In this document: positions 1 through 64,000 of the stretch, piece after piece
Layout: every line of letters starts with the position of its first letter
Position numbering within the stretch: the first letter of the stretch is position 1
Source of the DNA: an uncultured Coprococcus sp.
Lineage (GTDB): Bacteria > Bacillota > Clostridia > Lachnospirales > Lachnospiraceae
DNA length: 64,000 nucleotides
Direction: 5' to 3'
Assembly (NCBI GenBank): GCA_947626675.1
Contig: CANQTC010000001.1
Location: 1 to 64,000 of the forward strand
Program-made: the position numbers and the translations under genes
The notes under the pieces: generated by a model
What the model was told of the DNA's origin: nothing
Databases searched by the model: none
The model's input: the letters and a program-made list of their open reading frames with translations, nothing else

Positions 1-68
1 TCCTAATAATTGTATTATATAATGATTTAGGAAAAATCTCATTTTAATTTGATTTATTTATATACTAA

Positions 69-371
69 CAGCAAATAGGGTTACTTATTTTAAATAATGG
101 TGTTTATAAAGGAAAAAGGGTGATTAGTTCTTCGTATATTAATGAAATGAAAAGGAAGCAAATCACATTGGATGTTTATAAGACTAATAATCCACTAAAT
201 CCAATCGGTTATGGTTATGGTTTGTGGTATGTCAATCCAAATGTTCATTATATAAGTGGAGCTAACGGACAATATATTATTGTTGATGAAAGGAAAGGGA
301 TTGTAATTACCATTATGAGTACAGGCGAAATATATCCAATGCTGTCGCAAATTCAGAAATGGTTGTTGTAA
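69..371 (+). pseudogene. C-terminal remnant of a beta-lactamase-family serine hydrolase
   Basis: The open frame from base 69 reads like the last 100 residues of a class C beta-lactamase-like serine hydrolase: a LLILNNGVYKGKRVIS stretch, then a GYGYGLWYV / GANGQYIIVDERKGI segment, which are the usual final strands of that fold. The track starts it at GTG 120, but the family resemblance continues upstream of that codon. It is interrupted at 66-68 (TAA), with a D-L-F-I-Y run before it and another in-frame stop at 45-47. No SxxK or YxN active-site region lies in the window, so it cannot be a working enzyme as seen. The missing N-terminus may lie before base 1. Confidence 0.6.
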
Positions 372-858
372 AAGTGTTTTCCTTTTCAAGACTGGATGAA
401 TGATATGGATCTAAAGAACAGAATCTCAGATAAGTGATACAGAAGTGGGTAAAGGGTATCCCCCTAAGTGGGGGATGAATCTTTTCGCAAAAGGTGACAG
501 TTTTGCTATTTAGTATAAGAAGTAACTTTCACCGCATGTTGAGACTGTATGTCTCTTGAGCAACCGAAAACCGGATACGAAAGTACGGATCGATGTGGAG
601 CTGGAAGACTCTACTATCGTATCAAGGACGCAAAGAAGAATCAGAACTGAAAACAGGTGGTGCCTATGGTCCGGCTCAGATGATTCGGAAGGGTAATTGG
701 TTAGCAACGACAATCACAGAAAACGGAGGGATTCATAATGACAAAAAAGAGAAGCATCAAGGCGTATAAAATTCAAAGTTTCGTCATAGAATATTTTTAA
801 CAAATGCCTGCAATCGCAAGCAAAAGCAAATATAATAAAGAAAAAAGGAGGCGATACT
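372..858. other. Gene-free stretch with hairpin and small-ORF debris
   Basis: About 490 bases without a recognisable gene. A small perfect hairpin (ATCCCCC-TAAGT-GGGGGAT) sits at 458-476. Between about 566 and 771 a frame without an ATG at its start stays open for about 68 codons (it includes GGAYGPAQMIRKGNW), which looks more like decayed coding sequence than random DNA, but I do not recognise the family. A 20-codon ORF at 738-800 has a good ribosome binding site. Together with the broken genes on both sides, this suggests the remains of a mobile or accessory segment. Confidence 0.35.
738..800 (+). CDS. Small ORF of 20 codons, unknown
   Basis: ATG at 738 is preceded by GGAGGG with a 7-base gap, a well-formed initiation site, and encodes a basic 20-residue peptide beginning MTKKRSIKAYKIQSF before TAA at 798-800. 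It may be the surviving 5' end of a longer, deleted gene or a genuine small peptide. Nothing else supports translation and I recognise no family. Confidence 0.25.
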   Translation: MTKKRSIKAYKIQSFVIEYF

Positions 859-1167
859 ATGGCAAATACATCCGCTGTTTATGCAAGAATAGATACCAAC
901 CTCAAGGATAATGCTGAGAGCATTCTTTCTCAGCTTGGCATTTCTCCATCCAATGCAATTCAGATGCTTTATAGCCAGATTGTACTGAAGAAGGGGATGC
1001 CATTTGAATTGAAACTTCCTTCTTCTAAACCATTAGCTGTTGGTGCAATGACAAGAGAACAGCTTGATGCAGAACTTCAGAAGGGGGGCGATTCCATCAA
1101 AGCAGGAAAGCTATATTCTGCAGATGAAGTCGATGAGGCACTTGCAAAGGAGTTTGGCATTCGATGA
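859..1167 (+). CDS. RelB/DinJ-family antitoxin
   Basis: A 102-residue protein with the N-terminal ribbon-helix-helix start of the RelB/DinJ family (SAVYARIDTNLKDNAESIL, then a helix containing GISPSNAIQML), followed by the usual KKGMPFELKLP linker and an acidic C-terminal tail that would wrap the toxin. It follows an AAAGGAGGCG ribosome binding site. In this family the antitoxin neutralises a RelE/YafQ-type mRNA endonuclease and represses its own operon through the ribbon-helix-helix domain. Here the partner is only a fragment (next entry), so the antitoxin appears to be an orphan. Confidence 0.85.
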   Translation: MANTSAVYARIDTNLKDNAESILSQLGISPSNAIQMLYSQIVLKKGMPFELKLPSSKPLAVGAMTREQLDAELQKGGDSIKAGKLYSADEVDEALAKEFGIR

Positions 1168-1298
1168 AAATGCATCAGCTTCCGGTAGACAACTTTATTG
1201 TGTATTATCTTGTCAATGACGAGGAAAGGGCAGTTACAGTAGCTCGAGTATTCTACGGTGGTCGTGATATTGAAGAAATCATAAATTCAAATAAATAA
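1164..1298 (+). pseudogene. C-terminal fragment of RelE/ParE-type toxin
   Basis: The frame overlaps the antitoxin stop by ATGA and encodes 44 residues, MHQLPVDNFIVYYLVNDEER then VFYGGRDIEEIIN. These match the last third of RelE/ParE-superfamily toxins (the strand with N-x-I-V-Y-Y, then V-x-x-x-Y-G-x-R-D). A full toxin is about 90-110 residues, so the N-terminal half, with much of the RNA-binding surface, is missing. An internal deletion probably joined the antitoxin end to the toxin tail; the ATG at the overlap may be an internal methionine by origin. Confidence 0.6.
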
Positions 1299-1399
1299 AC
1301 CGTAATGGAGCTTTCGTGTAAAAAAACATTTCCTGGCTTTTCCGGAAGTTAGAATATTTATTTGGGGCTTTTCTGCATTAATAATACAGGAGAACGATA

Positions 1400-3076
1400 A
1401 TGATTGGAATGATACAGCATATTTTGGATTCAAGCGATATTTTAAAAGTTGTGATAAGCTTTGCTATTCTGCTTTATCTCATAGCTTTGATTATTATTCA
1501 CGGCAAGATGAAAAAAAGGCGCAAAAGTGCAAAGATATGGAATATACTATGCTTTGTTCCCGTTGTATTTTCAGCAGTTCATTTTGCTGTATTTACTTGG
1601 GGCAGCGCATTTCTCTACATAATGCCAAGTTATATATGTATTTACATCCCATCGGTTTTAATGGCGATTTTCCCTTTGCTGCACAAGAAGAAGCCTCTTA
1701 AATTTATCGGAAATGTTCTCTGCATTACAATCAGCTTGGTGCTTTTGGTGCTATCGGTATCCACTAAAGTCGCCAACTACACAAGAAAAAGCATGAGAGA
1801 CGCATATATTTCCTTGTGCGGTTATCTTGAGGAAAATTATGTGCTGAGCGAATGGAAAAAAGCAGATTACGAAAAACTTAAGGCTGACGGACTGGTGCTT
1901 ATAAGTGAAGCAGAAAAAACAGGCAACACCGATAAATACTATGAGGCACTTTATAAGCTTGTTGATTCTTTTCACGACGGTCACATGAGTTTATCGTTTT
2001 ACAATACTGATTATTCCTATGAACTGGAAAATTTAATGAAATTCGGAGATTACGGCATTTCGCTTATAACATTGGATAACGGTGACACTATCGCTGTAAA
2101 TATAATCGAGGATATAGAAATCAAAGACGGAGATATTATTACGGAATGGAATGGTATTCCCATCGATGAAGCGATAGACAACGTTTCCCTGCCTGTTACC
2201 ACGGGTACCACACTTGAAAATGTGAGAATACAGAAAACCTTTTATTTAGCAGGTATCGGAGGTGACACCGCAGAAGTAACATATATAGGTTCCGACGGCA
2301 CAGAAGCTACTGCAACATTGAACAGAATTGATGGGAATATACCGAGAGCAATTAAGTCCTTCAGTCTGTTTACTTGTTCAAGAAATGAAGAATATGATTA
2401 CCGAATGCTTAGCGATAATATCGGATATTTAAGGGTAACAGCAGAAGAAACAAATGAACTTAGCGATACAATTGCTTATATTACAGGTAATCATACAACT
2501 GCAAGAGAAATCTTCAGAGAAGATTTGAGAGAATTAAGAAATCAGGGCATGACAAAGCTTGTGATTGATATTAGAAATAATGAGGGCGGATATGAAGACA
2601 TCGCCACAGCACTTACAAGTCTTTTCACAAAAGAGCAGATGTATGCTTTTTCCCTTGGGGTAAAGAACGGAAAGGAAACCGAATGTGTTATTGACAGATA
2701 TGTAATGCCTGACGGTGAATTCAGCAATCTGAAAATCCTTGTACTGACAGGCATGTGCTGCAGTTCAGCAGGAGATGGGTTGACCTTGTATTTATCAAGG
2801 CTGCCCAATGTAACGGTTGCAGGGCTCACAAATCCTTCGGGAATAAATCAGGAAACGGGCGGATATGTTTATATGCCTGAAAATGTGGTTATTTCTTTTC
2901 CTGTGGGACTTGTACTTGATGAAAAAGGCAATCCTAATATTGATGTTGACTATACACAGCAAAGCAGAAATCCTGTTGATATTAAAATTCCTCTTGATAA
3001 AGAAGCAGCTTTAAAGATATTCGGCGGCGAGGATTATGAGCTTGAATGGGCAATTGATTATCTGAATAAAAATTGA
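1400..3076 (+). CDS. Membrane-anchored S41-family (C-terminal processing) peptidase
   Basis: 558 residues. The first ~130 carry about four hydrophobic segments, so the protein is polytopic at its N-terminus, with the rest probably outside the membrane. Residues ~140-300 contain a helical region and a PDZ-like part (GDIITEWNGIPIDEAI). The S41 protease core follows: DIRNNEGGYEDIA matches the 'DxRxNxGG' element and TGMCCSSAGDGL carries the expected nucleophilic serine region. A GAGAA-type ribosome binding site precedes the ATG. The substrate cannot be told from sequence. It stands alone, flanked by an unrelated toxin remnant and a terminator. Confidence 0.8.
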   Translation: MIGMIQHILDSSDILKVVISFAILLYLIALIIIHGKMKKRRKSAKIWNILCFVPVVFSAVHFAVFTWGSAFLYIMPSYICIYIPSVLMAIFPLLHKKKPLKFIGNVLCITISLVLLVLSVSTKVANYTRKSMRDAYISLCGYLEENYVLSEWKKADYEKLKADGLVLISEAEKTGNTDKYYEALYKLVDSFHDGHMSLSFYNTDYSYELENLMKFGDYGISLITLDNGDTIAVNIIEDIEIKDGDIITEWNGIPIDEAIDNVSLPVTTGTTLENVRIQKTFYLAGIGGDTAEVTYIGSDGTEATATLNRIDGNIPRAIKSFSLFTCSRNEEYDYRMLSDNIGYLRVTAEETNELSDTIAYITGNHTTAREIFREDLRELRNQGMTKLVIDIRNNEGGYEDIATALTSLFTKEQMYAFSLGVKNGKETECVIDRYVMPDGEFSNLKILVLTGMCCSSAGDGLTLYLSRLPNVTVAGLTNPSGINQETGGYVYMPENVVISFPVGLVLDEKGNPNIDVDYTQQSRNPVDIKIPLDKEAALKIFGGEDYELEWAIDYLNKN

Positions 3077-3101
3077 AAATAAGTTACAACACTTTTGATT
3101 T

Positions 3102-3145
3102 GCACCTTATTCTCCTGAAATGGAGAATGGGTGCATTTCTATTTT
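3102..3145 (+). terminator. Rho-independent terminator after the S41 peptidase
   Basis: GCACC-TT-ATTCTCC pairs with GGAGAAT-GGGTGC around a TGAAAT loop, followed by ATTTCTATTTT. It lies 25 bases after the S41 stop codon. Confidence 0.65.
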
Positions 3146-3288
3146 AATAAAGGTTTGTTGCAGTTAGTTTTCCATTCAATTTAAAAGATTAAAAAAATAT
3201 TTTTCCATAAAAATCAAATTTCTATCCGTATATTATGCAAAGGGAAACTTAATTACCAATTATTTATATGATAGCAGGAGGATATGTT

Positions 3289-4407
3289 ATGAAAAAGAAA
3301 ATGCTTGTTTTAATTGGATTGATGCTTATTTGTACCGGATGCGGAAATGCCGGATATAAAAGTGAAGCAACAATTGAAAAACAGAATGGAGATTTTGAAT
3401 ATTTTGAAGATGTTGATGAAAATCAGGAAAATGCCGGACTGGGTGTTTCTTATTCAGTAAATAGTAACAGTGCGGATGGATATTATGAAACGGAGGAATT
3501 TGCGGATGAAGCAGTAACAGAGGCCGCAGCCACCGCAGAAAAAGGGAGCAATGGTTCGTCAGATTTACAGGCAAAAGAAGAAACATCAGAAAAATTAAAT
3601 AAAGAGATGCTTGTGTATCGCGGTGAATTAAGTATTGATACGTTAGATTTTGAGAAGTCGGTCAGTGATTTCAAAGCGTTGATAGACGAGAAAAAAGGAT
3701 TTATAGAAACGGAATCCTATACAGATAATTATAACAGAAACAGCTATTATGCGATTGATAAGGAATATAAACATAACGTATATTCGGCTACGGTAAGAGT
3801 GCCAAGCAGTGAATATGATATTGTTATGAATTCCGGAACAAACCTCGGTGATGTCAGAAACCGATATTCTAATGCTTCTAACGTCACACAGCAATATGGA
3901 ACATATAAGTCACAGCTTGAAATATATGAAACACAATACGACAGGTATCTGGCATTGCTTAAAGACGCTACAGAAGATGAGTATGCATTACAGATTGAAA
4001 ACGAATTATTTGATATTCAGGTACAGATAGCTGATTTGAAATCAGGTATTACCAATATAGAAAATGATGTATCTTATTCCTATATTGATATTACCATCAA
4101 GGAGGTATCGAAATACGAAGAAGAACCGACAGTAAAAGATACATTCTTTGACAGATTGAAGAATACATGCAAAAATTCATGGGAAGATTTCCTGGATTTC
4201 CTTGAAGACATTGTGTTCTATATCATTATGAATATATATTATATTGTTATAATCGTAGTTGTTGTTATTGTAATCTGGAGATTGTTTAGGAAGAAGCGGG
4301 GAATAAAGAAGAATAAAAAGGACAGAAAAAGTAAAGTTTTGAAAGAAGAAGTTCAAAATCATCCGGATGCTGTAATAGAAAAACAGGATGAGCAGGAAAA
4401 TCAGTAA
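3289..4407 (+). CDS. DUF4349-domain lipoprotein
   Basis: The ATG at 3289 is chosen over the track start because AGCAGGAGGATATGTT places the ribosome binding site 8 bases before it; this gives 372 residues beginning MKKKMLVLIG. A lipobox (LICTGCG) predicts signal peptidase II cleavage and lipid attachment. A low-complexity acidic linker precedes a DUF4349 domain (LVYRGELSIDTLDFE onwards, with a central coiled-coil part), and a strong transmembrane helix near residues 315-340 is followed by a basic, charged cytoplasmic tail. Function is unknown. Carrying both a lipid anchor and a C-terminal helix is typical of the family. Confidence 0.85.
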   Translation: MKKKMLVLIGLMLICTGCGNAGYKSEATIEKQNGDFEYFEDVDENQENAGLGVSYSVNSNSADGYYETEEFADEAVTEAAATAEKGSNGSSDLQAKEETSEKLNKEMLVYRGELSIDTLDFEKSVSDFKALIDEKKGFIETESYTDNYNRNSYYAIDKEYKHNVYSATVRVPSSEYDIVMNSGTNLGDVRNRYSNASNVTQQYGTYKSQLEIYETQYDRYLALLKDATEDEYALQIENELFDIQVQIADLKSGITNIENDVSYSYIDITIKEVSKYEEEPTVKDTFFDRLKNTCKNSWEDFLDFLEDIVFYIIMNIYYIVIIVVVVIVIWRLFRKKRGIKKNKKDRKSKVLKEEVQNHPDAVIEKQDEQENQ

Positions 4408-4427
4408 TATAAAATTGTATCAGCAGA

Positions 4428-4464
4428 AGAGCCACAGGAATGAATATGTCTTGTGGCTCTTTTA
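4428..4464 (+). terminator. Terminator after the DUF4349 gene
   Basis: AGAGCCACA pairs with TGTGGCTCT, then TTTT. It is 21 bases after the stop codon of the lipoprotein gene. Confidence 0.75.
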
Positions 4465-4480
4465 AAACCAGTTATTTTCG

Positions 4481-4729
4481 TGATATAATGTGAACACTTA
4501 ACGAATTCAAGCGAAGCGCAGAATGAGTTTAGTGAGAACTTACATCTGAGACCTTAGAGAATACAAGCGAAGCGCAGTATGAGCTTAGTTCACATGATGC
4601 AATGTGAACACTTAACGAATTCAAGCGAAGCGCAGAATGAGTTTAGTGAGAGCTTACATCTGAGACCTTAGAGAATACAAGCGGAGCGCAGTATGAGCTT
4701 AGTTCACATGATGCAATGTGAACACTTAA
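4481..4729 (+). repeat. 114-bp tandem repeat with covarying hairpin half-units
   Basis: Two 114-base units begin at 4489 and 4603 with only two base differences, followed by the first 13 bases of a third unit at 4717. Each unit starts TGTGAAC and has GTTCACA near its end, and contains two related half-units around AAGCGAAGCGCAG. In one half the flanks are ATTC...GAAT and CTTAA...TTTAG, in the other ATAC...GTAT and CTTAG...CTTAG, so pairing bases change together. The first unit is preceded by TGATATAAT, an extended -10-like element. Related fragments lie at 18018-18036 and 43196-43240. Confidence 0.8.
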
Positions 4730-4761
4730 TACGGTAATAAAAAACATGGAGGTACAACAAT

Positions 4762-5244
4762 ATGCAGCATACAATCAATCCGGTATATGATGAGAAATCA
4801 AAAATTTTAATTTTGGGAAGCTTTCCTTCTGTGAAATCCAGAGAGACAGGATTTTTTTATGGTCATCCGCAAAATCGGTTTTGGAAGGTTCTGGCATCCA
4901 TATATCAAGAAAGCGTTCCCAAAACAATAGAAGAAAAAAAGGCTTTTTTGCTGCAAAATCATGTTGCAGTCTGGGATGTGATACATTCCTGTGATATTTC
5001 CGGTTCATCAGACAGCAGTATTAAGAATGTTGTAGCAAATGATTTGCGTGTTATTCTCGAGCATACAGAAATTGAACATATATTTGTAAATGGCAGAAAG
5101 GCTTACGAATTATATAATCAATATATATTTCCGAAAATAAACAAAAAGGCGGTCTGCCTGCCGTCAACCAGTCCTGCCAATGCTGCATGGGGACTGGACA
5201 GGCTGATTGCGGCATGGAAAGCTGCAATTAACAGCGGCTCTTAA
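4762..5244 (+). CDS. DNA-deoxyinosine (hypoxanthine) glycosylase, uracil-DNA glycosylase superfamily
   Basis: 160 residues, the full length of the single-domain TIGR04274-type glycosylases. The start of the fold is clear: ILILGSFPSVKSRETGFFYGHPQNRFW, with the GSFPS motif and the YGHPQNRFW substrate-pocket motif, then VAVWDVIHSCDISGSSD and a C-terminal LPSTSPANA segment. Such enzymes remove deaminated bases from DNA and act in base excision repair in the cytoplasm. GGAGG lies nine bases before the ATG. The gene sits directly behind the 114-bp repeat array, which may carry its promoter, and its 3' end overlaps the convergent membrane-protein gene by 17 bases. Confidence 0.85.
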   Translation: MQHTINPVYDEKSKILILGSFPSVKSRETGFFYGHPQNRFWKVLASIYQESVPKTIEEKKAFLLQNHVAVWDVIHSCDISGSSDSSIKNVVANDLRVILEHTEIEHIFVNGRKAYELYNQYIFPKINKKAVCLPSTSPANAAWGLDRLIAAWKAAINSGS

Positions 5245-5782
5245 TATCTTTTCTAAATAATATTTTGAATACGGTTCGTATGAAAGGCTGTATAAAAAAT
5301 AATTGTGATAAAAATGCAAATGGCAGGTTGTAACATAACAGTTTAAGCCAGTTTGCAAGCAGGGTAAAGATATGAAAGCCTGTATAATATGGATAGTACA
5401 TAATAGCGGCTATCAAACTCATAGCAGGACACATCAGTCCAACTGTAGCGCAAATGATTGTTGTTTCAAATAGCACAGGATGTGTCGTCTGGGGCTCAAA
5501 GACTTTGCAGGCAAGTTTAAACGAGCAGGGACTGCCCATTACACATTCCAATAAATAGGCAAAACAGAATTCAATTAATATAACAGCCCAGATAGGGAGC
5601 AGATGTCCAAACATCATAATTCCGCCATTTAAGTGAATTCCGTTTAATACGCCGGTAGCGCCGTCAATAGAAGCAAAATAATTTCCATTTACAACATACA
5701 GACTATAAAATACATATGCGTGAACAGTCACGATTACAGTAAGTAGTGCAAATATCATTCTTTGAAATTGGTTTCTTGGCAT
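5228..5782 (-). CDS. DUF2798-like four-helix membrane protein
   Basis: The start at 5782 is chosen because AAGGAGGATTATT precedes it; the track's longer N-terminus lacks a ribosome binding site. The 184-residue product begins MPRNQFQRMIFALLTVIVTVHAY, resembling DUF2798 proteins, and has about four hydrophobic helices, the paired arrangement suggesting a duplicated two-helix unit. Role unknown. The gene is convergent with, and overlaps by 17 bases, the glycosylase gene. Confidence 0.65.
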   Translation of the reverse strand: MPRNQFQRMIFALLTVIVTVHAYVFYSLYVVNGNYFASIDGATGVLNGIHLNGGIMMFGHLLPIWAVILIEFCFAYLLECVMGSPCSFKLACKVFEPQTTHPVLFETTIICATVGLMCPAMSLIAAIMYYPYYTGFHIFTLLANWLKLLCYNLPFAFLSQLFFIQPFIRTVFKILFRKDIKSRC

Positions 5783-6086
5783 AATAATCCTCCTTAGCGC
5801 ATAAAAAAACAAGCAATGCTTTATGGCTGTAAATCAATGTTTTACATATTCCGTAATCAGATTTACGTGCCAAGCACTACTTGTGTCATTATGTATCAAT
5901 ATTTTTTTGCCTGCTTATAGTATCATATTTTTTTCTTAAAAATCAAGAATAAATTATACAAATTAATTATTTATTCACCATACGCTACTTATTTTATGTT
6001 ATGATAGATAATTGAGAAAAACTCTATTTTATGATTTTATTTCAATGAGTTTTATAAGTTCCTGTTATATTATGGGAGGGATTAGG
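5783..6086. other. Divergent intergenic region, 304 bases
   Basis: This separates the leftward DUF2798 gene from the rightward aldo/keto reductase. It holds an inverted pair GTAAATC...GATTTAC (5829-5866) in what would be the leader of the leftward gene, and AT-rich promoter-like stretches. No RNA family or clear operator was recognised. Confidence 0.4.
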
Positions 6087-7082
6087 ATGTATACTGCAAA
6101 TGAAAAACGATATGACAATATGATATATAATCGGGTAGGCGACAGCGGTTTAAAGCTTCTGGCGATATCGCTTGGCTTATGGCAGAATTTTGGCAGCGGA
6201 AGTACATTTTCAAATGTAGAGAATATGTGCCGTACCGCATTTGATTTAGGAATTACACATTTTGATTTGGCAAATAATTACGGGCATCCATATAATGGCT
6301 CTGCTGAAGAAAACTTTAGAAGGGTACTTGACAATGGACTTCGCAGCTATCGCGATGAATTATGCATTTCGACGAAAGCCGGCTATGAAATGTGGGATGG
6401 TCCTTATGGAAACAGGAACGGAAGCCGTAAATATCTGATTGCATCATTGAATCAGAGCTTAAAGCGGATGGGACTTGAGTATGTAGATATCTATTATCAC
6501 CATATTTTCGATTCAGATACGCCGCTTTATGAAACAGCACTTGCACTTGACCATGTTGTAAGACAGGGAAAGGCGCTCTATATTGGCATTTCAAATTATA
6601 ACAAAGAGCAGACTGCAAAGATACAGAAGATATTTCAGGAACTGAGGACACCGTTTATTATCAATCAGCCTTCATATTCCATGTTGAACAGATGGGTAGA
6701 AGAAGATGGACTTGCTCAATACAGTATTGAAAACGGTTTGGGACTTGCTGTGTTCTCACCGCTATATCAGGGATTTTTGACAGACCGTTATTTAAACGGA
6801 GTGCCGCAGGATTCAAGGGTAGGTAAGGGCAGTACATGGATTGGCAGCGAATTAACGGAAGCAATGGTTATAAAACTGAATAAACTAAATGATATTGCAA
6901 AAAACAGAGGTCAGAAACTCTCACAGATGGCAATCGCATGGCTGTTAAAGAATAAAGCTGTGGCAACCGTATTGATTGGAGCAAGCAGACCGCAGCAAAT
7001 TATCGAAAATGTTGAAGCGCTGAACAATCCTGACTTTACAAAAGAAGAACTTGACAAGATTCAAAAAGTCCTTATGGAATAA
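6087..7082 (+). CDS. Aldo/keto reductase, YghZ-like
   Basis: The start at 6087 is preferred because GGGAGGG lies 7 bases before it; the upstream 25 codons of the track ORF lack one. The 331-residue protein shows the aldo/keto reductase catalytic set: aspartate and tyrosine in DLANNYG, lysine in STKAGYEMWDG, and histidine in DIYYHHIFD, with the C-terminal NADP-binding region IGASRPQQIIENV. The NYGHPYNGSAEENF sequence resembles YghZ/AKR14-type enzymes that reduce L-glyceraldehyde 3-phosphate and other aldehydes. Substrate here is inferred only. It is followed after 73 bases by the DUF3737 gene. Confidence 0.85.
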   Translation: MYTANEKRYDNMIYNRVGDSGLKLLAISLGLWQNFGSGSTFSNVENMCRTAFDLGITHFDLANNYGHPYNGSAEENFRRVLDNGLRSYRDELCISTKAGYEMWDGPYGNRNGSRKYLIASLNQSLKRMGLEYVDIYYHHIFDSDTPLYETALALDHVVRQGKALYIGISNYNKEQTAKIQKIFQELRTPFIINQPSYSMLNRWVEEDGLAQYSIENGLGLAVFSPLYQGFLTDRYLNGVPQDSRVGKGSTWIGSELTEAMVIKLNKLNDIAKNRGQKLSQMAIAWLLKNKAVATVLIGASRPQQIIENVEALNNPDFTKEELDKIQKVLME

Positions 7083-7155
7083 AAGGATTACAACAGACTG
7101 TTTTTTGGTCTGACTGATAAGAAATATAGAAATAACCGGGAGAACTGAAAATACG

Positions 7156-7992
7156 ATGGATAAAATTGTAAACAAAACTTTTGATGAAGAAAGAGCTTTA
7201 TATGGAAGTAAAAATATTATAGTGGAAAATTGCAGATTTGATGGTCCGGCAGACGGAGAAAGTGCGCTTAAAGAGTCGGAAAATATTCAGGCGAAGCATT
7301 GTCTGTTTAACCTCCGGTATCCTTTTTGGCACGATAATAATCTTAAAATTATGGATTCAGAAATGACAGAACAATGCAGAGCCGCATTATGGTATTCAAA
7401 AAATATAGAAATAAATCATACAAAGATGCATGGAATTAAGGCTTTAAGAGAATGTAGTCAGGTGAATATAAACGGATGTCATATTATATCGCCGGAATTT
7501 GGATGGTCTGTACATGAAATAAAAATGGAAGACTGTGATGTGGAAAGCGAATACTTTATGATGCGCGCTACAGATTTGAATTTCAAAGATATCAAAATGA
7601 AGGGAAAATATTCTTTTCAGTATATTGAAAATTCAATATTTGAAAATTGTACCTTTGATACGAAGGATGCGTTCTGGCATGCAAAAAATGTGGTAATAAA
7701 AAATAGTGTTATCAAAGGCGAATATCTGGCATGGTATTGTGAACATGTTACTTTTGAAAATTGCAGGATAATTGGTACACAGCCGCTTTGTTACTGTAAA
7801 GATTTAAAACTGATTGACTGTGAGATGTATGATGCAGATTTCTGTTTTGAGAAATCTGAAGTGGAAGCTACGATTACAACTCCTGTAATCAGTATCAAAA
7901 ATCCTTTGGCTGGACATATTTCTGTTCCAAAGGCAGAAGAAATCATTATGGATGATAAAAAAGCGGCAGGAGAGATTCGTGTTGAAAAATAA
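7156..7992 (+). CDS. DUF3737-family right-handed beta-helix protein
   Basis: 278 residues made of short repeating turns of the kind NxxIxNSxxxG / xxFENCTF / FWHAKNVVIKNS, the pattern of a right-handed beta helix, without a signal peptide. The opening KTFDEERALYGSKNIIVENCRFDGPADGESALKE is characteristic of DUF3737. Biochemical role is unknown; beta-helix folds often bind carbohydrate. Its last bases overlap the MATE gene and carry that gene's ribosome binding site, so the two are probably translated together. Confidence 0.85.
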   Translation: MDKIVNKTFDEERALYGSKNIIVENCRFDGPADGESALKESENIQAKHCLFNLRYPFWHDNNLKIMDSEMTEQCRAALWYSKNIEINHTKMHGIKALRECSQVNINGCHIISPEFGWSVHEIKMEDCDVESEYFMMRATDLNFKDIKMKGKYSFQYIENSIFENCTFDTKDAFWHAKNVVIKNSVIKGEYLAWYCEHVTFENCRIIGTQPLCYCKDLKLIDCEMYDADFCFEKSEVEATITTPVISIKNPLAGHISVPKAEEIIMDDKKAAGEIRVEK

Positions 7993-9352
7993 AACAAATT
8001 TTCAAATGCTTCCCATAATTATTGCACTTGCACTTCCAACCATGCTTGAGCAGCTTATGCAGACTGCGGTTCAGTATATCGATACTGCGATGGTTGGCTC
8101 ACTTGGTACAAAAGCAACGGCTGCCGTAGGTGCAACCGAAACAGTCAACTGGCTTGTCGGCAGCACGATTTCCGCGATTGGGATAGGCTTTCTTGCCTAT
8201 ATTTCTCAGGCGATAGGCGCCGGAGATAAAGAAAGGGCAAGAAAGGCTTCCGGTCAGGCAGTCATCATTGTCCTGATTGCCGGCTTATTGTTTACGTTTA
8301 TCACGACAGCGTTAAGCGGAAAAATTCCTGTATGGATGCAGGTAGACGATGATATTCAGGAGATGGCGGCGCGTTACTTTTTTATTATGTATATTCCTGT
8401 ATTGTTTCGTACTGCCAGTATTATATTCGGAACAGTCCTTCGTGCTGCCGGTGATACGAAAACACCTATGTGGGTTGGCATCATCGTAAATTTAATCAAT
8501 ATTATATTGAACTTTTTCCTGATTTATCCAACAAGGGATTTGCAGCTATTTGGAAAAGTGGGCGTAACGGTATATGGCGCAGGATTAGGGATAGAGGGAG
8601 CTGCCATTGCAAGTGCTGTTGCATATACCTTCGGTGGAATCGCTGTGACATATAAGCTGTGGAAGCATAAGGATATTTCACCTTATATCAAAAATTTAAA
8701 ACCGGATATGGATGTTTTAAAACCATGTTTTCGTGTGGCGCTGCCAAATATGCTGCAAAGATTTGCCACATCTTTTGGCTATGTTGCTTTTGCATCGATG
8801 ATAAATTCTCTTGGACAGACAGCGACTGCGGCACATACGATTGCGAATACGGTAGAATCTGCATTTTATATTCCGGGCTGGGGAATGCAGACGGCTGCGG
8901 CTACCTTAGCGGGCAATGCATGGGGCGCAAAAGACCGGAAGAAGCTTCGGGAACTTTCAAAAACCATTATGCCGCTTGAGATTGGCCTGATGGTGGTATC
9001 AGGCAGTTTACTATTTATTTTTGCACCGGAACTGATGCATTTGTTTTCACATGATGAAAATGTAATAGCACTTGGAAAAACGGTACTTAGAATGGTTGCC
9101 ATATCAGAACCATTTTATGGCGTTCCTATTGTGATAGAAGGAATTATGCAGGGAACGGGAAATACCATACCGCCGTTTATTTATAATGTTCTTGGCATGT
9201 GGGGAATACGGATAGCAGGAACATTCGTGTGTACAAGAATACTTGGATATGGACTTGTTTCCGCATGGGGGTGTATGATAGCTCATAATATTCTGTTGTT
9301 TATATTATTTACAGTGGATTATAATATAAGAAGGGGTAGAATAAAGACATAA
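7979..9352 (+). CDS. MATE-family efflux transporter
   Basis: A 12-helix multidrug and toxic compound extrusion transporter of about 457 residues, using a Na+ or H+ gradient in the cytoplasmic membrane. Typical elements: IIIALALPTMLEQLMQTAVQYIDTAMVG near the start and the related second half (LKPCFRVALPNMLQRFATSFGY). The frame opens at 7952, but GGCAGGAG at 7965-7972 points to GTG 7979 (or TTG 7982), overlapping the DUF3737 gene by 14 bases. Substrate unknown. Confidence 0.85.
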   Translation: MLKNKTNFQMLPIIIALALPTMLEQLMQTAVQYIDTAMVGSLGTKATAAVGATETVNWLVGSTISAIGIGFLAYISQAIGAGDKERARKASGQAVIIVLIAGLLFTFITTALSGKIPVWMQVDDDIQEMAARYFFIMYIPVLFRTASIIFGTVLRAAGDTKTPMWVGIIVNLINIILNFFLIYPTRDLQLFGKVGVTVYGAGLGIEGAAIASAVAYTFGGIAVTYKLWKHKDISPYIKNLKPDMDVLKPCFRVALPNMLQRFATSFGYVAFASMINSLGQTATAAHTIANTVESAFYIPGWGMQTAAATLAGNAWGAKDRKKLRELSKTIMPLEIGLMVVSGSLLFIFAPELMHLFSHDENVIALGKTVLRMVAISEPFYGVPIVIEGIMQGTGNTIPPFIYNVLGMWGIRIAGTFVCTRILGYGLVSAWGCMIAHNILLFILFTVDYNIRRGRIKT

Positions 9353-9485
9353 AATAAAGTTAGGAAAGCAAAAGATATTTTGATGATTTAGATGATTTCA
9401 CATAAAAGGCAGATGAAGTATTACATGTCATGTGATGTAAATGCAGATGGTTGTTTTCATAACTTAGATAGAATGGATTATAAGG

Positions 9486-10247
9486 ATGAGTCAACTGGAG
9501 ATTAATGATAACGTAATAAAAAAGAAGCGCTTTTTGAATGATAGAAATATTCGTGATATTGTAATAGGAGAAAATACTTCTATCATTGAAGATTGGGCAT
9601 TTGCAGGATGTCAGAACCTAAGGCGTGTAACATTAAAAAATAAAAATGCCGTTCTTGGCAAAGACGTTTTTTTAAACTGTAACAATTTAAAGGAAATTGT
9701 CATGGAAAACAGTAGTTCTTTAAAGCGATTGCTTGTTTATGCCTTTACAGTTTTTGACAATGCAGAATTAAGAAAGTTATCATTTGCAGGGCAGGACTCT
9801 TATATGAAAATGTTTGACCAAACCTTGATGCGTTTTTTAAAGCAGGATGATATGGAGGGATTTTCCCCGTTTTTAGCAGGCGGTGAAGAAGATTATGAGG
9901 ATGAAGAAAACAGTCCTGAATATTACCGGGCAAAAATCAAAAGGGAAAAATGTGAAATCCTTACAGAACGTATGCTTGTGGAGAAGGAATATCCGTTGTC
10001 TGAACAAGACAGAGAATACGGTATTACATATTTGCAGACAACAGATGAAGCATATGAACTGCTTTTCGGTGAAGAAGATTTGTTTTATGAGCGGTTTCTT
10101 TTATATGACAGACTTGGTTTGCTTTCTTTTGTAAGAATACAGGGATTGCTTCAAAAAATGCCTGAATCGATGGTAGAGGCAAGGGCGCTGCTGCTTCGGA
10201 AAAAGGATGATATCAATACAGATATATTTACGATGTATGATTTATAA
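9486..10247 (+). CDS. BspA-type leucine-rich-repeat protein
   Basis: 253 residues. The first ~90 hold three BspA/LRR_5-type repeats (IVIGENTSIIEDWAFAGC, VTLKNKNAVLGKDVFLNC, IVMENSSSLKRLLVYAF). The rest is acidic and helical with no recognised domain. There is no signal peptide or membrane segment, so it is probably cytoplasmic, unlike surface BspA proteins. The ribosome binding site is weak. Its stop codon is only six bases before the first BlaI-type palindrome; membership in that circuit is not indicated, since it lies upstream of the promoter. Confidence 0.65.
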   Translation: MSQLEINDNVIKKKRFLNDRNIRDIVIGENTSIIEDWAFAGCQNLRRVTLKNKNAVLGKDVFLNCNNLKEIVMENSSSLKRLLVYAFTVFDNAELRKLSFAGQDSYMKMFDQTLMRFLKQDDMEGFSPFLAGGEEDYEDEENSPEYYRAKIKREKCEILTERMLVEKEYPLSEQDREYGITYLQTTDEAYELLFGEEDLFYERFLLYDRLGLLSFVRIQGLLQKMPESMVEARALLLRKKDDINTDIFTMYDL

Positions 10248-10253
10248 ATTCAG

Positions 10254-10295
10254 CTTGACACCTAAATATTACTGATGTAATATTTAGGTGTCAAG
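10254..10295. promoter_or_regulatory. Perfect 19-4-19 palindrome containing the PBP promoter; BlaI/MecI-type operator 1
   Basis: CTTGACACCTAAATATTAC, loop TGAT, and its exact reverse complement. The core ATTAC-TGAT-GTAAT resembles BlaI/MecI operators. TTGACA (10255-10260), a 17-base spacer and TAATAT (10278-10283) lie wholly inside it, so repressor binding would cover the promoter. Because the dyad is perfect, the complementary strand has the same TTGACA-N17-TAATAT, directed toward the leucine-rich-repeat gene. Confidence 0.8.
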
Positions 10296-10311
10296 ATAAT
10301 AAAACATATTT

Positions 10312-10353
10312 TTTTACTCGCAAATCTTACATATGTAAGATTTGCGAGTAAAA
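10312..10353. promoter_or_regulatory. Second perfect 19-4-19 palindrome; BlaI/MecI-type operator 2
   Basis: TTTTACTCGCAAATCTTAC, loop ATAT, and its exact reverse complement. The centre TCTTACATATGTAAGA is very close to classical Bacillus/Staphylococcus bla-mec operators. TTTACT-N17-TAAGAT inside it could act as a second, weaker promoter. It lies 16 bases after operator 1 and inside the transcript expected from the first promoter, where it would form a 19-bp RNA hairpin. The PBP start is 54 bases downstream. Confidence 0.8.
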
Positions 10354-10407
10354 CGGACTGTCGGATAACCGGTTACAAGAGCATATGAAAGATAAAGGGG
10401 AAAGGCT

Positions 10408-12540
10408 ATGAAAAGAAGATATATTATGAAAGAAAAAAGCAGGCATAAGCAAAAAAGAAATTGGGAAAAGATTATACTGCTTATAATTATTGCTATGGGA
10501 ATTGCTGTGATAGGTGTAGTCAAAGTATGCGGAAAGATAAACAGGGATGTTGTACGGACTTCGCCGGAAGAGCTTCTTGTTGATTATATGAACCACATTC
10601 CGAAACAGGAATATGAAGAAATGTATGCAATGTTAGATATTGAGGCATCGGATAATATCAGTAAAGAAGATTTTATCAAACGAAATTCAGCCATTTATGA
10701 AGGCATAGACATGAAAAATATGAAACTTGAGATTATTTCATATGATGAGAAAGAAAAAGCTGTGACCTATTATACCTCATTTGATACAGTTGCCGGAAAT
10801 ATTAGTTTTAAGAATGTAGCTGTATTTCAGGAGAATGAAACAGATTACAAACTGGTATGGCAGGATTCTTTGATATTTCCGGATTTATGTGCTACAGATA
10901 ATGTGAAGGTTTCTGTAACACAGGCGAAAAGAGGGGAGATTTTGGATAGAAACGGACGTGTTCTGGCAGGGGCGGGAATCGCATCTTCTGTTGGGATTGT
11001 TCCGAAAAAACTGAAAAATAGAGAGAAATCAATTAAAAAAATAGCAGAATTATTAGAAATAGACACCCAAACGATTGAAGAAAAACTATCAGCACAGTGG
11101 GTAGATGATGAGTCCTTTGTACCAATTATGACAGTTCCCAAGATAAAAGAGATAGAATTCATACGTTCAGAAACGGATAATGATATTTCAAAAGAAAAAG
11201 AACGTCAGGACAAATTAATGGAAATACCGGGTATTATGATATCTGATACGGAGATACGGGAATATCCCCTCGGCGAAGCGGCCGCACATTTGATAGGATA
11301 TGTGGCGAGTGTGGATTCGGATGATTTAAAAGAACATGCAGATGAGGGGTACACAGTGGGAAGTGTAATTGGAAGAAGCGGAATAGAAGCCTTGTTTGAA
11401 GAAAGACTAAGAGGAAGAAATGGATATCGGATTTATATTGCAGATATAACAGGTAAAGTGAAAAAAGAACTTGCCTGTATACCAGTATTACATCGGCAGA
11501 ATGTACAGTTGACGATAGATGCAAATCTACAGACCTATATTTATGAGCAATTTAAAACGGATAAAGGATGTTCTGTCGCTATCAATCAGTATACCGGAGA
11601 GGTACTCGCTTTGGTGAGTACGCCATCTTATGATAATAATGATTTCATTATGGGGTTATCTGATGCACAATGGACTGAATTAAATGAAGATGAGAATAAG
11701 CCGCTGTATAATCGGTTCAGGCAGGTATGGTGTCCCGGTTCGACATTGAAGCCTGTTGTTGCTGCAATCGGGTTAGAATCGGAAGCCATCGACCCGCTGG
11801 AGGACTATGGTAATGAAGGTGTAAGCTGGCAAAAGGATGAATCATGGGGTTCATATTATATAACAACACTTCATACCTATACGCCTGTTATTTTGGAAAA
11901 TGCATTGATTTATTCTGATAATATTTATTTTGCAAAAGCAGCATTACGGATTGGCGCAAAAGATATGGAAGAATATTTGATGCGGCTTGGCTTTAATAAA
12001 GACTTACCATTTGAGATGGATATGGAAAAGTCACAGTATTCCAATACAGAAAATATTGAAACAGAAATACAATTAGCAGATAGTGGATATGGACAGGGGG
12101 AAATTTTGGTAAATCCATTGCATATAGCGTGTATTTATTCAGCGTTTTGCAATGAAGGAAATATGATAAAACCTCGTTTGCTATATCAGAAAGATGTACC
12201 TGCGGAATATTGGATAAAAGGGGCATTTAAAAAAGAAGTCGTAAGCAGGGTACAGGAGGGCATGAAAAAGGTTGTAAGTAATTCCGATGGAACAGGATAT
12301 GCAGCATATCGTGATGATGTTGCCTTAGCAGGAAAAACCGGAACAGCAGAAATTAAAACATCAAAGGACGATGATTTGGGTACGGAATTAGGGTGGTTTG
12401 CCATTTTTACTACAGAAAAAACAGTACAATCTCCAATTCTGCTTGTCAGTATGGTAGAAGATGTAAAAGGGAGAGGAGGAAGTGGTTATGTTGTGGAAAA
12501 GGATAAAAAGATTTTGGAAGCTTGGTTTCATCGTAATTGA
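10408..12540 (+). CDS. MecA/PBP2a-like class B penicillin-binding transpeptidase
   Basis: 710 residues: a short basic cytoplasmic tail, one membrane anchor (~residues 20-42), a MecA_N/NTF2-like domain (~48-165), a PBP dimerisation region starting at KRGEILDRNG, and a transpeptidase domain. Active-site motifs are complete: STLK with Ser445, SDN at 503, KTGT from Lys643. Resemblance to staphylococcal PBP2a is close over long stretches (ALVSTPSYD, WQKDESWG, LADSGYGQGEILVNP). Class B enzymes of this type cross-link peptidoglycan and can have low beta-lactam affinity; resistance itself is inferred, not shown. GGGGAAAGG precedes the ATG. Two BlaI-type palindromes sit just upstream, so the gene is probably beta-lactam inducible. 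Its 3' end overlaps the lipoprotein gene. Confidence 0.9.
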   Translation: MKRRYIMKEKSRHKQKRNWEKIILLIIIAMGIAVIGVVKVCGKINRDVVRTSPEELLVDYMNHIPKQEYEEMYAMLDIEASDNISKEDFIKRNSAIYEGIDMKNMKLEIISYDEKEKAVTYYTSFDTVAGNISFKNVAVFQENETDYKLVWQDSLIFPDLCATDNVKVSVTQAKRGEILDRNGRVLAGAGIASSVGIVPKKLKNREKSIKKIAELLEIDTQTIEEKLSAQWVDDESFVPIMTVPKIKEIEFIRSETDNDISKEKERQDKLMEIPGIMISDTEIREYPLGEAAAHLIGYVASVDSDDLKEHADEGYTVGSVIGRSGIEALFEERLRGRNGYRIYIADITGKVKKELACIPVLHRQNVQLTIDANLQTYIYEQFKTDKGCSVAINQYTGEVLALVSTPSYDNNDFIMGLSDAQWTELNEDENKPLYNRFRQVWCPGSTLKPVVAAIGLESEAIDPLEDYGNEGVSWQKDESWGSYYITTLHTYTPVILENALIYSDNIYFAKAALRIGAKDMEEYLMRLGFNKDLPFEMDMEKSQYSNTENIETEIQLADSGYGQGEILVNPLHIACIYSAFCNEGNMIKPRLLYQKDVPAEYWIKGAFKKEVVSRVQEGMKKVVSNSDGTGYAAYRDDVALAGKTGTAEIKTSKDDDLGTELGWFAIFTTEKTVQSPILLVSMVEDVKGRGGSGYVVEKDKKILEAWFHRN

Positions 12541-14731
12541 GGCATTTATCGTATTAAGTGTTTTGGGCTGCAAGGATGACAGGAAAACAAAAAATGCTGT
12601 GAAAGACGAAAGCAAAATACAAATTTCACAGGCGGATGAACAAAGAAAAGCAGAAAAGGTGATAGAATGCTGCTATCAGAATTATAAAGAAGCAATGGAA
12701 GAAGACAGCATTGCCGAATTGGAAGTCATACGCAGTATCGTAAATCAATTAGGAGAAAATGGTTATGCGGCTGTTGACAGTAAAAATCAAATCGATATGA
12801 CTAATGCAGACCAGGTAATATTGTTTTGTGAAAAGGCGGACAAGAAAGAAGAAGCAGCGCTTACAATAATAGAAGTTACATATTTGGGAGAATTTATAAA
12901 ATATGATTTGAATACCAAGTATGGGAATGTCGATATCGTCAGAAGTTATTATCGATATGAAAATGGGAATATGAAGAATGTGATTACGGATTATTATCCG
13001 GCAGATGATTGGAACTATACAGAAGATGGATATCTGATGTTTTCAGGAGTTCGGGATTCTGATGACTCCTATGTACTTACGTTAGATGAAGCAGAAGAGC
13101 ATACGGCCTTTCGGGTACTGCCATTAGATGAAACATGCAGGACACTCACCAGACAGTATTTGATACCCTTTGGTTATGAATATAATAATATGTTTTTGGT
13201 TGATTGGAATGAGGACGATTTCGGAGAACTAAACTTTTATGATTTGTATGACATTTTGTATCCTAAAATAAACGCACAGAGCATTCCGTATACAGCAGAT
13301 GAAAATTTGGGTGTTGGCGCAGTTTACAGGATACCAAAAGCTGAATTTGAGCAGGTTATTATGAGCTATTTCAATATTGACAGTGAAACACTTCAGTCAA
13401 AGACAATGTATCATCCTGAGGATGAAACTTATGAATACAGGCCCAGAGGATTTTATGAAACAGAGTATCCTTATTATCCATATCCTGAAGTAGTTCATTA
13501 TACAGAAAATAGCGATGGAACCATAACGCTTATTGTTAATGTTGTATTTCCTCATGCAGACATTTCTAAAGTATATACCCATGAGGTTGTGGTTCGCCTT
13601 TTAGATGGCGGAGGCGTGCAGTATGTATCAAACCGGATATTATCTTCAGTGAAGGATTACGAAAAAAACTGGTATAAGCCGCGTTTAACAGAAGAAGAAT
13701 GGAAAGAAATATATGAGGGGTATCATATTCCGATTGATGATATGGAAAGAGAAGAAGCGGAAGCGGATTGTCAGAGAGTGATGGAAGAAGGGAAAGTAAA
13801 CGAAACAGAATGTCTTGTTCATACAGGTGTTCCGTATTCTAATATGGAACACTATGAGATTATGGATGATTTCCTGAAAAACTGCCTTAATGGGAAAAGT
13901 GGTTTGGCAGTAGTATATGAAATTTATTCTGATGGCGGTATAGGAAGAAAAAAATATATTTACGACGGCATAAATATGTACCTCTTAGGGATAAATGCAG
14001 TTTGGAATAAAGAGAATAGGGTAGAAATTGCATATATATCCTACACAAGAATAAAGGACTGGAAATATACGGATAAAGGGTGGTTTGGTTATGAATTATG
14101 TGTTCCAAAACCACCGGAGGTTACGGAAATTGTTGATGGAAGCAGTCTGATAAGAATAAAGCCAATGACCGAAGAAGAACAGGAACTGTCTAAAAGATGT
14201 GTGTATGGGTTAGGGTATCAGGGAAATAATCTATTGTGTTCTGACTGGAATGAAGATAATATGGAAAAACTGGATTATAATGGAATGTACGAATATTTGT
14301 ATGAGATGAAATATGGAGAAAAAATGAATCCTGAGAAATACTCTGATGGAATACCAAAAGAAGAATTTGAAAATCTGATTATGGAATATCTTCCGATAAC
14401 GGCGGAAGAGCTACAGGCGTATGCTGTGTTTGATGAGGGCAGTCAGACTTATGAATGGGTTCGTTTGGGATGTTGTAACTATGCGCCAACCTTTTTTGGA
14501 ACTTCTTTGCCTGAGGTTACCCATATAAAAGAAAATGAAGACGGAACGGTTACCTTAACAGTAGAAGCAGTATGTGATATGGTGTTGTGTGATGATGCGG
14601 TTATTACATCGGCGCTTGTTGTAAAATTTGCTGATGACGGCAGTTTCCGGTATCTCGGAAATAAAATTTTGGATAATGGAAAGGAACACATACCGGACTA
14701 TCAATACCGCATTGTGAATGAAGAGAAATAA
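12488..14731 (+). CDS. Lipoprotein with duplicated domain, coupled to the PBP (DUF6070-like)
   Basis: About 747 residues starting at ATG 12488, preceded by GGGAGAGGAGG within the PBP coding sequence; GTG 12482 is an alternative start. An N-terminal helix ends in lipobox LSVLGC, so it should be lipid-anchored on the outer face. Two homologous halves each run: FLVDWNEDDFGELNFYDLY / LCSDWNEDNMEKLDYNGMY, IPKAEFEQVIMSYFNI / IPKEEFENLIMEYLPI, then PEVVHYTENSDGTITL / PEVTHIKENEDGTVTL. I recognise no enzyme motif; DUF6070 is my best guess. The 53-base overlap with the PBP implies translational coupling and shared induction, so a role at the PBP or in sensing cell-wall stress is plausible but inferred. 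Confidence 0.7.
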   Translation: MLWKRIKRFWKLGFIVIEAFIVLSVLGCKDDRKTKNAVKDESKIQISQADEQRKAEKVIECCYQNYKEAMEEDSIAELEVIRSIVNQLGENGYAAVDSKNQIDMTNADQVILFCEKADKKEEAALTIIEVTYLGEFIKYDLNTKYGNVDIVRSYYRYENGNMKNVITDYYPADDWNYTEDGYLMFSGVRDSDDSYVLTLDEAEEHTAFRVLPLDETCRTLTRQYLIPFGYEYNNMFLVDWNEDDFGELNFYDLYDILYPKINAQSIPYTADENLGVGAVYRIPKAEFEQVIMSYFNIDSETLQSKTMYHPEDETYEYRPRGFYETEYPYYPYPEVVHYTENSDGTITLIVNVVFPHADISKVYTHEVVVRLLDGGGVQYVSNRILSSVKDYEKNWYKPRLTEEEWKEIYEGYHIPIDDMEREEAEADCQRVMEEGKVNETECLVHTGVPYSNMEHYEIMDDFLKNCLNGKSGLAVVYEIYSDGGIGRKKYIYDGINMYLLGINAVWNKENRVEIAYISYTRIKDWKYTDKGWFGYELCVPKPPEVTEIVDGSSLIRIKPMTEEEQELSKRCVYGLGYQGNNLLCSDWNEDNMEKLDYNGMYEYLYEMKYGEKMNPEKYSDGIPKEEFENLIMEYLPITAEELQAYAVFDEGSQTYEWVRLGCCNYAPTFFGTSLPEVTHIKENEDGTVTLTVEAVCDMVLCDDAVITSALVVKFADDGSFRYLGNKILDNGKEHIPDYQYRIVNEEK

Positions 14732-14757
14732 AAGGACAGCTCCTGCTGTCCTTTTAT
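14728..14757. terminator. Bidirectional terminator between the PBP operon and blaR1
   Basis: ATAAAAGGACAGC, loop TCCT, and the exact complement GCTGTCCTTTTAT: a 13-bp perfect stem with A-rich and T-rich flanks usable in both directions. It starts within the stop codon of the lipoprotein gene and lies nine bases from the stop of the convergent blaR1. Confidence 0.8.
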
Positions 14758-14765
14758 CGAGTCTG

Positions 14766-16571
14766 CTATTTCCAAATATTCATATCAGACAATATAGACA
14801 TGGTTATTTCCGTTGCATGACTTCCATTTGCATTTGCGTCTGCTTTAATATTGGTTGCAAAAAAGTATGTATTATGCTCACTTTCCACATATCCTATAAA
14901 CCATCCATTGATATCCTGACCATCGATACAGCCTGTTCCTGTTTTTCCATAAAGTGTTCCTGTTTCAGAAGAGGAAAGACAAATGGATTTTTGAACTTCG
15001 TTGATATTTTTTATATCAAAGCCGAAGCGGTTGTCATGAAGCTTTCTTAAAAGCGCAACCTGTTCTATCGGGGAAATTTTTAAAGAGCCTTCCAGCCAAT
15101 AGGCAGACAAATCGCCGCTGATAGTTTGATTACCATATTCGATTTCCTGAAGGTAATGATTGAGGCAGTCCATTCCAAGCTGTTTATCCATTTCCTGAAA
15201 ATACCAACTGACAGAATAGTACATTGCGGACTGCAAGGTCTGGTCAGCATTCCATGATTCAAATGGATAAAATTCTTTATCCCAATAGAGCAGGGAATGT
15301 TCAGGGGTGATAACGCCTTTTTCCAAAGCAAATAAAGCATCATAAATTTTATAAGTAGAGTTTGGAGAAACGCGCAGCGTTGCCTGTTCCATATTGTAGA
15401 TGCTCCAGGCATCTTTTTTCAAATCATATAAAACAAAGCTTCCCTCATATCCATTAAAGTATGCCGAAAAATCTGCATAAGAAATATTCTCAGAAGAAGA
15501 CTTCCATTGATAGTGGTTATCCTCTGCTGCATATGTGGAAATGAAAGGAATAAATCCTAAGGTAAGTGCAGTTGTCAGCATAAATGTAAGTAAGCCTTTT
15601 AACTTTTTGCAGAATGTCGGCCTTTTATAAGATGCGATATTGATGATACGTTGTGTTATCTGTTTTTTCTTTCCACCAATTCCGGCGGCGAATGGAAAAG
15701 TCATAAGCGACACTTTTTCTGCAAAGTTAATTAATGTACTTCCATAATCTGTATAGAGCTCTTCGTCAAGCATATTTAAAACGGAAGTGTCACATGCAAT
15801 TTCTCTGTCATTGTGCATTTCTTTTAGTGCATACCAAATAAATGGATTAAACCAGTAAATGCTCCCGGCTAAATTCATCAAATAGATAATAATCATATCT
15901 TTGTGTTTATAATGCTGTAGTTCATGTAATAGCATGTATCGTATTGCATTTTCATCATAATCTGAGATTAAATGAATAGGCAGATAAATGCATGGCTTCA
16001 AGATTCCCACAATGACAGGTGATTTCAGAAATGCAGTACTGTATACAGGAATATTTTTTGAAATTTCCATTTCTTCCAGACAGCAATCATATAATCTGCG
16101 GACATCCGAATTTTGAAGCGGAAGTGCAGATTTTTTTAATTTGCGTAAATGCGCAGATGATTTTATCATGCATATCATCATTACCAGTATGCCAACAAGC
16201 CATATTCCACCCAAAATAAATCCGATAACAGTGATAACAGGTTGTGATTTAGAACTGACGGAAACAGCAAAATCATGCATCCAGTCCGTAGCGTTAATCA
16301 GGTTTGGGTTAGCAAAGTTTTCTGTAATATTTTCTGTATTTGAAAAAGTGGAATTTTTCAAATTGGCAAGCCATAGAAATATCTGCGGAAATCCGGTTTG
16401 GTGCATTGGGATGAAAGGGATTGTCAACATAAAAAGCAGCAGAAACCACAGATGATACTTCATCCGGTTGGACAGAGTATTTTTAAATAGCCGTTTCGTC
16501 ACCAGAAGGAGCAGAATGATAACACTGAGAAATATATTGCATATTAGAAAATGTATCATAAAATCAGCCAT
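14766..16571 (-). CDS. blaR1: BlaR1/MecR1-type beta-lactam sensor metalloprotease
   Basis: 601 residues with both halves intact. The N-terminal M56 part has several membrane helices and zinc-protease motif HELQH (from residue 216), with the third ligand expected in NDREIACD. The C-terminal extracellular sensor resembles class D beta-lactamases: STYK with the acylated Ser405, and KTGTG at about 543. In the family, acylation of this serine by a beta-lactam switches on the protease, leading to loss of BlaI repression. GGAGG precedes the ATG. It is second in a leftward operon with blaI, 15 bases after it, and convergent with the PBP-lipoprotein operon. Confidence 0.92.
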   Translation of the reverse strand: MADFMIHFLICNIFLSVIILLLLVTKRLFKNTLSNRMKYHLWFLLLFMLTIPFIPMHQTGFPQIFLWLANLKNSTFSNTENITENFANPNLINATDWMHDFAVSVSSKSQPVITVIGFILGGIWLVGILVMMICMIKSSAHLRKLKKSALPLQNSDVRRLYDCCLEEMEISKNIPVYSTAFLKSPVIVGILKPCIYLPIHLISDYDENAIRYMLLHELQHYKHKDMIIIYLMNLAGSIYWFNPFIWYALKEMHNDREIACDTSVLNMLDEELYTDYGSTLINFAEKVSLMTFPFAAGIGGKKKQITQRIINIASYKRPTFCKKLKGLLTFMLTTALTLGFIPFISTYAAEDNHYQWKSSSENISYADFSAYFNGYEGSFVLYDLKKDAWSIYNMEQATLRVSPNSTYKIYDALFALEKGVITPEHSLLYWDKEFYPFESWNADQTLQSAMYYSVSWYFQEMDKQLGMDCLNHYLQEIEYGNQTISGDLSAYWLEGSLKISPIEQVALLRKLHDNRFGFDIKNINEVQKSICLSSSETGTLYGKTGTGCIDGQDINGWFIGYVESEHNTYFFATNIKADANANGSHATEITMSILSDMNIWK

Positions 16572-16586
16572 ATTCTAAACCTCCGT

Positions 16587-16964
16587 TTATTTGTTTTGTT
16601 TTTTTGCAAGAAGAGAACGTAAATGTTCTATTTCTGTTTCTGATAGCTGGTCGTTTTCTATATATGCAGACAACATCGCAGTTATATCGCCGCCATAATA
16701 ACGATTTAAAAAGGAGCTGCTTTCCTGACCGATATATTCATTTTCTTTTACCAAAGGAGTATAAACAAATACGCGGCTCTGTTTTTCGTAAGAGAGCACC
16801 CCTTTGGTAACAAGACGTTTAATCAACGTCTGTATTGTTTTCGGACTCCATGTTGTAGTTTGTACTAATTTCTCTGTTATTTCATTTGTGCTGATAGGCG
16901 CATGTTTCCATACGATTTTCATAACTTCAAATTCAGCTTCGGAAATTTGCGGTAATGCAGTCAT
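16587..16964 (-). CDS. blaI: BlaI/MecI-family transcriptional repressor
   Basis: 125 residues with an N-terminal winged helix (ISEAEFEVMKIVWKHAPISTNEIT, then WSPKTIQTLIKRLVTKGVL) and the C-terminal dimerisation helices of BlaI/MecI. Dimers bind TTAC/GTAA-type dyads and are inactivated when BlaR1 senses a beta-lactam. At the position of the N-F bond cut in staphylococcal BlaI/MecI, this protein aligns as A-Y (TAMLSAYIEND), by eye. First gene of blaI-blaR1, with a GGGGG-containing ribosome binding site and an operator-like dyad overlapping its 5' leader, suggesting autoregulation. Confidence 0.92.
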   Translation of the reverse strand: MTALPQISEAEFEVMKIVWKHAPISTNEITEKLVQTTTWSPKTIQTLIKRLVTKGVLSYEKQSRVFVYTPLVKENEYIGQESSSFLNRYYGGDITAMLSAYIENDQLSETEIEHLRSLLAKKQNK

Positions 16965-16977
16965 ATAAAACCCCCAT

Positions 16978-17000
16978 TAATCTTACAACTGTAATAAATA
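16978..17000. promoter_or_regulatory. BlaI-type operator 3 in the blaI leader
   Basis: Imperfect dyad around CTTAC-AACT-GTAAT (core TTACAACTGTAA at 16983-16994). It shares TTAC-N4-GTAA with both operators at the PBP promoter. It lies just downstream of the leftward -10 box at 17002-17007 and 14 bases before the blaI start, where repressor would block transcription initiation. Confidence 0.7.
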
Positions 17001-17001
17001 T

Positions 17002-17030
17002 ATTATAACGGTGATATGTGGAAATGTCAA
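17002..17030 (-). promoter_or_regulatory. blaI-blaR1 promoter
   Basis: On the minus strand TTGACA (17030-17025), a 17-base spacer and TATAAT (17007-17002), a perfect consensus promoter reading into blaI. Confidence 0.8.
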
Positions 17031-17047
17031 TTGTACGGAAAACAATA

Positions 17048-17076
17048 TTGTCTTATACTGAAATAATGCGTATACT
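17048..17076 (+). promoter_or_regulatory. Promoter of the PhzF-family gene
   Basis: TTGTCT, 17-base spacer, TATACT; 57 bases before the ATG. It is divergent from the blaI promoter, and no TTAC-N4-GTAA dyad overlaps it. Confidence 0.55.
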
Positions 17077-17133
17077 GTTTTAAAGGAAGCTTAGGGGCAT
17101 GGTATTATACTTGAAGAAAGGAACAAATGAAAA

Positions 17134-17988
17134 ATGGTTGATGTGTATGTGACAAGTGCTTTTGTCAAAAACAATAAAGGTGGAAATAAAGCAGGCGTAG
17201 TTTTGGACAGGCAGGACCTTACTTCTAGTCAGAAGATGGAAATTGCAAAAGAACTGGGCTATTCTGAAACTGCCTTTTTATCAGATTCCAACAAGGCAGA
17301 TTTTCAATTACAATATTTTACGCCAACAGAAGAAGTTCCGTTATGTGGTCATGCTACAATAGCGGCATTTTCTACGCTGATGCAGTTAAAAAAGTTAAAT
17401 AAACAAAATTATACTATAGAGACAAAGGCCGGCATTCTTGAAATTCAGATAAAAGAGGATGGCTTGATATTGATGGAACAAAATTGCCCGACGTATTTTG
17501 CGTTATTGGATTCGGATATGTTTGCGTGCTGTATGGAGAAAGATTTTATTGATTGCAGATTTCCAATCCAAATTGTTTCTACAGGATTAAAAGATATTAT
17601 GCTTCCGGTGTATTCTGAGGAATATTTAGATGCGTTATCTCCTGATTTTAAAAAGATGGCGGAACTTAGCAAAGAAAACGATGTTGTCGGAGTTCATGCT
17701 TTTACATTAATTCAAAACGCTGATATAACAGCAATATGCAGAAACTTTGCTCCTTTGTATGGCATCGACGAAGAATCGGCAACCGGGACGTCAAATTGTG
17801 CTTTAGCATGTTACCTTTTTAAATATTATGAAAAGAAATCCCAATACATTTTTGAACAGGGGTATCATATGGGAGAAATTTCGCGAATTGTAGTCAATAT
17901 TTCATATCATGGAGATGTAATTGATGCGGTTTATGTTGGCGGATACGGATATGTACTTGGTAAGAAAACTTTATATCATGTGAATTAA
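17134..17988 (+). CDS. PhzF-family protein (isomerase/epimerase fold)
   Basis: 284 residues, usual for PhzF proteins, which have two diaminopimelate-epimerase-like halves. Seen: VDVYVTSAFVKNNKGGNKAGV at the start, AKELGYSETAFL with the conserved glutamate, YFTPTEEVPLCGHATIAAF, and the C-terminal GIDEESATGTSNCALACYLF. These are the hallmark motifs of both halves. PhzF itself isomerises a phenazine precursor; the substrate of most relatives, including this one, is unknown. It is transcribed divergently from blaI with its own promoter. Confidence 0.85.
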   Translation: MVDVYVTSAFVKNNKGGNKAGVVLDRQDLTSSQKMEIAKELGYSETAFLSDSNKADFQLQYFTPTEEVPLCGHATIAAFSTLMQLKKLNKQNYTIETKAGILEIQIKEDGLILMEQNCPTYFALLDSDMFACCMEKDFIDCRFPIQIVSTGLKDIMLPVYSEEYLDALSPDFKKMAELSKENDVVGVHAFTLIQNADITAICRNFAPLYGIDEESATGTSNCALACYLFKYYEKKSQYIFEQGYHMGEISRIVVNISYHGDVIDAVYVGGYGYVLGKKTLYHVN

Positions 17989-18017
17989 ATTTCCGAAAGG
18001 ACCAGCTTTACCTCATC

Positions 18018-18036
18018 AAGTGTTCACATGATATCA
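18018..18036 (-). repeat. Inverted fragment of the TGTGAACACTT repeat
   Basis: The minus strand reads TGATATCATGTGAACACTT, matching the left boundary of the repeat family at 4481 and 43196 (TGATATAATGTGAACACTTAACGAAT) with one substitution. Only the boundary is present here. Confidence 0.5.
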
Positions 18037-18085
18037 TCATGCTGCATATACTGGGAATATAGTGACAAAATGCAGGGAGATTTTT

Positions 18086-19036
18086 ATGAAACGTTGTATT
18101 CTTTTAGAGGCTGAGGCAGAAGCAGTATGTAACCAAAGCGCTGTTCCTCCGCTGATATTTCAATTACCGCCGGAGCAGGGGAGAAAGGTATTAGAGGAAA
18201 CACAGGATATGCCTGTATATAAATATCCTGCAAATATTTCCGTCAGTGAGATTGATACCTGTAAATGGGGGACGATACCGGTTTATTTTGTTATGCCGCA
18301 GTGTACGGTTCCTGTTCAAAATGTAATTTTCTATATACATGGGGCGGGCTGGGTATTCGGCAGCTTTCATACGCATGAAAAGCTTGTCAGAGAGCTTGCA
18401 GCAAGAACAAACGCACTGATTATTTTTCCTGAATATACGCGTTCACCGGAGGCGAAATATCCTGTAGCGATAGAACAATGCTATTTTGTATTATCACATA
18501 TTGGGGAAATCATCAGTAAATATGCGCCCAATATGAAATATAGTACATTAACGGTAGCCGGAGACAGTGTTGGCGGCAACATGGCGATTGCGATGGTTTT
18601 CATGGCAAAGAAAAGAAACGGCCCTAAAATCCAAAAACTTCTTTTATACTATCCTGTGACGAATGCCTGCTTTCAAACACCAAGCTATTTACAATTTGCT
18701 GAAAATTATTATTTATACCGGGAAGGAATGAAATGGTTTTGGTGTCAGTATACTGCTTGTGAAGCTGACAGAAATCAAATTACCGCTTCGCCTTTACGGG
18801 CAGATGTGGATTGTCTGAAAGGATTTCCTAAAACCATGATTATTAACGGTCAGGCAGATGTTTTGCGCAGCGAAGGCGAAGCCTTTGGTGAAAAGCTTCG
18901 CTGTGCCGGTGTGGATGTAACTGCATTGAGGGTACAGGGAATCATTCATGATTTTGTTATGCTTCATTCGCTTGACAAGACAAATGCCTGCCGGACAGCA
19001 ATGGATGCCTCTACAGCGTGGATAAAAAGAAAATAA
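18086..19036 (+). CDS. Alpha/beta hydrolase, HSL/Aes-type esterase
   Basis: ATG at 18086 follows GCAGGGAGA; the track GTG start lacks such a site. The product has 316 residues. FYIHGAGWVFGS is the HGGG-type oxyanion-hole motif of the hormone-sensitive-lipase family (with HGAG here), AGDSVGGNMA holds the nucleophile serine, and the acid and histidine are expected in NGQADVLRSEG and GIIHDFVM. There is no signal peptide, so probably a cytoplasmic carboxylesterase acting on short acyl or acetyl esters. It stands between the PhzF and oxidoreductase genes with no visible functional link. Confidence 0.85.
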   Translation: MKRCILLEAEAEAVCNQSAVPPLIFQLPPEQGRKVLEETQDMPVYKYPANISVSEIDTCKWGTIPVYFVMPQCTVPVQNVIFYIHGAGWVFGSFHTHEKLVRELAARTNALIIFPEYTRSPEAKYPVAIEQCYFVLSHIGEIISKYAPNMKYSTLTVAGDSVGGNMAIAMVFMAKKRNGPKIQKLLLYYPVTNACFQTPSYLQFAENYYLYREGMKWFWCQYTACEADRNQITASPLRADVDCLKGFPKTMIINGQADVLRSEGEAFGEKLRCAGVDVTALRVQGIIHDFVMLHSLDKTNACRTAMDASTAWIKRK

Positions 19037-19105
19037 CAAATACATAAATTCGTTTTATTTCGTAAAGAATATTTCCCATAAAAATATTTGGGAGAAAGTT
19101 ATGTT

Positions 19106-20419
19106 ATGAAATCAATATGGCAAAACGAGGTTACATTTCCTGAGTTTCCGAAGCTTCAGGAAAATATAAGAACAGAGGTATTGATAATCGGCGGCGGCAT
19201 CACAGGAATTTTGACTGCATATTTTTTGCAACAAAATAAGATTCCTTATGTCCTTGTGGAAAAAGACAGGATATGCAGTAAAACAACAGGACATACGACA
19301 GCAAAAATAACGTTGCAGCATGGTCTTATATATAGTCAGCTTTTGAATACCTTTGGAAAAGAAAAGGCACAAAAATATTTGCAGGCAAATCAATGGGCAT
19401 TGGAGCAGTACGAGAAGCTTTGCAAAGACATCGACTGTAATTTTGAGAAGAAAGATAACTATGTATATTCTGTAAATAACAGAAAAAAGCTGGAGCAGGA
19501 AATGAATGCATTAAGGGAGCTTGGTTATTCTGCAAAATTGTATGATGAAATTTCGTTGCCGATAGATACAGCCGGAGCAGTATGCTGTCCAAATCAGGCG
19601 CAGTTTCATCCGCTTAAATTCTTAGCGGATATTTCAAGAAATTTGAATATCTATGAACGTACATTTGTACAGGAAATGGTTGGAAATACAGCAATAACAG
19701 AGCGCGGTGAAATTATAGCGGAGCAGGTAATCGTGACGACGCATTTTCCCTTCATTAATAAACATGGCAGTTATTTTTTAAAATTATATCAGCATCGTTC
19801 TTATGTATTGGCGTTAAAAAGTGTAGAAAACAGAGAAAAGCTTCAGGTGAATGGCATGTATGTGGGCGCAGAGCAGGAGGGATTGTCTTTTCGGAATTAT
19901 AAGGAGGTACTTTTGCTTGGCGGCGGCGCTCACCGCACAGGAAAGCATGGTGGAAACTGGGAGGTTTTAAGACAATTTGCGAAAGAACATTATGCCAATG
20001 CAATTGAATTATGTGCATGGGCGGCGCAGGATTGCATGAGCCTTGATAAAGTTCCGTATATCGGCGAATATTCCAAACGTACACAAAAACTCTATACAGC
20101 AACAGGCTTTAATAAATGGGGGATGACAGGAAGTATGGTTGCAGCACAGCTTTTATGCGGTTATGTTACAGGCAGCGTGCAGGATTTTGCAGATGTATTT
20201 TTACCATCAAGAAGTATCTTACGAGGTCAGTTGTTTGTAAATGCCGCAACAGCAACGGTCAATCTGCTTACCCCGGCAAAAAAGCGCTGTCCGCATTTGG
20301 GCTGTGCGCTGAAATGGAACAAGGCAGAGCATACATGGGACTGTTCCTGTCATGGTTCGCGATTTTCTGATACAGGGAAGGTTCTTGATAATCCGGCAAA
20401 TGGAAATCTTAAAATATAA
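19106..20419 (+). CDS. FAD-dependent oxidoreductase with C-terminal Rieske [2Fe-2S] domain
   Basis: 437 residues from ATG 19106 (GGGAG 12 bases before; TTG 19088 in the track is less likely). The N-terminal dinucleotide-binding motif is VLIIGGGITGILTAYFLQQN, followed by a DAO/GlpD-like fold including TGFNKWGMTGSM. The C-terminus has both Rieske ligand pairs, C-P-H-L-G-C and C-S-C-H-G-S. Families with this layout link amine or amino-acid oxidation to an iron-sulfur acceptor. The protein ends soon after the second ligand pair, a slightly short Rieske tail. Confidence 0.85.
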   Translation: MKSIWQNEVTFPEFPKLQENIRTEVLIIGGGITGILTAYFLQQNKIPYVLVEKDRICSKTTGHTTAKITLQHGLIYSQLLNTFGKEKAQKYLQANQWALEQYEKLCKDIDCNFEKKDNYVYSVNNRKKLEQEMNALRELGYSAKLYDEISLPIDTAGAVCCPNQAQFHPLKFLADISRNLNIYERTFVQEMVGNTAITERGEIIAEQVIVTTHFPFINKHGSYFLKLYQHRSYVLALKSVENREKLQVNGMYVGAEQEGLSFRNYKEVLLLGGGAHRTGKHGGNWEVLRQFAKEHYANAIELCAWAAQDCMSLDKVPYIGEYSKRTQKLYTATGFNKWGMTGSMVAAQLLCGYVTGSVQDFADVFLPSRSILRGQLFVNAATATVNLLTPAKKRCPHLGCALKWNKAEHTWDCSCHGSRFSDTGKVLDNPANGNLKI

Positions 20420-20441
20420 ATTAAAAAAACATATGAAGGGA

Positions 20442-20470
20442 TTGTCAAAAGATGGGAAATCAAGTAAAAT
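20442..20470 (+). promoter_or_regulatory. Promoter of the methyltransferase-carbamoyltransferase pair
   Basis: TTGTCA, 17-base spacer, TAAAAT, 53 bases before the methyltransferase ATG, in a 104-base gap after the Rieske-oxidoreductase stop. Confidence 0.5.
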
Positions 20471-20523
20471 GGTGTTCAAAAACGTACTAATTAAATTGAG
20501 ATACGAGCGGGAGAATAAAATTG

Positions 20524-21321
20524 ATGAGCATAACAGATAAAAATATAGATGGCGGAAAAGCGTTTGATTGGGGAAAGGTGTCAACAGACTATGCTAAGTT
20601 TCGTGATATTTATCCGCAGGAATTTTATGATAAAATTATAGCGCGCGGACTATGTATAAAAGGTCAAAGCGTTCTGGATATAGGAACAGGAACCGGTGTG
20701 CTTCCAAGAAATATGTATCGTTATGGTGCGAAATGGACAGGAACTGACATTTCAGAAAATCAGATTGAACAGGCAAAAATCCTTTCTGCCGGGATGGATA
20801 TTAATTATGATGTACTGCCTGCAGAAAATATAAACTTTCCGGCTCATTCATTTGATGTAATTACTGCTTGTCAATGCTTTTGGTATTTTAATCACGAACA
20901 GATTAAATCTAAGTTTTTCCGTATGCTGAAACCCAATGGACATCTTCTTGTATTATATATGGCATGGCTGCCTTTTGAAGATAAAATTGCAGGAGAAAGC
21001 GAAAAACTGGTTCTCAAATACAACCCTAAGTGGAGCGGTGCCGGAGAGACTATTCATCCGATATGGATACCTGATTGTTATAAAGAAGCATTTGAACTGG
21101 TTTACCATGAGGAATACCCATTAATGGTTCACTTCACTCGTGAAAGCTGGCATGGCAGAATGAAAGCCTGTCGAGGAATCGGTGCATCTCTTACGGAACA
21201 AGAGATTTCTGCATGGGAGCAGGAACATATAAAATTACTTGCTGAGATTGCACCTGATGAATTTGATATTTTACATTATGGCGCTATTGCCGAATTACAG
21301 ATAGAAGGTGGTCTTAAATGA
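20524..21321 (+). CDS. Class I SAM-dependent methyltransferase
   Basis: 265 residues from ATG 20524 (GCGGGAG before it). Motif I is VLDIGTGTGVLPRNM, motif II GTDISENQIEQAK, and the motif around FDVITACQCFWYFNHEQ is that of small-molecule methyltransferases of the Methyltransf_11/25 type. The C-terminal part resembles proteins annotated only as class I methyltransferases, so the acceptor is unknown. It overlaps the following carbamoyltransferase-like gene by ATGA, a sign of tight co-translation and possibly of one pathway. Confidence 0.85.
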   Translation: MSITDKNIDGGKAFDWGKVSTDYAKFRDIYPQEFYDKIIARGLCIKGQSVLDIGTGTGVLPRNMYRYGAKWTGTDISENQIEQAKILSAGMDINYDVLPAENINFPAHSFDVITACQCFWYFNHEQIKSKFFRMLKPNGHLLVLYMAWLPFEDKIAGESEKLVLKYNPKWSGAGETIHPIWIPDCYKEAFELVYHEEYPLMVHFTRESWHGRMKACRGIGASLTEQEISAWEQEHIKLLAEIAPDEFDILHYGAIAELQIEGGLK

Positions 21322-22160
21322 AAGATTTGATTCGATTAACGGATTTACAACCGGATGAAGTATACGAGATATTTCATATTGCAGATGAAATCAGTATGGG
21401 AAACTATAACGGTTTTCTTGACGGAAAGAGTGTTTGTATGTTCTTTCCTGCATCCAGTATCAGAACGCGGATAACTTTTGAAAAAGGAATATATCTGTTA
21501 GGCGGTCAGTCCATATTGTTCCCAACCGATGCATTAGATAAAAAAGAAGATTTAAAAGATGTATGCGGATATATGAATAATTGGGCGGATATTCTGATTG
21601 TTCGGCATACGGACATACAGTTGATTGAAAAATTGGCTGGGTATTCAACAATTCCTGTTATCAATGCCATGACGAGCAGCAATCATCCCTGTGAAATTTT
21701 GGCAGATATGTATTCACTGTCAAAAATCAGGGATAATTTCATAAACGATAACTATTTGTTCTGCGGAAAATCCGGAAATATCGGTCTTGCATGGAAAGAA
21801 GCATCAAAAGTTATGGGATTCCATTTATCGCAATGCTGCGGTGCCGGTTATGAAATGGAGGATATAGAAGTATACTATGATATAAAAACAGCAATCAAAG
21901 GAAAAGATATCATATGTACGGATTCTCTTCCTGCTGAGGCGTTAAAAGATTTTGAACATTGTCAGATAACAAAAGCGGTAATGGATATGGCTAATAAAAA
22001 TGCACTATTAAATCCCTGCCCGCCGTTTTATCGTGGTGAGGAAGTTTCTGATGACGCAATACAGTCAGAATATTTTGCAGGGTATGAATTTAAAAAGAAT
22101 TTATTAGTGGTTCAACAGGCTGTTATGATTTGGTGTATGATGCAGCATGAAACCATATGA
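21318..22160 (+). CDS. Ornithine/aspartate carbamoyltransferase-family protein, substrate unknown
   Basis: 280 residues, shorter than ornithine carbamoyltransferase (about 310-335). Carbamoyl-phosphate-site motifs are present in altered form: SSIRTRITFEKG for the usual STRTR, HPCEILADMYSL for HP(C/T)Q, and NPCPPFYRGEEVS for HCLP...RGEEV. The fold and carbamoyl-phosphate binding look preserved, but the amino-group acceptor cannot be read. No other arginine-pathway gene lies near, and the 4-base overlap with a methyltransferase argues for a dedicated side pathway rather than ArgF. The 3' end faces the merR gene. Confidence 0.7.
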   Translation: MKDLIRLTDLQPDEVYEIFHIADEISMGNYNGFLDGKSVCMFFPASSIRTRITFEKGIYLLGGQSILFPTDALDKKEDLKDVCGYMNNWADILIVRHTDIQLIEKLAGYSTIPVINAMTSSNHPCEILADMYSLSKIRDNFINDNYLFCGKSGNIGLAWKEASKVMGFHLSQCCGAGYEMEDIEVYYDIKTAIKGKDIICTDSLPAEALKDFEHCQITKAVMDMANKNALLNPCPPFYRGEEVSDDAIQSEYFAGYEFKKNLLVVQQAVMIWCMMQHETI

Positions 22161-22177
22161 TATTGAGAAAAAATCAG

Positions 22178-22576
22178 TTAATCATCCGTCTGTATAAGAT
22201 TGCTGTAATATTTGGTTTTGCCTGATAATACATCATCATAAAAGTTCTGTTTCCAGTCAATATAGTCGATGCATTTATGCAATTCGTTCATATTTTGGAG
22301 CAGCGCCTTACGTTTTTTCTCCAGTATGCGTTTGCGTTCAGGAATGGTTGATTCTCCTTGCAGGCAGAGGGCGAGATATTCTTTCATTTCCTGAAGACTC
22401 ATACCGCAGTTTTTTAAACAGGTCAGACTTTTAATCCATGCGATATCACGTTCATCAAATATTCTTCTATTATTTTTATCTCTTTTTACATTTGGTACAA
22501 GTCCCTGATTACAGTAGAATTTTAAAGTTTCATATGGCATCCCAACTTCTGTACAGGTTTCTTTCATTGTAAACAT
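22178..22576 (-). CDS. MerR-family transcriptional regulator
   Basis: 132 residues from ATG 22576, which follows AGGAGGGG; the 35 extra residues in the track lack a ribosome binding site. The winged helix begins FTMKETCTEVGMPYETLKFYCNQGLVPNVKRDKNNRRIF, followed by LTCLKNCGMSLQEMKEYL and a dimerisation coiled coil. No cysteine cluster for metal binding is evident, suggesting the small-molecule or aldehyde-responsive branch. It is divergent from the alcohol dehydrogenase operon, whose promoter has the 19-base spacer and central dyad of MerR targets. Confidence 0.85.
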   Translation of the reverse strand: MFTMKETCTEVGMPYETLKFYCNQGLVPNVKRDKNNRRIFDERDIAWIKSLTCLKNCGMSLQEMKEYLALCLQGESTIPERKRILEKKRKALLQNMNELHKCIDYIDWKQNFYDDVLSGKTKYYSNLIQTDD

Positions 22577-22617
22577 AGTACCCCTCCTAAAAAATAAAAT
22601 TTTTTTCAAATCAGGTA

Positions 22618-22648
22618 TTGACCGGTAGTAACTACCGATTGCTATACT
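22618..22648 (+). promoter_or_regulatory. MerR-type promoter with 19-bp spacer and operator dyad
   Basis: TTGACC, 19-base spacer, TATACT, with the dyad CGGTAGT-A-ACTACCG (22623-22637) inside the spacer. The overlong spacer needs DNA distortion by a MerR protein to be active. It reads into the alcohol dehydrogenase gene. Confidence 0.8.
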
Positions 22649-22753
22649 ATGAATAGTAGCACAAATGAAAGAATGCGTCAAACAGAAAAAATGAATCAGA
22701 CAGTTCCGTCATTTGGCTAAAAAGAAAAATGAATATTGAAAGGAAGGATAGAT

Positions 22754-23914
22754 ATGAATGATTTTACATACGCATATCCGACAAAGATATATTTTGGGAA
22801 AGGAGCAGCAGCGAAACACCTTCCGGCGGAACTTGCAAAGGTTGGGAAGAAGGTCATGCTTGCATATGGCGGCGGTTCTATTAAATCCAACGGTATTTAT
22901 GATGAAATGATGACGATTTTAAAAGATGCCGGGAAAACGGTGATAGAGTTTTCAGGAATTATGCCAAATCCAACATATGCAAAGGTTCAGGAGGGAGCTG
23001 AACTCGCAAGGAAAGAAAATGTTGATTTTATCCTTGCAGTAGGCGGCGGCTCGGTAAGTGACTGTTGTAAGATTGTTGCCTCACAGGCGGTAACAGAAGA
23101 AGATATATGGGAGCTGGAGTTTACAAAACATGAATTTCCAACAGATGCCGTTAAACTGGGAGTTGTAGTAACCGCATCAGGTACAGGTTCGGAGCAGAAT
23201 GCAGGCGCTGTTATTACAAATGAAGATAAGAAGATTAAGACAGGTGTATTCGGCGCTCATGCAGATTTTGCAATTTTAGACCCGCAGTATACGATGTCAG
23301 TTCCATTCAAACAGGTAATTTCAGGAGCATTTGATACGTTAAGCCATGCAATGGAAACTTATTTTGGAAAACCACAGGAAAGTTTTCTTTCGGATGAAAT
23401 CAATGAAGCTGTTATGAGAAATACGATTGCAAACATTCGTAAGCTGATAGAAAATCCGGATGATTTGGAAGCCAGAAGTGAGTTGATGTGGGATTCGGCA
23501 ATGGCAGAAAACGGGATATTAAAGATTGGAAAAATAACTGATTTTCAGGCGCATCAGATTGAACATCAATTAGGCGCTTATACAAATTGTAACCACGGAA
23601 GAGGACTTGCAGTAATACATCCGGTGCTTTATCGTCATATTTATAAAGAAGGACTGGAAAAATTCAAACGCTTTGCAGTTGCGGTATGGAATGTTTCAAC
23701 AGCGGGAAAGAGTGATGATGAAATAGCGCTTGCGGGTATTTCGGCTTTGGAAGATTTTATTAAAGAAGCAGGACTTCCGACCAGATTTCGTGATATGGGA
23801 ATTACCTATGAGGATGTGTTGAAGCCGGTGGCAGACAGCACTAATATTACAGCCGGATGCTGCAAACAGCTTACAAGAGAAGAAATATTTGAAATATTAC
23901 AGGAGTGTTTCTAA
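22754..23914 (+). CDS. Iron-containing alcohol dehydrogenase, YqhD/BDH-like
   Basis: 386 residues from ATG 22754 (AAAGGAAGGATAG before it). Family marks: PTKIYFGKGA at the start, GGGSVSDCCKIVA for the NAD(P) site, ASGTGSEQN, and the metal ligands in FDTLSHAMETYF and HQLGAYTNCNHGRGLAV. It matches the long-chain YqhD/BdhA type that reduces aldehydes with NADPH. Under the MerR-type promoter it heads a run of oxidoreductase genes, so induction by reactive aldehydes is plausible but inferred. Confidence 0.88.
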   Translation: MNDFTYAYPTKIYFGKGAAAKHLPAELAKVGKKVMLAYGGGSIKSNGIYDEMMTILKDAGKTVIEFSGIMPNPTYAKVQEGAELARKENVDFILAVGGGSVSDCCKIVASQAVTEEDIWELEFTKHEFPTDAVKLGVVVTASGTGSEQNAGAVITNEDKKIKTGVFGAHADFAILDPQYTMSVPFKQVISGAFDTLSHAMETYFGKPQESFLSDEINEAVMRNTIANIRKLIENPDDLEARSELMWDSAMAENGILKIGKITDFQAHQIEHQLGAYTNCNHGRGLAVIHPVLYRHIYKEGLEKFKRFAVAVWNVSTAGKSDDEIALAGISALEDFIKEAGLPTRFRDMGITYEDVLKPVADSTNITAGCCKQLTREEIFEILQECF

Positions 23915-23951
23915 GCAATTACCTGATAAAGAAATCAGAAGGGGGAAAACG

Positions 23952-24728
23952 ATGGAAAATAAAAAGAAAAAAGGGTTAGTGGCAGGAATTATTATCTTAT
24001 TATTGTTTGGCATTTTGCTGACCGCATTTCTTTTGTTTCGGAGTAAATATGCTGATGATACCATAATTGTTTACTTCTCAAGAGTAGGAAATACAACATT
24101 TAGTGAAAATGTAGATGCTGTTTCTTCTGCTTCACTTCGAGTGGACAGAAATGGCGAATTTGTAGGTAATGCCGAAGTAATCGCAAAAGATTTGCACAGT
24201 ATCTTAGGCGCTCCGGTTCACAGAATTACAATTAAGGATTTTTATCCTGAAGATTATGATGCTACAGTAAGCCGGGCAAGTGAAGAGTTAAATGCCCAAA
24301 GCAGACCTGAGCTGTCATCAGTTCTTGAAAACATGGATGATTATGAAAATATTATATTAATTTATCCTGTTTGGTGGAGTACTATTCCAATGCCGGTTTC
24401 TTCCTTTTTAGAATCATATGACTTTAACGGAAAAACGATTCTTCCGATAGCGACACATAAGGGAAGCTTCTTAGGAAACAGTGTTGAAGATATAAAAAAT
24501 CTTGTTCCTGATGCAAAGGTAAAAGATGGCATATCAATCAGTGGCGACAGTGTAGATACGCTTGTCTTACTGTGGATTGGCGCGATTGCAGGAATAGCTT
24601 GTGTTGTAACAGGTTATATTCTTTATAGAAAACTGAAGGAAAATAAAAAGAAAGCGATGGCGTCATTAGCGCTATGTTTGGCAGGACTTGCGGCAATGGG
24701 AATCTGTATAGTGAAATTAGTTATATAA
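23952..24728 (+). CDS. Membrane-anchored flavodoxin-like protein
   Basis: 258 residues from ATG 23952 (GAAGGGGG before it). An N-terminal helix (LVAGIIILLLFGILLTAFLLF) is followed by a flavodoxin domain: IIVYFSRVGNT, the FMN phosphate loop, and IILIYPVWWSTIPMPVSSFL. Two more hydrophobic helices end the protein. The soluble flavodoxin-like part is expected to bind FMN and carry electrons, here held at the membrane. The gene is 37 bases after the alcohol dehydrogenase and probably shares its MerR-type control. Confidence 0.8.
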   Translation: MENKKKKGLVAGIIILLLFGILLTAFLLFRSKYADDTIIVYFSRVGNTTFSENVDAVSSASLRVDRNGEFVGNAEVIAKDLHSILGAPVHRITIKDFYPEDYDATVSRASEELNAQSRPELSSVLENMDDYENIILIYPVWWSTIPMPVSSFLESYDFNGKTILPIATHKGSFLGNSVEDIKNLVPDAKVKDGISISGDSVDTLVLLWIGAIAGIACVVTGYILYRKLKENKKKAMASLALCLAGLAAMGICIVKLVI

Positions 24729-24777
24729 AACAAATTTATGGAAAATTTCAGATAAGATATAAATGGAGGTATCAAAG

Positions 24778-25620
24778 ATGGAATATGTAACTTTAAACAA
24801 TGGAATTAAAATGCCAATGCTTGGATATGGGGTATATCAGGTAACAAATGAAGAATGTGAACGATGTGTTCTGGATGCCGTCAGTGTTGGATATCGTTTA
24901 ATCGATACTGCACAGGCATACGGCAATGAAGAAGCTGTAGGAAATGCAATCCACAAATGCAACATTCCTCGTGAAGATTTGTTTATCACAACAAAGGTCT
25001 GGATTAGCAATGGCGGTTATGAGAAAGCAAAAGCTTCAATTGAAGAGTCATTAAAGAAACTTCAGACGGATTATATTGATTTGCTGCTTATCCATCAGCC
25101 GTTTAATGATTATTATGGAACATACCGGGCGATGGAAGCGGCCTATAAGGAAGGTAAAATTCGCGCGATTGGCGTATCCAATTTTTATCCTGACAGATTA
25201 ATTGACTTGTGTCAGTTTGTAGAAGTAACGCCTGCTGTCAATCAGGTGGAAACACATGTATTCTAGCAGCAGAAAATTGCGCATGACTATATGGAAAAGT
25301 ATGGCGTTCAGCACGAATCATGGGGACCGTTTGCAGAAGGCAGAAAAGATTTCTTTACCAATCCGGTATTAAATGAAATAGGCACAAAGTATAACAAAAG
25401 CGCTGCACAGATTGCACTTCGTTTTCTTCTGCAAAGTGGTGTGGTAGTGATTCCAAAATCAACACACAAGGAACGTATGGTTCAAAATTTTGATGTTTTT
25501 GATTTTGCATTGGATGAAAAGGATATGAAGACAATGAATGCTTTAGATGAAGGGGAAAGTTTATTCTTTTCACATTATGAGCCTGCAACTGTAGAAATGC
25601 TGACAGGATTGCACAGATAG
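24778..25620 (+). pseudogene. Aldo/keto reductase interrupted by an in-frame TAG
   Basis: The two track ORFs (24763-25266 and 25291-25620) lie in the same frame, separated by one TAG at 25264-25266; bases after it continue QQKIAHDYMEKYGVQHESWGPF without a shift. Together they give a normal ~280-residue aldo/keto reductase: [18 protein letters not shown] (catalytic lysine), LLLIHQPF (histidine), and the C-terminal VVIPKSTHKERMVQNF. Start 24778 follows AATGGAGG. The stop cuts the barrel in half, so it is a recent pseudogene, an assembly error, or a readthrough case. It is third in the MerR-linked series. Confidence 0.8.
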
Positions 25621-25660
25621 AACATATTTCAAAATTTTACTTTACAGGAGGAATGACAGG

Positions 25661-26113
25661 ATGGGAATTTTATTTGTTAATGGAAGTCCAAACAAAAATG
25701 GAAATACCACTTTGCTTGCAGAGCAATTACTAAAAGAAAAGAAGTTTGAAACAATAAATCTTGTTGACTATAAGATTTATTCGTATGGACAAAACTATGA
25801 GGATGACCAATTTGATGAGGTTATTTCAAAAATGAAAAATGCAGATACTATTATTATAGGCTCTCCATTATACTGGCATAGTATGAGTGGTGCTGTCAGA
25901 AATCTATTAGACCGTTCCTATGGTGCTGTTTCGGAAGGAGTATTTGAGGGTAAAGAATTATATTTTATCTTTCAGGGAGCATCGCCAACAGAAGCGCAGT
26001 TAAAAGCAGGAGATTATACAATGGGAAGATATGCTGCTTTGTATGGTTTTCATTACAATGGAATGATAACCAATATGGATGAGGCGGAAAAGGCATCAAA
26101 TACAATAGTATAA
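25661..26113 (+). CDS. NAD(P)H-dependent FMN reductase-like flavoprotein
   Basis: 150 residues with FVNGSPNKNGNTTLLAEQLL (phosphate loop of the FMN_red/flavodoxin_2 fold) and IIIGSPLYWHSMSGAVRNLLDR, the second flavin-binding segment. Such proteins reduce FMN, quinones or nitro compounds with NAD(P)H in the cytoplasm. An AGGAGGAATG ribosome binding site precedes it. Last gene of the oxidoreductase series, ending at a strong terminator. Confidence 0.82.
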   Translation: MGILFVNGSPNKNGNTTLLAEQLLKEKKFETINLVDYKIYSYGQNYEDDQFDEVISKMKNADTIIIGSPLYWHSMSGAVRNLLDRSYGAVSEGVFEGKELYFIFQGASPTEAQLKAGDYTMGRYAALYGFHYNGMITNMDEAEKASNTIV

Positions 26114-26131
26114 AATAAACCATTATTAATC

Positions 26132-26174
26132 ATACCACAGTCCATGTATTATTTGGACTGTGGTATATTTTTTA
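26132..26174. terminator. Bidirectional terminator between the FMN reductase and SOD-like genes
   Basis: ATACCACAGTCCA pairs perfectly with TGGACTGTGGTAT around a nine-base loop, followed by ATTTTTT. The SOD-like gene ends within its right tail. Confidence 0.85.
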
Positions 26175-26666
26175 AACTTTGAATATAACACCGCAGCCAA
26201 TTTTCGTTCCGGAATTGCCGGAAGGCTGTGTAACGAAATCATCAGGATGAAGATGTATAACAACCGACCGGCCGATAATATCGTCTGCATCAAACCGTTC
26301 TGTATAAAAAGCGGAATAGGCATAGCTGGAATTGCTTAACAGCGGAGGAAGGTCTCCGGCATGGTCCGGATGCGGCTGATTCCCCGGATTGTAGTGATTG
26401 CCTGTTTTTTCAAAAGGCAATGAGCAATTTCCATTTTCATGAATATGCATCCCGTAAAAGCTGCTGTTTTGAACATTTTGTTTTGGCAGGCCAAATACCT
26501 CTGCTTCTACTAACATACCGCCTTGTGGTACAGAATAGAAATATACCATTCCATGCAAGCCGGGATTCGTTGCGTTTCCCGTAATCTGCGCGCAGGCAGA
26601 AGGCTTTTGTCCTACTAACAGTTTCAGAAAAGATGGCTGAAATGTTGGTTCTGGAAATATTTTCAT
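26172..26666 (-). CDS. Cu/Zn superoxide dismutase-like protein
   Basis: 164 residues. Metal ligands of Cu/Zn SOD appear in order: MHIHENG (two Cu histidines), GNHYNP (bridging histidine), HPDHAGD (Zn histidine and aspartate) and VVIHLHPDDF (last Cu histidine). The disulfide cysteines (GNCSLPF and IGCGVI) are present. The active-site arginine before the last cysteine is replaced by lysine (SGTKIGCG). No signal peptide is seen, unlike most bacterial Cu/Zn SODs, so it may be cytoplasmic or not a true dismutase. Divergent from dtd. Confidence 0.8.
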   Translation of the reverse strand: MKIFPEPTFQPSFLKLLVGQKPSACAQITGNATNPGLHGMVYFYSVPQGGMLVEAEVFGLPKQNVQNSSFYGMHIHENGNCSLPFEKTGNHYNPGNQPHPDHAGDLPPLLSNSSYAYSAFYTERFDADDIIGRSVVIHLHPDDFVTQPSGNSGTKIGCGVIFKV

Positions 26667-26723
26667 GATTATAATTTCCCGTTTTTTAGTATTTTATGTT
26701 GGAAAGCCGTAAATGTGCAGAAA

Positions 26724-26753
26724 TTGACATTTCAAAGTATTGTATGATACTAT
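26724..26753 (+). promoter_or_regulatory. Promoter and structured leader of dtd
   Basis: TTGACA, 18-base spacer with a TG before TACTAT (extended -10). The ~100-base leader holds two hairpins, CATCTG-ACATA-CAGATG and TACGGC-GGAAGCGTT-GCCGTA (26798-26832 region), before the ribosome binding site TCGGAGG. No known riboswitch is recognised. Confidence 0.5.
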
Positions 26754-26862
26754 ATAGTATACATCTGACATACAGATGATGCCGGACACGATAGAAATCC
26801 TTTACGGCGGAAGCGTTGCCGTAGAAGCGATTTGCATATCAGAAAGATAATCGGAGGAAACT

Positions 26863-27309
26863 ATGAGATTTTTAATCCAAAGAGTTGAAAAGGCATCTGT
26901 CAATGTGGACAGTAAGCTTATAGGAAAAATAAATAAAGGACTTCTTGTATTTGTCGGTATTTATGAAGATGATACAAAGGCAGAAGCAGATAAACTGATA
27001 AAAAAACTGATTGGACTTCGGATATTTGAAGACAGTGAGGGAAAGACAAATCTTGCTCTGGCGGATGTGAATGGAGAACTGCTTATCGTGTCACAATTCA
27101 CGCTTTGTGCCGACTGTAAAAAAGGCAACAGACCTTCTTTTACAAAAGCAGCAGGAGCAGACATGGCAAATGCATTGTATGAATATATAATCAGTGAATG
27201 TAAAAAACAGGTGCCGGTTGTTGCTCATGGTGAATTTGGAGCAGATATGATGGTAAATATATCAAATGATGGCCCTTTTACTATTATTTTTGATACAAAA
27301 GACATATGA
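26863..27309 (+). CDS. dtd: D-aminoacyl-tRNA deacylase
   Basis: 148 residues, the usual DTD length. MRFLIQRVEKASVNVD at the start, SQFTLCADCKKGNRPSF with the SQFTL motif, and the C-terminal NxGPxT motif as SNDGPFTI. The enzyme hydrolyses D-amino acids and glycine mischarged on tRNA, protecting translation in the cytoplasm. TCGGAGGAAACT precedes the ATG. It has its own promoter and is followed at once by a terminator, so it is monocistronic; the usual relA neighbour is absent. Confidence 0.92.
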   Translation: MRFLIQRVEKASVNVDSKLIGKINKGLLVFVGIYEDDTKAEADKLIKKLIGLRIFEDSEGKTNLALADVNGELLIVSQFTLCADCKKGNRPSFTKAAGADMANALYEYIISECKKQVPVVAHGEFGADMMVNISNDGPFTIIFDTKDI

Positions 27310-27334
27310 TTATAGAAAAAACTATAATTTTTTT
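27309..27334 (+). terminator. Terminator after dtd
   Basis: ATTATAG-AAAAAA-CTATAAT followed by TTTTTT, overlapping the dtd stop codon region. The stem is AT-rich and short. Confidence 0.6.
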
Positions 27335-27354
27335 CTAAATGCTGTGATTATTCC

Positions 27355-27383
27355 TTGAAAAAATTATGATTTATTAATATAAT
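27355..27383 (+). promoter_or_regulatory. Promoter of the DivIVA-domain gene
   Basis: TTGAAA, 17-base spacer, TATAAT; 63 bases before the ATG. Confidence 0.65.
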
Positions 27384-27446
27384 GATATGTAGGTTGTGTT
27401 ATATCTATTTAATTAATTATACGAAAACGAAAAGGAGAATTGCATA

Positions 27447-28100
27447 ATGCTTACAAAGGAACAGATTGAATCAAAAACCTTTAAAAAAGGTATTTTCGGG
27501 TATAATAAAGAAGAAGTAAACGACTTTATGAGAGAGATTTCTTCGGAGTATACATCACTTTTGTCAAAATATGATGTACTTGTGTCGGAGCATGAGATAA
27601 CAAAGAAAAATCTCGCTGATGGCAATGCCAAGATTTATGAATTGGAAAAGCAGCTTGAACAGATTGCTCCAGGAACGAAGAAGGAGATGAACGCAGCAAA
27701 TAATGAGGCCAATAGAATCATAAATGAAGCAAAAAAGAAAGCAAATGAAGTTCTTTCTAATGCTAAGGCCGAGCTTGCAAAACTGAAGGCAGAGATGGAA
27801 GGTCTTAAGAAGGGTTCCAGTACAAATGTTTCAAGTAGTACAGATAAAATGGAAGTTGACCCTGTTACAAAGCTGAAGATGAGAGCACAGACTTCTTCTG
27901 AACCGGATAAAATTAAGATGACACCGAAGACAGAGCCGAAAGAAGATGTTAAGCCGCAGGCATTTGCCGGTAAGAGTGCAGTAAAAGCTGATGAGGATGA
28001 AGTAGAAGAGGTATTTGTTGGAGAGATTGAAGAGGGCGTTAAGCGTAACCAGGTTCTTATTGGTGATGGTGACGAAGATGCAGACTTTGAATTCTTATAA
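27447..28100 (+). CDS. DivIVA-domain protein
   Basis: 217 residues. LTKEQIESKTFKKGIFGYNKEEVNDFM is the DivIVA N-terminal motif that senses membrane curvature, followed by a coiled coil (residues ~30-120) and an acidic, low-complexity tail. DivIVA-type proteins gather at the division site and poles and recruit wall-synthesis or division factors; whether this one is DivIVA proper or a GpsB-like relative is open, since the genomic context (ylm genes) is missing. It has its own consensus promoter and terminator. Confidence 0.85.
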   Translation: MLTKEQIESKTFKKGIFGYNKEEVNDFMREISSEYTSLLSKYDVLVSEHEITKKNLADGNAKIYELEKQLEQIAPGTKKEMNAANNEANRIINEAKKKANEVLSNAKAELAKLKAEMEGLKKGSSTNVSSSTDKMEVDPVTKLKMRAQTSSEPDKIKMTPKTEPKEDVKPQAFAGKSAVKADEDEVEEVFVGEIEEGVKRNQVLIGDGDEDADFEFL

Positions 28101-28126
28101 AATACAGGATATAGGATAAAGATATA

Positions 28127-28159
28127 AAAAATAACCGTCTGCACGACGGTTATTTTTTA
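28127..28159. terminator. Bidirectional terminator between the DivIVA and DAHP synthase genes
   Basis: AATAACCGTC-TGCAC-GACGGTTATT with T-runs on both sides, serving the two convergent genes. Confidence 0.85.
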
Positions 28160-28200
28160 TGTCTTGCGATAAGAAAAGGATAAAGCCAAATGCAGGGAAA

Positions 28201-29229
28201 TTATAAAAGCGCTGCAACTTCCTTTAAAAGCCTTTCTGTTTTATTCCATCCGAGACATGGGTCTGTGATGGATTTACCATAGCAGCCGCCATTTACAGGC
28301 TGATTTCCATCTTCGATATAGCTTTCAACCATAACTCCCTTCACAAGCTTCTTTATTTCGGCATCATAATTTCTGCTGTGAATAACTTCTTTTACGATTC
28401 TAGGCTGTTCAGAAAACTTCTTTCCTGAGTTATTATGATTTGCATCAACAATAGCGGCAGGGTTTACAAGGTCAAATTTTTTGTATGTGTCATCTAAAAG
28501 CTTTAAATCTTCATAGTGGTAGTTTGAAATGGACTGGCCATGTTTGTTGAGCGCCCCTCTTAAGATACAGTGCGTTAAAGGATTTCCGTCAGTATGGGCT
28601 TCCCATCCGGAATACAAAAAAGTATGAGGGTGCTGACCTGCTATACAGGAATTCATCATTACATTATAGTCGCCGCTTGTAGGGTTTTTCATTCCAACAG
28701 GGACGTCCATTCCGCTGGATGTAAGTCTGTGCTGCTGGTCTTCAACAGAACGTGCGCCTATCGCAACATAAGAAAGGATATCATCAACATATTGCCAGTT
28801 CTCTGAATAAAGCATTTCATCAGCAGCAGTAAGACCTGTTTCCTTTATAGCCCGTATATGCATTTTCCTGATAGCATATAATCCTTCCAGCATATCGGAT
28901 GCTTTTGTTGGGTCAGGCTGATGAAGCATACCCTTATAACCGTCACCTGTAGTTCTTGGCTTATTTGTATATATACGCGGAATGACAAGAATTTTTTCTT
29001 TGACATCATCAGCTACTCTTGCAAGTCTGTTCAAATAATCACATACAGCTTCTTCATTATCAGCCGAGCAAGGACCTATTATAAATATAAATCTGTCATC
29101 TTCTCCGGTAAATATTTTACGAATCTCATTATCCCGGTTGCTTTTTATAGCTTTAAGCGCATTGGAAAGGGGATATAATTCCTTTATCTCTTCTCCGGTT
29201 GGAACTCGTTTAATTAATTTCATACTCAT
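28201..29229 (-). CDS. 3-deoxy-7-phosphoheptulonate (DAHP) synthase, class I
   Basis: 342 residues, as in AroF/AroG/AroH. IIGPCSADN, IPRIYTNKPRTTGDGYKG and MKNPTSGDYNVMMN are the metal and PEP/erythrose-4-phosphate binding motifs. It makes the first committed step of aromatic amino acid synthesis. GGAGACATTACT precedes the ATG. No attenuator or T-box was seen in the short leader; an extended -10 (TGATATAAT) lies at 29273-29278 on the minus strand. Which feedback-regulated isozyme it is cannot be told. Monocistronic. Confidence 0.92.
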   Translation of the reverse strand: MSMKLIKRVPTGEEIKELYPLSNALKAIKSNRDNEIRKIFTGEDDRFIFIIGPCSADNEEAVCDYLNRLARVADDVKEKILVIPRIYTNKPRTTGDGYKGMLHQPDPTKASDMLEGLYAIRKMHIRAIKETGLTAADEMLYSENWQYVDDILSYVAIGARSVEDQQHRLTSSGMDVPVGMKNPTSGDYNVMMNSCIAGQHPHTFLYSGWEAHTDGNPLTHCILRGALNKHGQSISNYHYEDLKLLDDTYKKFDLVNPAAIVDANHNNSGKKFSEQPRIVKEVIHSRNYDAEIKKLVKGVMVESYIEDGNQPVNGGCYGKSITDPCLGWNKTERLLKEVAALL

Positions 29230-29364
29230 AGTAATGTCTCCTTAATCATGTTATTATCAACTAATTGCGATAATTATATCAGAAGCCGAAAAATAATGAA
29301 AGAGGAAAGTATATTTGTTTAAATGAAGAAATATACATATAGTAATAAAATCTTTGGAGCTATA

Positions 29365-30591
29365 ATGAAAATAAGAAAGAAAAATAAAGGAATAATAAGA
29401 ACCGTTATAGCATTTTTTATGATACTGCTCATGATATGCAGGGGAATTTTAGTACCCGAACTGGTAGTAAATGGAGCGGCAGCTACTGAGCCCATGTCGG
29501 ATTTGCAGTCCCCATCATGCATTGTAATTGAGGCGACAACAGGAACTGTTTTATATGAAAAAAATCCTGATGAAAAGATGAAACCTGCGTCTGTTACAAA
29601 AGTTATGACATTACTTCTTATATTTGAAGCGATATCATCAGGACAATACGGACTTGAGGATATCGTGACAATAAGTGAACACGCTGCTTCGATGGGTGGT
29701 TCACAGTGTTTTTTTGAAGCTGGCGAAACACAGACGGTAGAGGATATGATAAAATGTATTATTATAGCATCCGGAAATGATGCTGCGGTTGCTATGGGCG
29801 AGTATACTGCCGGAAGTGAAGAAGCTTTTGTCAATAAAATGAATGAGCGGGCGAAAGCGCTTGGCATGGAAAATACTCATTTTGAAAATGCATGTGGTCT
29901 TGATGTAGACGGACATGAAACAACGGCCAGAGATATCGCTATTATGTCAAGAGAACTTACCGTCAATCATCCTGAAATATTTAATTATTCAGGAATATGG
30001 ATGGATTCTATCGTACATAAAACTGCCCGCGGAGAATCACAATTTGACCTTGCAAATACCAATAAATTCTTAAAGCAGTACACTGGCGCAACAGGCTTGA
30101 AAACGGGCTTTACAAATTCTGCAAAATATTGCATGTCTGCAACCGCTTCAAGAAATGGTATTAATCTCATTGCCGTTATTATGGGCGCAGAAACAAAAGA
30201 AATCAGGAACAGCGAGGCGGGCAGACTTCTTGATTATGGTTTTTCTGTCTGTTCCATCTATAATGATACTGAAATATTATCAGAAGATTTATTAAAGTTA
30301 GACAATGGAGAGAAAAAATATGTTAAAATAAAATCAGCCGATAGTTTTACCGGGGTTTTAATGAGCGGAGAATCATCGGATAATATAAAAAAAGAAATGG
30401 TATTGTATGATGAACTTACAGCGCCTGTCAACAAAGATGACGTACTGGGGTGTGTAAAATACAGTATCAATGGAAGAAGCCTCGGAGCGGTTGAAATATA
30501 TGCAGATGAGGATGTGGCGAAGCTGACTTTTGGACTTAGTATGAAAAAAGTGGCAAAGATGCATTTTAAATGTTATAAGGCATCTGAATAA
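29365..30591 (+). CDS. D-alanyl-D-alanine carboxypeptidase, DacF-like (S11)
   Basis: About 408 residues from ATG 29365, preceded by TTTGGAGCTATA; ATG 29323 is an alternative without a close ribosome binding site. A signal sequence is followed by the three penicillin-binding motifs of family S11: SVTK within KPASVTKVMTLL, SGN within IIASGNDAAVAM, and KTG within GLKTGFTNSAKYC. A C-terminal beta-rich domain (PBP5_C type) and a final amphipathic segment should hold it on the membrane. It trims the terminal D-alanine from muropeptides. Downstream phosphoesterase gene starts 20 bases later. Confidence 0.9.
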   Translation: MKIRKKNKGIIRTVIAFFMILLMICRGILVPELVVNGAAATEPMSDLQSPSCIVIEATTGTVLYEKNPDEKMKPASVTKVMTLLLIFEAISSGQYGLEDIVTISEHAASMGGSQCFFEAGETQTVEDMIKCIIIASGNDAAVAMGEYTAGSEEAFVNKMNERAKALGMENTHFENACGLDVDGHETTARDIAIMSRELTVNHPEIFNYSGIWMDSIVHKTARGESQFDLANTNKFLKQYTGATGLKTGFTNSAKYCMSATASRNGINLIAVIMGAETKEIRNSEAGRLLDYGFSVCSIYNDTEILSEDLLKLDNGEKKYVKIKSADSFTGVLMSGESSDNIKKEMVLYDELTAPVNKDDVLGCVKYSINGRSLGAVEIYADEDVAKLTFGLSMKKVAKMHFKCYKASE

Positions 30592-30611
30592 AAGGGTATA
30601 AGGAGAAAAAG

Positions 30612-31478
30612 ATGAAGTACATGTTATTTGTGATATTAATATTGATATGCTTCTTCTGTATATTTGTATTAATAGAAAGTTATCGGGAAAATAAAATGCT
30701 TTCCGTATCAGAATATATAATTCAATCCCCCAAAATAAATAAGAAACTTTCGTTTGTTATGTTGTCGGATTTACACAATTCAGAATATGGTAAAGATAAC
30801 TGCAATCTTATCAGGAAAATTGATGAATTGAAACCGGATATGATTCTGATAGCGGGTGATTTGATTATAGGAAAACCGGGATATACAAGCGAAACAGCGA
30901 TAAAGCTGTTGAATGAACTGGGTGCAAAATATGATGTATATATCGGTAAAGGCAATCATGAACTAAGGTGTTTTATGCATCCGGAACAATATGGAGATAT
31001 GTGGGAGCGTTTATATGAAGAAACAAAAGATAAAGTAAAATGGCTTATCAATGATGCAATATATTTAGATGACTATCAGGTAGGAATATATGGTCTGGAT
31101 ATGGAACGTCCTTATTACAGGAGATTTAAAAAACTTCCAATGGATGAGCGCTATTTAAAAAATCTGATGCCGCCGCTGGATGAAAATTATTATAATATCC
31201 TGCTGGCTCACAATCCGGATTATTTTGAGGAGTATGCCAGGTGGGGAGCTGATTTATCTTTATCAGGTCATGTGCATGGCGGAATGATAATCATTCCCGG
31301 ACTTGGCGGCCTTGTATCGCCAATGGTACGTTTTTTTCCAAAATATTTCAGGGGACTTTATACGATGGGCCATGATAAAATAATGATTGTAAGTGCAGGA
31401 CTTGGAAGCCATACATTAAGATTTCGGGTAAATAATAAACCGGATATTCCATATATAGTTCTTAAATCTGATAAATAA
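30612..31478 (+). CDS. Membrane-anchored metallophosphoesterase, YkuE/YaeI-like
   Basis: 288 residues with one N-terminal helix and the calcineurin-like motifs in order: LSDLHNSE, AGDLI, GKGNHE, LAHNPDYF and SGHVHGG. These bind two metal ions. Relatives hydrolyse lipid or nucleotide phosphoesters on the outer or inner membrane face; the substrate is unknown. It probably shares a transcript with the D,D-carboxypeptidase, 20 bases upstream, with an AAGGAGAAA ribosome binding site. Confidence 0.85.
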   Translation: MKYMLFVILILICFFCIFVLIESYRENKMLSVSEYIIQSPKINKKLSFVMLSDLHNSEYGKDNCNLIRKIDELKPDMILIAGDLIIGKPGYTSETAIKLLNELGAKYDVYIGKGNHELRCFMHPEQYGDMWERLYEETKDKVKWLINDAIYLDDYQVGIYGLDMERPYYRRFKKLPMDERYLKNLMPPLDENYYNILLAHNPDYFEEYARWGADLSLSGHVHGGMIIIPGLGGLVSPMVRFFPKYFRGLYTMGHDKIMIVSAGLGSHTLRFRVNNKPDIPYIVLKSDK

Positions 31479-31596
31479 TATTGCAATTACATGAAAAGAA
31501 ATTTATATTAAATATCAGGATATGCAATATCAGATGTGTCCTGCTTGTCATCAAGTGATGATAAACAACATATAATCAAAAGATTAGAAATGCTGG

Positions 31597-33462
31597 ATGG
31601 GGAAAATTGTGAGCGACGAGACGGAAAATCTTGTGAAAGAACAAGAACATACAACTATAAATATTGAATATACAGAAGCGGTTAAAGCCGATGAAAGTGC
31701 GACTTTGCAGGCAGAAGAAACTGAAACGGATACAGAAAAGACCTTGCAGCCTGAAGAAACGGAGGCGGATGGTGAGAATGTCTTGCAGTCCGAAGAAGCG
31801 GAAGCGGATGGTGAAAATGCCTTGCAGCCTGAAGAAGCGGAAGTGGATGGTGAAAATGCTTTGCAGCTTGAAGAGGCGGAAGCCTGTTATGAAAATGCCG
31901 AACATTCTGAAGAAACGGAGATTTTGGAGGAAAAAACTTCACAGGCAGAAGGCGGCGAAGCTGTTGAGGAAGATATTTCACAGACAGAATCGATATCCGA
32001 AGCCGACGAGAATACGGAATTATCCGAAGACTTGAATGTGTATGTGGATAACAGTCTTTTTGAGGCGCAGAAGAAAAAGAACGAAAAAAAGCACAAGTTA
32101 AAAAAGATTTGCGGTCTGACAGCTTTGAGCCTGTTGGGACTTATGATAATCGTATACTTTAGTATCGCTGTATGGTTTATGTTCCATTTTAATAATAAGA
32201 CAATCATTAACGGTACTGACGTATCGTTCCAATCTGTTGATGATGTAAGTGAGATGCTGAAAGAATATCAGGAAAATTATGAACTTACGGTAGGCATGCG
32301 TAATGCTGATAAATATGTTATCACTTCTGCCGATATCAACCTGTCGATGACACCTGATATTTCTGAAAGTGATATAAAGCATGAGCAAAATGGGCTTCTT
32401 TGGCCATTTTATATAAAAAAGGTTAAAAAGTATGATTTGAAATATACCGTAACATATGATAAAAACTTACTGGAAGCTGCGGTGAAAGATTTTGATTGTC
32501 TTGATAAAAACAATATGGAAGTGCCGAAAGATGCCTATGTCGAGATTAAAGACGGAAAGCCGGTTGTAATAGAGGAAACAAAAGGAACATCCATTGATTA
32601 TGATGTCTTATTATCAGAGATTTGTTCCGCACTTGAAGCCTGTGAAAGTGATATTGATTTATCGGAAAGCGATTGTTATAAAACAGCAGTAATAACGGCT
32701 GACAGTGAAGAGATTGCAAACAGAGTAGACAGCCTGAATCAGTATTTGGATATGGTAATTCACTTTAAATTTGATGAAGTGGAATTTGATTTGGATGCTG
32801 ATAAATTCAGTAAATGGATGTATTATGATAAAGGCTGGCGCTTTAAAAAAGATGAAATTCATAAATATGTAGTGGACTTATCTGAAAAATATGATACAAT
32901 AGGTACGTTCAGAAGTTTTCGGACATATAATGGAGATTATGTTGAGGAGCTTGGAACAGAATATGGATGGGCAATCGATGTAGAATCAGAAGAAGCAGTT
33001 TTAAAAGAATTGCTTGAACAAGGCGAGACTTGCGAACACAGACCTGAATTTATTCAGGAAGGCGCTGCATACAATTCACTAAACGACATCGGATATGATT
33101 ATATAGAAGTAGATTTGACAAATCAGCATGTATATGTAATTATAGATGGTAGTCTTGTAGCAGAATGTGATTGTGTAACCGGATGTGTAAAAGATGGAAA
33201 CGCTACACCGGATGGTCTTTATTCTATATACTATAAAAAGACACCTGCTCTTTTAAAGGGCGAGGACTATGAGACAAAGGTTACATACTGGATGCCGTTT
33301 AATGGCGGCATTGGTCTTCATGATGCATCATGGAGAGGAACATTTGGCGGCGACATCTATATGAATGGCGGTTCTCACGGATGTGTGAATCTCCCACCGA
33401 AATCGGCTGCTGCAATTTACAATATCATATATCCCGGTATGCCTGTAATATGTTATTACTAG
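31597..33462 (+). CDS. L,D-transpeptidase (YkuD) with acidic repeat N-terminus
   Basis: 621 residues from ATG 31597 (GTG 31609 after GGATGGGG is also possible). The cytoplasmic N-terminus has eight tandem 13-residue units (residues ~27-130). One membrane helix lies near 172-195. The external part has PG_binding_4-type domains, then a YkuD domain with the catalytic HxxxxxxxxxxxxxSHGCxN set (GLHDASW...GGSHGCVNLP). YkuD enzymes make 3-3 cross-links in peptidoglycan and are insensitive to most penicillins. Tail end abuts the tRNA-Ser gene, 17 bases later. Confidence 0.9.
   Translation: MGKIVSDETENLVKEQEHTTINIEYTEAVKADESATLQAEETETDTEKTLQPEETEADGENVLQSEEAEADGENALQPEEAEVDGENALQLEEAEACYENAEHSEETEILEEKTSQAEGGEAVEEDISQTESISEADENTELSEDLNVYVDNSLFEAQKKKNEKKHKLKKICGLTALSLLGLMIIVYFSIAVWFMFHFNNKTIINGTDVSFQSVDDVSEMLKEYQENYELTVGMRNADKYVITSADINLSMTPDISESDIKHEQNGLLWPFYIKKVKKYDLKYTVTYDKNLLEAAVKDFDCLDKNNMEVPKDAYVEIKDGKPVVIEETKGTSIDYDVLLSEICSALEACESDIDLSESDCYKTAVITADSEEIANRVDSLNQYLDMVIHFKFDEVEFDLDADKFSKWMYYDKGWRFKKDEIHKYVVDLSEKYDTIGTFRSFRTYNGDYVEELGTEYGWAIDVESEEAVLKELLEQGETCEHRPEFIQEGAAYNSLNDIGYDYIEVDLTNQHVYVIIDGSLVAECDCVTGCVKDGNATPDGLYSIYYKKTPALLKGEDYETKVTYWMPFNGGIGLHDASWRGTFGGDIYMNGGSHGCVNLPPKSAAAIYNIIYPGMPVICYY
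31675..31986 (+). repeat. Eight 39-bp in-frame repeats in the L,D-transpeptidase gene
   Basis: Successive 13-codon units, for example EEAEADGENALQP and EEAEVDGENALQL, with central copies nearly identical at DNA level and outer ones diverged. Unit length is a multiple of three, so copy changes keep the frame. Confidence 0.85.
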
Positions 33463-33479
33463 GCGCCGGTTTATATATT

Positions 33480-33567
33480 GGAGATGTACCCAAGTGGTTG
33501 AAGGGTCCGCACTCGAAATGCGGTAGGTCAGGCAACTGGCGCAAGGGTTCAAATCCCTTCATCTCCG
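33480..33567 (+). tRNA. tRNA-Ser (anticodon CGA)
   Basis: An 88-nt class II tRNA. The acceptor stem is GGAGATG/CATCTCC with discriminator G, the anticodon stem CCGCA/TGCGG encloses loop CTCGAAA (anticodon CGA, codon UCG), there is a long variable arm, and the T arm is AGGG-TTCAAAT-CCCT. CCA is not encoded. Confidence 0.95.
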
Positions 33568-33578
33568 TTAAAAAAGGA

Positions 33579-33613
33579 ATGCCATATTAATTGTTTAATA
33601 TGGCATTTTCTTT
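33579..33613 (+). terminator. Terminator after tRNA-Ser
   Basis: AATGCCATATT pairs with AATATGGCATT, followed by TTCTTT. Confidence 0.75.
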
Positions 33614-33669
33614 AATCTTTGTATCATAATGAAACAAGATAAAGGAGCATTGGAAACAGAGGTATTCAT

Positions 33670-34473
33670 ATGGAAAAGTTTAATACAAATACAGCCCCGT
33701 TAGTAGGGATTGTCTTAGGCAGCGGTCTGGGAGATGTTTATTCCTGTATCGAGAAAGCGGATATAATTTCTTACAGTGATATTCCGGGCTTTCCTGTATC
33801 GACAGTTGCAGGTCATGCCGGAAGGTTTATAACCGGAACGATAGATGATGTACCTGTGATTGTGATGCAGGGAAGAGTTCATTATTATGAAGGTTATATG
33901 ATGGAAGATGTTGTGCGTCCCATCCGGTTTATGGGACAGCTTGGGATTAAGACACTTCTTCTTACAAATGCTGCCGGGGGGATAGCTGACACGCTTGAAC
34001 CTGGCGATATCATGATTATAAGAGACCATATTTCATCGTTTGTCCTATCACCACTGATTGGTGCAAATGATGACAGACTGGGCGTGCGCTTTCCTGATAT
34101 GACAACGGTATACGATAAGGAATATATCGAAATTCTTGAAGCAGGACTAAAATGTCAGGGGCTTCCGGTGCATAAAGGTGTCTATCTGCAAACAACAGGG
34201 CCGCAGTATGAAACACCTGCAGAGATACAGATGTTTAAAATGCTGGGCGCTGATGCAGTCGGTATGAGTACCGTCTGTGAAGCAATTGCTGCAAGACATA
34301 TGAATATAAAGGTTGCAGGGCTTTCAACGATATGCAACAAAGCTGCAGGACTCGGAAAAGATTTGACACATTCTGATATCCTTGATATGAGCAGTCATAT
34401 GTCAGATAAGATGATTCGTATCATCAAATACTTTTTATCGGAATATAAACGGAGAATAATGGAATGGATGTAA
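33670..34473 (+). CDS. Purine nucleoside phosphorylase, trimeric PNP-I type
   Basis: 267 residues. [11 protein letters not shown] (phosphate loop), [41 protein letters not shown] and [14 protein letters not shown] are the motifs of the trimeric inosine/guanosine phosphorylase (PunA/DeoD-2 class). It cleaves purine nucleosides with phosphate for salvage. First gene of a run in which PNP, rnhA and metH overlap by 8-10 bases. Confidence 0.9.
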
Positions 34474-34949
34474 TAATATATACAGACGGTTCCGCCAGAG
34501 GAAATCCTGACGGACCGGGAGGATATGGTACGGTACTTCAGTATACAGATAAAAATGGAACTTTGCATGAAAGAGAATACAGTCAGGGGTATATCAGAAC
34601 GACAAATAACAGAATGGAACTTATGGCAGCCATCGTGGGACTTGAAGCGCTGATAAAGCCTTGTAATGTAAAATTGTATTCCGACTCTCAATATCTCGTT
34701 AAGGCATTTAATGAGGGCTGGATTTTCTCATGGATAAAAAAGGGCTGGAAACGAAGCGGAAACGAACCTGTGAAAAACAGAGATTTGTGGGAGCGGCTTC
34801 TTGCTGCAAAAAAACCACACAATGTAGAGTTTATATGGGTAAAAGGTCATGCCGGACATGCAGGTAATGAGCGTTGTGACATGCTTGCAACTTCATCCGC
34901 CGATGGTGACAATAAAATAACAGACGAGGGACTTGATACAAATGAATAG
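34464..34949 (+). CDS. rnhA: Ribonuclease HI
   Basis: 161 residues. The four acidic catalytic residues are in [13 protein letters not shown]-like [32 protein letters not shown] and the late [20 protein letters not shown] is the usual C-terminal stretch. It removes RNA from RNA-DNA hybrids. Overlaps PNP by 10 bases and metH by 8, so translation is probably coupled. Confidence 0.93.
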
Positions 34950-37374
34950 AACAGAATTCAGGGCATTATTTAACAAAAAAATACTGATACTTGACGGCGC
35001 AACAGGCACAAATCTTATGGCTGCCGGTATGCCTATGGGTGTTTGTCCGGAGAAGTTTATTCTGGAACATCCGCAAGTGATGATTGATTTGCAGAAATCA
35101 TATCTTAACGCAGGAACAGATATATTATATGCCCCTACATTTACCTGCAACAGAATCAAACTCGAAGAATATGGACTTGCTGACAGCTTAAAAGATATGA
35201 ATCAGAAGCTGTGTCAGCTTTCAAAACAGGCAGTAAAGGAATGTGGACATGGTTATGTAGCCGGCGATTTAACGATGACAGGACAGATGCTTTATCCTAT
35301 GGGTACGTTAAGCTTTGAGGAGCTGGTGGATGTATATAAAGAGCAGATAGAAGCTATCATAGAAGAAGGCGTTGATATGCTGGTAGTAGAAACGATGATG
35401 AGCCTTGCTGAAACAAGAGCGGCAGTCATCGCGGCAAGAGAAACATGCGAGCTTCCTGTTATGGTAAGTCTTACATACAATGAAGATGGAAGAACCCTGT
35501 ATGGAACAAATCCTGCTACAGCGGTAAATGTTCTTCAAAATCTTGGCGCAGATGCCATTGGTATCAATTGCTCAACAGGGCCGGACAAGATGGTGGCGCT
35601 TGTAGAAGAGATGAAAAAAATAGCATTTGTACCGATATTCGCAAAGCCGAATGCGGGTATGCCGGAGCTTATAGACGGCAAGAGCGTATATTTGATGACA
35701 CCCGAAGAATTTGCTGCGGATATGAAACCGGTTATCGAAGCCGGTGCAAATATGGTCGGCGGCTGCTGCGGTACAGAACCGCGTCACATCAAAGCACTTG
35801 CTGATATGGCGGCTTCGATGGATGTACCTGATATATCGGAGCAGCATACAAGATGTGTTTCTTCAGAACGATTTACACAGAAGATTGATATTGATGGTAA
35901 GTTTATGGTGGTGGGAGAACGAATTAATCCTACCGGAAAGAAGAAGCTGCAGGCAGAATTAAAAGAGGGAAAACTGGACCTTGTTATGACGATGGCTGAG
36001 GAGCAGGTCGCACATGGTGCGTCTATTCTTGATATTAATGTCGGCATGAACGGAATCAATGAGAAGGACATGATGGTCCGCGTTATCTATGAGGTGTCAC
36101 AGGCTGTTAATCTGCCGCTTTGTATAGATTCCAGTTCGCCGGAGGTACTTGAAGCGGCGCTTAGAATCTATCCGGGCAGAGCTTTGGTGAACTCCGTATC
36201 ACTTGAAAAGGTAAAAATGGAAGAGGTGCTTCCTGTTGTAAGAAAATACGGAGCGATGTTTATCCTGCTTCCGCTTTCTGATGAAGGACTTCCGAAAGAT
36301 ACGGATGAAAAGGAACAAATTATCAATACCGTATTAAACACCGCATATGACATGGGATTTGTCAAGGAAGATGTTGTCGTTGACGGACTGGTTGCTACGG
36401 TTGGCGCTGAAAAAGCGGCTGCTGTAAACTGCCTTAAGACAATAGAATACTGTCACAATCACGACATTGCAACGATATGCGGATTGTCTAATATATCTTT
36501 TGGACTTCCGGAGCGAATGTTTGTCAATACAGCATTTCTTACAATGGCGATTAACAGAGGTCTTACGATGGCGATAGCAAATCCATCACAGACGATGCTT
36601 ATGAACGCAGCATATGCATCCGATATGCTGCTGAATAAAGAGGAGTCGGATATACGGTATATCGAAAATGTGAAACCGATAGAAGCACCTGTTGGCGGAA
36701 CAACGTCTAAAGATAAAACAATATCAGAAAACAAAAATGATATGGAAGGCTCTGTCATTTATACAGATGTTGTGAAAGGAAATAAGCGTACGATTCTCGA
36801 TGATGTGCATGCTGCACTAAACAGCGGAACAAATCCTCAGGATATCATCGACAACGATTTAATTCCTGCCATTAATAAAGTGGGCGCACTCTTTGAACAG
36901 AAGAAATATTTTCTTCCGCAGCTTATTGGAAGCGCAGAAACAATGGAGATGGCAATATCTGTTATCAGCCCATTGATATTAAAAGAAAAAGATAATTCGG
37001 ATATGCCCACGATTGTTATTGCAACCGTTGAGGGGGATATCCATGATATCGGAAAGAATTTAGTCGTACTGATGCTTAGAAACTATGGCTTTCATGTCAT
37101 TGATTTGGGAAAAGATGTGCCATGTGAAACCATACTGAACGAAGCCGAGAAAAACCATGCGAGTATCATAGGACTTTCGGCTCTTATGACGACAACGATG
37201 GTAAAGATGAAAGAAGTAACGGATGCTGTAAGGGAAAGAAAGCTTCCCTACCTGGTTATCATAGGCGGCGCTGTCATAACGGAAAGCTATGCTGAGGAGA
37301 TAGGCGCTGACGGATACTCCAAAGATGCAGCAGAAGCGGTGGTTCTTGTGAAGAAATTGCTGAAAATTGAATAA
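34942..37374 (+). CDS. metH: Cobalamin-dependent methionine synthase lacking the reactivation domain
   Basis: 810 residues from ATG 34942 (GAGGGAC before it). Domain order: homocysteine-binding barrel (zinc cysteines in GINCSTGP and GGCCGTEP), pterin-binding domain from [10 protein letters not shown], cobalamin cap, and B12-binding domain with DIHDIGKN, ending soon after. The C-terminal AdoMet-dependent reactivation domain of ~1200-residue MetH proteins is absent, so oxidised cobalamin must be rescued by another protein. An ASKHA-type Fe-S protein at 57254 is a candidate in this window. No B12 riboswitch was seen because the gene is inside an operon. Confidence 0.92.
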
Positions 37375-37388
37375 ATTTGTTTTTCAAA

Positions 37389-37417
37389 TTGACAATAAAG
37401 TCTATAATTACTATAAT
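37389..37417 (+). promoter_or_regulatory. ilvN promoter
   Basis: TTGACA, 17-base spacer, TATAAT, all consensus, 61 bases before the ilvN ATG. The early leader contains TAGCTAATTACGAA, which recurs after the plsX promoter. No T-box or leader peptide is apparent. Confidence 0.8.
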
Positions 37418-37477
37418 AAAGCTTGAATTATTTTTTAATAGCTAATTACGAAAAGGCATTGAAAGGGGTACTGTTTA

Positions 37478-37954
37478 ATGAGTAAAATTGTTTTATCACT
37501 TCTTGTAGATAATACATCAGGAGTTTTAAGTAGAGTTTCAGGATTATTTAGCCGTAGAGGATATAATATTGACAGTGTAACTGTCGGTGTTACAGAAAAC
37601 CCTGCATATTCAAGAATGACTGTCGCTGTAAGTGGTGATGAGGCAAGCCTTATCCAGATTAAAAAGCAGCTTAACAAGTTAGAGGATGTCGTTGAGATTG
37701 TTGAATTAGAACCGGGAAAATCCGTATGCAGAGAGCTTGTCCTTGTAAAAGTAAAATCGGATGCAACAATTCGTAAAGACATTATTTCTATTGCAGATAT
37801 ATTCAGGGCCAATATCGTTGATGTTTCAAAAGAGTCTTTGATTATAGAGCTTACAGGCGCTACTACGAAATGCGAGGCATTTTTAAATCTGTTAGACGGC
37901 TTTGAGATTATCGAGCTTGTAAGAACCGGTCTTACCGGTCTTGTAAGAGGTTAA
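37478..37954 (+). CDS. ilvN: Acetolactate synthase small (regulatory) subunit
   Basis: 158 residues. LSLLVDNTSGVLSRVSGLFSRRGYNIDSV is the N-terminal ACT domain; the C-terminal part with FRANIVDVSKESLIIELTG is the rest of the IlvN/IlvH fold. It binds valine and controls the catalytic subunit. The catalytic ilvB is not in the window. AAAGGGGTACTG precedes the ATG. ilvC follows after 71 bases. Confidence 0.93.
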   Translation: MSKIVLSLLVDNTSGVLSRVSGLFSRRGYNIDSVTVGVTENPAYSRMTVAVSGDEASLIQIKKQLNKLEDVVEIVELEPGKSVCRELVLVKVKSDATIRKDIISIADIFRANIVDVSKESLIIELTGATTKCEAFLNLLDGFEIIELVRTGLTGLVRG

Positions 37955-38013
37955 TATGATTTTAATTGCCTAGCGGTAATTAATATATACATAATAGTCA
38001 TTTATAATATTAG

Positions 38014-39048
<1,035 letters not shown>

Positions 39049-39070
39049 TCAGTAGCCGATAATGATAACC

Positions 39071-39125
39071 AAAAAGGGAACTATTGTTTTAATCCATGAT
39101 GAAATCAATAGCTCCCTTTATCTTT
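39071..39125 (+). terminator. Terminator after ilvC
   Basis: AAAGGGAACTATTG pairs with CAATAGCTCCCTTT (one G-U), then TATCTTTAT. Loop of about 19 bases. Confidence 0.7.
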
Positions 39126-39234
39126 ATAACTTTATTTTTATAAACGGCTGCATATGTTACAACTTTGATGCAAAGTATATGTATAAATTAATCGTAATTT
39201 GAGAAATAGGTCTTACAGAAAAGTGGGGAAAGTT

Positions 39235-39888
39235 ATGATTAAAGTATTAATAGTAGAAGATGAGGAACCAATTTCAAATCTTATAAAGATGAATTTGATG
39301 AGAGCAGGATATCAATGCAGTCAGGCATTTGATGGAACGACTGCTGCTGATATCATTGAAAATGAACACTTTGATTTAATATTGCTTGACATAATGCTCC
39401 CGGGCATAGATGGCTATGAGCTGATGGAGTATTTTAAAGCGATTGGCGTTCCTGTAATATTTATTACAGCGATGAGTGAATTAAATGACAGGGTAAAAGG
39501 ACTGAAGGCTGGTGCGGATGATTATATTACGAAACCATTTGAAATGGTAGAAATGCTTGCAAGAGTTGAAACAGTTCTCCGGCGATACAATAAAACATCA
39601 AACAAAATTAACATTCTTGATATAGAAATAGATTTGTCTTCAAGAGTGGTTATTAAAAATGGCACGCATATTTCGCTTACGATGAAGGAATTTGATTTAT
39701 TATTATTGTTTGTCAGGAATAAAAATATTGCATTGTACAGAGAGACGATATACGAAAATGTATGGGGCAGTACATATATGGGAGACAGCAGAACTGTAGA
39801 TTTACATGTTCAGAGACTTCGGAAAAAGATGGGATGGGAACAATATATTAAAGCCGTATATAAAATAGGCTATAGATTAGAGGTATAG
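39235..39888 (+). CDS. OmpR-family response regulator
   Basis: 217 residues from ATG 39235 (GTGGGGAAAG before it). Receiver: LIVEDEEPISNLIKMNL with the acidic pair, LILLDIMLPGIDGYEL with the phospho-acceptor aspartate, and the conserved lysine in YITKPF. The C-terminal winged helix includes LTMKEFDLLLL and SRTVDLHVQRLRKKMG. It pairs with the kinase 10 bases downstream, and the operon ends in a VanY-type peptidase, pointing to cell-wall control. Confidence 0.93.
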   Translation: MIKVLIVEDEEPISNLIKMNLMRAGYQCSQAFDGTTAADIIENEHFDLILLDIMLPGIDGYELMEYFKAIGVPVIFITAMSELNDRVKGLKAGADDYITKPFEMVEMLARVETVLRRYNKTSNKINILDIEIDLSSRVVIKNGTHISLTMKEFDLLLLFVRNKNIALYRETIYENVWGSTYMGDSRTVDLHVQRLRKKMGWEQYIKAVYKIGYRLEV

Positions 39889-39898
39889 GATTGCTCGA

Positions 39899-41371
39899 AT
39901 GAATTTTTTTTGGAAAGCTTTTATCAGTTTTTTTATAATGATAGCAATTGCATTTGGCATATGTGGTACATGGATGATACAGGCATCTTTCCGGTCCAAT
40001 TATGACAGGGAATTAAATATACGCCAGAATGAAAATGATATATACAGATATACTTTTATCAGTTCAGCAGAGGCTGTAATTTCTTCAGAAGATACCGGTA
40101 TAGAAAGGAACATAAAAAGAATTGTCAGTTCCATGACAAAAAGTACGGAGAAACAAAATGAAGAGATTATAATTTGGAACTCTAGCAAAGAGTTGGTTTA
40201 TGGGAAACCGCCAAAAACCGCTGAAAACAGTCTGCTTGATAAGGTAACTGAAACGGCAAAGGTATATGCTGTATTAAAAAATGGTGAACGATATGAGCTT
40301 CATATAATAAGCTGTGCAAATATATATAATGAATATACAAATTACTATATAGAAACCATTTCTGATTTTACAGGCGTATATAAACAACGCAAAGATATGA
40401 TACAGTTATATCACTTTATTATGATATTTCTGCTTATCATATGCGGTGTAGTCTGTATGGTTATTTCTTATGCGCTCACAAATCGTATCAGAATATTATC
40501 CCGTACTGCAAGAAAAATCGCAAAAGGAGATATGGGGGTACGGGCGGAGGTCGCAGGCCGGGACGAGATTGCCATGTTAGCAGAAGATTTTAATACGATG
40601 GCAGACAGTCTGAATGATAAAATGTACCAAATTGAACAGCATGCCAAAAATCAGGAAGCGTTTACGTCTGCATTTGCACATGAACTGAAAACACCGCTTA
40701 CTGCAATTATCGGATATGCAGAAATACTAAGTTCCATGAATCTTGACCATGAAGAAATGATAAAAGCGTCAGGATATATTTATTCACAGGGAAGAAGACT
40801 GGAATCTCTGTCATATAAGCTGATGGAACTGTTTTTTGTAAGAGAGCAGCAATTGGAATTTCACAATATTTCAGCGAGCTATTTGTTGCAATGTGTATTT
40901 GACCTTGTGGAAATCGGGCTTATGAATAAAGATATCAAACTGATAAGAAACTTTCAAAAGGGGTATATTTATGGTGAGAAGGATTTGCTTATTTCTTTAT
41001 TTGCCAATGTAATTGATAATGCCAGAAAAGCTTCGGAAGCAGGTACAAAGATATATTTTACCGGAAAGCAGTCAGAGGATTGTTATAAGGTTATCATAAG
41101 AGATGAGGGAAAGGGAATACCGGAATCAGAGATTGAACATCTTCAGGAAGCGTTTTATATGGTGGATAAATCAAGAGCCAGAAAAGAAGGCGGGGCAGGT
41201 CTTGGCATGACGCTTTGCCGGGAAATTGTGAACGTGCATGGAGCAAAATGGGAGATTAAAAGTAAGGTTGGGAAAGGAACAACCGTAACCATACTATTCC
41301 CGCCTCATAAAGATGAAACGGAAGAAATATCAGATGAAGAATACGAAGAGATTGAAGAAAATCAGACATAA
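39899..41371 (+). CDS. Sensor histidine kinase (HAMP, HisKA, HATPase)
   Basis: 490 residues: membrane helix, a ~130-residue extracytoplasmic sensor, second helix (FIMIFLLIICGVVCMVISYAL), HAMP, HisKA with His261 in AHELKTPLTAIIGYAEIL, and HATPase motifs DNARKASEAG, DEGKGIPESE and GGAGLGMTLCREI. It phosphorylates the adjacent regulator. The signal is unknown. Its last 59 bases overlap the start of the next track ORF. Confidence 0.92.
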   Translation: MNFFWKAFISFFIMIAIAFGICGTWMIQASFRSNYDRELNIRQNENDIYRYTFISSAEAVISSEDTGIERNIKRIVSSMTKSTEKQNEEIIIWNSSKELVYGKPPKTAENSLLDKVTETAKVYAVLKNGERYELHIISCANIYNEYTNYYIETISDFTGVYKQRKDMIQLYHFIMIFLLIICGVVCMVISYALTNRIRILSRTARKIAKGDMGVRAEVAGRDEIAMLAEDFNTMADSLNDKMYQIEQHAKNQEAFTSAFAHELKTPLTAIIGYAEILSSMNLDHEEMIKASGYIYSQGRRLESLSYKLMELFFVREQQLEFHNISASYLLQCVFDLVEIGLMNKDIKLIRNFQKGYIYGEKDLLISLFANVIDNARKASEAGTKIYFTGKQSEDCYKVIIRDEGKGIPESEIEHLQEAFYMVDKSRARKEGGAGLGMTLCREIVNVHGAKWEIKSKVGKGTTVTILFPPHKDETEEISDEEYEEIEENQT

Positions 41372-42299
41372 GCTGATGAATATGTTTAAAGGAAAATCGA
41401 ATATCCATTTATCCGTAATCGTAATTGTTCTCATACTTATATTGGCTGTTGCCATCAGTATGCCCGACTTGTATGGAAAATTAAGTGATAAGAAGGTGCT
41501 CGGTCAGGTCAAATTAATTGAAGCGGACTACAGTGATGAAACGGTAGACTCTGACCTGACTGCCTATGAGAAAATTAATATACTGGACTCTGACTTTAGT
41601 AATGTATCGACAAGATGCATATTAGTATGGGATAGTTATGCTAAGTTTTCTGCTGATAATGAAGGTATTATAACAGCAATTTCAGACAGTATGAACAAGG
41701 TACTTGATAATAAGCTTGTATCGATGCTTCCATCTGAACAATCAGACATGAAAAGTTCGTTTGTCCAATCGGCATATGTTGTAGTGAGTAAAAATACGAT
41801 TCCTCTTGAGAACTTTTACGTCTGGTATCTTGAGTTTTCAACAGGTGCATATTCATGCAGGATATTAATGGATGCAACGGATTATACGATTTACCAGTTG
41901 GATTTTGAAACCGTTTATATGAGCGATATTCTGCTTACAAGTTCGTTTACATCCGGAATGGATATGAATGATAAAAATGTATTGTGGGGAAACTTTGCAA
42001 GAAAAGAGTATATGGACAGGGTAAAACAATATTATGGCGTGTCCCAGATATATTCTAATCGTACTTATGACGGAGGTATTAGTTATATCGCTGATTTTTC
42101 TGATACTGAAACAAATACGGCGTCAATTTATTTTGATTTTGATATCGGTTATGGCGGTTATGCCGCGCTCAGACTGATGGCAGGCTGCAATACTGCTTTT
42201 ATTTTAGATAGTGCGGCAAAGAATATCATAGCAGATAACGAAGATATTTATTACGAAGATGAGTCGGTTAATGACGCATATATCAATAGTACCTATTAG
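41313..42299 (+). CDS. Membrane-anchored protein of unknown function in the TCS-VanY operon
   Basis: Up to 328 residues. A lysine-rich cytoplasmic start, one helix (LSVIVIVLILILAVAISMP) and an external domain with no motif I recognise. The start is uncertain: the ORF opens at 41313 inside the kinase gene, and ATG 41334 or a later codon near 41376 could be used because no clear ribosome binding site favours the first. Its position between kinase and peptidase suggests an accessory or signal-modulating protein, an inference from context only. Confidence 0.55.
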   Translation: MKRKKYQMKNTKRLKKIRHKLMNMFKGKSNIHLSVIVIVLILILAVAISMPDLYGKLSDKKVLGQVKLIEADYSDETVDSDLTAYEKINILDSDFSNVSTRCILVWDSYAKFSADNEGIITAISDSMNKVLDNKLVSMLPSEQSDMKSSFVQSAYVVVSKNTIPLENFYVWYLEFSTGAYSCRILMDATDYTIYQLDFETVYMSDILLTSSFTSGMDMNDKNVLWGNFARKEYMDRVKQYYGVSQIYSNRTYDGGISYIADFSDTETNTASIYFDFDIGYGGYAALRLMAGCNTAFILDSAAKNIIADNEDIYYEDESVNDAYINSTY

Positions 42300-42334
42300 T
42301 TTTTTCTGATAAGCCAAGATGGAGATGATTTGAA

Positions 42335-43174
42335 TTGACAAAAAAAGAACTGAAAAGAAAAAGAGCATATCAAAAGATGTACAGAAGGCTCGTAGCACTT
42401 GCTATTCCAATTATATTTGCTGTCTTGCTTTTTTTTATAATGATTGGACAAATGAAAGCATATGATAATAAAAAAGAGCATAAAGAGAATGATATGCAGC
42501 AAGTAAATGAAAATGACAGTATAACAGCCGAGGAATCAATATCTACAGAACATACCGAAGAAAATATGAAAATCAGTAATGATAACGGGATGAAAACCTG
42601 TTATGTCGATAATGTTAATGTGCTGATTCTTGTAAATAAAGAGAATAAACTGCCAACGGATTATAATGTGGCGCTTCATGAATTACAAAACGGCGGTAGT
42701 GTAGCGGAAGTAATGTATGAGGACTTGAAAGCTATGTGGAATGATGGTGAAGAGAAAAATCCGGGTTTTTCTTATCAGGTATGCAGCGCTTACAGAAGCG
42801 CTGAAAAACAACAGCGTCTTGTTGAAGAGGAAAAAGAAGGGTATCTCAATAAGGGAATGTCTGAAACAGAAGCAGCGGAAGCGGCGTTACTTCTTGTTGC
42901 CCCATCAGGCTATAGCGAACATGAAACCGGTCTGGCAGTTGATATCGTATCAGACAGTAATTGGGTGCTTGATGACGAACAGGAAAAAACACCTGAAAAT
43001 CAATGGCTTCAGGAGCATTGTTATGAGTATGGTTTTATATTAAGATATCCAAGAGGGAAAGAAGATATCACCGGTTATTCCTATGAACCCTGGCATTTCC
43101 GTTATGTCGGCCGTGCAGCAGCGAAAGAAATACACGACAGTGGTATCTGCCTTGAAGAATATCTTGCAAGGTAA
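42335..43174 (+). CDS. VanY-type D-alanyl-D-alanine carboxypeptidase (M15)
   Basis: 279 residues with a TTG start (GGAG ten bases before). An N-terminal membrane helix precedes the M15 zinc peptidase: CSAYRSAEKQQRLV, SEHETGLAVDIV (zinc His and Asp) and EPWHFRYVG (zinc His). These enzymes remove the last D-alanine from peptidoglycan stems. In vancomycin clusters VanY accompanies VanRS; here no VanHAX genes are visible, so wall maturation or remodelling is more likely than resistance. Confidence 0.88.
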   Translation: MTKKELKRKRAYQKMYRRLVALAIPIIFAVLLFFIMIGQMKAYDNKKEHKENDMQQVNENDSITAEESISTEHTEENMKISNDNGMKTCYVDNVNVLILVNKENKLPTDYNVALHELQNGGSVAEVMYEDLKAMWNDGEEKNPGFSYQVCSAYRSAEKQQRLVEEEKEGYLNKGMSETEAAEAALLLVAPSGYSEHETGLAVDIVSDSNWVLDDEQEKTPENQWLQEHCYEYGFILRYPRGKEDITGYSYEPWHFRYVGRAAAKEIHDSGICLEEYLAR

Positions 43175-43175
43175 T

Positions 43176-43204
43176 TTGTCATATTCAAACATCTGTGATA
43201 TAAT
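43176..43204 (+). promoter_or_regulatory. Promoter of the GreA-like gene, fused to a repeat fragment
   Basis: TTGTCA, 17-base spacer, TATAAT with a TG one base before it. The -10 box is part of the conserved boundary TGATATAATGTGAACACTTAACGAAT of the repeat family. Confidence 0.7.
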
Positions 43205-43240
43205 GTGAACACTTAACGAATACGAGCAAACACTTAACGA
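43196..43240 (+). repeat. Fragment of the TGTGAACACTTAACGAAT repeat
   Basis: TGATATAATGTGAACACTTAACGAAT, identical to the left boundary of the array at 4481, followed by ACGAGCA and a second, partial ACACTTAACGA. The hairpin core AAGCGAAGCGCAG is missing, so it looks like a shortened copy. Confidence 0.7.
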
Positions 43241-43262
43241 GGCAAAAATAGAAGGTGAAAAT

Positions 43263-43760
43263 ATGTTTAATCAGCTTACCGAAAAAGATATAAAAAAGAT
43301 GGAAGAAGAAATAGAATACCGAAAAGTAGTTGTCAGAAAAGAAAAACTTGAAGCTGTCAAAGAAGCCAGAGCGCAGGGCGACTTAAGCGAAAACTTTGAA
43401 TACTATGCAGCAAAGAAAGACAAAAATGCAAATGAAAGACGTATCCGGTATCTGGACAGAATGGTTCGGACGGCGCACGTCATATCTGACGAATCGGCAG
43501 ATGATGAGGTCGGTATCAATAATACGGTTACTGTTATGTTTGAAGAAGATAACGAGGAAGAAACCTATCGGATTGTTACAACCGTAAGAGGCGATGTTTT
43601 AAACGGAATGATAAGCAATATATCACCAATGGGAAAAGCCTTGCTTGGACATAAAATTGGAGACCGCGTTCTTGTCACACCGGAAAAGGGCGACGGCTAT
43701 TATGTCATTATAAAATCCATTGAAAATACCGAGGATGATGGAAATGACAGAATAAGATAG
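43263..43760 (+). CDS. GreA/GreB-family transcription elongation factor
   Basis: 165 residues. The N-terminal coiled coil ends in the acidic tip motif GDLSENFEYYAAKKDK (canonical DLSENAEY), followed by the globular FKBP-like C-terminal domain (GINNTVTVMFEED, ISPMGKALLGHKIGD). Gre factors enter the RNA polymerase channel and stimulate cleavage of backtracked RNA. The C-terminal domain differs enough that it may be a GreA paralogue; it is the first gene of a run leading to polA. Confidence 0.85.
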   Translation: MFNQLTEKDIKKMEEEIEYRKVVVRKEKLEAVKEARAQGDLSENFEYYAAKKDKNANERRIRYLDRMVRTAHVISDESADDEVGINNTVTVMFEEDNEEETYRIVTTVRGDVLNGMISNISPMGKALLGHKIGDRVLVTPEKGDGYYVIIKSIENTEDDGNDRIR

Positions 43761-43804
43761 TTTTGCAGTTGGCTGATATTCCGTCAAATAAAGAGGTAAA
43801 GCAT

Positions 43805-44404
43805 ATGAATTGTTTAGAAGCACAATCGAAAATAATGGCATTTATAGATAATAAACTCCCTGATGAAGAATTACGGGAGTTTATTAAACATATAAAAAAC
43901 TGTGAGAATTGTGCTGAAGAGCTGGAAATTTATTATACGCTGATTGTTGGTATGAAAAGGCTTGATGAGTCCGATATTGTATCCGCTAATTTTGCAGATG
44001 AACTCAATCAGAAGCTTGACGATGAGATGACGAGGATGACTGCTGTAAAACGTATGGCAACATCGACAATCTCTATCGTCATAGCTGCTGTTATAGCGGG
44101 ACTGATATGGGTATACAGCGGCGTTCTTGATAAAGTATATAAGTATGACCAGTCCGCAAAACTGAAAGAACAGCCCCAATATATGTACGCAGAGGTCTTT
44201 AAAGAGAAAATATTTGAAGAAAATGACTATACGATGGCATATTTAGAGAAAATGTATGAGGCAGACTCCTTAAAAAAGCCTTCTGTCGATAAAAACATTG
44301 AATTTATGAAAAATGTAAAATCATATAATATATCCCATGCAACATTTAGTGATGTATTACATCAGGAAGAGGAAAAAGAAAATGAAGAAAATACTAATAA
44401 TTGA
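43805..44404 (+). CDS. Zinc-finger anti-sigma-factor-like membrane protein
   Basis: 199 residues from ATG 43805 (AGAGGTAAAG before it). The start MNCLEAQ...HIKNCENCAEELE matches the zinc-binding anti-sigma (ZAS, C-x(n)-H-x3-C-x2-C) pattern. One membrane helix (TISIVIAAVIAGLIWVYSG) separates it from a short external tail. Anti-sigma factors of this type hold an ECF sigma factor; none lies next to it, so the partner is unknown. Its end overlaps the polA start by 23 bases. Confidence 0.65.
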   Translation: MNCLEAQSKIMAFIDNKLPDEELREFIKHIKNCENCAEELEIYYTLIVGMKRLDESDIVSANFADELNQKLDDEMTRMTAVKRMATSTISIVIAAVIAGLIWVYSGVLDKVYKYDQSAKLKEQPQYMYAEVFKEKIFEENDYTMAYLEKMYEADSLKKPSVDKNIEFMKNVKSYNISHATFSDVLHQEEEKENEENTNN

Positions 44405-47015
44405 CGGACACAGCATATTAAACAGGGCATTTTACGGATTGCCTGATTTGACAAATCATGAAGGAATTCATACCAATGCGGTTTTAGGATTTTTAAATAT
44501 CATTTTTAAAATTATGGATGAAGAAAAACCGGATTATATGTGTGTGGCTTTTGATGTAAAACAACCAACATTCAGACACCTCATGTACAAGGAATATAAG
44601 GGAACGAGAAAACCGATGCCTGAGGAGCTTCGTATGCAGGTTCCGATTATTAAAGAAGTCCTCACAACGATGCATATAAAAATAATCGAAAAAGGCGGTT
44701 ATGAAGCAGATGATATTATTGGTACGATTTCGAGACTGGCTGATAAAGCAGGATATTCTGTTGTCATTGTATCAGGCGACAGGGATTTGCTTCAGCTTGC
44801 TACGGATAATATTTTAGTAAGAATACCAAAGACAAAACAAGGCGGAACAATCGTCGAAAATTATTATGCAGAGGATGTAAAAAATCTGTATGGTGTTACG
44901 CCGATGCAATTTATTGATATGAAGGGGCTTATGGGCGATACGTCTGATAATATACCGGGTGTTCCGGGAATAGGCGAAAAGACAGCGTCAAAGATTATCA
45001 TGGAGTATGGTTCGATAGAAAACGCAATTGAGCATATCGAAGAAATCAAACCGGCAAAGGCACAGAAAAATCTGTCAGCATATAGCGAACAGGCTGTTAT
45101 GTCTAAGGAGCTTGCTACGATAAAGCTTGACTGCGAACTTTCATTTTCTATAGATGAAACGAAGATAAACGATATGTTCAACAAGGACACTTATAATCTG
45201 TTCAAAAATCTTGAATTTAAAAGCCTTATGAACAGATTTGCAGTTTCTCCTGTAGAAGAAGAGTTGAAACCGGATATCCATATTATTACGAAGTATGATG
45301 ATATGACAGGACTTCTTGACAATATCCAAAGTGATAAAAATATGGGTGCCTATATCATATCTTCTGCGCACTATATTATGGGCGCATCCATTGCTATTGA
45401 CGATAAAAATGTATATATTATTCAATGTGGCAACGATATTAATGATGAAGCGCTTTCAGAATTTTTTAAGAAGGCTGTTCGGATGGGGAGCCATATCAGC
45501 TTTATGGATTTGAAAAAAAATCTGGTCGCTCTTCCGTTTGACGAACATACAGAGGGCGTATTTGATGCCGGCGTTGCTGCCTATCTGATAAACCCTATGC
45601 AGGACAGTTATCATTATGATGATATATCAAGGGATTATCTCGGTATTGCACTTCCTGATGAAAAGGAATTAGTCGGCAAGGAAGAACTGAATATGTTTAC
45701 ATTTATCAGTGAACATTTTCTGGAACTTTTTGCCTATAACGCAATCGTTCCATATAAAAGCTGCAAGCTCCTGAAGGATAAACTCATAAAGCGCCAGCTC
45801 TATGAACTTTATAAAAATGTAGAGCTTCCGACTGTATATACACTTTATGATATGGAAAAACGTGGTATCCATGCTGATAAAGATGCCTTACGGAAATATA
45901 GCGAACAGTTGCAGGGAAGAATAGAAGAACTCGCTAAAAATATCATCGCCTATGCGGGCCATGAATTAAATATCAATTCGCCGAAGCAGCTTGGGCCTGT
46001 TCTGTTTGAAGAACTGGGACTTCCGGGCGGCAAGAAAACAAAAACGGGATATTCAACAAGTGTCGATGTACTTGAAAAAATAAAAAACGAACATCCTATC
46101 ATTCCGGATATATTAGAATACAGACAGCTTACGAAGCTGAATTCAACTTATGCAGAAGGACTTGCCGGTTATATCTGTGATGACGGACGAATACATGGAA
46201 CATTTAACCAGACCATAACAGCAACCGGAAGAATCAGTTCAACAGAGCCAAATCTGCAAAACATACCAATGCGAATGGAACTTGGCAGATTAATCAGAAA
46301 AGCATTTATTCCAAAAGAAGGATATGTCTTTGTAGATGCCGACTACTCACAGATTGAACTTCGTGTGCTTTCACATATGGCTGATGATAAAATTATGCAG
46401 AAAGCATTTCTTGATGAAGTGGATGTCCATTCCCAGACTGCTTCCGAAGTATTCGGTGTGCCTGTATCTGAAGTGACACCGCTGCAAAGAAGAAATGCAA
46501 AAGCTGTAAATTTTGGGATTGTATATGGAATCAGTGCATTTGGACTTAGTGAAGACCTTAATATATCCAGAAAAGAAGCTTCAGAATATATCGACAAATA
46601 TTTTGAAACCTATAAAGGCATCAAGCGCTTTATTGACGAACAGGTTCAGCATGCCAAAGAAAATGGTTATGTAAAAACCATGTTTGGAAGAATAAGACCG
46701 GTACCTGAAATAACTTCTTCTAATTTCATGCAAAGAAGCTTTGGCGAAAGAGTTGCCATGAATTCACCGATTCAGGGGACAGCAGCAGATATTATCAAAA
46801 TTGCAATGATAAATGTAAACATGAAATTGAAAGAAAAAAAATTGAAATCACAGCTTGTTCTTCAGATACACGATGAACTTCTTATAGAAGCAGCAGAGGA
46901 TGAACTTGAGGAAGTAAAAGCCATCTTAACAGAAGAAATGATGAATGCAGCCAGACTGAATGTTCCGCTGGCAATTAATATTGCAGAGGGAAAGAACTGG
47001 TATGATGCAAAGTAA
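44382..47015 (+). CDS. polA: DNA polymerase I
   Basis: 877 residues from ATG 44382 (AGGAAGAGG before it; the track's extra codons lack a site). A 5'-3' exonuclease domain opens with ILIIDGHSILNRAFYG and has GDTSDNIPGVPGIGEKTA. The middle domain lacks the DxE motif of the proofreading exonuclease (AYIISSAHY at that place), as in Bacillus enzymes. The polymerase part has DADYSQIELRVLSH, RRNAKAVNFGIVYG and QIHDELLIEA. It fills repair gaps and replaces RNA primers. coaE follows after 11 bases. Confidence 0.95.
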   Translation: MKKILIIDGHSILNRAFYGLPDLTNHEGIHTNAVLGFLNIIFKIMDEEKPDYMCVAFDVKQPTFRHLMYKEYKGTRKPMPEELRMQVPIIKEVLTTMHIKIIEKGGYEADDIIGTISRLADKAGYSVVIVSGDRDLLQLATDNILVRIPKTKQGGTIVENYYAEDVKNLYGVTPMQFIDMKGLMGDTSDNIPGVPGIGEKTASKIIMEYGSIENAIEHIEEIKPAKAQKNLSAYSEQAVMSKELATIKLDCELSFSIDETKINDMFNKDTYNLFKNLEFKSLMNRFAVSPVEEELKPDIHIITKYDDMTGLLDNIQSDKNMGAYIISSAHYIMGASIAIDDKNVYIIQCGNDINDEALSEFFKKAVRMGSHISFMDLKKNLVALPFDEHTEGVFDAGVAAYLINPMQDSYHYDDISRDYLGIALPDEKELVGKEELNMFTFISEHFLELFAYNAIVPYKSCKLLKDKLIKRQLYELYKNVELPTVYTLYDMEKRGIHADKDALRKYSEQLQGRIEELAKNIIAYAGHELNINSPKQLGPVLFEELGLPGGKKTKTGYSTSVDVLEKIKNEHPIIPDILEYRQLTKLNSTYAEGLAGYICDDGRIHGTFNQTITATGRISSTEPNLQNIPMRMELGRLIRKAFIPKEGYVFVDADYSQIELRVLSHMADDKIMQKAFLDEVDVHSQTASEVFGVPVSEVTPLQRRNAKAVNFGIVYGISAFGLSEDLNISRKEASEYIDKYFETYKGIKRFIDEQVQHAKENGYVKTMFGRIRPVPEITSSNFMQRSFGERVAMNSPIQGTAADIIKIAMINVNMKLKEKKLKSQLVLQIHDELLIEAAEDELEEVKAILTEEMMNAARLNVPLAINIAEGKNWYDAK

Positions 47016-47026
47016 CAGGAGCAGAT

Positions 47027-47614
47027 ATGAGAGTTATAGGAATTACAGGCGGTATAGGCTCCGGCAAATCCGTTGTTCTGAATATCCTTAAGGAAGAACA
47101 CGAAGCTTATATCGTAGAAGCAGACCGTTTGGCGCACAAGCTTATGGAACCGGACGAAATGGTTTATAACAAAATTTTAGAGACATTTGGAAGCGGTATT
47201 CTTCAGGAAGACCGCACAATAGACAGAATAAAACTTGGCAATATCGTATTCCATGATGAAGCGCAGCGGAAAAAACTAAACAATCTGACACATCCGGCTG
47301 TAAAAGAAAGCATATTAAGCCAGATTGAGCTGCAAAAGCAAAGAAATACAAAGTTGTTTGTGATTGAAGCGGCGCTGTTAATACAGGATGGTTATCGGAA
47401 TATATGTGATGAATTATGGTATATCTATTGTGATAAAGCGCTTCGCGTCAAAAGACTGATGGAATACCGGAATTATACAAAAAAGCGTGCGGAAGAAGTG
47501 ATAAACGCTCAGGAACCGGACGAATATTTTAAAAACGGCTGTGACAAAGTGATAAATAATCAAAAAGATATAGCGCATGTAAAAAAAGAAATTGCAGATA
47601 AACTATATAAATAA
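47027..47614 (+). CDS. coaE: Dephospho-CoA kinase
   Basis: 195 residues. P-loop GITGGIGSGKSVVLNIL, VEADRLAHKLM, NLTHPAV and the lid region around YRNYTKKRAEEV are typical. It performs the last step of coenzyme A synthesis. polA-coaE adjacency is common in Firmicutes. Confidence 0.94.
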   Translation: MRVIGITGGIGSGKSVVLNILKEEHEAYIVEADRLAHKLMEPDEMVYNKILETFGSGILQEDRTIDRIKLGNIVFHDEAQRKKLNNLTHPAVKESILSQIELQKQRNTKLFVIEAALLIQDGYRNICDELWYIYCDKALRVKRLMEYRNYTKKRAEEVINAQEPDEYFKNGCDKVINNQKDIAHVKKEIADKLYK

Positions 47615-47634
47615 AACACAAGGAGGTACTTATC

Positions 47635-48822
47635 ATGAAAGTATTAGTAATTAATTGCGGAAGCTCTTCTCTGAAATATCAACTGATTGATTCAGAAACA
47701 GAAGCAGTTCTTGCAAAAGGATTATGTGAAAGAATTACAATCGACGGTAAGCTTACACATACGACTACAGGAAAGGAAAAATATACCATTGATGCAGATA
47801 TGCCTGACCATAATGCAGCAGTTCAATATGTACTTGATGCATTACTTAATAAAGAAACAGGCGTACTCTCATCACTGAAAGAAATAGATGCGGTAGGTCA
47901 CAGAATCGTACATGGCGGAGAAAAATTCGCAAAATCAACTGTTATTACAGACGATGTACTGAAGGCGATTGAAGGGTGTAATGATTTAGCGCCATTACAT
48001 AATCCTGCAAATCTTATCGGTATCAGGGCCTGTAAAAAACTTATGCCGGATGTTCCTATGGTTGCGGTATTCGATACAGCTTTCCATCAGACGATGCCTG
48101 ATAAGGCATATATGTATGGTTTACCATACGAATATTATGTAAACTACAAGGTGCGAAGATATGGTTTTCATGGGACAAGCCATTGTTTTGTATCAAAAAG
48201 ACTCGCAGCGCTGATAGGAAAGAAACCGGAAGAATGTAAACTTATTGTATGTCATCTTGGAAACGGTTCAAGCATAACTGCTGTAGATGGTGGAAAATCA
48301 GTTGATACGACAATGGGACTTACACCGCTTGCCGGTCTGCCGATGGGAACAAGAACAGGAGATGTTGACCCTGCTATTATTGAATTTATTGCTTCCAAAG
48401 AAAACAAAACAGTAAAAGAGATGAACGATATCTTAAATAAAAAGTCCGGTATGCTGGGCCTATCAGGTGTATCCAGTGATTTCAGAGACCTTGATGCAGG
48501 AATCGCAGAAGGCAATGACAGATGTCGTCTTGCAGTCGATGTATTTTCTTATGCTGTAAAAAAATATATCGGCGCTTATGCAGCCGCTATGGGCGGTTTG
48601 GATGCCATCGCATTTACTGCAGGCGTCGGTGAAAATAATCCGTATGTCAGAAGACTTGCAACAGAAGGACTTGAATTTATGGGGATAACGCTTGATGAAA
48701 ATGCAAATCAGGTTCGTGGCGAAGAAGCGAGAATATCCACAGCCGACTCCCCGGTAGCCGTATGGGTTGTTCCTACCAACGAAGAGCTTGCAATCGCAAG
48801 AGAAACTGTAGCATTAATATAA
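47635..48822 (+). CDS. ackA: Acetate kinase
   Basis: 395 residues. VLVINCGSSSLKYQL, GHRIVHGGEKF, FDTAFHQTMPD, RYGFHGTSH, CHLGNGSS and FTAGVGENN are the ASKHA-fold acetate kinase motifs. It makes ATP from acetyl phosphate, the main energy step in acetate-producing fermentation. The usual pta partner is not adjacent. A CAAGGAGGT site precedes the ATG; coaE ends 21 bases before. Confidence 0.95.
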   Translation: MKVLVINCGSSSLKYQLIDSETEAVLAKGLCERITIDGKLTHTTTGKEKYTIDADMPDHNAAVQYVLDALLNKETGVLSSLKEIDAVGHRIVHGGEKFAKSTVITDDVLKAIEGCNDLAPLHNPANLIGIRACKKLMPDVPMVAVFDTAFHQTMPDKAYMYGLPYEYYVNYKVRRYGFHGTSHCFVSKRLAALIGKKPEECKLIVCHLGNGSSITAVDGGKSVDTTMGLTPLAGLPMGTRTGDVDPAIIEFIASKENKTVKEMNDILNKKSGMLGLSGVSSDFRDLDAGIAEGNDRCRLAVDVFSYAVKKYIGAYAAAMGGLDAIAFTAGVGENNPYVRRLATEGLEFMGITLDENANQVRGEEARISTADSPVAVWVVPTNEELAIARETVALI

Positions 48823-48830
48823 TTTTTTTG

Positions 48831-48859
48831 TTGACAAAGGATATATATGTATGTATAAT
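48831..48859 (+). promoter_or_regulatory. yceD-rpmF promoter
   Basis: TTGACA, 17-base spacer, TATAAT, fully consensus, 29 bases before the yceD ATG. Confidence 0.85.
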
Positions 48860-48887
48860 ATCCAATGTGCGATTTTTAGGAGATATT

Positions 48888-49403
48888 ATGTTAATTAATT
48901 TATCTGAAATTTTATCAACAGAAGGTTTTGTAAAGGAATACACTGTAAAATCCGGTTTAAAAGAATTTTCTTTTAATGGAAATGTGTATAGAGTGGATTG
49001 TATCCCGGAATTTACTTTAACCGCAAAAAATGAAGGCAAGAAGAAAGCTTCAATAAAAGGAACTTGTGTTGTTTCATTGATAATGCTTTGCGACAGATGC
49101 CTTGATGAAGTAAAAAGAAATTTTGACATTGAAATTGATGAATTAATCGATATGGCAATTTTTAAGTCTGATAAGATTGATGAGATGAATGAATTGGATT
49201 ATTTAGATGACTGTAATATCGATATGGACGCACTATTAGAGAAGGAACTCATGAGTTTGGTTCCAGTACAGGTTCTTTGCAAGGATGATTGTAAGGGATT
49301 ATGTAAGGTGTGTGGAACAAATCTTAATCATGGTTCATGTGATTGTGATGATTTTGTTCCTGATCCGAGATTATCAGTTTTTGCAAACATCTTGAAAGAT
49401 TGA
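48888..49403 (+). CDS. yceD: YceD-family (DUF177) protein
   Basis: 171 residues from ATG 48888, which follows TTAGGAGATATT; the track ORF extends upstream into the promoter and is too long. The C-terminal cysteine pattern (CDRCLDEV, then CKGLCKVCGTNLNHGSC) is the DUF177 zinc-binding type. It nearly always precedes rpmF, as here (14-base gap), and is linked to 23S rRNA accumulation and ribosome assembly in other organisms. Confidence 0.9.
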   Translation: MLINLSEILSTEGFVKEYTVKSGLKEFSFNGNVYRVDCIPEFTLTAKNEGKKKASIKGTCVVSLIMLCDRCLDEVKRNFDIEIDELIDMAIFKSDKIDEMNELDYLDDCNIDMDALLEKELMSLVPVQVLCKDDCKGLCKVCGTNLNHGSCDCDDFVPDPRLSVFANILKD

Positions 49404-49416
49404 GGAGGTGTAATTA

Positions 49417-49599
49417 ATGTCAATTTGTCCAAAGAATAAAAGCTCAAAGGCAAGAAGAGATAAGAGAAGAGCGAATTGGAAGATGACTGCACCAGCATTA
49501 GTAAAGTGCAGTAAGTGCGGCGAATTAATGATGCCACACAGAGTATGTAAGAACTGCGGTTCATACAACAAGAAAGAGATTATCTCTGTAGCTGACTAA
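49417..49599 (+). CDS. rpmF: 50S ribosomal protein L32
   Basis: 60 residues with the four-cysteine zinc ribbon (CSKCGEL...CKNCGSY), rather than the cysteine-free paralogue. The N-terminus ICPKNKSSKARRDKRRANWK is typical. AGGAGGTG precedes it. Co-transcribed with yceD; a terminator follows. Confidence 0.96.
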   Translation: MSICPKNKSSKARRDKRRANWKMTAPALVKCSKCGELMMPHRVCKNCGSYNKKEIISVAD

Positions 49600-49614
49600 T
49601 AGAAAAAGGCTTTT

Positions 49615-49637
49615 CACAATCGTGAGAAGTCTTTTTT
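49615..49637 (+). terminator. Terminator after rpmF
   Basis: AAGGCTTTTCAC-AATC-GTGAGAAGTCTTTTTT, 15 bases after the rpmF stop. Confidence 0.8.
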
Positions 49638-49642
49638 CATTA

Positions 49643-49661
49643 TGCGCCCAATATGGGCGCA
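49643..49661. promoter_or_regulatory. Perfect palindrome upstream of the plsX promoter
   Basis: TGCGCCCA-ATA-TGGGCGCA, eight-base arms, GC-rich in an AT-rich gap and nine bases before the plsX -35 box. A candidate operator for lipid-synthesis control, or a hairpin at the end of the rpmF terminator. It does not match the known FapR site. Confidence 0.45.
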
Positions 49662-49670
49662 ATCTAATCG

Positions 49671-49699
49671 TTGACTTTAATTACCTATATATATATAAT
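49671..49699 (+). promoter_or_regulatory. plsX promoter
   Basis: TTGACT, 17-base spacer, TATAAT; 41 bases before the plsX ATG. The early leader holds AATTAGCTAATT and the shared TAGCTAATTACGAA. Confidence 0.8.
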
Positions 49700-49739
49700 A
49701 TCAATTAGCTAATTACGAAGTGAAAATGGGAGAATTATT

Positions 49740-50765
49740 ATGAGTAACACAAAGATAATTGTTGATGCAATGGGGGGAGATTATGCGCCTGAATGGATAA
49801 TCAAAGGCGCTGTAGAAGCTGTAAATGAAGGTGCGAAGGCAGAAATCATCCTTACAGGAAAAGAAGATACGATTAAAAATGAATTATCAAAGTATACATA
49901 TGATAAAACAGCGATACATATTGTAGATGCACCTGAAGAAATTACTTGTCATGAAGCTCCTGTTACGGCAGTCAGAACAAAAAAGAATTCTTCACTTGTT
50001 GTCGGAATGAATATGGTAAAGAATGGCGAAGCCGATGCAATCATATCAGCAGGCAGTTCAGGAGCCATCCTGGCGGGCGGCCAGTTGGTAGTGGGACGTG
50101 CAAAAGGCGTTAAGCGTTCTCCGCTTGCCCCGTTGATTCCTACAAGCAAGGGATATTCACTTCTTATCGATTGCGGTGCAAATGTAGACGCAAGACCTGA
50201 ACATTTGCTTCAATTTGCAAAAATGGGTTCTATCTATATGGAAAATATTGAAAAAATCAAGAACCCGCGGGTTGCCATTGTCAATATAGGCGATGAAGAA
50301 GAAAAGGGAAATGCACTTGTAAAAGAGACGTATCCATTATTAAAAGAATGTAAGGAAATTAATTTTATTGGAAGTATCGAAGCGAGAGAAATACCAAATG
50401 GCGCTGCGGATGTTATCGTATGCGAAGCTTTTGTAGGAAATGTTATATTAAAGCTTTATGAGGGACTTGCCAAGATGCTCCTTTCAGAAATAAAAAATAC
50501 AATTATGTCGTCATTTAAGACGAAAATAGGCGGTGCATTGATTAAAAGCTCCTTATATGACCTCAAAGAAAGATTTAATGCAAAAAATAAAGGCGGCGCG
50601 CCGCTTTTAGGTCTGAAAGGTCTTGTTGTAAAAATACATGGAAATTCCCATAATGAAGAGGTAAAGAGCGCCATATTCCAGTGTATTAATTTTAAGGAAA
50701 ATAAAGTGAATGAAAAAATTGCGGAAGAACTTGGAAAAGAAACGGTGAAAGCAGATGAAAAATAA
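49740..50765 (+). CDS. plsX: Phosphate acyltransferase PlsX
   Basis: 341 residues. IIVDAMGGDYAPEWIIKGA, GSSGAILAGG, DCGANVDARPEHLLQFA and AFVGNVILKLYEG are typical. It converts acyl-ACP to acyl phosphate for phosphatidic acid synthesis at the membrane. In many Clostridia acpP lies between plsX and rnc; here rnc overlaps plsX by 11 bases, so acpP must be elsewhere. Confidence 0.95.
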   Translation: MSNTKIIVDAMGGDYAPEWIIKGAVEAVNEGAKAEIILTGKEDTIKNELSKYTYDKTAIHIVDAPEEITCHEAPVTAVRTKKNSSLVVGMNMVKNGEADAIISAGSSGAILAGGQLVVGRAKGVKRSPLAPLIPTSKGYSLLIDCGANVDARPEHLLQFAKMGSIYMENIEKIKNPRVAIVNIGDEEEKGNALVKETYPLLKECKEINFIGSIEAREIPNGAADVIVCEAFVGNVILKLYEGLAKMLLSEIKNTIMSSFKTKIGGALIKSSLYDLKERFNAKNKGGAPLLGLKGLVVKIHGNSHNEEVKSAIFQCINFKENKVNEKIAEELGKETVKADEK

Positions 50766-51447
50766 AGATTTTCATGAACTTGAAAAGAAAATAGGCTATA
50801 CATTTAATGATATCAATTATCTTGTTACAGCCATGACACATACTTCCTATACAAACGAGAGGAAGATTAACCAGATAGAATCATATGAGCGGTCAGAGTT
50901 TTTGGGCGATGCAATTCTTGAATTTATTGTAAGTGAATATCTTTATATAAATAAAAGGAATTATAAAGAAGGGAAACTTACAAAGCTTCGTGCGAGCCTT
51001 GTATGCGAGTTTACACTGTCGCAGATTGCAAAGTCCTTAGATTTTGGAGATTTTGTACGCCTTAGCAAAGGGGAAGATATGACCGGGGGAAGAAACAGGA
51101 ACTCTATTATGTGCGACTTGTTTGAAGCTGTTCTTGGCGCTATCTATTTAGACGGCGGTATTGAACCTGCGAAAACCTTTGTCCATACCTATCTGCTTGA
51201 TGATATAGAAACAAAATCCCTGTTTTATGATGCAAAGTCAACGCTTCAGGAAATCATGCAGAAGAACGGAAGGCGGTTATCCTATAAGCTTATCGATGAA
51301 TTTGGTCCGGACCATCATAAAACATATATAACAAACGTCATTATCGATGAGCAGGTTATGGCGAAGGGCGAGGGCGTTTCGATAAAGTCGGCAGAACAGA
51401 CAGCGGCTTATAACGCATTATTACAATTAAAGAAAAAGCAGGTTTAG
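50755..51447 (+). CDS. rnc: Ribonuclease III
   Basis: 230 residues. The nuclease signature ERSEFLGDAILEFIVSEYLY and the later acidic residues in DLFEAVLGAIYLDGG bind metal; a double-stranded RNA-binding domain ends the protein (STLQEIMQKNG...KSAEQTAAYNALLQL). It processes rRNA and structured mRNAs. Start overlaps plsX; smc follows after 3 bases. Confidence 0.95.
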   Translation: MKNKDFHELEKKIGYTFNDINYLVTAMTHTSYTNERKINQIESYERSEFLGDAILEFIVSEYLYINKRNYKEGKLTKLRASLVCEFTLSQIAKSLDFGDFVRLSKGEDMTGGRNRNSIMCDLFEAVLGAIYLDGGIEPAKTFVHTYLLDDIETKSLFYDAKSTLQEIMQKNGRRLSYKLIDEFGPDHHKTYITNVIIDEQVMAKGEGVSIKSAEQTAAYNALLQLKKKQV

Positions 51448-51450
51448 AAT

Positions 51451-54400
51451 ATGTACTTAAAGAGTATTGAAGTTAATGGATTTAAGTCCTTTGCAAATAA
51501 AATATTGTTTAAATTTAATCATGGCATTACTTGTATCGTAGGTCCAAATGGTTCAGGCAAAAGTAATGTAGCGGATGCTGTAAGATGGGTTTTGGGTGAA
51601 CAAAGCGCTAAAAGCCTGAGAGGCTCTAAGATGGAGGATGTCATTTTCTCCGGAACGCAGCTTCGGAAACCACAGGGCTCTGCCTATGTAGCGATTACAC
51701 TGGATAACAGTGACCATTCCCTGCCTGTTGATTATAACGAAGTAACTGTTGCCAGACGTGTATATCGTTCGGGAGAGTCAGAATACCTTATTAACGGTAC
51801 GGTAAGCAGACTGAAAGACGTCACTTCGCTTTTCTTTGATACCGGTATTGGAAAAGAAGGCTATTCTATTATTGGACAAGGACAGATTGAAAAGATATTA
51901 AATGGTAAACCGGAGGAGCGAAGAGAGCTTTTTGATGAGGCTGCCGGTATTGTTAAATTCAAAAAAAATAAGGCGGCTGCTGAAAAATCTCTTGAAGCCG
52001 AAAGGGAAAATTTAAGCCGCGTAAATGATATATTAGGAGAACTTGAAAAGCAGGTAGGCCCTCTGAAAGAACAGTCAGAAACGGCAAAAAAATATCTGCT
52101 GTTTAAGTCAGAGTTAAAGAAACTTGATATCAATGCTTTTCTGATTGAAATTGACCAGATTAAGTCTGTATTAGAAGAAGATTTGAAAAAACAAAAAATC
52201 GTCGATGATGATATTCTTGAAAATAAGCAGGCTTACGAACAGACAAAAGAAGAATATGAGAAAATCGAGCAGACAATTGAACAGTTGAATCAGGTGATTG
52301 ATGTGTCCAAAAACGAGATACATGAATATAAGCTGTCAACAGAACGTTCAGAGGGTGAGATTAATGTCATTAACCAGCAGATTATCGCACAGAAGATGAA
52401 CAATAAAAATATTCACGACCAGATAGACCGGATTCAAAAACAGATTGATGACGGAAAACGTGAACTGGAGGAATATCATAAGAAAAAATCAGATTTTAAC
52501 GAAGAAGTAAGTGGTGTTGATAAAAGCCTTGCCAAAGCAAAGCAGGAGAGCAGCAGCATAGCGGACTATATAGAAAGCTGTCTTCAGGAGATTGAAAGCT
52601 GTAAGTCTGACATTATAGAATACATACATGAAAGCGGCTCGCTTCAGGCAAAGGTCGGAAGATACGATGCGATGCTTGAAAATATTAACTTCCGGAAGAC
52701 GCAGTTAAACCAGCGGCTTCTTCAATTTAAGAGTGATGATAGTCATGACAGGAAAGAATATGAACGGTTAAAAGGAGAACTCGATACTCTTGAGGCTGAT
52801 GTAAAACAGATTATAGACAGTCTTGAACACAAAGAGGATGAACTTACCTCCAATCAGGATAGAAATAAAACAAACAGGGAACTGATTCATAATACAAATG
52901 AAAAGTTGTCTGCTACACGTTCCAAGCTGGAAGCGCTCCGCAATATTACCGAGCGATATGACGGATATGGAAACAGTATTCGTAAGGTTATGGAACAGAA
53001 GGAGCATTATCCGGGAATTATCGGTGTTGTAGCCGATATCATTTCTGTTAATCAGAAATATGAAATTGCTGTGGAAACTGCGCTGGGTGGAAGTATACAG
53101 AATATTGTTACAGAAGATGACACGACAGCCAAGAAAATGATTTCATTTTTAAAGAATAATAAATTCGGACGGGCAACATTTCTTCCGCTGAATACGATAA
53201 CCGACAGAGGACAGGTAAGAAACGACGTATTAAAAGAAAACGGCGTTGTAGGTATTGCTTCTGACCTTGTAACCGTCGATAAGAAATACCATGCACTTGT
53301 GAAAAATCTTCTTGGACGTATCATCGTGGTGGATAACATAGACAATGCACTGATTGTAGCAAGAAAATATAATCAGAGTTTAAGACTTGTTACCATAGAA
53401 GGAGAACTGATTAATCCGGGCGGTTCCATGACGGGCGGCGCTTTTCGAAATTCAAGTAATCTTTTGGGAAGAAAGCGGGAACTTGACGAGCTGAAAGAAG
53501 AAATAAAAGAACTCAATCATACTTTAAGCGGCGCGACCAGGCTTGATGAAGAATTAAAGACAAGCAGAGATTCACTCCGCACCGATATAGAAGAACTGAA
53601 TGTAAAATTACAGAAAGCATACCTTGAAAAAAATACGCTTACAATGAATATCGAACAGGTAAATACGCGTATACAGGAAGCAGAAAATGCATTTGCTTCT
53701 ATAGAAAAAGAGGTAAACGAGTTAAATAATCAGGTTAAAGAGATTAATCATAATAAAAATAATCTTGCTGATAACAATAAACAGCATGAGGATAATAAAA
53801 AAGAATGTGAAGCGCGTATCGAAGAACTTGAAACGATTGTTTCTGCACAAAAAGAGAAGCTGGCAATGGCAAATGAGCATGTGTCAGCGCTTACCATCAG
53901 TTTTAATACAATAAAACAGAAAGAAAGCTTTTTACTGGAAAATATCAGCAGAATACAACAGGAGGAAGCACAGCTTTCAGAAGAGATGGAGCGGTATACA
54001 AGTCAGACAGGCGATTCCTCCAGTGAAATCTCAAGGCTTGAGCAGCAAATCCGGGATATTGAGGATTCGATAGCAGAGGGTAAGAAAAATATTCTCGAAA
54101 GTGAAGAGAAACTGGCGGAATTTACAGAAAAAAGAGAAGACCTTAACCGGAATCATAAAGAATTTTTTGCAAAACGGGAAGAATTATCAGAGAAGATTGC
54201 AGGACTTGAAAAGGCTTCTTATAAGTTGAATACTTCGATAGAGAAGAATACGGAAAAGTCCGATAACCTGAATAATTATATGTGGGAGGAATATGAGCTT
54301 ACATATACCTCTGCGATAGAACATAAGGATGAAAATCTGGCAGACCTTTCTTCTTTGAAGAAAGAAATCGCGGCTGTGAAAACGAAGATAAAATCTCTTG

Positions 54401-55008
54401 GTGATGTCAATGTAAATGCGATAGAGGATTACAAAGCTGTAGCTGAACGATACGAATTTTTAAAAGAACAGCATGATGACATCGTAAATGCAGAAACAAA
54501 TCTGCTTCGTGTTATTACGGAACTTGAGAAGTCCATGCAGGAACAGTTTGCCGAGAAATTCAAAGAAATACAGATTATGTTCGATAAGGTATTTAAAGAA
54601 TTATTTGGCGGTGGAAGAGGTGCATTAGAGCTTGTAGATGATGAAAATCTTTTGGAAACAGGTATCAGAATCATCGCACAGCCGCCGGGCAAAAAGCTTC
54701 AAAATATGATGCAGCTGTCAGGTGGAGAGAAATCACTTACAGCGATTGCGTTGCTGTTTGCGATACAAAGCCTGAAGCCGTCACCGTTTTGTCTGCTGGA
54801 TGAGATTGAAGCGGCGCTTGATGACTCAAATGTAAGAAGATTTGCAAAGTATCTCGACAGACTTACAAAAGATACACAGTTTATCGTTATATCGCACAGA
54901 AAGGGAACGATGGAAGCAGCGGATATCCTCTATGGTATCACCATGCAGGAAAAAGGAGTATCAACGCTGGTATCTGTCAATCTGATAGAAAATGATTTGG
55001 ATAAATAA
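51451..55008 (+). CDS. smc: Chromosome partition protein SMC
   Basis: 1185 residues. Walker A GPNGSGKSNVADAVRWVLGE near the N-terminus, long coiled coils, a hinge around residues ~515-640 (PGIIGVVADI...GGSMTGGAF), and the C-terminal signature LSGGEKSL with Walker B CLLDEIEAALDD. It compacts and segregates chromosomes with ScpA/ScpB, which are not in the window. Part of rnc-smc-ftsY, a common Firmicute order. Confidence 0.96.
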   Translation: MYLKSIEVNGFKSFANKILFKFNHGITCIVGPNGSGKSNVADAVRWVLGEQSAKSLRGSKMEDVIFSGTQLRKPQGSAYVAITLDNSDHSLPVDYNEVTVARRVYRSGESEYLINGTVSRLKDVTSLFFDTGIGKEGYSIIGQGQIEKILNGKPEERRELFDEAAGIVKFKKNKAAAEKSLEAERENLSRVNDILGELEKQVGPLKEQSETAKKYLLFKSELKKLDINAFLIEIDQIKSVLEEDLKKQKIVDDDILENKQAYEQTKEEYEKIEQTIEQLNQVIDVSKNEIHEYKLSTERSEGEINVINQQIIAQKMNNKNIHDQIDRIQKQIDDGKRELEEYHKKKSDFNEEVSGVDKSLAKAKQESSSIADYIESCLQEIESCKSDIIEYIHESGSLQAKVGRYDAMLENINFRKTQLNQRLLQFKSDDSHDRKEYERLKGELDTLEADVKQIIDSLEHKEDELTSNQDRNKTNRELIHNTNEKLSATRSKLEALRNITERYDGYGNSIRKVMEQKEHYPGIIGVVADIISVNQKYEIAVETALGGSIQNIVTEDDTTAKKMISFLKNNKFGRATFLPLNTITDRGQVRNDVLKENGVVGIASDLVTVDKKYHALVKNLLGRIIVVDNIDNALIVARKYNQSLRLVTIEGELINPGGSMTGGAFRNSSNLLGRKRELDELKEEIKELNHTLSGATRLDEELKTSRDSLRTDIEELNVKLQKAYLEKNTLTMNIEQVNTRIQEAENAFASIEKEVNELNNQVKEINHNKNNLADNNKQHEDNKKECEARIEELETIVSAQKEKLAMANEHVSALTISFNTIKQKESFLLENISRIQQEEAQLSEEMERYTSQTGDSSSEISRLEQQIRDIEDSIAEGKKNILESEEKLAEFTEKREDLNRNHKEFFAKREELSEKIAGLEKASYKLNTSIEKNTEKSDNLNNYMWEEYELTYTSAIEHKDENLADLSSLKKEIAAVKTKIKSLGDVNVNAIEDYKAVAERYEFLKEQHDDIVNAETNLLRVITELEKSMQEQFAEKFKEIQIMFDKVFKELFGGGRGALELVDDENLLETGIRIIAQPPGKKLQNMMQLSGGEKSLTAIALLFAIQSLKPSPFCLLDEIEAALDDSNVRRFAKYLDRLTKDTQFIVISHRKGTMEAADILYGITMQEKGVSTLVSVNLIENDLDK

Positions 55009-55032
55009 CCATATAAAATGGAGGTAAAATGT

Positions 55033-56010
55033 ATGGCAGAAGGAAAAGAAAAGAAGGGGTTTTTTAAAAGATTAAAAGAAGGATTAACAAAAACAAGAAA
55101 TAACATTGTAGAAAGCTTTACATCTGTATTTGGGGCATCTCATATCGACGATGATTTCTATGATGACCTTGAAGAAACCTTTATCATGGCTGATATGGGT
55201 TATGATACGACAGAAAAAGTTATCGAAAACCTGAAAGAAAAAGTAAAAGAAGCAAAAATAAAAGAACCTGCTGCATGTAAAGAGTTAATTATTAATATTA
55301 TCAGAGACCAGATGATGGTTGATGAAGGCGCTTATGATTTTGAAAATAAAAAAACGGTTATTCTTGTTATTGGTGTCAATGGTGTCGGAAAAACAACCAC
55401 GATTGGAAAGCTTGCTGCACAGTATAGAAGTTCAGGAAAACGCGTTCTGATTGCCGCTGCTGATACATTCAGAGCCGCCGCTATCGACCAGCTTAAAACA
55501 TGGGCTGACAGGGCTCAGGTAGATTTAATATCACATAATGAGGGCGCTGACCCTTCCGCTGTTGTATATGATGCTGTAGCCGCTGCCAAAGCAAGAAATA
55601 CAGATATTCTTCTGGTAGATACGGCGGGAAGACTTCATAACAAAAAGAACCTGATGGACGAGCTTGCCAAGATGAGAAGAATCATCTCAAGGGATTATCC
55701 TGATGCAAATGTGGAAGCGCTGATTGTTTTAGATGGAACAACAGGTCAGAATGCTTTAGAACAGGCAAAACAGTTTAGCAATGTAACAGAAATAGATGGT
55801 ATCGTAATTACCAAGCTTGACGGAACTGCGAAAGGTGGTATCGCAATTGCCATCCAGGCAGAGCTGAATGTCCCTGTAAAATTCATCGGAATCGGTGAGA
55901 AAATAGGCGATTTGCAAAGATTTGACCCATCAGCTTATGTAAATGCTTTATTTGCAGATTTTGATGAAGATAGAACAGAGCTTGATATATTGCTTGAAGA
56001 TGATATGTAA
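55033..56010 (+). CDS. ftsY: Signal recognition particle receptor FtsY
   Basis: 325 residues from ATG 55033 (ATGGAGGTAAAATGT before it; the track start overlaps this site). NG-domain motifs: GVNGVGKTTTIGKLA, DTFRAAAIDQL, DTAGRL and TKLDGTAKGG. It has only a short, basic N-terminal A region, as in Firmicutes. It docks SRP-ribosome complexes at the membrane. ilvA follows after 14 bases. Confidence 0.95.
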   Translation: MAEGKEKKGFFKRLKEGLTKTRNNIVESFTSVFGASHIDDDFYDDLEETFIMADMGYDTTEKVIENLKEKVKEAKIKEPAACKELIINIIRDQMMVDEGAYDFENKKTVILVIGVNGVGKTTTIGKLAAQYRSSGKRVLIAAADTFRAAAIDQLKTWADRAQVDLISHNEGADPSAVVYDAVAAAKARNTDILLVDTAGRLHNKKNLMDELAKMRRIISRDYPDANVEALIVLDGTTGQNALEQAKQFSNVTEIDGIVITKLDGTAKGGIAIAIQAELNVPVKFIGIGEKIGDLQRFDPSAYVNALFADFDEDRTELDILLEDDM

Positions 56011-56024
56011 AGGAGATTATTACG

Positions 56025-57254
56025 ATGAGTGAAGAATTGACATTAAAAAAGTTTGAAGAAGCATATGAAATAATAAAAAAAGTCGTACTGCCTACCAAAC
56101 TTGTCGAAAGCGATTATTTCAGTAAGCTTACGGGAAATAAGGTATTTTTCAAGCCGGAAAACCTGCAGCTTACAGGCGCTTATAAGATACGAGGCGCTTA
56201 CTATAAGATTAGTACATTAAGCGACGAAGAAAGACAGCGTGGACTGATTACCGCGTCAGCAGGAAACCATGCACAGGGAGTTGCTTATGCTGCAAAAGCC
56301 TATGGTGTAAAAGCAACGATTGTAATGCCTTCTTCAACACCATTGATTAAGGTAAACAGAACAAAATCATATGGCGCAGAAGTAATTCTGTATGGAGATG
56401 TGTATGATGAATCATGCGCATATGCACTGGAACTGGCAGAAGACAAAGGATACACCTTTATTCATCCATTCGATGATTTGGATGTTGCTACAGGACAGGG
56501 TTCCGTTGCTATGGAAATTATAAAGGAACTTCCGTTTGTCGATTACATCCTTGTACCAATCGGAGGCGGCGGACTTGCGACAGGTGTATCAACCCTCGCA
56601 AAGATGATGAATCCGAATATAAAAGTGATTGGTGTTGAGCCTGCCGGCGCAAATTGTATGCAGGTATCACTTAAGAATAAGAAAGTTACCACACTTCCTA
56701 TGGTAGATACCATTGCGGATGGTACTGCTGTTAAGACGCCTGGTACAAAGATATTCCCATATATTGAGAAAAATATTGATGGTATCATCACCATTGAAGA
56801 TAGTGAGCTTATTGTATCTTTCCTCGATATGCTTGAAAACCATAAAATGCTTGTAGAAAATTCAGGACTTCTTACGGTTGCTGCCTTAAAGCATCTTGAT
56901 GTAAAAGGTGCGAAAGTAGTCAGCATCCTTTCAGGCGGTAATATGGATATGATTACATTTGCATCTGTAGTACAGCATGGACTGATTGCAAGAAGCAGAA
57001 TATTTACAGTATCTACTTTGCTTCCTGACAGACCGGGTGCGCTTATGAATATCTCGAAAGTAATTGCAGACCTTCAGGGAAATATCATAAGACTGGAGCA
57101 TAACCAGTTCGTATCCATCAACAGAAATTCGGCTGTTGAACTTGTAATTACGATGGAAGCTTTCGGCCCTGAGCATAAACAGCTTATCATCAATACACTT
57201 GCAGAAAAAGGATATCAGCCGAAAGAAACGATGACAAAAGGAATATACAATTAA
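56025..57254 (+). CDS. ilvA: Threonine ammonia-lyase
   Basis: 409 residues. PLP-binding lysine in LTGAYKIRGAYYK, the phosphate loop GGGGLATG, and a single C-terminal ACT domain (STLLPDRPGALMNISKVIADLQG). This is the length of the TdcB/IlvA form with one ACT domain; catabolic or biosynthetic use cannot be separated by sequence alone. It deaminates threonine to 2-oxobutanoate. AAGGAGAT precedes it, and its stop overlaps the next start (TAATGA). Confidence 0.9.
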   Translation: MSEELTLKKFEEAYEIIKKVVLPTKLVESDYFSKLTGNKVFFKPENLQLTGAYKIRGAYYKISTLSDEERQRGLITASAGNHAQGVAYAAKAYGVKATIVMPSSTPLIKVNRTKSYGAEVILYGDVYDESCAYALELAEDKGYTFIHPFDDLDVATGQGSVAMEIIKELPFVDYILVPIGGGGLATGVSTLAKMMNPNIKVIGVEPAGANCMQVSLKNKKVTTLPMVDTIADGTAVKTPGTKIFPYIEKNIDGIITIEDSELIVSFLDMLENHKMLVENSGLLTVAALKHLDVKGAKVVSILSGGNMDMITFASVVQHGLIARSRIFTVSTLLPDRPGALMNISKVIADLQGNIIRLEHNQFVSINRNSAVELVITMEAFGPEHKQLIINTLAEKGYQPKETMTKGIYN

Positions 57255-58684
57255 TGATGATAGAAATTCATGTAAACGGTGAGAAAACCCTATATTGCAA
57301 TAAAGGTGAAAATCTGTTCGATGTACTTGCCAAAAACGGTATTACTTTTATCGGAAATTGCGGGCGTCTGGGCAGATGCAATGCATGTATGGTATATGAT
57401 GAGGAAAATTCCTGTTTTATCAAAAGCTGTAAGCATGAAATAACAAAGGATATGAACATATCCTTAAGCGAAAAGAAATCAAAAATAACAGACCATTATA
57501 TTAATATCAATCCAATGGCAGGAAAGGCTTCCAAATCAGAAAAGGTATCCGATGATTGCTGTGGTATCGCAATCGATGTAGGAACGACAACGATTGCGAT
57601 GGAATTGATAGATTTAAAAAGAAATGAAGTAATGGAACGATATTCCGCATATAATTCCCAAATATGTTATGGTGCGGATGTCATATCGCGTATCCGTTAT
57701 GGTATAAGCCCAGATGGCCTTCATCAGCTTAGAAAGTTGGTATTATCTGACATCTATACAGGGATATCCCATATGACAGGACAACATGCTGTTCCAATCG
57801 CCCGGATTGTTATAGCAGGAAATACAACCATGCTTTCGATTATAGAAGGAGATACCCTTGAAAATCTGGCAGCATATCCCTTCCTGATAAAAAACAGATA
57901 TGCAAAAACGTATCTGTTTTCAGAACTTTTGGAAGAAACGGTATCCGGTCAAAAGGACATATCCTGTTATGAAGCGCTTAAAAATACAGTTGTAACATGT
58001 CTTCCCAACATCAGTGCTTTTGTAGGAAGCGATGTAGCATCAGGAGCATATGCAATGGGCATTGGAAATGAAAATTCATACAATATGCTGATTGACCTCG
58101 GCACAAATGGTGAAATCATCATTGCAAATAATAAAAGAGGGTTTGCTACGTCTTGTGCCTGCGGGCCTGCTTTTGAGGGATGTTTCCGAAGTGGAAGTAT
58201 GCAGGGAACAACCCTTTTTGATATGATTGCCATACTGAGAAAGCGGAACATGATTGATGATACCGGTCTGCTGAAAGAACCATATTTTGAAAAAGGATAT
58301 CGTGCAGGCAGGGATATCGTGATAGATATGGAGTTGATACATCATTTTCTGCTTGCAAAGGCAGCAATCAGTGCAGGAATTGATACCATTGTTCGGGAAT
58401 GTGGGATAGACTATCAGGATATCGAACAAGTCAATATATCAGGTGGTTTTGGATTTCATCTGAATATAGAAAATGCCATATATCTTGGTATGTTTCCTGA
58501 TGCATTCAGACATAAGGCAGTCATAGCAGGCAACACATCACTAAAAGGCGCCGGGTATTGCCTTCAGGATAAAAATAATATAAAATATCTTGATGATTTT
58601 ATAGAAACAATTACGCCTGTAAATATGGGCGAGCATCAGACATTTCATGACAGCTATATAAAAAGTATATGTTTTCCAAATTAA
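57254..58684 (+). CDS. ASKHA-domain protein with N-terminal [2Fe-2S] ferredoxin, RACo-like
   Basis: 476 residues. An N-terminal plant-type ferredoxin domain has cysteine spacing C-G-R-L-G-R-C-N-A-C and a later KSCKH; the rest is the DUF4445/ASKHA ATPase (GIAIDVGTTTIAMEL, IAGNTTMLSI, MLIDLGTNGEI, NISGGFGFHLN). This is the layout of reductive activators of corrinoid proteins, which use ATP to return cobalt to Co(I). MetH at 34942 lacks its own reactivation domain and is a possible client. It follows ilvA with a 1-base overlap, presumably co-transcribed. Confidence 0.85.
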   Translation: MMIEIHVNGEKTLYCNKGENLFDVLAKNGITFIGNCGRLGRCNACMVYDEENSCFIKSCKHEITKDMNISLSEKKSKITDHYININPMAGKASKSEKVSDDCCGIAIDVGTTTIAMELIDLKRNEVMERYSAYNSQICYGADVISRIRYGISPDGLHQLRKLVLSDIYTGISHMTGQHAVPIARIVIAGNTTMLSIIEGDTLENLAAYPFLIKNRYAKTYLFSELLEETVSGQKDISCYEALKNTVVTCLPNISAFVGSDVASGAYAMGIGNENSYNMLIDLGTNGEIIIANNKRGFATSCACGPAFEGCFRSGSMQGTTLFDMIAILRKRNMIDDTGLLKEPYFEKGYRAGRDIVIDMELIHHFLLAKAAISAGIDTIVRECGIDYQDIEQVNISGGFGFHLNIENAIYLGMFPDAFRHKAVIAGNTSLKGAGYCLQDKNNIKYLDDFIETITPVNMGEHQTFHDSYIKSICFPN

Positions 58685-58788
58685 TATGATAGCGTAATTC
58701 CCAATAAACGCTTGTTTGCGATGATTTGAGCATGTTATATATTACTTTGGAAAACTTATAAAAGCATAAGAAAAGGATATTGAAAAAA

Positions 58789-59586
58789 ATGAGATTACTT
58801 AGTATATCCAGCGGCAGCAGCGGAAACTGCTATTATGTAGGAAATGATAATACACATCTGCTTGTAGATGTGGGGATAAGTGGCAAAAAGGTGGAAGCAG
58901 GCTTGAAAGATATCGGAATCAAAGCAGATGAACTGTCCGGTATATTGATAACCCATGAGCATATCGACCATGTAAAAGGGCTTGGTGTTCTTGCCAGAAA
59001 ATATGCGCTTCCGATATATGCAACCGGAAAAACAATAGATGAAATTCAGAAAATAAAGTCTGTCGGTACGATATCTGATGATTTGTTTCATGAGATAACA
59101 CCGGATACATATTTTAATATCAAAGATATCAAAGTAGACCCTACATCCATATGGCATGATGCGGCTGATCCGGTATGTTACAGTCTGTATGATGGAAATA
59201 AGAAAATATCCATTGCAACAGATTTAGGTAATTATGATGATTATATCGTTGACAAACTAAAGGATTCAGACATTATGGTTATAGAAGCCAATCATGATAT
59301 CAGAATGCTTCAGGCAGGCCCATATCCATACTATCTGAAACAGCGTATACTTGGTAATTATGGTCATCTATCCAATGAAAGGTCAGGACAGCTTATAAAG
59401 ACACTTTTGAATAACCATATCAAAGGAATATTGCTTGGACATCTGAGCAAAGAAAATAATTTTGAGGAGCTGGCATATGAAACGGTGAAGCTTGAACTTT
59501 TTGGAAATGATTATACAGATGACGTAAGAGAATTTGGTCTTCGTGTAGCAAAAAGAGATATACCGGGCATTGCAATCGAAGCTTAA
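58789..59586 (+). CDS. MBL-fold metallohydrolase, YycJ/WalJ-like
   Basis: 265 residues from ATG 58789 (AAAAGGAT before it; the track's TTG is too close to the site). LSISSGSSGNCYYVG at the start and ITHEHIDHVKGL (HxHxDH) with DLGNYDDYIV and GHLSKENN complete the metal site of YycJ-type enzymes, linked to DNA end processing and to walRK clusters elsewhere. No walRK gene is near. The 104-base gap before it has no clear regulatory element. Confidence 0.85.
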   Translation: MRLLSISSGSSGNCYYVGNDNTHLLVDVGISGKKVEAGLKDIGIKADELSGILITHEHIDHVKGLGVLARKYALPIYATGKTIDEIQKIKSVGTISDDLFHEITPDTYFNIKDIKVDPTSIWHDAADPVCYSLYDGNKKISIATDLGNYDDYIVDKLKDSDIMVIEANHDIRMLQAGPYPYYLKQRILGNYGHLSNERSGQLIKTLLNNHIKGILLGHLSKENNFEELAYETVKLELFGNDYTDDVREFGLRVAKRDIPGIAIEA

Positions 59587-59626
59587 TTTAATAATGTAAT
59601 TTTTTAAAAATCAGGAGGATAATATA

Positions 59627-59899
59627 ATGAAGAAGAGAATAGTAACAGTAGTGGGCAAGGACAGCGTAGGTATTATTGCTAAGGTATGTGTTTATCTTGC
59701 AAATAATGATATCAATATTCTGGATATTGCACAGACGATTGTCGGCGGATATTTTAACATGATGATGGTGGTAGATATTCAGAATTCTTCAAAATCTACA
59801 GATATAGTAGCCTCAGAACTTTCCCAGATTGGTGATGAAATCGGTGTTCAGATAAAGGTTCAGCATGAAGAGATATTTGAAATGATGCACAGAATTTAA
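59627..59899 (+). CDS. ACT-domain protein, UPF0237 family
   Basis: 90 residues, essentially one ACT domain (IVTVVGKDSVGIIAKVCVYLANNDINILDI) and a short tail. UPF0237 proteins usually precede a UPF0210 protein, as here (38-base gap), and are thought to bind a small ligand; the function is unknown. TCAGGAGGAT precedes it. Confidence 0.9.
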   Translation: MKKRIVTVVGKDSVGIIAKVCVYLANNDINILDIAQTIVGGYFNMMMVVDIQNSSKSTDIVASELSQIGDEIGVQIKVQHEEIFEMMHRI

Positions 59900-59937
59900 T
59901 TGTTCATCAGGAATTGTTATAGAAAAGAGGATAATCA

Positions 59938-61302
59938 ATGATTAGCATAAATGAAGTAATAGAAACAAATAATATGATATCCAAGATGAATCTTGATGTC
60001 AGAACAATTACGATGGGAATCAGTCTGCTTGACTGCGTAGGAAGTGATGTAGATGATACATGCAGGAAAATATATGAAAAAATAACGACATATGCAAAGG
60101 ATTTAGTAAAGACAGGAAATGACATATCACAGAAATACGGTATTCCGATTGTCAATAAAAGAATATCAATCACACCGGTTTCCTTAGTAGGCGGCTCTGT
60201 CTGCAAATCATCAGCCGATTTTGTAAAGATTGCAAAAGCACTTGATGAAGCAGCCAAAACGGTAGGCGTAAACTTTATAGGCGGTTATTCCGCTCTTGTA
60301 AGCAAAGGTATGACAACGGCTGACGAACTTTTGATACGCTCTATTCCGGAAGCACTTGCTTCTACCAGTAAAGTATGCAGTTCCGTAAATGTAGGCTCTA
60401 CCAAAACCGGTATCAACATGGATGCTGTAAAGCTCATCGGTGAGGTTATTCTTGAAACCGCAGAACTTACAAAAGAAGAGGATTCGCTTGGCTGCTGCAA
60501 ATTCGTTGTATTCTGTAATGCGCCTGATGACAATCCATTTATGGCAGGGGCATTTCATGGGGTAACAGAAGCAGACTGTATTATCAATGTCGGTGTAAGC
60601 GGACCGGGTGTTGTAAAAAAAGCACTTGAAGAGGTAAGAGGAGAAAACTTTGAAATTCTTTGTGAAACGATTAAAAAGACAGCCTTTAAGGTCACAAGAG
60701 TCGGACAGCTTGTTGCCAAAGAAGCATCAAAAAGGCTGAATGTACCATTTGGAATTGTCGATTTATCCCTTGCACCAACACCGGCAGTCGGTGACAGCGT
60801 TGGTGAAATATTAGAAGAAATCGGTCTTGAATATGCCGGAGCGCCGGGTACTACAGCAGCACTGGCGCTTCTGAACGACCAGGTTAAAAAAGGCGGCGTT
60901 ATGGCTTCGTCATATGTCGGAGGATTGTCAGGTGCATTTATACCTGTCTCAGAAGACCAGCGAATGATAGACGCAGTTTCTGCTGGAGCGCTCACACTTG
61001 AAAAACTTGAAGCAATGACCTGTGTATGTTCGGTCGGTCTTGATATGATTGCGATTCCGGGTGATACAAAGGCCTCAACCATATCTGGTATTATAGCGGA
61101 TGAGATGGCGCTTGGTATGATTAACCAGAAAACAACCGCAGTAAGACTGATTCCGGTAATCGGAAAAGGGGTAGGGGAAACGGCAGAATTTGGCGGACTT
61201 CTTGGATATGCCCCGATTATGCCTGTAAATAACTTTGGCTGTGAGCAGTTTGTAAACAGAGGTGGAAGAATCCCTGCACCAATACACAGTTTTAAGAATT
61301 AA
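59938..61302 (+). CDS. UPF0210 / PFL-family protein (DUF711)
   Basis: 454 residues, the full length of UPF0210. Motifs: [11 protein letters not shown]-type [49 protein letters not shown] and the C-terminal [17 protein letters not shown]. The fold is related to pyruvate formate-lyase, but the reaction is unknown. The pair with the ACT protein suggests an allosterically regulated enzyme. Confidence 0.9.
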
Positions 61303-61314
61303 GGAAATTATTTT

Positions 61315-63183
61315 ATGAGAAAACTTGCTTTATCAGATGAGATATTAATGAGTGTGGAAAAACCTGCCAGATATATTGGCGGCGAATACAACAGCATCAT
61401 GAAGAAGAAAGAAGAGATAGCGGTTCGTTTTTGTATGTGTTTTCCCGATGTATATGAAATCGGTATGTCACATCTTGGAATCCAAATTCTTTATGATATG
61501 TTCAACAGACGGGAGGATACATGGTGTGAACGTGTATACTCCCCGTGGCCTGACCTGGATACAATCATGCGGGAAAAGAATATCCCTTTATTTGCATTAG
61601 AATCACAGGAACCTGTAAAAGATTTTGATTTTCTTGGCATAACACTGCAATATGAGATGTGTTATACCAATATTTTACAGGTTCTTGATTTGGCTCATAT
61701 ACCAATGAAATCAGAAGAGCGGAAAAAAGGCGAACCCATTGTTATCGGCGGCGGCCCATGTGCATACAATCCCGAACCGATAGCTGATTTTTTTGATATT
61801 TTTTATATAGGTGAAGGCGAAACGGTCTATGCCATCTTACTCGAATTGTACAAGGAATATAAACACAGTGATATGAGCCGCAGGGAATTTCTTATAAAGG
61901 CATCGAATATACCGGGACTTTATGTTCCAAGCCTTTATGACGTATGTTATAACGCAGATGGGACAATCGCTGATTTTGGCCCTAAGTACAGCGATGTACC
62001 TGAGAAAATACTAAAACAGACGGTTGTCGATATGACTTCTGTATCATATCCGGAGAAACCTATCGTACCCTATATGAAAGTAACGCAGGACAGAGTTGTG
62101 CTTGAGATTATGCGCGGCTGTATAAGAGGATGCCGTTTTTGTCAGGCAGGTATGATATACAGACCGGCCAGACCAAAAGATGTTTCCATATTAAAGCAAT
62201 ATGCCGAGAATATGCTGGCGGCATCAGGTCAGGAAGAAATTACTTTCAGCTCCTTAAGCTCAAGCGATTACCCAAGCCTTCCGGAACTGACAGACTGTCT
62301 CATTGAAAAGATGAATAACGAGCATGTCAATATATCGCTTCCTTCCCTTAGAATCGATGCTTTTTCCCTTGATGTAATGAGTAAGATACAGGACATAAAA
62401 AAGAATTCTCTTACCTTTGCACCGGAAGCCGGTACGCAAAGACTTAGAAATGTTATCAATAAAGGCCTTACAAAAGAAAATATCATGGACGGCTCTTTAA
62501 AAGCATTTCTTGGCGGATGGAATAAGGTAAAACTTTATTTTATGATGGGACTTCCTACTGAAACCTATGAAGATATCGAGGGTATAGCCAGTCTTTCGGA
62601 AGAGATTACGGAACTTTATTTTGCGAATATTCCAAAGGAAAAGCGTGACGGGCGTGTTATGGTTACGGCATCTGCTTCTTATTTCGTACCAAAGCCATTT
62701 ACTCCATTCCAGTGGGCGCCGATGATAGAGCCTTCTGAATTTATCAAAAGGGCATATTATGTAAAGGATAAATTCAGAGAAGCCAAAAACCACAAAAGTC
62801 TTAAATTTCAGTATCATGAAGCGGATATCACCATACTGGAAGGACTATTGGCAAGAGGAGACAGAAAACTGTGTGACGTTATATATGACGTATATCGGTC
62901 AGGGCAGATATACGATGCATGGACTGAATATTTTCATAAAGAAAACTGGGAGAATGCCCTTAAGGCACATGGAATCGATATCGGTTTTTATACCTATAGA
63001 GAGCGCTCTGTAGATGAAAAGCTTCCCTGGGATTTTATTGATATCGGCGTAACAAAAGAGTTTATGAAAAGGGAATGGGAACGTGCAAAATCAGAGCAGA
63101 TAACGCCGAATTGCAGTCAGAAATGTTCAGGCTGCGGTGCAGCGAAATTCGGAGGAGGTGTGTGCTTTGAAGCTAAGAATTAA
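61315..63183 (+). CDS. B12-binding radical SAM protein, TIGR03960 family
   Basis: 622 residues. An N-terminal B12-binding-like region (RYIGGEYNSIMKK...VRFCMCFPDVYEIGMSHLG) precedes the radical SAM core with CIRGCRFCQAGMIYRP (CxxxCxxC) and GTQRLRNVINKG, and a cysteine-rich end (CSQKCSGCGAAKFGGG). Function unknown. The following DUF2344 protein is its constant partner; both commonly sit before an RNase G gene, as here. Confidence 0.92.
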   Translation: MRKLALSDEILMSVEKPARYIGGEYNSIMKKKEEIAVRFCMCFPDVYEIGMSHLGIQILYDMFNRREDTWCERVYSPWPDLDTIMREKNIPLFALESQEPVKDFDFLGITLQYEMCYTNILQVLDLAHIPMKSEERKKGEPIVIGGGPCAYNPEPIADFFDIFYIGEGETVYAILLELYKEYKHSDMSRREFLIKASNIPGLYVPSLYDVCYNADGTIADFGPKYSDVPEKILKQTVVDMTSVSYPEKPIVPYMKVTQDRVVLEIMRGCIRGCRFCQAGMIYRPARPKDVSILKQYAENMLAASGQEEITFSSLSSSDYPSLPELTDCLIEKMNNEHVNISLPSLRIDAFSLDVMSKIQDIKKNSLTFAPEAGTQRLRNVINKGLTKENIMDGSLKAFLGGWNKVKLYFMMGLPTETYEDIEGIASLSEEITELYFANIPKEKRDGRVMVTASASYFVPKPFTPFQWAPMIEPSEFIKRAYYVKDKFREAKNHKSLKFQYHEADITILEGLLARGDRKLCDVIYDVYRSGQIYDAWTEYFHKENWENALKAHGIDIGFYTYRERSVDEKLPWDFIDIGVTKEFMKREWERAKSEQITPNCSQKCSGCGAAKFGGGVCFEAKN

Positions 63184-63874
63184 ATATTTAAAGCTTGGCA
63201 ATCTTAAATTCATCGGACATCTTGATGTAATGAGGTACTTTCAGAAAACGATAAGACGTGCCGGGCTGAAAGTAAGCTATTCCAAAGGCTATTCGCCGCA
63301 TCAGATTATATCATTTGCAGCACCGCTTGCCATGTGCATTACTTCTGACGGAGAGTATTTTGACGGAGAATTTGATGAGATATCAACTTCAACGGAGATG
63401 ACGGAAGCTTTAAATACTTTTGGTGTTCCGGAGCTTCATGTATCGGAATGTGTGCTGCTGCCTGATGACGCCAAAAACGCCATGTCAGTAGTTGCCGCAT
63501 CAGATTATAGGATTTGTTTTTATGCATTGTCAGAAGATAAATCAGACCAGGCTCAACATATACTGGATAAATTAAAGGCATTTTATGAGCAGGAAGAAAT
63601 CATTATAACTAAAAAAACAAAGAAAAGTGAAAAAGAAGAAAATATAAAACCAGGTATATTGGACATAGAAATAAGAGATAATAGTATATATATGATGCTT
63701 TCTACCGGAAGCAGTTATAACCTTAAACCGGAACTGGTTATGGAAGCTTTATATCAATATGCCGGTATCCCATATAATTTCTTTGATTTTCATATTCACA
63801 GGATAGAAACCTATATGGAAGATGAAAATGGTGGATTGATGCCCTTATATAAGGCAGGCAGAAATTTTGGATAA
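63167..63874 (+). CDS. Radical SAM-associated DUF2344 protein, TIGR03936 family
   Basis: 235 residues from TTG 63167, eight bases after GGAGGAGG; the track's earlier codons lack a site. It opens LKLRIKYLKLGNLKFIGHLDVMRYFQK, as in the family, with KVSYSKGYSPHQIISFA next. It overlaps the TIGR03960 gene by 17 bases, implying coupled translation. Function unknown; elsewhere the two halves are fused. Confidence 0.9.
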   Translation: MKLRIKYLKLGNLKFIGHLDVMRYFQKTIRRAGLKVSYSKGYSPHQIISFAAPLAMCITSDGEYFDGEFDEISTSTEMTEALNTFGVPELHVSECVLLPDDAKNAMSVVAASDYRICFYALSEDKSDQAQHILDKLKAFYEQEEIIITKKTKKSEKEENIKPGILDIEIRDNSIYMMLSTGSSYNLKPELVMEALYQYAGIPYNFFDFHIHRIETYMEDENGGLMPLYKAGRNFG

Positions 63875-63885
63875 AGGATAAAAAA

Positions 63886-64000
63886 ATGGACAAGCTGGTA
63901 GTTACAAAATACGAAGACAGATTATTACAGGCTTATTATGAACATGACAGGCTTATGGAACTGAGCCTTACGGATACAGACTCCGATTTGAACAATATTT
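63886..64000 (+). CDS. Ribonuclease E/G family protein, 5' part only
   Basis: The first 38 codons before the window ends: MDKLVVTKYEDRLLQAYYEHDR, the usual beginning of RNase G/E-like proteins before their S1 domain. The AAAGGATAAAAAA site and its place after the TIGR03960-TIGR03936 pair support the call. The catalytic part is outside the window. Confidence 0.75.
   Translation, partial: MDKLVVTKYEDRLLQAYYEHDRLMELSLTDTDSDLNNI

Follow-up and report, generated by a model that had tools for sequence, protein, structure and literature searches.

Putative tandem BlaI operators with perfect long arms upstream of a PBP2a-like gene in an uncultured Coprococcus

Two adjacent perfect palindromes, P1 and P2, lie upstream of a penicillin-binding protein (PBP) gene in the 64,000-nucleotide stretch of uncultured Coprococcus DNA analysed here (the window). 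They would act as tandem BlaI operators controlling a beta-lactam-resistant, inducible PBP together with a DUF6070 lipoprotein, and their long arms are most likely a product of template switching, a reading to which we give a probability of about 75%. Without a beta-lactam, one BlaI dimer on P1 would cover the -35 and -10 elements of the promoter and a second dimer on P2 would stand in the way of RNA polymerase as it moves through the leader. Sensing of a beta-lactam by BlaR1 would inactivate BlaI and allow the genes to be expressed. For BlaI and the related CopY, it has been proposed that two operators block both access to the promoter and elongation (PMC7253601). For P1 and P2, the predicted control by BlaI and BlaR1 follows from homology and conserved anatomy. 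The control region is of a known kind, described here for the first time for this PBP module, and the perfect symmetry of both operators, which is rare, is best understood as a trace left by mutation. The analysis documents a predicted inducible PBP2a-like module (PBP, DUF6070, blaR1-blaI and paired operators) as common among Lachnospiraceae of the gut. A further result is a clean natural case of functional operators seemingly perfected by template switching; perfect symmetry is thus no sure sign of stronger binding.

Anatomy of the palindromes and the PBP promoter

P1 (10254-10295) has 19-nt arms (10254-10272 and 10277-10295) that are 100% complementary around a TGAT loop, CTTGACACCTAAATATTAC-TGAT-GTAATATTTAGGTGTCAAG. 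P2 (10312-10353) has 21-nt arms (10312-10332 and 10333-10353), also 100% complementary and with no loop, TTTTACTCGCAAATCTTACAT-ATGTAAGATTTGCGAGTAAAA, and is perfect across all 42 bp. The two are separated by 16 nt (10296-10311). The initial annotation had described a pair of 42-bp dyads of 19-4-19 form; its positions, length and gap stand, but P2 is a 21-0-21 palindrome that takes the 19-4-19 form only when folded as a hairpin. The TTAC-N4-GTAA core attributed to both sites was located as TTAC-TGAT-GTAA in P1 (TTACTGATGTAA, 10269-10280) and TTAC-ATAT-GTAA in P2 (TTACATATGTAA, 10327-10338). At position 7 of the dyad P1 has A/A and P2 has C/C.

P1 overlaps the predicted PBP promoter, with a plus-strand -35 TTGACA at 10255-10260, kept in relatives as TTGAC, and a -10 TAATAT at 10278-10283, a hexamer identical in 43 of 56 promoter boxes. 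As the annotation had it, a pattern search finds TTGACA-17-TAATAT on both strands of P1; the mirrored minus-strand copy (10266-10294) is not conserved and its hexamers are probably a by-product of arm copying. The TTTACT (10313-10318) and TAAGAT (10336-10341) it placed 17 bp apart inside P2 can be read straight from the sequence. P2 lies within the transcribed leader and would begin ~20 nt downstream of the predicted transcription start, with a plus-strand T7 tract at its 5' edge (10309-10315). A tract of T6 or longer marks 53 of 61 second boxes; a T6-T7 tract occurs in just one of 56 promoter boxes. Upstream, a small LRR_5 (BspA-type) gene (9486-10247) runs in the same direction and ends 6 bp before P1, with no terminator evident ahead of the operator pair.

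Base composition predicts ~6e-6 perfect inverted repeats per 64 kb with arms of at least 19 and loops of at most 10. Besides P1 and P2, four others were present in the 424 kb of genome surveyed, and lone long inverted repeats are not very rare in this genome. A chance origin is ruled out for P1 and P2, which lie together within 100 bp and carry the same rare core: exact AATNTTACNNNNGTAANATT (0 mismatches) occurs twice in the 2.3-Mb genome, in P1 and P2, and never in a reversed control. The density of perfect inverted repeats with arms of at least 19 is 1.4 per 100 kb here (0.9 without P1 and P2); three other family genomes have 1.5 per 100 kb, and a genus-mate has none in 160 kb. A genome-wide bias to long palindromes was rejected on this match with other family genomes. 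Long perfect inverted repeats are not abundant in the genome at large, and nothing therefore points to a mutator trait acting throughout it. A phage or plasmid source of the leader was also discarded, with no match among viral contigs or plasmids.

The PBP module and its predicted regulon

The gene behind P2 (10408-12540, plus strand) encodes a class B PBP of PBP2a / PBP4(5)-like type with MecA_N, PBP_dimer and Transpeptidase domains. Its nearest curated models are PBP4(5) of enterococci (NF051842, score 563.2, cut-off 700) and PBP2a (NF000237, 419.8, cut-off 750), both below cut-off, and its best solved-structure relatives are entries named PBP3 and PBP2a. Judged from its sequence, the protein is related to the PBP2a (mecA) family proper and is not a member by the curated cut-offs. 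The product of the overlapping plus-strand gene that follows (12482-14731) has a lipobox-like start (VLSVLGC, read from the sequence) and two DUF6070 domains in tandem. Convergent to these two genes are blaR1 (14766-16571, minus strand), with an M56 metalloprotease and a penicillin-sensor domain and a blaR1_generic match above the NCBIfam cut-off, and the Penicillinase_R repressor gene blaI (16587-16964, minus strand). The operator of blaI-blaR1 (16979-16998; box TTACAACTGTAA at 16983-16994) retains the usual A/C asymmetry at position 7.

P1, P2 and the blaI box are the only three good operator sites in the whole genome, which makes the regulon local; in a genome search with AATNTTACNNNNGTAANATT the blaI box appears at two mismatches, among the background. 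P1 and P2 carry features of BlaI-type operators: a TTAC-N4-GTAA (TACA/TGTA-type) dyad with AT-rich flanks, a location that in P1 spans the promoter of a PBP2a/PBP4(5)-like gene, and cognate blaI and blaR1 genes encoded nearby. They depart from the usual position-7 asymmetry and short imperfect symmetry, with A/A, C/C and arms of up to 21. The asymmetry is a common property of the operator family and not a defining requirement, with 25 of 134 sites being A/A or C/C.

The closest alignment of this BlaI is to BlaI of Bacillus licheniformis, and both have TWSPKTIQT in the DNA-binding domain. SSFLNR (Ser-Phe) in this BlaI aligns to the scissile Asn-Phe of MecI (KNFINK), and given Ser-Phe at that position, cleavage by BlaR1 may differ. 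The bla operators OP1-OP3 of B. licheniformis 749/I (BlaI-BlaR1, blaP) share with P1 and P2 the repressor family, the DNA-binding helix sequence and the use of several operators per control region. OP1 and P2 also have a 17-nt identity, with AAATCTTACATATGTAA in the P2 core region identical to the OP1 probe. OP1 (GCATTTAAATCTTACATATGTAATACTTTC) also has a C/A asymmetry at position 7 (PMC3305447). It differs from P1 and P2 in that asymmetry and in having no extended arms, and in B. licheniformis the target is a beta-lactamase and the genes form a divergon. In the mec operator of Staphylococcus aureus and mecD of Macrococcus caseolyticus (MecI-MecR1), too, the promoter of a PBP2a-family gene is covered by a repressor site, with the consensus [A/G]NATTACA[A/T]NTGTA[A/G][T/G]NT (PMC5341023). 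In mec/mecD, however, one operator serves a divergent promoter pair, whereas here two boxes with longer arms precede the PBP gene and the convergent blaR1-blaI genes have their own operator.

DUF6070 (PF19546) lipoprotein genes are regularly found behind BlaI-type operators, with or without a PBP, as in the window (12482-14731) and at loci L109 (1060-3315), L110 and L214 (2399-3577). DUF6070 was not named in the literature searched. The predicted fold of one DUF6070 domain is confident (pLDDT 86.7); compared with solved structures, the model had no significant match and so gave no pointer to the regulated function; the weak matches include several NTF2-like proteins.

Leader plan and operator symmetry in relatives

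The PBP is present in 56 of 299 family genomes (E <= 1e-60), and 57 PBP loci were taken from named genomes, nearly all Lachnospiraceae. Their leaders follow one plan: TTGAC, an operator whose right half gives the -10 hexamer, then a second operator after a T-tract, and in some a third box. The window has the same order (-35, operator, -10, T-tract, second operator, PBP, DUF6070, blaR1, blaI), and DUF6070 and blaR1-blaI lie downstream in this order in many loci where the sequence extends far enough. Box spacing is mostly 48-65 bp in relatives and 58 bp here, about 5.5 turns. Paired boxes before PBP genes in related genomes, which the initial annotation had proposed to look for, are thus conserved across Lachnospiraceae leaders. 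It had also made conservation of the palindromes among close relatives part of the test of its reading; the core and the pairing are conserved, but the 19-4-19 arms are not.

The arms were compared with those of relatives that share the PBP leader, which contributed 55 promoter boxes and 60 second boxes. At positions 8-11 of the promoter boxes symmetry stands at 0.87-0.98, against 0.11 at position 7 and 0.02-0.09 further out, at positions 16-18, and relatives' symmetry drops to background beyond about 11 bp from the centre. Relatives' boxes are therefore short and imperfect in their symmetry, as had been said of known BlaI dyads, and differ in this from P1 and P2. At position 7 they mostly have C on the left and A on the right (TCTTAC-N4-GTAATA); 11-13% of boxes are symmetric there, and more than 85% are asymmetric in both box classes. 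The A/C combination occurs in 93 of 134 distinct operator-like sites, a descriptive set and not a statistical sample, as it includes related sequences and a few chance matches. Boxes before blaI, including the window's own, have the same pair in the opposite orientation. In promoter boxes the C/A asymmetry is partly explained by a constraint: the TAATAT -10 has to stay on one side.

Perfect arms reaching at least 19 bp from the centre were found in four of the 134 sites: P1, P2, one in a genome of the same genus (G302) and one in another genus (G356). The G302 site precedes a lone DUF6070 gene, and its symmetry reaches at least 26 bp out from the centre. The G356 site also precedes DUF6070, and part of its -35 is likewise mirrored. 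Long perfect arms are not conserved and, among the relatives compared, are private to this genome's PBP leader, although a private feature may still have an effect. This PBP sits on a long branch (0.47), and no close relative has the same leader.

Origin of the long arms

The outer parts of the arms (positions 17-21) point to which side is new. On the left they agree with relatives at 4.91 of 5 positions in P1 (TTGAC) and 4.37 of 5 in P2 (the T-tract side); on the right agreement is 0.93 of 5 and 1.83 of 5, at shuffle level or below, which identifies the right outer arm as the new part at both sites. In P1 and P2 alike, this part reproduces the left outer arm exactly, as its reverse complement. 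Changes that cluster in one arm and make it complementary to the other, conserved arm are what is expected of a template switch, and the added length and perfection of the arms most likely arose by mutation, through template switching during replication (quasipalindrome correction). A BlaI site is a quasipalindrome of about nine pairs with a 4-nt loop between them and would be a natural substrate. The switch would have recopied the left arm into the right, along with the -35 hexamer of P1 and, in P2, the sequence on the T-tract side, and the extra symmetry would probably change regulation little.

In E. coli such events are known to turn quasipalindromes perfect (PMC7202029), and over the course of evolution they are known to give rise to perfect stems (PMC8794818). 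As in the E. coli lacZ reporters and rRNA stems, one arm has become the exact reverse complement of the other, but here the sites are natural repressor operators and the event is reconstructed by comparison, not observed, with ancestral right arms deduced from distant homologues. P1 has A/A at position 7, whereas most relatives have C on the left, so a single left-to-right copying is insufficient and would need a prior A or a second change; A/A at this position also occurs in two relatives' loci (L034 and L081). Template switching alone also has to account for two events at adjacent sites and for three of the four longest sites falling in one genus, and the adjacent double perfection and the clustering could hint at selection. 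A broader proposition, which we regard as possible but doubtful, is that repressor operators are repeatedly perfected by template switching, which copies neighbouring promoter or ribosome-binding-site elements into the opposite arm, overrides the conserved asymmetry of BlaI sites, gives rise to symmetrical promoters and strong hairpins in the leader, and so may alter the regulation of beta-lactam resistance.

Selection for longer symmetry, giving tighter or cooperative BlaI binding and stricter repression as the initial annotation had suggested, would fit the perfecting of both boxes in one leader and the share of the longest-armed surveyed sites that belongs to this genus. We consider it unlikely, since the extended arms are absent from the 55 and 60 relative boxes: symmetry in all 115 stops ~11 bp from the centre, so there is no conserved symmetric contact outside, and the frequency of the C/A pair points to avoidance of symmetry at position 7, not to a preference for it. 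Box spacing is also variable, and fixed helical phasing for cooperativity was rejected on that ground. In the homologous CopY family, a full palindrome was bound near wild-type level and the affinity for two operators was not significantly higher (PMC7253601).

It is distinctly improbable that P2, and P1 in read-through RNA, was shaped as a leader RNA hairpin for mRNA stability or attenuation. The leader with the P2 stem folds at -31 kcal/mol (z = -4.4 vs shuffles), and the position of P2 just past the predicted start would place it in the transcript. But the 19-bp hairpin once suggested for this leader has no counterpart in relatives with the same leader, whose boxes fold weakly (median about -6, best about -13 kcal/mol) compared with -26 to -28 kcal/mol for the box hairpins here. 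An Rfam search gave nothing above threshold; the matches below it were all to miRNA/snoRNA entries, which any perfect hairpin would be expected to attract. An intrinsic terminator was rejected: the plus strand has no U-tract after either stem, and the minus-strand match is lax with an A-rich tail.

The perfect TTGACA-17-TAATAT on both strands of P1 had also suggested a symmetrical divergent promoter, firing leftward and antisense to the LRR_5 gene as well. We hold this to be very improbable: the mirrored -35 is absent at the mirrored place from all 55 relative promoter boxes, save a shifted GTCAA in L011, and the only thing to the left is the 3' end of a gene in the same orientation. Weak leftward activity arising as a by-product would be consistent with the template-switch reading. 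Scarcely credible is an assembly artefact in which the assembler mirrored the arms, for although the species is represented by one available assembly, P1 and P2 lie away from the end of a 282-kb contig, they are two different palindromes, the P1 loop is non-palindromic, and BlaI sites with long perfect arms are present in two other genomes.

The G302 palindrome (L089, 1004-1055) is perfect, with a 4-nt loop flanked by arms of at least 24 bp; the DUF6070 ribosome-binding site lies in the right arm, and a TATAAT comes from the left. Its genus-mate G299 (L090) carries the same palindrome with one mismatch. The PBP is missing from four genus-mates; in G299 and G302, DUF6070 directly follows two boxes, and blaR1-blaI is convergent to it.
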